This document shows, piece by piece, positions 1 to 23,301 of a DNA stretch of 23,301 nt. The stretch is taken from positions 1 through 23,301 of IMG/VR virus record IMGVR_UViG_3300006921_000166; one strand, written 5' to 3'. How positions within the stretch are numbered: the stretch's first letter is position 1; the number at the start of each line of letters is the position of its first letter. This DNA is from a virus. Position numbers and translations under genes: made by a program. The notes beneath the pieces are model-generated. The model was not told the DNA's origin and did not search any database. It saw only the letters and a program-made list of their open reading frames with translations.

Positions 1-9
1 AAGGCATAT

Positions 10-34
10 TATATAATAGATTAAGTTAGTATTT
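10..34 (-). promoter_or_regulatory. Repeated upstream element, left-edge copy
   Basis: Matches the element at 8892-8916 in 22 of 25 positions and ends in TCTATTATATA (20-10), 2 nt before an ATG at 7-5. That ATG (reading ATG CCT T to the edge) is probably the first codon of the next gene after the tape measure, but only two codons are visible. Confidence 0.45.
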
Positions 35-42
35 ATTTGATT

Positions 43-1455
43 TTAGATTGTAGCTCTTCTTCTAATGTTAGCTAATTGATTTTGACTGTTTGTCATTTCA
101 TCTGTTACTACGAAGGCTTTCATAGCTTCAGGTGCTACCCCACCTGATATATCAAAAGCTCCTGACATCATTTGTGGTGCAGGGGTACTTGGTGTTGCAG
201 GTGTTGAACCTCCTCCCCCTCCTCCTGTTCCAACATCTGTAGCAAATATGTTTCTTACATTAGCTAGTCCATTTGCCAAAACAGTCCCTGCCACTATGAA
301 TTTTAAAGCAGTTGATGGTATTGTTTTATCTGCCATTGTTTGTTGTACTGCAAGATAAGTGTTTATCAAAGTTTCTGCTGCTGCTAGTTGTTTGTTTTCT
401 CCTGCTAAGTTACTTAATGCTCCTGCAAAATTTGCTGTTGCTGCTAGTTGTTGATTTTGTAACTCTTTAGAATAATCAGTCCTTTTCTTAGCATTACTCA
501 TAACAATAGCAGTATAATTTTCATCAGCCTGTATTAGTTGGTCATTAACTTCAGTTGCTAGTCTAGGCATCTCAGTTAATTCACCCATTCTTTCTCTATC
601 AGCTTCTTTTAAGTCTTTAAGTCTTTGTATAGATTCTGCATTTATTTCTCTTTCTAAGCTATTCACCTCAGTAACTACTCTCCTCCTCATTTTAATGGAT
701 GCAGTTTCAGTTGCTATTAATTCAACTTTCAACTGAGCTAATCTCGCTTCATCTTCAGCTGAGTTTTCACTTAAAGCCATTTCTTCTTCTTGTATAGCTA
801 ACCTTTCCCTTGCTAACTCTAATTCTCTCTTAGTAGTCTTTTCTTCAAGTTCTAAAGCCTTAGTTAAGTTGTCTAATCTTTCTTTCGCTGACTTTGTTTC
901 ATCTTCAGCAATCAATCTTGCTTTTTCTATTTCTTGTCTAGTAGCTGCTTTTTGTATCATAAACTCATTATCAGCATCTCTAAGTTCTTGTGTTCTTTTC
1001 TTTAAAGCAACCATAGCATCTACTTCTTTACCTATTTCTTCAGTAATTCCTGAGAAAATACCTTTAGCTACTTCTCCTGCTTCCTTAAACTTACCACTAA
1101 ATACTAAAGTGATTACCTCACCCATTCTAGAAAACCTATCTGTTAAAACATCAACAGTTGCACCCATAGCAGTAAATGCTTGACTTAATTGGTCAGCTCC
1201 TCTTTTAGTATTTGTAAAGTAAGAAACAAGCGAACCAATAGCAACGATAAAAGCACCTATCCCTGTACTTATTAAACCTGCCTTAATAGAACCGAACATA
1301 ACCTTAGCTGATTTACCTGCCGAAACAAATCCTGCCTTTACGCTATTCAAAGAAACTCCCATTACTTTAAATTCACTAGCTAACCCTTTTGCGTCCTTAG
1401 ACACATCTCCTATGTTAGATTTAACTTCTGCTTCTAATACTACTTTCTCTGCCAT
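43..1455 (-). CDS. Tape measure protein, short (470 aa)
   Basis: The order of parts is typical: an N-terminal basic region (VKSNIGDVSKDAKGLASEFK), a hydrophobic helix (about residues 55-80, LISTGIGAFIVAIGSLVSYF), a long coiled coil (about 140-290, Glu/Arg/Ala-rich), then AAAETLINTYLAVQQTMADK and FIVAGTVLANGLANVRNIF, a C-terminal pattern I know from tape measures, and a poly-Gly/Pro-Thr linker (GGGGGGSTPATPSTPAP). At about 1.5 A per residue a 470-residue ruler implies a short tail, roughly 70 nm. Its position after the fibre genes is unusual. Confidence 0.75.
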   Translation of the reverse strand: MAEKVVLEAEVKSNIGDVSKDAKGLASEFKVMGVSLNSVKAGFVSAGKSAKVMFGSIKAGLISTGIGAFIVAIGSLVSYFTNTKRGADQLSQAFTAMGATVDVLTDRFSRMGEVITLVFSGKFKEAGEVAKGIFSGITEEIGKEVDAMVALKKRTQELRDADNEFMIQKAATRQEIEKARLIAEDETKSAKERLDNLTKALELEEKTTKRELELARERLAIQEEEMALSENSAEDEARLAQLKVELIATETASIKMRRRVVTEVNSLEREINAESIQRLKDLKEADRERMGELTEMPRLATEVNDQLIQADENYTAIVMSNAKKRTDYSKELQNQQLAATANFAGALSNLAGENKQLAAAETLINTYLAVQQTMADKTIPSTALKFIVAGTVLANGLANVRNIFATDVGTGGGGGGSTPATPSTPAPQMMSGAFDISGGVAPEAMKAFVVTDEMTNSQNQLANIRRRATI

Positions 1456-1465
1456 AATTTTATTT

Positions 1466-2341
1466 TTAAAGTGCTACTCCTGTTGTTATTTGTGTTAATG
1501 TTATGTTACATACCCATTCTATCGTTACATTTGCTGCTCCTCTTACTCCTATGTAGAAATTAGTTCCTGATACATTACCTGTTGTTCTCCAAGTACCAAC
1601 TGTTCCTGAACTTTTAATTGCATCACGTTCACTATTTACACTTAAAGTTCCTGACTTATTAATTACTACACCTCTTTGAACAAAACTAGCATAATCACCT
1701 ACTGAACCTGCTCCTGAACCACCAACTCTTACAGCTAGACAATCAGCGTGAAAATACATAGCAGTATTGTCAGGAATAGTAAGGTAGTTAGCTGATATAT
1801 TATTTAGATTAGAAGCTGTAGTGTTTCCGTTTGTAGTTTGCTTTCCATACATTAAATGTAAGGACTGTCTTTCAGATAAATTGTCTGTAGGAGCATTACC
1901 CCCTAAAACTATTGTGTTATCAGTTGTAGCTTCTCCTAAAGTGCCAAATACGTTAGCATTGTTTACTCCGTTTGCTATTTCATTTTGATTACCTACTATA
2001 ATGTTATTCCTAGACAAACCTCTTACAGTATTGTTCTCACCCATTATACAAGTATTATTAGTACCTGTTTGTGTAGTATTTCCTGAACCTTGAGTATTGT
2101 TGTTTGTATTGTCAAAGCTACTATTTAGGTTTGTATTAAATCTATAAGTAGAGCAAGTTCCTGAAGCATGGTCATAAGTATACCCATAAGCTTCACATTG
2201 TAATTGATTTGGTGTTATTAAAATAGGGTTTCCGTCAGCAGCATTTCCTGAAGTAAAAGTTAAAACTCCAAGTGCTGAAATTGAATAAGGCTTAACGTCA
2301 AATCCTGATAAGTTTTGTATTGTTGTTATTGTTACTCCCAT
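1466..2341 (-). CDS. Fibre-like tail protein with YadA-like Asn/Gly repeats, 291 aa
   Basis: Residues about 70-165 are Asn/Thr/Gly-rich with NTVRGLSRNNIIVGNQNEIA and NTIVLGGNAPTDN units, resembling the repeats of trimeric beta-roll heads in adhesins. The C-terminal part is a beta-rich tip (DYASFVQRGVVINKSGTLSV, VTIEWVCNITLTQITTG). This suggests a short trimeric fibre or tip, likely contacting the host surface. Starts at the ATG overlapping the previous stop (TAATG); 10 bases separate it from the tape measure. Confidence 0.55.
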   Translation of the reverse strand: MGVTITTIQNLSGFDVKPYSISALGVLTFTSGNAADGNPILITPNQLQCEAYGYTYDHASGTCSTYRFNTNLNSSFDNTNNNTQGSGNTTQTGTNNTCIMGENNTVRGLSRNNIIVGNQNEIANGVNNANVFGTLGEATTDNTIVLGGNAPTDNLSERQSLHLMYGKQTTNGNTTASNLNNISANYLTIPDNTAMYFHADCLAVRVGGSGAGSVGDYASFVQRGVVINKSGTLSVNSERDAIKSSGTVGTWRTTGNVSGTNFYIGVRGAANVTIEWVCNITLTQITTGVAL

Positions 2342-5085
2342 TATGGTATAAGTATAAATTCTACAGTTGCTAAGTCGTTTGGTTTATAATCTATTTTGTT
2401 TACTCTGAACTCTCTGTTTTTAAGATATACGGTATCGTTAAATTTGAACGTATTAATATCAGCAGGAGTTAGATTGACCTTTATAGTCATTATTCTAGTA
2501 TTAGGGTTGTAAAGCTCTGAATAATAAGGTAACCAATACAGGTTGAATAAATTATCAGGCACAGCGTCACCAACTCCTGTTAATAGCTGACATTCTCCAA
2601 AGTGGAAATCTCTTGAACCTGTTGTAGCGGCAGTTTGTAATATTGTAGGAATATCAGATAAATGACTAAATTGTAAAAAGTCCTCTTCATTACTTGAAGT
2701 AACTCCATTTTGTGCAGGAATGTAATAAGAAGCCCCTGTATCTTTTATTCCATTGTTATACATTATTCGTGGACTATTGTCAAAACCTTCAGAAGTTCCG
2801 TCATCAGAGTTGTAAGAGTACATTGCAGGAGTTATAAATGAAGAAAATTGACTCATTAAAGGCTTAACTACTGTAGCCGCAAAAGGTTCTGCTACTATTT
2901 CATCTTCTCCTTGTAAGATGTTAAATTCATTTCCTGCGTCATATCTCTTACTTCCGTATAAATGTCCACCTACTTGGTTTTTGTAATTAGTAAATGCAAA
3001 GTCATCATCATCTTCTACGAATTTGAATATAGTCTTTTTATTTAAGTCTGCTAAAGGTTCTAACTTCATTTCAGATACGTCTATCTTATCTGTCCAATCT
3101 AACGGAACACTATCACTACTATTTAAAAATACATCAGCGTACGGCTCTATCTTTATGTTGTTAGGGTTATCTTCATCAGGTAAAGTAACTAAGTTAAACA
3201 TAGTAAGTATTCCTTTTAAGAAATCCCATTGCCCTAGTTCACCTCTTAAAGTTTGTAGTAAAGTTTCAGAAGTAGTAGTAGAAGTTCCTGTAATTACTGT
3301 AACCCCATTTGAAGAGAATGCAGATAATTGCTGTGTAGTCAATTGAGTTAATGTAACCCCTGCGTCAAGTTTATAGAATGAAGGTCTTAAACTTTCTCCT
3401 GTATTTAATATAACAGTCTGATTAAAGCTGCTAGAAATATTACCAAATGAACTGCTTGTGTTAATAGGAAACAGTTGGTTATTAATTGGAAAATAACCTG
3501 TTGCTGCTCCTGTATTGTCGTACTTTTCCCACCCTAAATAACCAAGTTGTCCTGAAGTATAACCTGAATAACTGAACTTAAATACACCCTGTATAAAGTA
3601 AACTTGATTATCAAAAGAAGCAGTAAATCTTGAAGTTGATACATCAAAACCTAAATCAGAAGCGTTAGTAAAATCTTCTACATCAAAAGGGATTTGTGTA
3701 GGAGTTAACCCTGCTGTTACTCCTGTAGTATTATCATTTTCTCCAAAACCTTCACCTAGATTATCATTTGGAGCTTGAGCTGAACCCCAATTAAAGTCCA
3801 TATATAAGTTTTGGAAATCTGAATTTTCTAAAAAAGTGCTTGTGTAAGTAAAAGGTGTAGGTTCAAATATCCTGTCTATTAAATAATTTATATTAATAAA
3901 AGGTCTAAATGCTTGTTCTAAAACTGTTAGTTCAGGGTTGCCTGATATAGCATTAGTTCCTGTTGAGCCACCTACAAGAATTTGGTGACTCCAATCTACA
4001 AAAGGGTATTTAACTGTAGTAAAAGCATTTCTAAATCCTGATGTACTTGGATTAGTGTAAGTTATTCCTGTTCCTGAGTCATTCCAACTATAAGTAATTT
4101 GCGTCCTATTGTAATCGTGTTCTAACTCTGTAAAGTCTAAATCCCTAAAGGCTCTGTCTTTTAATAAGTCTGCTAAGGCTACTACTTCTGAATATAGGTT
4201 TACATTAAAACTTACTTCTCCTTCTTTGTCTGTTACGTCTAATAGCCTTAAATATCCTTCAAATAATATAAATCCATCTTGCTTTAAAACACATTGTGTC
4301 TTCTTATAAGGGTTAAAGATAACACCATCAGCTGACCTAGTTATCTCAAATATATTATCAAAGATTTTATTGTTTCTCTTTGTTGCAGGAAGGTTAAAAG
4401 CCTTAGAATAAGACTGCACTTTCTCAGCTACATTTTTAAAGTCATCAACGCTAAGACTTAAAGGAATGTCTTCATCTTCATAAAGGTCACAAATTACCTG
4501 ACCATCTCCTAAATGACTTGTATTACCACTTGCAGTAGCAGTAGCATTTAATACTGAAATTGAATTAAATCTTACAATTCCTGTAGCAGTAAGGTTTAAT
4601 ACAATTATATCAGTTGTAGAGTTAGCTGTAAATTGAACTGTTACAGTACCTGTTGCCATAGGTATTACTGAAGAAGAATTTAAGATTGTTCCTGTGTAAG
4701 AATTAAGTGTTAAGACAGGTGAAACAACGCTAGTTACAGCGTCAATATCAAAGGTTACATCATACACGTCACCTACAGTAAGATTAGACAACCTCTGCAT
4801 AAGCCCTGTAGTATCACCACCTAAAGTAGCTAAATCTAATTGACCATTTGCTCCTGTTGGTGCTACCCCACCTGACTCAATATATCTCACCCATTGATTA
4901 ACTGCTAATGTAGGTGCGTAATTATTTACAGCATTCTGTTCAAATGGAGCAGTTGCAGTAAAAGAAGTTGAAGCACTTACTGTGTTAAAATTAATACCAT
5001 CAACTAAAAACTGAGTACTATTAGCTGCTAAAGGATTTGGACTTCCTTCATAACTTTGTGGGAATACTATAAGTTGTATGCTCAT
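2341..5085 (-). CDS. Baseplate/tail hub-like protein with N-terminal carbohydrate-binding-like region, 914 aa
   Basis: Residues 1-185 look like a beta-sandwich of the carbohydrate-binding-module type (VGDVYDVTFDIDAVTSVVSP, VTVQFTANSTTDIIVLNLTA). From about 195 the conserved body begins (DLYEDEDIPLSLSVDDFKNV, YSKAFNLPATKRNNKIFDNI, GFILFEGYLRLLDV) and it ends with NTRIMTIKVNLTPADINTFK, KNREFRVNKIDYKPNDLATV, as in large tail-tip proteins of Bacteroidota phages. Probably the central baseplate or receptor-contacting protein. The N-terminal domain may have been added for binding glycans. Confidence 0.6.
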   Translation of the reverse strand: MSIQLIVFPQSYEGSPNPLAANSTQFLVDGINFNTVSASTSFTATAPFEQNAVNNYAPTLAVNQWVRYIESGGVAPTGANGQLDLATLGGDTTGLMQRLSNLTVGDVYDVTFDIDAVTSVVSPVLTLNSYTGTILNSSSVIPMATGTVTVQFTANSTTDIIVLNLTATGIVRFNSISVLNATATASGNTSHLGDGQVICDLYEDEDIPLSLSVDDFKNVAEKVQSYSKAFNLPATKRNNKIFDNIFEITRSADGVIFNPYKKTQCVLKQDGFILFEGYLRLLDVTDKEGEVSFNVNLYSEVVALADLLKDRAFRDLDFTELEHDYNRTQITYSWNDSGTGITYTNPSTSGFRNAFTTVKYPFVDWSHQILVGGSTGTNAISGNPELTVLEQAFRPFININYLIDRIFEPTPFTYTSTFLENSDFQNLYMDFNWGSAQAPNDNLGEGFGENDNTTGVTAGLTPTQIPFDVEDFTNASDLGFDVSTSRFTASFDNQVYFIQGVFKFSYSGYTSGQLGYLGWEKYDNTGAATGYFPINNQLFPINTSSSFGNISSSFNQTVILNTGESLRPSFYKLDAGVTLTQLTTQQLSAFSSNGVTVITGTSTTTSETLLQTLRGELGQWDFLKGILTMFNLVTLPDEDNPNNIKIEPYADVFLNSSDSVPLDWTDKIDVSEMKLEPLADLNKKTIFKFVEDDDDFAFTNYKNQVGGHLYGSKRYDAGNEFNILQGEDEIVAEPFAATVVKPLMSQFSSFITPAMYSYNSDDGTSEGFDNSPRIMYNNGIKDTGASYYIPAQNGVTSSNEEDFLQFSHLSDIPTILQTAATTGSRDFHFGECQLLTGVGDAVPDNLFNLYWLPYYSELYNPNTRIMTIKVNLTPADINTFKFNDTVYLKNREFRVNKIDYKPNDLATVEFILIP

Positions 5086-6515
5086 TAGATAGATTGTGTT
5101 CTTAAGGTTTTACTCTTTTCTACTTCAAAAGTATATTGCATTAATTTATCATTTGCTATCGTCTTTTTAGTAAAGCTAGAAGTCATCAGTCTTACAGGAG
5201 TTGCATAAGTGTTAAGTGAAGAAAAAGAAGGGTCTGTCTGATAGCCGTCTAATATATAAGCTTCAGGACTATTTATAAGCTCCTCAAACCAAGTTGATTC
5301 TGACTCACTAACAAAGTCTGTATTCATTGTTATCTTTTCTGTAGCGTTTACTCTAAAGGTTTTCTTACCACCTTTAAATCCGTAAGGTTGGTATAAACTT
5401 TCATTCCAAGTACCTGACTGCTGTTGATATGTAGTTCCTTGTGTAGAAATCATCTTAGTAGACTTCATTGTGAATGTATAGTAATCCCAAACACCCCATT
5501 GATTCAACCAACACATCCTTACAGCTTCATATCCTTTTAAATTAGGACAAAGTAAGTTAATTGTAAGACGTTCAGTTAAAGGGTTGTTATTAGCGTTATA
5601 AGCTTGTACTGTATAATAGTCTAAAGTTTCTGCTGTTATTAAAGCTTGAAAAGTACTACTCCAATTTCTTAGATTAGCAGGGAAACAACCGAAATACAAT
5701 ATCTGCTTATCAGAAGTAGAACCGTACATATCATAACCACCATTGGCTTCAGTATTAGATACAGATTCAGTAGAGGTACTACCGTCATCTTTTGTGTAAG
5801 TCAATTTAATATAACTTAAAGTATCAACTGCATTTGGTGGTGTAGCTATAAAAGATATAGTACCATAATCAGTACTCTTTGCGTATTGTGTACTTGGAGC
5901 ATTAGTTAAATACTCAGCAGGTACATGAGAAGGTAAAGTTGATTCATTCAAGTCAAACTTTTGAGTATCGTAACCGAAATCACCCTGAAATGTTTTGTAC
6001 AAGTCAGTGTGCTTTAAATAACCATTGAATAAGTTGCGTTGTTCTGAAGGTTGTTCTTCACCGCATTCTTCTCTTACTACGTTATCGTCTTGCTCTCCTG
6101 CACAATTAGTAGCACCTAAAAATTCTATTCCAAATTCTATTGCTAAATATCTATATGTATTTTGGTTTCTTGAAAACTTATCTATTAAATGTAAAGGGAT
6201 AGGGTCTGTATTAGATGCTGTAGTAGTAACTTTATAAGGACTTCCATCTGACGCTTGATTGTCTGCACTTACATAGCTTTCAAGAACAGGTCTAAAGTCA
6301 AACATTCCAACCCCTGCATTATTTGGAGTAGTCTTAAATGTACCTATTGGAGTGTCACTAGAAATATTGATTGCACTATCACTTACATAAACTCTAGCAA
6401 TGAACTTTACTTTTGTTTTAGTTGATACAATAGCTGAATTAGATACTGTATAGATTACCTCTTGTCCTACAGGAAGTGTATCATATAAGGGTTGCTGTTC
6501 TATTATTGTTGCCAT
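5085..6515 (-). CDS. Large tail structural protein, 476 aa
   Basis: Beta-rich with few charged stretches. Starts with ATIIEQQPLYDTLPVGQEVI and a FIARVYVSD strand. Later blocks MCWLNQWGVWDYYTFTMKST, YGFKGGKKTFRVNATEKITM, DFVSESESTWFEELINSPEA are ones I recognise from a large tail protein conserved in Bacteroidota phages, probably of the distal tail or baseplate. A short CAGEQDDNVVREECGEEQ loop interrupts the N-terminal half. Coupled to the next gene by TAATG. Confidence 0.6.
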   Translation of the reverse strand: MATIIEQQPLYDTLPVGQEVIYTVSNSAIVSTKTKVKFIARVYVSDSAINISSDTPIGTFKTTPNNAGVGMFDFRPVLESYVSADNQASDGSPYKVTTTASNTDPIPLHLIDKFSRNQNTYRYLAIEFGIEFLGATNCAGEQDDNVVREECGEEQPSEQRNLFNGYLKHTDLYKTFQGDFGYDTQKFDLNESTLPSHVPAEYLTNAPSTQYAKSTDYGTISFIATPPNAVDTLSYIKLTYTKDDGSTSTESVSNTEANGGYDMYGSTSDKQILYFGCFPANLRNWSSTFQALITAETLDYYTVQAYNANNNPLTERLTINLLCPNLKGYEAVRMCWLNQWGVWDYYTFTMKSTKMISTQGTTYQQQSGTWNESLYQPYGFKGGKKTFRVNATEKITMNTDFVSESESTWFEELINSPEAYILDGYQTDPSFSSLNTYATPVRLMTSSFTKKTIANDKLMQYTFEVEKSKTLRTQSI

Positions 6516-7049
6516 TTATTTTACTGTTGTTAAACTATTAATTATATCTTCTTTGACTGCTCCTAACATTTCTTTACCAAACTGCTTTAATCCTAAACCT
6601 AAAGGCTTTTGGAAAAAGCTAATACCCTGTATTCCATTTCTACCAATACTTCTAGCTAATAAGAATGTCAAAGTCTTTCTTTTCATAAACCTTCCTTTTA
6701 CATCTCTTGGAGCTATTCCTTTCTTTACAGCCCAACCATCTAAAGCACTACTAGGGGGTTGCGAATGCCCTTTAGATTTCTTATAACTATAAGGACTTGT
6801 TATTACTTTGCTTTTGTAGTCTTTAAAGGTTCTTTTCGTTTGTGTTCCTGAAACTCCTTTATCTACAAACTGACCATAGTAAGACATATAGAATTGTACT
6901 GTAAAACCGTCACCGTCTTGAATAACTTTAAAGCTAATGGACTCTTCTAACTTTCCACCTTTACCTGCTTTTTGTAAGTTACCCTTAGAACGATTAACAA
7001 CTTGTTTCCCAAAGCTGTTTAAGTACCTTTCTATATTGGCTGTATCCAT
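6516..7049 (-). CDS. Neck/tail completion-like protein (HK97 gp10-like)
   Basis: Basic protein of 177 residues. FYMSYYGQFVDKGVSGTQTK recalls the YGxFxDxG turn of gp10-type head-tail joining or tail completion proteins. A basic loop (KSKVITSPYSYKKSKGHSQP) and a C-terminal helix (FGKEMLGAVKEDIINSLTTV) follow. The assignment is a resemblance supported by position between two structural genes. Stop TAA abuts the next ATG. Confidence 0.5.
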   Translation of the reverse strand: MDTANIERYLNSFGKQVVNRSKGNLQKAGKGGKLEESISFKVIQDGDGFTVQFYMSYYGQFVDKGVSGTQTKRTFKDYKSKVITSPYSYKKSKGHSQPPSSALDGWAVKKGIAPRDVKGRFMKRKTLTFLLARSIGRNGIQGISFFQKPLGLGLKQFGKEMLGAVKEDIINSLTTVK

Positions 7050-7498
7050 TATATAGTTGCTACAAAAATTTCTACGTTTACATTTGTACTAGCTGTTGGT
7101 CTTATCTCTAATTTTGCTATATCAGCTAACGCTCCATATTGTGGAACTGCGTCTGATTCTGCTAACATAACATTGTCAGCTCTTGCAATAATATGAGAAT
7201 TTCCTGCAGGTATTAACATAGAATAATTAGAAGCAGCTCCTGCTACACCTATTTCTACATCAGCAGTAGTTGATAGATTTGATACTCTTATGTACTTTAC
7301 ATTCTCAGCGTCTATTGCTCCTGCGCTATCATAAACATTGGTAGAAAATGTAGCTATTGTTGTAGTTGCTGAATGAGGACAAGTAACTACTCTTTCAAAA
7401 GTATCTATAATGTCTGTTACAGTTAATGTGTTGGATGAACCTCTTAACGCTCCATTTATTGTAACGCTTTCGGTGATTGTTGTTGTTAGTGTTGCCAT
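7049..7498 (-). CDS. Small beta-rich virion structural protein, 149 aa
   Basis: Thr/Val/Ala-rich with alternating hydrophobic strands (TLTTTITESVTINGALRGSS, VKYIRVSNLSTTADVEIGVA, SYMLIPAGNSHIIARADNV), an all-beta jelly-roll-like protein without Cys-rich or catalytic motifs. In a tail module such a protein may be a minor tube, decoration or tail-surface subunit. A copy-number-rich tail tube is possible but unproven. Stop and next ATG overlap (TAATG). Confidence 0.5.
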   Translation of the reverse strand: MATLTTTITESVTINGALRGSSNTLTVTDIIDTFERVVTCPHSATTTIATFSTNVYDSAGAIDAENVKYIRVSNLSTTADVEIGVAGAASNYSMLIPAGNSHIIARADNVMLAESDAVPQYGALADIAKLEIRPTASTNVNVEIFVATI

Positions 7499-7499
7499 A

Positions 7500-7568
7500 T
7501 TAAAATTTGTAAGTTATTTTTGGTGGTATTAATTGTATTGTTAGTTTTCCTATTCTTATTTTAAACAT
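7500..7568 (-). CDS. Micro-protein, 22 aa
   Basis: ATG 7568 overlaps the previous stop as TAATG; 22 codons beginning MFKIRIGKLTIQLIPPKI end at TAA 7500, one base before the next ATG. It accounts for the whole 69-nt gap with the same junction types as proven genes. Strand-forming and basic; function unknown. The coupling favours a real gene, the length argues for caution. Confidence 0.45.
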   Translation of the reverse strand: MFKIRIGKLTIQLIPPKITYKF

Positions 7569-8122
7569 TAGTAACCTGCTCCTCTAAATTCAACAGGTAA
7601 TTTATTATCACAAGCTGTAAAGTCATTCTCAACTAAGACTCCTATATTAAACACCCATCCACAGCATAAGTTATCAAACCTTTCTTGAAATGGCTCTATT
7701 GTGAATTGGTCTTGTGTAAAATACACAGGAGAATTTATATCGTTTACTCCTTTTATTGATTGTTGTACTGAGTGCCTAAGCATACTAATAATATCAGTAC
7801 AGATTTGTAAGCATTCATTAAATACGTCTTGCTCGTTACTTAAAGTCTTGTAAAGTTTAGCAAAGTCTGCATTAGCATTATTCTTAGTCCAATCTTCTTT
7901 TTCTGATACCATATCCATAATAAAGATTTGGAAATTATATGTAAGTTGGCTATCTCCTGTAGTTACATTTGTAGGGTTGATGTGAAGTAGTGGAAACTTC
8001 TGCATCTTCTCTAAGTTTATGTCATATATATCTCCTACTGAAGTTGTGCTAATTTGGTCGTGGTATTCCCCTAATCTAAGTAAGGTGTTTACTACGTTAT
8101 TGTATGTCTTATTGTTTACCAT
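7568..8122 (-). CDS. Tail completion/terminator-like protein, 184 aa
   Basis: Starts ATG 8122 inside the end of the frameshifted chaperone. Contains YNNVVNTLLRLGEYHDQIST, FPLLHINPTNV, YNFQIFIMDMV and a C-terminal FDNLCCGWVFNIGVLVEND. The mixed alpha/beta layout with an N-terminal helix and paired strands fits the tail terminator or completion proteins found here in Bacteroidota phages. This is a position-supported guess. Its stop overlaps the tiny ORF that follows (TAATG). Confidence 0.5.
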   Translation of the reverse strand: MVNNKTYNNVVNTLLRLGEYHDQISTTSVGDIYDINLEKMQKFPLLHINPTNVTTGDSQLTYNFQIFIMDMVSEKEDWTKNNANADFAKLYKTLSNEQDVFNECLQICTDIISMLRHSVQQSIKGVNDINSPVYFTQDQFTIEPFQERFDNLCCGWVFNIGVLVENDFTACDNKLPVEFRGAGY

Positions 8123-8366
8123 TTCTCTTTACTTTATTTTGCGAGTTTAAATCTGTTTCATAACTAAGCCAAGTTAAACACTCTAAAAGACTTAAGTTCG
8201 TTATACGTTCTAAGTTTATTATCTCTCCATTTGTTAATCTATACATCACTCCAAACCATCCCCATTTCTCAGCAAAGCTTTCTGTAGCTATTGCGTCTTC
8301 GTTTCCTTCAGCCGCTCCATCAAATACAACGGCAAAATCCCTGACAATTCCTTCCCTAAAGTGTAA
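8109..8366 (-). CDS. Tail chaperone extension made by -1 frameshift (gpT-like part)
   Basis: After a -1 slip the frame reads 85 codons to TAA at 8109. The middle, SFAEKWGWFGVMYRLTNGEI followed by NLERITNLSLLECLTWLSYE, resembles the second part of chaperones in related phages, where a FxEKWGW block precedes a helix ending in a C/YLxxE pattern. It has no suitable start of its own and fills an otherwise empty 165-nt gap, overlapping the next ATG by 14 nt. Read by hand and confirmed codon by codon. Confidence 0.65.
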   Translation of the reverse strand, partial: LHFREGIVRDFAVVFDGAAEGNEDAIATESFAEKWGWFGVMYRLTNGEIINLERITNLSLLECLTWLSYETDLNSQNKVKRNGKQ

Positions 8367-8887
8367 AAAAAAACCAATGCACTTTGCACCTGTTGAGCTG
8401 ACATCTTTTTCATTTCTTCCGTCCTGAGCCGAATATCTCCATCATAAGCATCAATAATATAAATGTCATTCTTCTTCTCTTTTATAGGTCTATACAATAC
8501 AGCCATTAATTCAGGCAGGTTCTTCTCTATTCCGTTCTTTATGAATTGCTCAATATCTGCATACTCACCTAATGTTATACTATCTAAATCAGGATGAAAT
8601 CCGTACTCTACTCCTTCTATTTCAATTATCCTTTTTAGCTTTGTATCTTGCTCTTGTTGTAGCTCTGCTATTCTGCTCATTATAGTAGCTACATCTGACA
8701 ATGCTAATTCCTTTACTAACTGCTTAGGAATGTTAGATAACGCTGCTATTGTTTCAGTAGCTTCTTCAGTCTTCGTACCTGTTTCAAAGTCAATAAGTTG
8801 CAACCACTTTTCAAGAGTTACATCTTCCCAACTATTAATTAGCTTGAACTCTTTTACTTTGCCCTTCTTTTTAATTTTGATTTGCAT
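8288..8887 (-). CDS. Tail assembly chaperone, zero-frame product (gpG-like)
   Basis: A 199-residue helical protein (LINSWEDVTLEKWLQLIDFE, ITLGEYADIEQFIKNGIEKN, SAQQVQSALVFFYTLGKELS) in the place and style of tail tube/tape-measure chaperones of Bacteroidota phages. Codons 172-174 (GTT TTT TTT) lie in a run of nine T, a slippery site; slipping back one base gives a 259-residue fusion with the ORF at 8109-8366. The terminated product and the fusion would both be needed, as for lambda gpG/gpGT. ATG 8887 is preceded by the repeated element. Confidence 0.65.
   Translation of the reverse strand: MQIKIKKKGKVKEFKLINSWEDVTLEKWLQLIDFETGTKTEEATETIAALSNIPKQLVKELALSDVATIMSRIAELQQEQDTKLKRIIEIEGVEYGFHPDLDSITLGEYADIEQFIKNGIEKNLPELMAVLYRPIKEKKNDIYIIDAYDGDIRLRTEEMKKMSAQQVQSALVFFYTLGKELSGILPLYLMERLKETKTQ
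8366..8372 (-). promoter_or_regulatory. Programmed -1 ribosomal frameshift site, T TTT TTT
   Basis: The heptamer lies within T9 (8373-8365), preceded by GG. Zero-frame codons TTT TTT (8371-8366) can both re-pair one base back, the classic X XXY YYZ arrangement. No downstream pseudoknot was identified by eye. A homopolymer error is the alternative. Confidence 0.6.
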
Positions 8888-8891
8888 ACAA

Positions 8892-8916
8892 TATATAATA
8901 GAAAAAGTTAATATTT
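8892..8916 (-). promoter_or_regulatory. Repeated upstream element, copy before the tail chaperone gene
   Basis: This 25-base element ends in TCTATTATATA (8902-8892), 4 nt before ATG 8887, and matches the copy at 10-34 in 22 of 25 positions. It begins just after the terminase stop. It could be a phage late promoter at the head of the tail module. Confidence 0.5.
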
Positions 8917-8919
8917 AGT

Positions 8920-10116
8920 TTACTGCACGTAATACTTCCCTGCGTTTGGATTATCTAGGTGGTAAATCACATTGTAACGAATACCGTCAATAGCGTGATT
9001 GTAGTTGTCTACATAAAGCTTAGAACCTTTATCAGCGTATATGTAATTGTTTAGCTCTTTAGCTATGTTAGTTGATTCAGGAGTTATGATAAGCTCATAG
9101 TCTTGCATACGAGTTATTCCACTTTCAATAGTTCCTTTCTTTACAGGTTTTATGTTTACCCCTAAATGCCTGAGGTCTGCTATTAGTCTTGGTTCTGCAC
9201 TATCGGCAATGATAAGTTTGTTATCTACTTTGTCTAAAATAATTTGTGCCAACTCATTTGACTTTAAACCATTTCTGTAAATGTGTTCTTTTAAATATAT
9301 CTTACGCTTCCTTTTATCAATAGCCACTTCCGTAAGACTGTCAGGGTCTACACTAAAACCAAAGTCCATTCCACAAGAAGTCTGTAAGCCATCAGGATTA
9401 AATTCACCTATTGACCAATTCTCAAATACTACTCCTTCTGCTTTGTCAAGCCAACCACCCATGATTTTATGCGTGTACTTTTTAAAGTTTCTATGCTTTA
9501 TGCTCTTAATACGCTCTAGGAAGCTCTGTGAGAGGTTTTCTATATTGTCTAGGTAGTTGGTGTGGATATAGCATATATTGTCCTTAAAGCCGTTAAAACC
9601 ACCCTCTACGCCTTTATCCTCAAAGAACCTCTTGTATATCCAATGTTCTTTTGTTACAGGGTTCAGTATAAGTATCACTCTATTATGTATTCCCTTTTCC
9701 CTAATACTTAAATCAATGGTGTCAAAGATATTCTCATCAACTAATTCTTCTGCTTCATCTAACACCCAAGTGCTTATTCCCTGTAATGACTTTAGACTAG
9801 CTGTTTGGTTACCTGCTGAGGTTCTAATACCTCTAAATAAAATATCTGAATTATTTTTTGTGTTAACTACTTCTTTTTTATTAATACTAAATACTTCATC
9901 AAATCCTAGTAGTCCTATCTTTTCTAAGAACTCAGGAATGATTGACAAGTGAGCTGAAGTCATAGTGAAACGAGTAAAGAGTATTCTAATCCCTTTAGTC
10001 ATTGTAAGTAAAGTAAGAAAGACTGTTACAGCAAAAGACTTTCCTGAACCCCTACCCCCTGTTATAATAAAATATCTAGCGTCAGATTCAAATAGTGGGT
10101 TGTATTTCCTATTCAG
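8920..10116 (-). CDS. terL: Terminase large subunit, non-ATG start upstream of the first ATG
   Basis: The frame upstream of ATG 10002 encodes YNPLFESDARYFIITGG and then RGSGKSFAV, a perfect Walker A, so the real start is earlier. The frame opens after a TAG at 10128-10126 and offers no ATG, GTG or TTG; CTG 10116 (CTG AAT AGG AAA), or CTG 10122, is the likely start, overlapping the terS stop by 8 nt. Other motifs are STWVLDEAEE (Walker B plus catalytic Glu), ILILNPVTK (coupling), and the RNase-H-like nuclease Asp residues in GMDFGF, IIADSAEP and HAIDGIRY. About 398 residues, normal for a PBSX-type packaging motor. Confidence 0.85.
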   Translation of the reverse strand: MNRKYNPLFESDARYFIITGGRGSGKSFAVTVFLTLLTMTKGIRILFTRFTMTSAHLSIIPEFLEKIGLLGFDEVFSINKKEVVNTKNNSDILFRGIRTSAGNQTASLKSLQGISTWVLDEAEELVDENIFDTIDLSIREKGIHNRVILILNPVTKEHWIYKRFFEDKGVEGGFNGFKDNICYIHTNYLDNIENLSQSFLERIKSIKHRNFKKYTHKIMGGWLDKAEGVVFENWSIGEFNPDGLQTSCGMDFGFSVDPDSLTEVAIDKRKRKIYLKEHIYRNGLKSNELAQIILDKVDNKLIIADSAEPRLIADLRHLGVNIKPVKKGTIESGITRMQDYELIITPESTNIAKELNNYIYADKGSKLYVDNYNHAIDGIRYNVIYHLDNPNAGKYYVQ

Positions 10117-10468
10117 TATCAGTGTCTACAAATGTTATTACAGGCATATTGATTACCTTATCGCCTGATGTTATATCTAACTCTGACTTCTCTACGTACC
10201 CTCTACGCTTTCCCTTTGTCTTTAGAAAAAAGATTGTAGCTGATGTTGAGCCGTCACCTATCTGTTTATGTAATTGGCTTTCACCAAAGTCTAATGCAAT
10301 GTTTTCAATGTCCTGAACTTGTTTAGCAAATTCCTCATCTTCGTTTAGCCATTTATAGTATGTTGAACGTGGAACATCTGCTGATTTACAAGCAACTGTT
10401 ACAACTCCCAAGCTCTTTTCCAAAGCTTTCAAAATACTTTCCTTTTTTATGTGTCTACTTTCGTCCAT
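10109..10468 (-). CDS. terS: Terminase small subunit
   Basis: The N-terminal helix-turn-helix (ESILKALEKSLGVVTVACKS, then ADVPRSTYYKWLNEDEEFAK) is followed by a helix ending in FGESQLHKQIGDGSTSATIF, the usual phBC6A51-type small terminase pattern. It recognises the packaging site and recruits the large subunit. 119 residues, normal. It begins one base after the dioxygenase stop and its stop overlaps the probable start of the large subunit. Confidence 0.75.
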   Translation of the reverse strand: MDESRHIKKESILKALEKSLGVVTVACKSADVPRSTYYKWLNEDEEFAKQVQDIENIALDFGESQLHKQIGDGSTSATIFFLKTKGKRRGYVEKSELDITSGDKVINMPVITFVDTDTE

Positions 10469-10469
10469 A

Positions 10470-11288
10470 TTATATTCCTTTAAATGCTTTTAATGGATAG
10501 AAGATTAAACTGTTTCTATACCCATTTTCTGCTATTGGTTTTATTGGTGTTACTCCGTGTACATTTCTCCAAGCAGGGTACACTAACATTGAGTTGTCTG
10601 CCTGTTCAAAGGTTGCATTATAGTCAGGCACATTTAAGCAACCTCCATTAGCGTTATTTCTTTTTGTGAGGATTATGTTTACTGTTCCTACTATGTTTCC
10701 TGTATCTCTGTGGAATGGTGCTGATATATTAAAGTTAGATATACTACTTGTGTACATTGTTCCAAACTTCCATTCATCTTTCACATCTTCAAAGAGTTCT
10801 TGTTGCCTTTCGTATATGTTAGGAGTTAGTTCTTTAATGATTTGTTCTGCTTCTAAACAAGCTCCCCACATTGCTTTGATGAATGTCTGTGCTTTCTTAT
10901 CTCGGTGTACTGCTGATATATTTGGATAAGGTCTACGCATAATTGGCTTCGGTGCTACTGAACCTAAAATAGTGCTATATTGAGCTACTCCTGTTTCCCT
11001 GCTTTTAGCTCTCATTCCTTTAAACCTTTTTTTTCCGTATTCTTGTGCTACTACACTTGCTCTATCTAAAATAGTTTTAGGAACATTATCTCCTCTGAAC
11101 TCTTTATCTGCAACTGCTAATAACAGATTTAATCTTTGGCTGTACTTTGCTACATCTTTAATATAAAAGCCTACTATATCCCCATCAAGTTCTAACAGGC
11201 AATCTTCTTTTATGTTTGGTTCATAGTAAGGGCAGTCTTTACCTATCTTAATATTATGTTCTACTTGTTTGAGTTTAATTGTTTTCAT
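10470..11288 (-). CDS. TET/JBP-family 2-oxoglutarate/Fe(II) dioxygenase
   Basis: The C-terminal double-stranded beta-helix core is clear: SAPFHRDTGN gives the iron ligands H193 and D195, GGCLNVPDY the strand before the turn, NVHGVTPI the distal ligand H244, and GYRNSLIFYP the 2-oxoglutarate-binding R258. HxD, GGxLxxPxY and HGVTP together are characteristic of TET/JBP enzymes, which hydroxylate 5-methylcytosine or thymine in DNA. The first 120 residues (LELDGDIVGFYI) also recur in phage TETs. Length 272. It would make the hydroxyl that the upstream glycosyltransferase decorates. Confidence 0.75.
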   Translation of the reverse strand: MKTIKLKQVEHNIKIGKDCPYYEPNIKEDCLLELDGDIVGFYIKDVAKYSQRLNLLLAVADKEFRGDNVPKTILDRASVVAQEYGKKRFKGMRAKSRETGVAQYSTILGSVAPKPIMRRPYPNISAVHRDKKAQTFIKAMWGACLEAEQIIKELTPNIYERQQELFEDVKDEWKFGTMYTSSISNFNISAPFHRDTGNIVGTVNIILTKRNNANGGCLNVPDYNATFEQADNSMLVYPAWRNVHGVTPIKPIAENGYRNSLIFYPLKAFKGI

Positions 11289-12013
11289 CTTTTCAATAAT
11301 TCTTTGTAATTTATTTCTAGTTGATTTTCCCTTCTACTGTGAGGTTTTACAATTCCGTAATGCTTTTTCAATATATATTCGTTGCATTTAGCTTCTCTCT
11401 CTGATGTTCTATAATCATTTGCTCCACCTTTGTTACTTCTATGTGGAAAGGTCATAAGAAGAAGATTAAACCTTAAAACTTTATTCCCTGCCTTTACTTG
11501 TCTTATGAACATATCGTAATCTTCTTTTAAATCTGCTTTCTCATCAAATTTCATTTTACCATCAACTAAAATACAATCATTCACAATCAATTTATTCTGC
11601 TGAACTTGTTTACCTGTGTAGTAAAATAGATTATCTGTAATAGCTGTTCCTGCGTAACTACCCCCAATTTTCCTAAAGCTATCTACCATTATTCTTAAAG
11701 CTTCAATAAAAGTAATATTCTCTTTAGTGTATACACCATTACTTCCTCTTACTAAGTTTACCTTTTTATAGTCATCAGAAATTTGCAAACATAATCTTTC
11801 ACCTGCTTCTTCTATTGCTTTATTTCTTGCCTTACATATATTACCATCAACTTCAACTACATTGGAAGCTCCTGCTTCTAAATACTTATCTGCTTCTCCT
11901 TTTCTTGTGTAGTAGGTGAATTTTAATCCTGTCTTTTCTTCTAAGGCTTTTACATTATCTGCTCTATTGGTTGATATACAGCAGCAATATACATCAAGTT
12001 CTTTATTAATCAT
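11285..12013 (-). CDS. TET-associated glycosyltransferase-like protein (TAGT), GT-A fold
   Basis: LDVYCCCISTNRADNVKALE opens a Rossmann-like GT-A domain; NICKARNKAIEEAGERLCLQ then ISDD (residues 78-81) supplies the DxD-like metal site for a nucleotide sugar, followed by a LKEDYDMFIRQVKAG block and FPHRSNKGGANDYRTSE. This matches the TET-associated glycosyltransferases that modify hydroxylated bases in phage DNA. Its neighbour is a TET/JBP-type dioxygenase joined by an ATGA overlap. The expected reaction is transfer of a sugar to an oxidised base in DNA; sugar and base are unknown. Confidence 0.7.
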   Translation of the reverse strand: MINKELDVYCCCISTNRADNVKALEEKTGLKFTYYTRKGEADKYLEAGASNVVEVDGNICKARNKAIEEAGERLCLQISDDYKKVNLVRGSNGVYTKENITFIEALRIMVDSFRKIGGSYAGTAITDNLFYYTGKQVQQNKLIVNDCILVDGKMKFDEKADLKEDYDMFIRQVKAGNKVLRFNLLLMTFPHRSNKGGANDYRTSEREAKCNEYILKKHYGIVKPHSRRENQLEINYKELLKR

Positions 12014-12563
12014 TCTTAAAAGCTCTTAAAACGATTAACCCTACATTCTTCCCTTCCTTTCTTGCTGTGTTTATCAACAATACAGCTTCGTCATAATGCT
12101 CAGGTTCAAATTCTATTTGTATTGCTCTCTTTACTGAAGCTTCTTTGTCTTGTAATGTTGAGCCTAAGTCTAAATCTTCTAATACAGAATAGTCTACTGC
12201 TTCTTCAGGTTGCCATACATCCATACCCCACTCTCCTAGCTTTGCGTTATCCCATTCGTTTCCTAGAATATCCCAATCCCATTCACCGAACCCTACATTA
12301 TCCTTTACAATAAATTCTTCTTTCTGTTCTTCTGTCAAGCCCTTAGCTATTTTAACAGGAACTTCTTTTAGCCCTGCTGCAACACAAGCCTTGTATCTCA
12401 TATTACCACCTAAGATAACATTGTTCTCGTCAAGTATTATTGGTCTTAGGTCTAGCATTTCAGGAAAGTCTTTGATAGACTTTACAAGTTTTTTAAATTT
12501 AGCTTCCTTGATTATTCTAGGATTGCTTTCATTTGGTTTTAACTCATTGATTTTTAGTTTCAT
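12006..12563 (-). CDS. ParB/sulfiredoxin-fold protein in the DNA-modification cassette
   Basis: The N-terminal 100 residues show the ParB N-terminal domain: LKPNESNPR, KKLVKSIKDF, RPIILDENNVILGGNMRYKA with the GGNMRYKA box at 52-59, VPVKI and EEFIVKDNVGFGEWDWD. The second half is acidic and unknown. In phages, stand-alone ParB domains often accompany DNA modification enzymes; ParB is now known as a CTP-binding fold, and its role here is open. It overlaps the glycosyltransferase gene by 8 nt. First gene of the cassette. Confidence 0.75.
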   Translation of the reverse strand: MKLKINELKPNESNPRIIKEAKFKKLVKSIKDFPEMLDLRPIILDENNVILGGNMRYKACVAAGLKEVPVKIAKGLTEEQKEEFIVKDNVGFGEWDWDILGNEWDNAKLGEWGMDVWQPEEAVDYSVLEDLDLGSTLQDKEASVKRAIQIEFEPEHYDEAVLLINTARKEGKNVGLIVLRAFKND

Positions 12564-12565
12564 AG

Positions 12566-12576
12566 TATATAATAGA
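12566..12576 (-). promoter_or_regulatory. TCTATTATATA element before ParB-like gene
   Basis: Exact 11-mer TCTATTATATA on the minus strand, 2 nt before ATG 12563. The same 11-mer precedes the tail chaperone gene and the ATG at the left edge. Its spacing to the ATG would fit a -10 element giving a leaderless mRNA. Promoter function is inferred. Confidence 0.45.
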
Positions 12577-12593
12577 ATTTAATTGATTTTATT

Positions 12594-12842
12594 TTAGTAG
12601 TCTTCATTTATCCCTCTTTCACCTATTAGCTTTTCTTTTGCTCCTGCCCAAAGCTTATCTCTTTGTTTACTTAAACTAGGTTCAGTTCTTTTAAGATTTG
12701 GCATTCCTTCAGTTGCTTTACTATCCATATATTTACCACATTCACAGAGTGCTTCCTTAGTTACCCATTTACCATCACGGTAAACTATTGTAGCCTTTCC
12801 TATTTCCATAGTATTTCCGCATTCACAACTGTATAGTGTCAT
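12594..12842 (-). CDS. Small zinc-ribbon protein, 82 aa
   Basis: CxC (C6, C8) and CECGKYM (C33, C35) form a zinc ribbon, followed by RTEPSLSKQRDKLWAGAKEK and ending with GERGINEDY. I recognise this C-terminal pattern as a small protein recurring in marine phages, function unknown. Coupled upstream to DUF3310 by ATGA. It ends 30 nt before the ParB-like gene, a gap that holds the TCTATTATATA element. Confidence 0.65.
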   Translation of the reverse strand: MTLYSCECGNTMEIGKATIVYRDGKWVTKEALCECGKYMDSKATEGMPNLKRTEPSLSKQRDKLWAGAKEKLIGERGINEDY

Positions 12843-13048
12843 CTCTTTAGCTTATCTAATTCAAACTCTAGGTGATTGATTGCTTTCTGTATGCACTCAA
12901 TAGGACTGTCGTGTTTCCTTTCTGCTCTTAGTAAGTAAGTAACAGCTGTTCCTGTATTATAGCTGAGTTCAAAATCCTCTATAACCTTACGAGCTTCATA
13001 TCCATATCTTATTCCTTTGTAGTAACTTGGTATTCTATTGTCTTTCAT
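12839..13048 (-). CDS. DUF3310-like protein, 69 aa
   Basis: SYNTGTAVTYLLRAERKHDS followed by PIECIQKAINHLEFELDKL matches the DUF3310 core (GxxxxYLxRxxxKxxxxxxLxKAxxxL), a small helical phage family sometimes called SaV-like, of unproven function. Short version without extensions. The TGA overlaps the ATG of the next gene (ATGA). Confidence 0.7.
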   Translation of the reverse strand: MKDNRIPSYYKGIRYGYEARKVIEDFELSYNTGTAVTYLLRAERKHDSPIECIQKAINHLEFELDKLKR

Positions 13049-13211
13049 TTATTCTGTCATTTTCTAGTCCACCTGTTAATGTTTCTACTTTGTCAATTCT
13101 GTAGCTTATCTTTTTGTTTCTTTTGGCTCTTATCTTGCTTTCTATTATACTCATCAGCGTAAGTAAAGAAATTGCAAACAATACAAGAACCCCTATTAAT
13201 TTTAATATCAT
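13035..13211 (-). CDS. Small single-pass membrane protein, 58 aa
   Basis: ATG at 13211 forms an ATGA overlap with the previous gene; 58 codons end in TAG at 13035, overlapping the DUF3310 gene by 14 nt. Residues 3-23 (LKLIGVLVLFAISLLTLMSII) are one membrane helix, followed by a basic cytoplasmic tail (SKIRAKRNKKISYRIDKVE). Coupling on both sides supports it. The function is unknown. Confidence 0.6.
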   Translation of the reverse strand: MILKLIGVLVLFAISLLTLMSIIESKIRAKRNKKISYRIDKVETLTGGLENDRINERQ

Positions 13212-13378
13212 TTTGTTAGTATTTTTAAAAGTTGATTACTTGTGTATATCCTATCATCACCTGAATAATTTTCATATATCATTGTGAAATTATCATCCTT
13301 CCAAGTCCATAAAGACCTGACTCCTGTTTTAATGTGATGTCTTAATACACCCTTGATTCCCTTATAAGTTCTTTCCAT
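13208..13378 (-). CDS. Hypothetical protein, 56 aa
   Basis: Starts at ATG 13378 (MERTYKGIKGVLRHHIKTGV) rather than the GTG at 13414, which lies in the G-tract. Contains WTWKDDNFTMIYENYS and a short helical end, LLKILTK. No family recognised. The stop overlaps the next ATG (ATGA). Confidence 0.55.
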   Translation of the reverse strand: MERTYKGIKGVLRHHIKTGVRSLWTWKDDNFTMIYENYSGDDRIYTSNQLLKILTK

Positions 13379-13479
13379 ATCTATTGTTTTAGTTTGTATT
13401 GGGGAGGTAACCACACCCCCCCTCTACCACTCTAGGTAAAATAAACGCTTTTGTAGGTCTTACCCTATATTTATTAGTA
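13379..13479 (-). promoter_or_regulatory. Non-coding leader with G-tract
   Basis: About 100 bases without an ORF if the next gene starts at ATG 13378. The minus strand carries a run of seven G followed by TGTGGTTACCTCCCC, which can fold only weakly (GAGG with CCTC). It shares GGGGGTGT with the hairpin leader at 19279-19296. No clear promoter is seen. Confidence 0.3.
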
Positions 13480-13884
13480 TTAGTCCTTAGAGTATTCTTT
13501 ATATATTTTTTTTATTCCATCAAAGCAGGTTGAAATACACGAGCCACAATTAGTCCTTACGTTGTAATTTGTATTGTATATTGTATTATAAGTTTCAATC
13601 ATTCTTTTTTTAGCTGCTTGGTCTTTTGCTCTACCTGTTTTTAAGTCCTTCCACATATCTAAAATTTCATCTACTATTTCTTCAGGTATATCTGTTCTAA
13701 CTTCTACCTCTGTTGTCTTTTCCCATTTCTTCTGACTACAAGCCATTGGAGCAAGTCTAGCTTTCACTTTCATAAAACATCCACAGTCTTTACAAGTTCC
13801 TGTAGGCTTGAAGTAGAATATACAATCCTTACAAATAGCTATTCTATCTTCATAAACATCTTGAGGTACAAAGAACTTATTCAT
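13480..13884 (-). CDS. Zinc-ribbon protein, 134 aa
   Basis: Eight or more cysteines in two groups: CKDC...CKDCGCFMKVKARL...AC near the N-terminus (C18, C21, C31, C34, C36, C49) and NCGSCISTCF near the C-terminus (C113, C116, C120). The first is a rubredoxin-like zinc ribbon that I recognise from many Bacteroidota phage genomes, function unknown. The middle is helical with an EEIVDEILDMWKDLKTG segment. Possibly a transcription or packaging accessory, by analogy only. Confidence 0.65.
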   Translation of the reverse strand: MNKFFVPQDVYEDRIAICKDCIFYFKPTGTCKDCGCFMKVKARLAPMACSQKKWEKTTEVEVRTDIPEEIVDEILDMWKDLKTGRAKDQAAKKRMIETYNTIYNTNYNVRTNCGSCISTCFDGIKKIYKEYSKD

Positions 13885-13923
13885 TTAACTTGGGAATATT
13901 ACTACTAAATCTTCTTTAATCAT
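13885..13923 (-). CDS. Possible 12-aa micro-ORF between sigma-like and zinc genes
   Basis: ATG at 13923 overlaps the end of the sigma-like gene by 8 nt and reads MIKEDLVVIFPS to TAA at 13885, exactly adjacent to the next ATG (TAAATG). The fit between neighbours is good but twelve codons is too short for confidence. It may instead be a coupling leader. Confidence 0.25.
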   Translation of the reverse strand: MIKEDLVVIFPS

Positions 13924-14485
13924 TTAACATATTTTTTAGCTGTACTCTTACTTTATCTATTGTAGTGAATAAGCTGTTTCTACTTATTCCTGTCTGTGAT
14001 GCTAAACTATCCAAAGTATTATTTTCTTCGTAATAGTATAATTCAAATATCTTCCTATCATACCAAGTAAAGCTCTCTAAGGCTTTGTCTATCTTTTCTA
14101 GGCTAGTCCATTGGTAATCGTCTACTACTTCATTAGGGAGATTGTAAAGGTGCTTAGACGGCATTTCTTCTCCTGTTTCTAATACATTATAAGTTACTGT
14201 GCTTGTAAGACTATCAATATGACTGTAATACTTTTTGTACTTATAGTAGTAATTACTTCTAGGACTTGTTAAGGCACGTCTTAGTGCTACTGCTCCGTAT
14301 CTTGTTACACCTTCTATTCCGTCATTATCATAAATAGCTTTGAGTGTTACAGGGTTCATCTGAAGTAGATAAAGCATAAGTTCCTGAACTGCTTCGTTTA
14401 CTTCGTTCTCATCATTAGTAAGTCCGTAAGCCATAGTCCTAAACTTATCAGATAATTTTGCTATTTCAGAATAAATATCAGTCAT
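13916..14485 (-). CDS. Sigma-factor-like transcription regulator
   Basis: The C-terminal 60 residues (FTWYDRKIFELYYYEENNTL, then LASQTGISRNSLFTTIDKVR) match sigma-70 region 4: an LxxDRxIFxLYY helix followed by a helix-turn-helix. The first 60 residues (LSDKFRTMAYGLTNDENEVN...AVQELMLYLLQMNP) have the spacing of a reduced region 2. A phage protein of this kind could redirect RNA polymerase to later promoters or act as an appropriator. The repeated TCTATTATATA element at three gene starts is a candidate target. Start ATG 14485. Confidence 0.65.
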   Translation of the reverse strand: MTDIYSEIAKLSDKFRTMAYGLTNDENEVNEAVQELMLYLLQMNPVTLKAIYDNDGIEGVTRYGAVALRRALTSPRSNYYYKYKKYYSHIDSLTSTVTYNVLETGEEMPSKHLYNLPNEVVDDYQWTSLEKIDKALESFTWYDRKIFELYYYEENNTLDSLASQTGISRNSLFTTIDKVRVQLKNMLND

Positions 14486-14834
14486 TTATAACTTCCATTT
14501 TATCAATCTTGTCTGCTACTTCATGTAACACTTCGTCTAGTATTAATTTATAAGACCTTATAACTGCTCTATTACCTTTAGTTTCTATTCCTGCAAAGAA
14601 ACCACTAGTAGCTACTGAAACATTAATAGGTATTATCATCATCCAATCCCAATAGTTATTTTCTTTTAGTCCTGTTCCGTATCCGTTATGATAATCAAAT
14701 ATAGTGCTTAATACTTCTAAGTAACCTTCGTGTCTGCTTTTAGTTGCTAATTCTTTAGTAAATTGTAAACACATTTCTAAGTAAGATTCAATTATTGCTC
14801 TATGTTCAGCACTTGAATAAATCGGTTCTGTCAT
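14478..14834 (-). CDS. Hypothetical protein, 118 aa
   Basis: Helical N-terminus (HRAIIESYLEMCLQFTKELA), an aromatic middle (NNYWDWMMIIPINVSVATSG) and a helical Lys/Asp-rich end. Not recognised. A TATCTTTG sequence ends 4 nt before the ATG (14846-14839) but lacks a -33 partner. The 3' end overlaps the sigma-like gene by 8 nt, suggesting the two are made together. Confidence 0.6.
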   Translation of the reverse strand: MTEPIYSSAEHRAIIESYLEMCLQFTKELATKSRHEGYLEVLSTIFDYHNGYGTGLKENNYWDWMMIIPINVSVATSGFFAGIETKGNRAVIRSYKLILDEVLHEVADKIDKMEVIND

Positions 14835-14855
14835 ACGCCAAAGATATTAAAAAAG

Positions 14856-15266
14856 TTACTCAATTCCTTTTTCTTTTTTTAACTTTTCAACAAGAGATTT
14901 GTAATAACTTATCTTTTCTTCATACTCAACCCTAGAAATCTTCATAGTTCTTCTAGCTAAAAATTGCAGTTCTTGTGCTGTTCCTTCTCCATACTTTGCA
15001 TCTAAAGCTAGGCTAAACTTGTACTGTTCACCCCACGCATACACGTTACACTTAACGCATTGTACCTGACAATTCTCCTCATCAAAGCGAGTGAATAAAT
15101 GTTTCCTACTTTGGAAGTGTCCGTTCTGCATACCTTCTTTGTAGTGTCTAACTATTCCACAAGTGAAGCATTGGCACATTCCGTATTCGTTAGCTTCTCT
15201 AAGTCTAATGTAAAGACTGAACCACTTGTCAAGTTCTTTTTTTAATTTACTGACTGTCTTCTTCAA
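14856..15266 (-). CDS. ninG: NinG (Rap) family recombination nuclease
   Basis: The NinG pattern is clear: KKELDKWFSLYIRLREANEY, then CFTCG (C33, C36), QNGHFQSRKH with His50, RFDEENCQVQCVKCN (C70, C73) and a YKFSLALDAKYG helix. This is the zinc-binding HNH-like fold of lambda NinG/Rap, which processes branched recombination intermediates. The length (136 aa) is shorter than lambda NinG but typical of this branch. The start is TTG 15266: an in-frame stop lies two codons upstream and the first ATG would delete the conserved helix. It overlaps the 3' end of the PD-(D/E)XK gene by 20 nt. Confidence 0.8.
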   Translation of the reverse strand: MKKTVSKLKKELDKWFSLYIRLREANEYGMCQCFTCGIVRHYKEGMQNGHFQSRKHLFTRFDEENCQVQCVKCNVYAWGEQYKFSLALDAKYGEGTAQELQFLARRTMKISRVEYEEKISYYKSLVEKLKKEKGIE

Positions 15267-15675
15267 TTCTTATTAAATTTTTAATTAATACTTTAATCAG
15301 CATTTCTTGGTCAAAGGTACTTCCTTCTCTGACTGCTCTACCGCCATAATAAAATATTCCCTTCAGGTTGTTTATTCTCTCATAGACAATAGCATTATTG
15401 AAAGCCCAAATAATAGCTACAGGCTTTCCGCTACGGACTTGAAGCTGTTGCGCTCTGACTATCTTTCTCATTGCTACAATAACATCTTGTTTATCTTCTA
15501 TGTTCTTATGTACTCCTTTTACTTCTGCAAATCCTGTTATTTTTCCCTTATCATAAAGAACAGCGTCTATGTGAGCATATTCCTGATGTGAACCGTAAGT
15601 CAATCCAAAGTGATTACAGAACTGTTTTAAAGCTTTGTTCTGTCTTTCTCTATGTGATTTACGTTCGAATTTCAT
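15247..15675 (-). CDS. PD-(D/E)XK-type nuclease
   Basis: HIDAVLYDKGKITGFAEVKG gives the catalytic D...(E)VK spacing of PD-(D/E)XK nucleases, after a helical N-terminus (RQNKALKQFCNHF) and before a strand-rich part (PVAIIWAFNNAIVYE). Such small nucleases commonly act as phage recombination or Holliday-junction enzymes. It lies beside NinG, supporting a recombination role. ATG 15675 (MKFERKSHRERQ) overlaps the preceding TGA as ATGA and is preferred over 15705. Confidence 0.65.
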   Translation of the reverse strand: MKFERKSHRERQNKALKQFCNHFGLTYGSHQEYAHIDAVLYDKGKITGFAEVKGVHKNIEDKQDVIVAMRKIVRAQQLQVRSGKPVAIIWAFNNAIVYERINNLKGIFYYGGRAVREGSTFDQEMLIKVLIKNLIRIEEDSQ

Positions 15676-16040
15676 CTTAACAGTCTTACAGGTTCTTGAT
15701 ACCATAAGGTCTTTTCCTTTGGCTTTCCTAAAGTGTGAACTTCATAGTAAGCATTGTCTACCAACTTCTTCTGAGCATATACCCACTTGTAAAAGGTTCT
15801 GATGTTTAAGAAGGGTTCATCCTTTCCAAATCTTACACCCTGTCTAAATGCGTCTTGAATTTGGTTAAAAGTCATATTACCAAAACGCTTTTCTTGTATT
15901 AAGTCTTCTGCAAAGATTTTAGATAGTGAAGCTAAAGTCTGAGCGTCTGACCTGTGTCCTATTTCAACTGCTGTCTTAGCTACTAAGTCTAGGACTTTTT
16001 CAGTTAGTTCTTTTATGTTTTCTTGTTTTAATGGTTTCAT
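15672..16040 (-). CDS. Replication-associated hypothetical protein, possible helicase-loader-like
   Basis: An all-helical 122-residue protein with QTLASLSKIFAEDL, FGNMTFNQIQDAFRQGVRFG and NIRTFYKWVYAQKK. Small helical proteins of this shape that follow the replisome organiser in phages are often helicase loaders, but I see no decisive motif. ATG 16040 is preferred over 16064 because it makes an ATGA overlap with the preceding stop, the junction used throughout this operon. Confidence 0.5.
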   Translation of the reverse strand: MKPLKQENIKELTEKVLDLVAKTAVEIGHRSDAQTLASLSKIFAEDLIQEKRFGNMTFNQIQDAFRQGVRFGKDEPFLNIRTFYKWVYAQKKLVDNAYYEVHTLGKPKEKTLWYQEPVRLLR

Positions 16041-16723
16041 AATAATTCTTTTGCTTTTTGCCATTCATTAATTTGTGCGTCTAACTTACTCATTGTTTTA
16101 GGTTTTGGCTTATCCCATTTCTTTTGATTAGTTGCCCAAGTCTTCAGTCTTAACGATGTTTTCCAAGTTTTGTTTAATTCATATTTCATTTTAGTATTAG
16201 ACTTATTAGGCTCTGTCCAATAGTCAATGAAGCCATTTAAAATACTTTCATCATAATCAAAAGATAAAACCTCAAAAACAAATTCATCACGCCTATTAGA
16301 TATAGTATTATTCTTTATTTTTATTTCTTTATTCTTATTAATAGTTGTTAAGTTTGTTTCTGACAAGTCATTAAGTTTATTAACTACTAGTTGTTCAGTT
16401 TCTTCACAACTTAAGATTTTCAATAAGTTAGCTTCATTTATCTTGAAGTATTGCTTAGCAGGTATTCCTTTACGCTTAGTTTCTATTATTTGGTACTTTT
16501 TAAGCGTTTTAAGGACTTTTCTTTGCTGATATGAAGTTAGTGTAGTATCTCGTTCTATATTAGCTTCAGTATTAAAAAACCACCCATCAGTCATTCCATT
16601 GGCTATAAAGTATTCTTCTTTGCTAATTAGGTCAGCAAGTAGGACTGCACCCTTCAACCCCACCTGCTTCGCTAATTGCTTGTTTACTATTAAAAATGCT
16701 GAACTGCTTAATAAGTGCTTCAT
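16037..16723 (-). CDS. Replisome-organizer-like replication protein (winged-helix N-terminus)
   Basis: The N-terminal half (LIVNKQLAKQVGLKGAVLLA, GWFFNTEANIERDTTLTSYQ, KYQIIETKRKGIPAKQYFKI) is the winged-helix pattern of phage replisome organisers of the DnaD/replication-initiator type. An Asn/Lys-rich linker follows, then a C-terminal block with FIDYWTEPNK and KTWKTSLRLKTWATNQKKW, as in phage primosomal proteins. It probably binds the phage origin and recruits the helicase. The 228-residue length fits. ATG 16723 overlaps the preceding TGA. Confidence 0.7.
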   Translation of the reverse strand: MKHLLSSSAFLIVNKQLAKQVGLKGAVLLADLISKEEYFIANGMTDGWFFNTEANIERDTTLTSYQQRKVLKTLKKYQIIETKRKGIPAKQYFKINEANLLKILSCEETEQLVVNKLNDLSETNLTTINKNKEIKIKNNTISNRRDEFVFEVLSFDYDESILNGFIDYWTEPNKSNTKMKYELNKTWKTSLRLKTWATNQKKWDKPKPKTMSKLDAQINEWQKAKELL

Positions 16724-17226
16724 AATATTTTTACTGAATAGTTGTAATTTGACATTGCAAGTTTAACATTTTCTAATTGATTAGAGAAGTCAAAGTAAGA
16801 AGTTTTTATAATACATAAAGCTTCTCCACTTGTTACCTCTAACAATACTTGAGGTTTACTTTCCTTAACTCCACTTTTTATCAGGTGACTCTTAAGGAAG
16901 TCAGAGTCTAAGAAAGTCATCTTTGAACTACTTAATTCTTTGTATGCTGTGTAAACTTTATTGAATACGTTTCTATATTTTCCCCAAGTAGCGTAATTAC
17001 TCCTATGCATTTTTTCGTAGTGGTAAATTAAAGACCTATCACGATTAATAACCTTAGCTATTACAGTCTGATGTATATCTTCTTCAGCTCTTGCAATAAC
17101 ACTAGCTACACTTCTAGCTATTTGTACATCTTGTTTCCTTGTCTTTTCACCTAACGAGCCTTTAGGCAACCCCAATACACTTGTAGTGAGGTTGCAAAGG
17201 TCTTTAAAATTATCTTCAGTAGTCAT
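16720..17226 (-). CDS. DnaA C-terminal-like HTH DNA-binding protein
   Basis: Residues about 10-75 (GEKTRKQDVQIARSVASVIA...VIAKVINRDRSLIYHYEKMH) follow the DnaA domain IV helix-turn-helix: an Arg-rich helix with ARSVA, then IxRDRSLIYH in place of the DnaA DHSTVxHA signature. This suggests a double-stranded DNA binder, possibly an origin recogniser for phage replication. No AAA+ domain is present. ATG 17226 is preferred over the GTG at 17250: it follows the SSB stop by one base. It overlaps the next gene by ATGA. Confidence 0.65.
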   Translation of the reverse strand: MTTEDNFKDLCNLTTSVLGLPKGSLGEKTRKQDVQIARSVASVIARAEEDIHQTVIAKVINRDRSLIYHYEKMHRSNYATWGKYRNVFNKVYTAYKELSSSKMTFLDSDFLKSHLIKSGVKESKPQVLLEVTSGEALCIIKTSYFDFSNQLENVKLAMSNYNYSVKIL

Positions 17227-17227
17227 C

Positions 17228-17569
17228 TTAGAAAGGTAAATCTCCTTCACCGTTAAGCATATTATCTTTATTATCTAATAAATTGCCTGAAGCTTTGTCG
17301 CTTTCATTAGTGAAGAAATATCCATCTATATTATGGAAATATCTACCGTTATATTCTCTTGAATAAACATTACAAAGAACTGATACATCCATACCTACTT
17401 CTAGCTTGTTCATTGAATCCATCTTATCACCGAAGGCACTAATACAGACTTCATTATTAAACTCTCCACCTGTATCAATTAAGATAAATTGTTTCTTCCA
17501 TTGTTTTCCTGCTTGGCTAACTCCTGACTCAGCAGCTAACTTTTTTACTAATTTTCCTCTTACTTCCAT
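17228..17569 (-). CDS. DUF3127 OB-fold protein, probable single-stranded DNA-binding protein
   Basis: MEVRGKLVKKLAAESGVSQA, QWKKQFILIDTGG, VCISAFGDK and YSREYNGRYFHNIDGYFF match the DUF3127 pattern known mainly from Bacteroidota, predicted to be an OB fold. The last residues, GEGDLPF, mimic the acidic-Phe tip by which bacterial SSB recruits partner proteins. The 113-residue length is typical. With the neighbouring DnaA-like and replication genes, this is probably the phage SSB. The leader (17570-17608) contains a small CCTG/CAGG inverted repeat. Confidence 0.7.
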   Translation of the reverse strand: MEVRGKLVKKLAAESGVSQAGKQWKKQFILIDTGGEFNNEVCISAFGDKMDSMNKLEVGMDVSVLCNVYSREYNGRYFHNIDGYFFTNESDKASGNLLDNKDNMLNGEGDLPF

Positions 17570-17608
17570 TTTTATTGTGCCTGTTTTTGCAGGTCTTTAT
17601 TAATTAAA

Positions 17609-17998
17609 TTATTGTTTCTTAAAATCTTCTGATTCATCTTCACCGAATACTCCTAGCTCATAGAATCCTGTAAGCTTTAGTACAGCTCTTGACATTGCTC
17701 TTTTCTCAGCCATCTCCATTACATACCAACTATTTGTATTTCCGTCCTTGTAGCCTTCTCCTTTAAGTGCAGAGCCAAATGTTTGTATTATTCTATCGTC
17801 CCCATTGTCTGCATCTGCCTGAAGGACTGCAAAATCTTTTTCGCATTTAATTACTGTGTAATCAATATTAATACCCTCAATAGCCTGTATCTTTTCAATA
17901 CCACTTCTTGTCAAGATAATGTAGTGCTGATGTTTAAAGACATCATCTTTTGTTAGATTGTACTTAATGTACTTTTCTTTTAGTGCTTCTGTTTTCAT
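17609..17998 (-). CDS. Possible recombination/annealing-associated protein, 129 aa
   Basis: The C-terminal block WYVMEMAEKRAMSRAVLKLT followed by GFYEL and GEDESEDF (about residues 91-126) resembles the AEKRAxxRAVLKLxG stretch of phage proteins encoded next to single-strand annealing proteins of the Erf/Rad52/RecT type. The N-terminal part has DYTVIKCEKDFAVLQADAD strands. It stands directly before the SSB-like gene, a normal place for an annealase. This is only a resemblance, and the protein is shorter than a full Erf or RecT, so the function is tentative. Confidence 0.5.
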   Translation of the reverse strand: MKTEALKEKYIKYNLTKDDVFKHQHYIILTRSGIEKIQAIEGINIDYTVIKCEKDFAVLQADADNGDDRIIQTFGSALKGEGYKDGNTNSWYVMEMAEKRAMSRAVLKLTGFYELGVFGEDESEDFKKQ

Positions 17999-18069
17999 AT
18001 ATTTCTACCTATGTTAATTGGCTAGGATTTTTGCCTGTTTATAATTTTGTTAAAAATACTAAATTTATT

Positions 18070-18378
18070 TTAAAAGTTCTGTATTAAAAAACTTTTTTCT
18101 CCTACAGGAATTGTAATTGTATGGTCAGTGATACCTTCCCAATCCTCTATATCTTGAAATTCTTCGCAAGTATAATTAGCTTTAAATTCATCCAAATCAT
18201 CATACTCTGTAAAGTCGCAGCATAAAGCTATACCATCAAATTCCCACTCTTGCCCTGTATCTTCTTCAAATTCTTCAAAGTAATCAAATAAAGCTCTTAA
18301 TCCTGCACGACTGAAATTGTTTGGTCTATGTCTTTCAAACCATAGTCCGAAATCATAAAAATTCATTGTTGTTTTCAT
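18070..18378 (-). CDS. Acidic hypothetical protein, 102 aa
   Basis: Very acidic (EEFEEDTGQEWEFD, EYDDLDEFKANY), ending in SFLIQNF. I recognise the pattern LFDYFEEFEEDTG...FDGIALCCDFTEYDDLDEF as a small protein common in unrelated phages, without an assigned function. The charge could fit DNA mimicry against host defences, which is speculative. Start ATG 18378 overlaps the previous stop (ATGA). After its stop comes a 71-nt AT-rich gap (17999-18069) in which I see no ORF or clear promoter. Confidence 0.7.
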   Translation of the reverse strand: MKTTMNFYDFGLWFERHRPNNFSRAGLRALFDYFEEFEEDTGQEWEFDGIALCCDFTEYDDLDEFKANYTCEEFQDIEDWEGITDHTITIPVGEKSFLIQNF

Positions 18379-18572
18379 TTCTTTTGTATGTATTTAATTG
18401 TTTGTTCTTTAATGTATTCTATTTTTTCTTTGTCTATCCATTCTAAGAAGTTAAATGCATCAAAGCATAGTGTAAAGTCTTCTCCCATTTCATCTTTACC
18501 CCTTAGGTGTAGTTCATTATCTACACATTGAAATGTATTTATCTCGTGTAGTCTTTTGTGTATTTCTGTCAT
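18375..18572 (-). CDS. Hypothetical protein, 65 aa
   Basis: Small charged protein joined by ATGA overlaps to both neighbours, which strongly supports translation as part of the early operon. Contains ELHLRGKDEMGEDFTLCFDA and a helical Lys/Glu end. No motif recognised. Confidence 0.65.
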   Translation of the reverse strand: MTEIHKRLHEINTFQCVDNELHLRGKDEMGEDFTLCFDAFNFLEWIDKEKIEYIKEQTIKYIQKK

Positions 18573-18946
18573 ATTAAATTTATTATTATTGGTGAATTAT
18601 TATTTTCTTTATAGTGTTTTAAGTATTCAGGCTTCAACTCAACATCCCAACTATCTTTCTGTTGCCATCCGTAAGTCTTTAGCATTTCACAAAACTTCCT
18701 GAAGCATTGTAAAGCAGTTCCTACAACTATTACTGACCTGTTGTTGTAGCTCATATCATTATTAAAATGACCTGAAACTCTATCGTAAGTACAAACTCCT
18801 GCTTGTTGGTAATCAGGTTTCAAATACCATTCTTCAGCTATTACTTTAGTATTGTCTATTGGCTTTCCTGTAAAGAAGGAAATCTTAGGTTCGTTGTAAT
18901 CAACATAAGTTGAGTGTTCTAAGTATTCTGCGTCTTGTATTGTCAT
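18569..18946 (-). CDS. Hypothetical protein, 125 aa
   Basis: I choose ATG 18946 (MTIQDAEYLEHSTYV) rather than the upstream TTG at 18970, because it follows the previous stop by one base as in neighbouring genes. Contains FFTGKPIDNTKVIAEEWYLK, a mixed alpha/beta body, two Cys (CTYDRV, CFRKFCEM) and a short hydrophobic SPIIINLI end. Not recognised. Its TGA overlaps the next ATG (ATGA). Confidence 0.65.
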   Translation of the reverse strand: MTIQDAEYLEHSTYVDYNEPKISFFTGKPIDNTKVIAEEWYLKPDYQQAGVCTYDRVSGHFNNDMSYNNRSVIVVGTALQCFRKFCEMLKTYGWQQKDSWDVELKPEYLKHYKENNNSPIIINLI

Positions 18947-18947
18947 A

Positions 18948-19157
18948 TTAAAATCTGTTATTAAAGTCAAGTGAGTTGTAGTAGTTGTCTTCTACTTTTA
19001 TATATAAATCTCTAACTACTTGAAAAGACAATAGATTAAGCCCATGCTTAGACAAAGCCGTATTGTTAGGTAATAACTCAGGTTTATTAGTTTGTACGTC
19101 TAACAAGCTTATAATAGCTTCCTGTTTAGTGTTTGCTTCTTTTAATTTGAATTTCAT
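18948..19157 (-). CDS. Hypothetical protein, 69 aa
   Basis: Starts with the ATG shared with the stop of the 35-aa gene. A Lys-rich N-terminus (MKFKLKEANTKQEAIISLLD) is followed by a helical middle and a polar end (YYNSLDFNNRF). No known motif. Its stop lies one base before the ATG of the next gene (TAATATG). Confidence 0.6.
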   Translation of the reverse strand: MKFKLKEANTKQEAIISLLDVQTNKPELLPNNTALSKHGLNLLSFQVVRDLYIKVEDNYYNSLDFNNRF

Positions 19158-19264
19158 TATCTTAAGTTAAAAAATAGTTCTACTAAAGTAATAGTACCTA
19201 GCAGTATGTATAAGCAGCCGTAAAGAGCAGCCATTCCTAAAATTGTGTTAAATATCTTTTTCAT
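19157..19264 (-). CDS. Tiny single-pass membrane protein, 35 aa
   Basis: ATG at 19264 gives 35 codons ending in TAA at 19157, whose final A is the A of the next gene's ATG (TAATG). The product, MKKIFNTILGMAALYGCLYI onwards, is one hydrophobic helix (about residues 7-32) with a basic start and NLR end. Short, coupled and directly after a hairpin leader; a role at the membrane is likely, but the function is unknown. Confidence 0.6.
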   Translation of the reverse strand: MKKIFNTILGMAALYGCLYILLGTITLVELFFNLR

Positions 19265-19278
19265 ATTGTTTGTTTTGT

Positions 19279-19296
19279 GGGGGTTTTTACACCCCC
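19279..19296 (-). promoter_or_regulatory. GC-rich hairpin in the leader of a tiny membrane protein
   Basis: The minus strand can form a 6-bp stem, GGGGGT paired with ACCCCC, around the loop GTAAAA, in otherwise very AT-rich DNA between the 85-aa gene and the 35-aa gene. No T-run follows, so it is not a standard terminator. It could attenuate transcription, protect the mRNA or affect translation of the next gene. Confidence 0.45.
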
Positions 19297-19304
19297 TGAT
19301 TAAT

Positions 19305-19562
19305 TTATTTTCTAGTAGTTATTTTAGTGTTTAACTCTATTTTCTCATCTCCTTTGTAGTCATATCCATTTATGTAAATGTTCATATTAACTGAGTTGGA
19401 TTGATTATTGTAAGACATTTCGTCTTTATATATTTTTGTTTCAATACCTACAGTTCTAAAACTGTCATTCATAAATAAGTTAAGATTAGCATTATCAGTT
19501 CCGAATTTTTTTTCTGCTTCTGCTATCCATTCTTTTAAATCTTTTAGTGTTTTGATTTCCAT
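19305..19562 (-). CDS. Hypothetical early protein, 85 aa
   Basis: First gene after the promoter at 19592. It starts MEIKTLKDLKEWI, a helical Lys/Glu-rich N-terminus, followed by a polar Asn- and Tyr-rich part predicted mostly strand (NMNIYINGYDYKGDEKIEL). No signal peptide, membrane segment or known motif. The position suggests an immediate-early function such as host takeover, but nothing in the sequence proves it. Confidence 0.65.
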   Translation of the reverse strand: MEIKTLKDLKEWIAEAEKKFGTDNANLNLFMNDSFRTVGIETKIYKDEMSYNNQSNSVNMNIYINGYDYKGDEKIELNTKITTRK

Positions 19563-19737
19563 TTTGTTTATTTTTTAGAATTATTATGAAGCAAAGATAA
19601 AACCTTTTTTTGAATTAACAAAGTTTTAAACTAACTTTTTAACAGAATAGTTGAAAAATAGTTATTCCTTATCTAGTAAATGATACTAAAATAAATTTAA
19701 AAAAAGATTGAAAAAAGGTAAAAAAAGGGGTTAAAAC
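19563..19737. other. AT-rich non-coding gap between the late and early blocks
   Basis: These 175 bases contain no supportable ORF. They hold long A and T runs after the phosphoesterase stop (minus-strand T-rich tracts near 19685-19735, possibly termination-assisting but without a convincing stem) and one near-perfect Bacteroidota promoter close to the early gene. It is the longest non-coding stretch in the window and divides the lysis genes from the early genes. Confidence 0.6.
19592..19622 (-). promoter_or_regulatory. Bacteroidota sigma-70-type promoter for the early operon
   Basis: On the minus strand, TTTG (19622-19619) is followed after exactly 19 nt by TATCTTTG (19599-19592), matching the Bacteroidota -33/-7 consensus TTTG-N19-TAnnTTTG. 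Transcription would start near 19586, leaving a short leader of about 24 nt before the ATG at 19562. The match supports host RNA polymerase reading the early genes, and supports the host phylum. Confidence 0.8.
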
Positions 19738-20484
19738 CTATAAAGGCATCAACAAATTGATTGGTGTTTTACCGTTATTTAGCACAACTACACAGCCGAC
19801 AGCAGGTTTCTTGCCGTATTTAGCGTAAGCCATTGCGTAACTTTCGTGGTCTATTCCACAACCAACTTGAACTCCAAAGATTCTAAAGTTCTGTCCTACA
19901 AAATTCTGAACATAACATTGGGTATGTAAATGTCCTTGTACTGTATTCATCATATCAGCTCTACACTTAGTTGAAGCAGTACCCCCTTCTCCATGACAAT
20001 ATTGAACTCCGTCTAACTCATAGCGTTCAACAAAGTTCCATTCAGGAGTTTCTAGTACTTCTTTATAAGACTTAATCCATTTAGAAGGTATTGCTGATGT
20101 CTGAGCTTTACGCATTATAATTCTATCATGGTTTCCGATTAGAACTGTAGCTTTAGGAAAAGCGTCACGCCAACGAGCAATACGACTTATAGCCAATTCT
20201 AGCTCCTCTAAGCCACCCATACCATCAGCTGAGGTTTCATGGTAGCTTGAATAGTGGTTGTCTATTACATCACCAATAAAGATAACCTCTGTGCAGTTAA
20301 AGGTTTCATATTGTTCTAAGCACCAATCAAGGTAGCTATCTAAACAGAATGGTTCATGTAGGTCACCAATAACTAAGACATTCCTAGTTTCTGATTCTCT
20401 CATCTTCTGTAAAGCAGCTACCTCGTGAGGTTTTAGTCTGTAACGATTACTTCTTAGCAACGTCTGCGATTCCTTGACCGACAA
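19738..20484 (-). CDS. Calcineurin-like metallophosphoesterase, non-ATG start
   Basis: All the metal-binding blocks of the calcineurin-like phosphoesterase fold are visible in order: GDLHEP (D41, H43), GDVIDNH (D72, N76), GNHDR (N118, H119), a His in YCHGEG (H164) and GHLHT (H185, H187). The enzyme hydrolyses phosphomono- or diesters with two metal ions; its phage substrate is unknown. There is no ATG before the core: the first (20403) would remove the NRYRLKPHE segment I expect in relatives. The start is therefore TTG 20484, or TTG 20460, which has AAGGAA 9 nt upstream. Both overlap the holin 3' end. It is the last gene before the main promoter gap. Confidence 0.85.
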   Translation of the reverse strand: MSVKESQTLLRSNRYRLKPHEVAALQKMRESETRNVLVIGDLHEPFCLDSYLDWCLEQYETFNCTEVIFIGDVIDNHYSSYHETSADGMGGLEELELAISRIARWRDAFPKATVLIGNHDRIIMRKAQTSAIPSKWIKSYKEVLETPEWNFVERYELDGVQYCHGEGGTASTKCRADMMNTVQGHLHTQCYVQNFVGQNFRIFGVQVGCGIDHESYAMAYAKYGKKPAVGCVVVLNNGKTPINLLMPL

Positions 20485-20641
20485 TAAGAACTAATATTGC
20501 GTGATACAATTCTGTAGCTGTTGCTTCATCAACCCCTAAGAATGTTACAATAGCAGGAACTACTACTGAACCGATTGCGTACCAAAACTTCTTTGACTTT
20601 AACATCTGTCCGATAAGATACTTCTCTAAAAACTTTTTCAT
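20447..20641 (-). CDS. Holin-like small membrane protein, 64 aa
   Basis: Two hydrophobic segments (about residues 20-37 and 45-60) are separated by a short acidic DEATATE loop, with a Lys-rich N-terminus (KKFLEKYLI) and a VAKK tail. The length, topology and position between the DUF5675 lysis candidate and the metallophosphoesterase fit a holin, which accumulates in the inner membrane and triggers lysis at a set time. The ATG at 20641 lies just after the DUF5675 stop. Its 3' end is overlapped by the start of the phosphoesterase gene. Confidence 0.6.
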   Translation of the reverse strand: MKKFLEKYLIGQMLKSKKFWYAIGSVVVPAIVTFLGVDEATATELYHAILVLIVGQGIADVAKK

Positions 20642-20643
20642 AA

Positions 20644-21183
20644 TTATTTATTTTTGATTATTAAATTAATGTTTTCGCCGCCCAAATTAAGTATTTCTTT
20701 GATAACTAAGTCCATAGCCAATGTTGAGTTATAAACAACGTCTTGTTCACTTCCTTGTCCTACTAGAATACAACCCCTAGTGTCTTCAGCCCTGTTACCT
20801 CTATGAAATAATATCCAATCCCTATTAGGAACATCTTCAACCAACAAGTGTAAGTAATCCCTACTAGCTGATTCTCTTGGAAGTCTAAGTCTTACTTTAT
20901 AATTACCTTCAGGAATACAGCTTATATTTCTTTTATTGTCTAAATAAGGGTTCTCTAATGTATCACAGAACCTTTCACCATTTATAAAAAGTTCTCCCAT
21001 TGTAGAGTTTTCCGTAAAAGTATCTCTGATGATTAAAAGATTAACGCCCTTGACCTTTGTAGGTTGTTTTAAAGCCGTTCTGTCCTTTACTTGCGTTTTT
21101 AGAGTGTATACCCTTTCTTTTCTTTCTAGTACTCTTAAAAGAGCTTGTATTAACTTTACGAGCCATCTATTTATTTTTTTCAA
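20644..21183 (-). CDS. DUF5675 family protein, probable cell-wall-active lysis enzyme; start uncertain
   Basis: The conserved part starts near LLIIRDTFTENSTMGELFINGE (from about residue 49) and includes ALEN-type strands, IPEGNYKVRLR and the signature FHRGNRAEDTRGCILVG (H127, N130, D134, C138 in TTG numbering). The spaced His and Gly-Cys recall L,D-transpeptidase folds, so a peptidoglycan-acting role in lysis is likely, supported by the holin-like gene directly downstream. The start is a problem: the only ATG (21000) cuts into the domain, and the only other standard start is TTG 21183, which adds 46 residues that shadow the 41-aa gene. A non-standard start near 21045 (GTT AAT CTT), just after that gene's stop, would fit the domain best. 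Domain call good, start poor. Confidence 0.65.
   Translation of the reverse strand: MKKINRWLVKLIQALLRVLERKERVYTLKTQVKDRTALKQPTKVKGVNLLIIRDTFTENSTMGELFINGERFCDTLENPYLDNKRNISCIPEGNYKVRLRLPRESASRDYLHLLVEDVPNRDWILFHRGNRAEDTRGCILVGQGSEQDVVYNSTLAMDLVIKEILNLGGENINLIIKNK
21041..21166 (-). CDS. Tiny highly basic conserved-type protein, 41 aa
   Basis: ATG at 21166 abuts the preceding TAG; 41 codons to TAA at 21041. The product begins MARKVNTSSFKSTRKKRKG and ends TTYKGQGR. I recognise this pattern (Lys/Arg-rich, KGIHSK centre, YxGQGR end) as a small protein recurring in Bacteroidota phage genomes, function unknown; a nucleic-acid-binding role is only a guess from charge. The frame of the following DUF5675 gene, if started at its TTG, would run through this whole gene in a different frame, so one of the two starts needs revising. 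Confidence 0.6.
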   Translation of the reverse strand: MARKVNTSSFKSTRKKRKGIHSKNASKGQNGFKTTYKGQGR

Positions 21184-21325
21184 ATTGAATGAATTTATAT
21201 ATAGTAAAACTAATTGCTAGAGTAAGTGAAACTAGCGTTAGTACTTCGTTACAGTCTGTGATGCTAAAAGCTATTGCCGAGCTGTTAGCTAACCCTACTT
21301 GTAGAGTGTCTTTTACTTCTGTCAT
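21167..21325 (-). CDS. Small single-pass membrane protein, 52 aa, possible lysis or holin accessory
   Basis: ATG at 21325, TAG at 21167, 52 codons. Residues about 28-46 (VLTLVSLTLAISFTIYKFI) form one clear transmembrane helix, followed by a charged FEKNK tail; the N-terminal half is mildly hydrophobic. It sits directly before the lysis genes, which suggests a membrane role in lysis, but this is inference. The stop is immediately followed by the ATG of the 41-aa gene (TAGATG), and the start lies inside the 38-aa gene, consistent with translational coupling. Confidence 0.55.
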   Translation of the reverse strand: MTEVKDTLQVGLANSSAIAFSITDCNEVLTLVSLTLAISFTIYKFIQFEKNK

Positions 21326-21401
21326 TGTTTTTTGTTTTTTTATCTAAGTAGGACTTCAACTTAGTGACGTTCTTAGTTTTAGGTTTATAGTGTTTCTTCA
21401 T
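21285..21401 (-). CDS. Tiny basic protein, 38 aa, unknown function
   Basis: Read directly from the sequence: ATG at 21401 overlaps the connector stop as TAATG, and the frame runs 38 codons to TAA at 21285. The product is strongly basic (about a third Lys/Arg, MKKHYKPKTKN start). Its last 41 nt overlap the next small gene in another frame. The TAATG coupling is the same junction used by many certain genes in this window, which is the main argument that it is real. No family recognised. Confidence 0.45.
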   Translation of the reverse strand: MKKHYKPKTKNVTKLKSYLDKKTKNNDRSKRHSTSRVS

Positions 21402-21973
21402 TAATCAGATGCGTTTAGGAAGTTTCTTAAAGTAAGTTTAGTTCCTTGCTGCATTGGTCTTTCAAGGTTCATTCCATTATAGTAAGCATTTTGGTCAGGG
21501 TTCACATCACTTCCTGAGTTGGTAGAGTATTCAGGGAAGCTAGAAGTATTATTGCAAATGTAGTCAATCATTCGTTCCGTGTAGTATTCTGCTGTGTTTC
21601 TTACTTCTTCTCTTAAGTGTTGGCTTTCTTCTGTGCTTAAAGCGTTTCCTGTTTCTGAAGTCTTAGAATAGATATTGCCGTTCTCAATCTTAAATCTTAA
21701 AAAAGGGATAGCGTGGTAAAACGCCCAATTCGGTAGCATGTCACCTATGTAGTCATTTAATAGGGTTGCGTAGGCTTCGTTTCCTGCATTACCTACTGTT
21801 CCTGCTGTAATTAAATCTTTAAGCTTTTGATTCAAGTCAGTACCTAGCTTAGTTTCTACATAGAGCTTCTGTGCTTGACGAACATAAGGAAGTAATAGGT
21901 CTACATCAACATTAAGATTAATTGCTGTAGAGTCCTTTAATTTCGCTTCTGATATAAATAGTACGTATGCCAT
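21401..21973 (-). CDS. Head-tail connector-like protein (DUF6712-like)
   Basis: This 190-residue, mostly helical protein begins immediately after the portal (TAATG overlap). Its FISEAKLKDSTAIN start, the LPYVRQAQKLYVETKLG helix and the NWAFYHAIPFLRFKIEN segment resemble the connector proteins that follow the portal in Bacteroidota phages, which sit under the portal and link head to tail. The assignment rests on position and general resemblance, so the family name is tentative. The ATG at 21973 is the natural start. Its own stop overlaps the ATG of a tiny basic protein. Confidence 0.55.
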   Translation of the reverse strand: MAYVLFISEAKLKDSTAINLNVDVDLLLPYVRQAQKLYVETKLGTDLNQKLKDLITAGTVGNAGNEAYATLLNDYIGDMLPNWAFYHAIPFLRFKIENGNIYSKTSETGNALSTEESQHLREEVRNTAEYYTERMIDYICNNTSSFPEYSTNSGSDVNPDQNAYYNGMNLERPMQQGTKLTLRNFLNASD

Positions 21974-23301
21974 TATTTTACATTTTTATATTTAGCAATT
22001 AGCTCAGGGTTCACAAAGCCGTGATTAGGCATATCGTGAGGAGCAACTGATACCTCTTTTGCGTTTCTAGGAAGTTTAACCCCCCTGCTTTTTGCTTCTG
22101 TTGATGTTATTATTTTGTCTGAATTTTTAGGTCTTTTGCCTTCTTGTACTAGTATGATTCTGAACCACTTATGTTTACATAGTGCGCCGCCTTTCCATTT
22201 CCAAATTGAGTAAGTTGCAGCTCCACCTTTACCCCAACCCGGATTGACTGCCCTTCTACCCATTGCGATAATATCCTCTTTACGATATATCTTATTTGAA
22301 CTTGTCATTTTTCTACAGAAATCTCTTTCGCCTACTTTACTTCCTACATATCTGTATCTTACCCTGTAAATATCGTCTACATATTCAGTCTGTTTACTCT
22401 TTTTGTCTTGACCTGACTTTCTGTTTGGGTAAGCTGAACCTGTACTAGCAAATTCGTAATACTCAGAATGTAATTCAGATTCAAAGTCAAATTCTTCTGT
22501 TTCGTCTTCCGCTTCTTCTTCTGAAATTATTTCATAACCTTCAGGCATTTCTTCTCCAAATTCTTCAATAAAACTTTCTAGCTCTGTCTTTTCTGAACAT
22601 TCACATTTCACATCTTCAGAAAGCTTAACATCTTGTTCTACTGTATCTTCATCCCCTAAAGGTTCAAGTCCTAAGTCTGCTCTTATTTCGTCCTGAGTCA
22701 TAACTTCTCTAATAGTCTTAGAGTCAAACTGTACTGTTATTGGTTTAAGTTGAACGAACTCTACAGGTAAATCCATATTGTTTACTGAGAATATAGTCTG
22801 TAAAGTGTTTAGGATGTTTAATTGGAAACCTCTAACTACAGTATTTTGATAGAAATTAGCTGCATTAATAAGTTCATCTGCATTACTTGAGAACCCGTTA
22901 GCCGTATCAATACCCATTAAAGTCTTTGACGTAATTCTGTGAGCTGCACAAATATTTGATACTAAAAGCTCTTGTAAAGCGAGGTATTGCTTATCTGCGT
23001 CAGAAACGCTAATAGGAGTTATTTCAGGTACTCTTGTCTTATCGTCTGAGAACGTCAATACAAATTTCCCACTATTAGAAGCCCCTGTGAATTTATCTAC
23101 TAAGCTTTGTTCTATCTGTCTTCTTTCATCCGCTGTTGGAATTCCATTCGCGAAACTGACGAAGTAAGACCCTGCAAATCCATTCTCTATATTATTTAAA
23201 TGAAACTCTGCTACCTTTTGGTCTACTAAAGCCCAATTACAACCTGCTATGTAGTCAGGAGTATGATATACGTCCATATTAGGACTATAAGCACCTGAAT
23301 A
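21973..23301 (-). CDS. Portal protein, 5' end cut by window edge, with extra C-terminal Cys/His domain
   Basis: The reading frame is open to the edge of the window, eight codons beyond the first visible ATG (23277), so the N-terminus is missing. The visible first half looks like the C-terminal half of a PBSX/SPP1-type portal: a QxLVDKF helix, the HRI(T)SKTLMGI loop and a long helix with NAANFYQNTVVRGFQ. The portal forms the dodecameric ring at the capsid vertex through which DNA is packaged. After an acidic Glu-rich linker (around residues 220-270 of the ATG-started form) there is a separate basic domain of about 140 residues with GERDFCRKM, NPGWGKGG and ALCKHKW motifs. I recognise that domain as recurring in Bacteroidota phages but cannot name a function. 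The stop codon overlaps the next ATG (TAATG). Confidence 0.8.
   Translation of the reverse strand, partial: YSGAYSPNMDVYHTPDYIAGCNWALVDQKVAEFHLNNIENGFAGSYFVSFANGIPTADERRQIEQSLVDKFTGASNSGKFVLTFSDDKTRVPEITPISVSDADKQYLALQELLVSNICAAHRITSKTLMGIDTANGFSSNADELINAANFYQNTVVRGFQLNILNTLQTIFSVNNMDLPVEFVQLKPITVQFDSKTIREVMTQDEIRADLGLEPLGDEDTVEQDVKLSEDVKCECSEKTELESFIEEFGEEMPEGYEIISEEEAEDETEEFDFESELHSEYYEFASTGSAYPNRKSGQDKKSKQTEYVDDIYRVRYRYVGSKVGERDFCRKMTSSNKIYRKEDIIAMGRRAVNPGWGKGGAATYSIWKWKGGALCKHKWFRIILVQEGKRPKNSDKIITSTEAKSRGVKLPRNAKEVSVAPHDMPNHGFVNPELIAKYKNVK

Follow-up and report, generated by a model that had tools for sequence, protein, structure and literature searches.

A viral ParB–TET/JBP cassette with one exchangeable tailoring gene and a probable role in DNA hypermodification

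Phage TET and TAGT families were reportedly predicted by Iyer et al. in 2013. In the phage TET–TAGT systems for cytosine hypermodification (Burke et al. 2021), a TET/JBP dioxygenase and a TAGT are encoded in one operon, as they are in the DNA described here. The few phage TETs that have been studied experimentally act on 5-methylcytosine (5mC), as Burke et al. 2021 are cited in PMC12730594. The clusters of certain actinophages (e.g. Rhodococcus phage Tonitrus, PMC11955845, and Microbacterium phage MO526) combine ParB, TET, ADDT and a predicted 5-hydroxymethyluracil (5hmU) kinase, and that of Tonitrus is termed by its authors a thymidine-hypermodification system (PMC11955845). The 5hmdU DNA kinase takes as its substrate 5hmdU in DNA; its product resists more restriction enzymes, for which gain phosphorylation by itself suffices (PMC7653180). 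The Prochlorococcus phages MED4-184, MED4-117 and P-HS2 have the same ParB–slot–TET–TerS–TerL order as the locus examined here, and a TET 46% identical to its own; they differ from it in that the slot is occupied by an FkbM-type methyltransferase (PF05050), and in that similarity of their TerL to that of the window is undetectable. Kinetoplastid base J, finally, is the work of JBP1/2 and a glucosyltransferase. The logic predicted for the locus examined here is the same—hydroxylation of thymine, then addition of a sugar—but the glycosyltransferase family, the organism and the purpose are different.

The window, by which we mean the whole stretch of DNA analyzed, is a linear, incomplete IMG/VR contig fragment of 23.3 kb, and absences reported for it refer to that span. 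It encodes ParB, TAGT, TET, TerS and TerL in this order, all on the minus strand (Table 1). In contrast to the systems of Burke et al. 2021, the window and its complete relatives lack a C5-methyltransferase, ParB is a constant member, and the TAGT lies in a slot that may instead hold a methyltransferase or a kinase. The Tonitrus and MO526 clusters resemble the locus in their homologous TET (27–30% identity) and adjoining ParB, and their kinase is homologous to that of sister cassettes; unlike them, the marine cassettes have no ADDT, and their tailoring gene, flanked by ParB and TET, is exchanged singly. Judged on the open-access literature, this is a known kind of DNA-modifying enzyme in a new arrangement, a one-gene exchange slot.

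We think it probable that a constant ParB–TET core, converting thymine to 5hmU, and one exchangeable tailoring gene together make up a cassette for post-replicative hypermodification. The ParB-domain protein would bind phage DNA and help to position modification. The TET/JBP enzyme, whose fold and residues are described below, would hydroxylate thymine in DNA at its methyl group, giving 5hmU, and the TAGT of the window phage, a sugar-adding enzyme by family, would glycosylate 5hmU to a product like base J. In sister phages another TAGT, an enzyme similar to 5hmU kinases, or an FkbM-type O-methyltransferase would perform other chemistry on 5hmU. Recombination in the ParB and TET flanks would swap the slot gene and so change the outer decoration in close relatives, a change that probably serves to evade restriction and modification-dependent nucleases.

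The cassette and its enzymes

An earlier note, made from the letters of this DNA alone, had described overlapping genes for a ParB-domain protein, a TAGT and a TET/JBP dioxygenase directly before the terminase. The coordinates confirm both overlaps (8 nt, then ATGA) and the position, which recurs in unrelated phages. The family assignments also hold: in a Pfam scan, ParB and TAGT score above their cut-offs (PF02195 ParB_N, 28.3 bits versus 26.3; PF20691, 29.1 bits versus 27.5), and TET matches PF12851 (Tet_JBP) with 34.4 bits (E 1.6e-8), half a bit under the curated cut-off of 34.9. The TET of Tonitrus likewise scores under that cut-off. About 170 IMG/VR contigs encode relatives of the cassette; its retention in so many rules out chance, and the cassette is real and conserved. 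ParB is present in 73 of the first 81 loci and is 97–99% identical in the nearest relatives; TerS, which matches PF20901 (Sf6 terminase small subunit-like, E 7e-5), follows TET in 79 of the 81.

Table 1. Features of the cassette and adjoining genes, in positions of the window
Feature	Position	Strand	Remarks
ParB_N-domain protein, 185 aa	12006..12563	-	Left constant part of the cassette; PF02195
TAGT glycosyltransferase, 242 aa	11285..12013	-	Slot occupant, class C5; PF20691
TET/JBP 2OG-Fe(II) dioxygenase, 272 aa	10470..11288	-	Right constant part of the cassette; PF12851
Left slot border, where the end of ParB and the start of TAGT share 8 nt	12006..12013	-	DNA identity to relatives falls from 83–98% to ~40%
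Right slot border, where the stop of TAGT and the start of TET share ATGA	11285..11288	-	4 nt in most occupants, 14 nt in kinases
TAGT Asp-Asp of S-D-D (DxD-like) motif, residues 79–80	11774..11779	-	D80 invariant
TET iron ligands, H193-R194-D195	10704..10712	-	H193 and D195 invariant
TET distal iron ligand, H244	10557..10559	-	Invariant
TET 2-oxoglutarate-binding R258	10515..10517	-	Invariant
TET hypervariable patch, ~residues 77–103	10980..11060	-	Low-confidence region of the model
Terminase small subunit-like protein (TerS)	10109..10468	-	Directly after TET; PF20901
Terminase large subunit (TerL)	8920..10122	-	PF04466 and PF17288; probable CTG start upstream of the listed ATG at 10002

The HxD motif, distal histidine and arginine that the earlier note had recognized in TET are present, and H193, D195, H244 and R258 show no variation across an alignment of 48 relatives or among four TETs of actinophages, mycobacteriophage included. 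A predicted structure without a double-stranded beta-helix would, by the note, have refuted it, and the fold predicted by AlphaFold2 is a double-stranded beta-helix of the TET type. Built on 48 relatives, the most distant of them 43% identical, the model reaches pLDDT 90.6 and pTM 0.88; 28 close sequences alone gave pLDDT 56.5, which rose to 90.6 when sequences 43–49% identical were added. Its best Foldseek matches in the PDB are CcTet, human TET2, NgTET1 and CMD1 (top matches at E 1e-11 to 1e-8, TMq 0.54–0.68), and AlkB-type enzymes rank lower. A sequence search of the PDB with TET gave a weak match to TET2 and nothing more. Scans of viral contigs with the single TET of Tonitrus or of Lilmac1015 found none, whereas an alignment-based scan found matches where these queries had failed. 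Of the searches of genome contigs, one query found none and another found three contigs of metagenome-assembled genomes (MAGs), none of them flavobacterial.

TET proteins near-identical elsewhere have exchanged the patch of residues 77–103. In the most extreme pairs the patch is 12–25% identical in proteins that are 93–95% identical over the remainder, and it falls below 70% identity in 23 of 78 close pairs; speculatively, it might set the target sites. In PHROGs (phrog_6059) and in many records, phage TET/JBP proteins carry the name queuine tRNA-ribosyltransferase, apparently a misannotation.

The TAGT of the window, directly downstream of which lies TET, matches phrog_842 (beta-glucosyl-HMC-alpha-glucosyltransferase, E 6e-12), and a sequence search of the PDB with it found nothing convincing. 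Its D80 is invariant among 17 divergent TAGTs from slots and actinophages. By themselves, the TAGT-like classes C4 and C9 fall short of the Pfam TAGT model; similarity in sequence and a DxD-like motif in common are the grounds for grouping them with it. Arthrobacter phage Lilmac1015 encodes a PIG-L deacetylase after its TAGT (order ParB–TET–TAGT–PIG-L deacetylase, L085:3742-7086), a gene order that hints at an N-acetyl sugar in this phage and suggests a de-acetylated amino sugar on its DNA.

The oxidized base

According to the earlier note, the window lacked a cytosine methyltransferase and a base hydroxymethylase, and the substrate of TET could be either made elsewhere in the genome or thymine. 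The absence stands: the 23.3-kb contig has no match to PF00145 (C5-methyltransferase), and none of the window proteins scanned against Pfam is a methyltransferase or base hydroxymethylase; no 5hmU kinase or ADDT was recognized among the scanned proteins either. Of the two proposed substrates, thymine is the one we favor, and a base methylated elsewhere loses ground because complete relatives, too, are without a C5-methyltransferase. PF00145 is absent from all six of these (MED4-184, MED4-117, Tonitrus, Nigel, MO526 and Lilmac1015) and from mycobacteriophage-type genomes of about 70 kb. Among the IMG/VR relatives, most of which are fragments, it is absent from 80 of 90 contigs and present in 10.

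The identity of the tailoring genes points the same way. The slot kinase of sister cassettes aligns with the kinases of Tonitrus and MO526 at an hhalign probability of 96% (E 2.8e-9), but scores only 14 bits with PF18751. The Tonitrus and MO526 kinases occur together with PF18724 amino acid:DNA transferases (ADDT), beside ParB and TET, and among 84 actinophage-type TET loci there is an ADDT in 33, a kinase in at least 47 and a TAGT in 18. Against thymine, no ADDT-type transferase accompanies the kinase in the marine cassettes; ADDT occurs in actinophage-type relatives only. Two TETs that are 98% identical have different partners, a kinase in L074 and a TAGT in L080, so that one TET product probably feeds both. 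Since complete relatives lack a C5-methyltransferase and kinase and ADDT genes stand beside the same ParB–TET core, thymine appears more likely than cytosine to be the base oxidized. A family search for thymidylate synthases (PF00303) found none in 27 records of relatives, a result that speaks against pre-replicative synthesis of hydroxymethyl nucleotides; a dCMP or dUMP hydroxymethylase route was dropped on this search.

In the rival scheme for cytosine, a C5-methyltransferase encoded by the host, or by phage DNA beyond the sequenced fragment, would make 5mC, TET would oxidize this to 5-hydroxymethylcytosine (5hmC), and TAGT would glycosylate the product. Known phage systems of a TET and a glycosyltransferase work in this way, as PMC12730594 summarizes Burke et al. 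2021. In favor of this scheme, the window contig is incomplete, PF00145 genes are present in the 10 IMG/VR contigs given above, in some of them at a distance of several kb from the cassette, TET2 and NgTET1 rank with the nearest folds—the structural neighbors of TET in the PDB are mostly 5mC-acting—and the substrate of the slot kinase could be 5hmC instead. Against this stand the six complete ParB–TET isolates and mycobacteriophage-type genomes without PF00145, and the kinase and ADDT partners, which belong to a thymidine route. We regard the cytosine scheme as unlikely, though it is the most serious competitor of oxidation at thymine. TETs that act on 5mC may have either Asn or Asp three positions after the iron-binding Asp, and pocket residue N198, which occupies this position, was dropped as an indicator of substrate because it does not discriminate. 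For phage TETs, the choice between thymine and cytosine is directly testable in cultured phages, namely P-HS2 and the cluster B mycobacteriophages.

Some observations from the same scans may be added. Two relatives (L013:514-1347 and L014:6567-7400) have a variable island that is separated by a few genes from the cassette, upstream of it, and encodes a C5-methyltransferase; a third relative has a partial PF00145 match (L001, 1950–2180). Gp3 of Mycobacterium phage Nigel (L083:1786-2382) is named a terminase small subunit and matches the P-loop kinase family PF18751 with 242.6 bits; by sequence it is likely an enzyme of the 5hmU-kinase type, misnamed across the cluster B phages.

A one-gene exchange slot between ParB and TET

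Between ParB and TET, one gene is present in 173 of 181 loci (contigs fetched twice being counted twice), none in six and two in two. ParB, TET, TerS and TerL are constant across each lineage while the gene in the gap varies. The window, for example, is 98–99% identical in ParB and 97–100% in TerS to L003, L004/L005, L007/L008 and L031, and its slot holds a TAGT of class C5 where theirs hold, respectively, class C1, class C2, class C3 and a kinase. At the DNA level its identity to relatives is about 90–98% over ParB, 83–93% over the last 60 bp of that gene, ~40% in the slot, and 72–98% at the start of TET. Of 156 pairs whose ParB and TerS are 97% identical or more, 61 have slot genes of different classes. 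When the threshold is set at 94%, 276 pairs are obtained, 120 with different slot classes and 156 with the same. Coverage by blastn in the 120 is 0.01 for the slot versus 0.99–1.00 for ParB, TET and the adjoining 1.5 kb beyond TET; slot coverage in the 156 is 1.00. On trees of 64 rows, the ten slot classes require at least 27 changes (TET tree) or 33 (ParB and TerS tree), and enzyme type (TAGT, kinase or methyltransferase) 6–7.

The repertoire comprises at least 10 TAGT-like classes, a P-loop kinase or an FkbM-type methyltransferase. Among 120 unique cassettes, 61 have a TAGT-like protein, 52 the methyltransferase (PF05050), six the kinase, and one no slot gene. At the right border of the slot, the overlap with TET is 4 nt for most occupants and 14 nt for kinases, and translational coupling is kept at the junctions. 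These comparisons of close relatives show the ParB–TET gap to be a one-gene exchange slot whose occupant has repeatedly been replaced, and the exchange, we infer, runs through recombination in the homologous ParB and TET flanks. The earlier interpretation is partly supported; it had missed that the slot takes many interchangeable genes, of which the glycosyltransferase is one.

Ordinary phage mosaicism, with any gene free to occupy the ParB–TET gap, might be thought to account for the slot differences, and upstream coverage does vary in the same pairs (0.56–0.98). But 119 of the 120 unique cassettes encode a group-transfer enzyme fit for a hydroxymethyl group, and in the last cassette the slot is empty; replacement is nearly always of a single gene, with overlaps of 4–14 nt kept; and the flanks align in full and the slot not at all. 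We rejected mosaicism on the comparison of classes in close pairs and on blastn coverage of slot and flanks, and consider it very improbable. That the enzymes modify a target other than phage DNA (host RNA, tRNA or host DNA), as the queuine tRNA-ribosyltransferase name in some records would have it, is scarcely credible given the TET/JBP fold with its DNA-acting nearest structures, the DNA-binding partner ParB, ADDT in relatives and the adjacent terminase.

If a constant thymine-oxidizing core with an exchangeable tailoring gene is the correct reading, phages diversify their DNA chemistry by exchanging one gene behind a constant oxidation. Abundant marine phages would then hold glycosylated 5hmU, 5-methoxymethyluracil and phosphorylated 5hmU, bases that are undescribed or rarely described, and many TAGT classes and their sugars would become assayable on one shared substrate. 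Whether near-identical phages indeed differ in the group that their 5hmU carries (one of several sugars, phosphate or O-methyl), a counterpart of base J included, with the TET patch perhaps setting the sites, seems to us an evenly balanced question.

Departures from the usual layout were seen in a few contigs. Tandem TAGT genes of two classes lie between ParB and TET at L054:8599-10004, and at L078:6-656 the TAGT has a PF04488 sugar transferase ahead of it. An Oscillatoria MAG contig (L298:9406-10792) has ParB and TET without a slot gene, and a transposase-like ORF nearby. Exchange of the slot gene recurs in a separate freshwater clade (L297, L301–L304), where the slot holds a TAGT, a kinase or a 309-aa protein without a Pfam match (L297:9075-10001, L301:3075-4001). 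This protein, known from freshwater contigs and from the MAG of a beta-proteobacterium, is possibly another type of glycosyltransferase.

Terminase neighbors and host

In flavobacterial, Prochlorococcus and freshwater phages the terminase comes right after the cassette, and in several actinophages it is close by; in Lilmac1015 the two lie apart. Gene order makes a link between the cassette and packaging plausible. The closest terminases from isolates are those of the Nonlabens (Persicivirga) phages P12024S/L, 63% identical, from which we judge the host to be probably a marine flavobacterium; no TET match was found in these two phages. TerL itself has an unusual beginning. Its Walker A motif, GGRGSGKS, is encoded upstream of the ATG at 10002, and on the minus strand between 10002 and 10122 there is no ATG, GTG or TTG start that would take it in; the frame opens again behind a TAG. 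Comparison with 13 relatives shows a conserved CTG at 10122, and TerL likely uses this CTG as its start, or else a frameshift.
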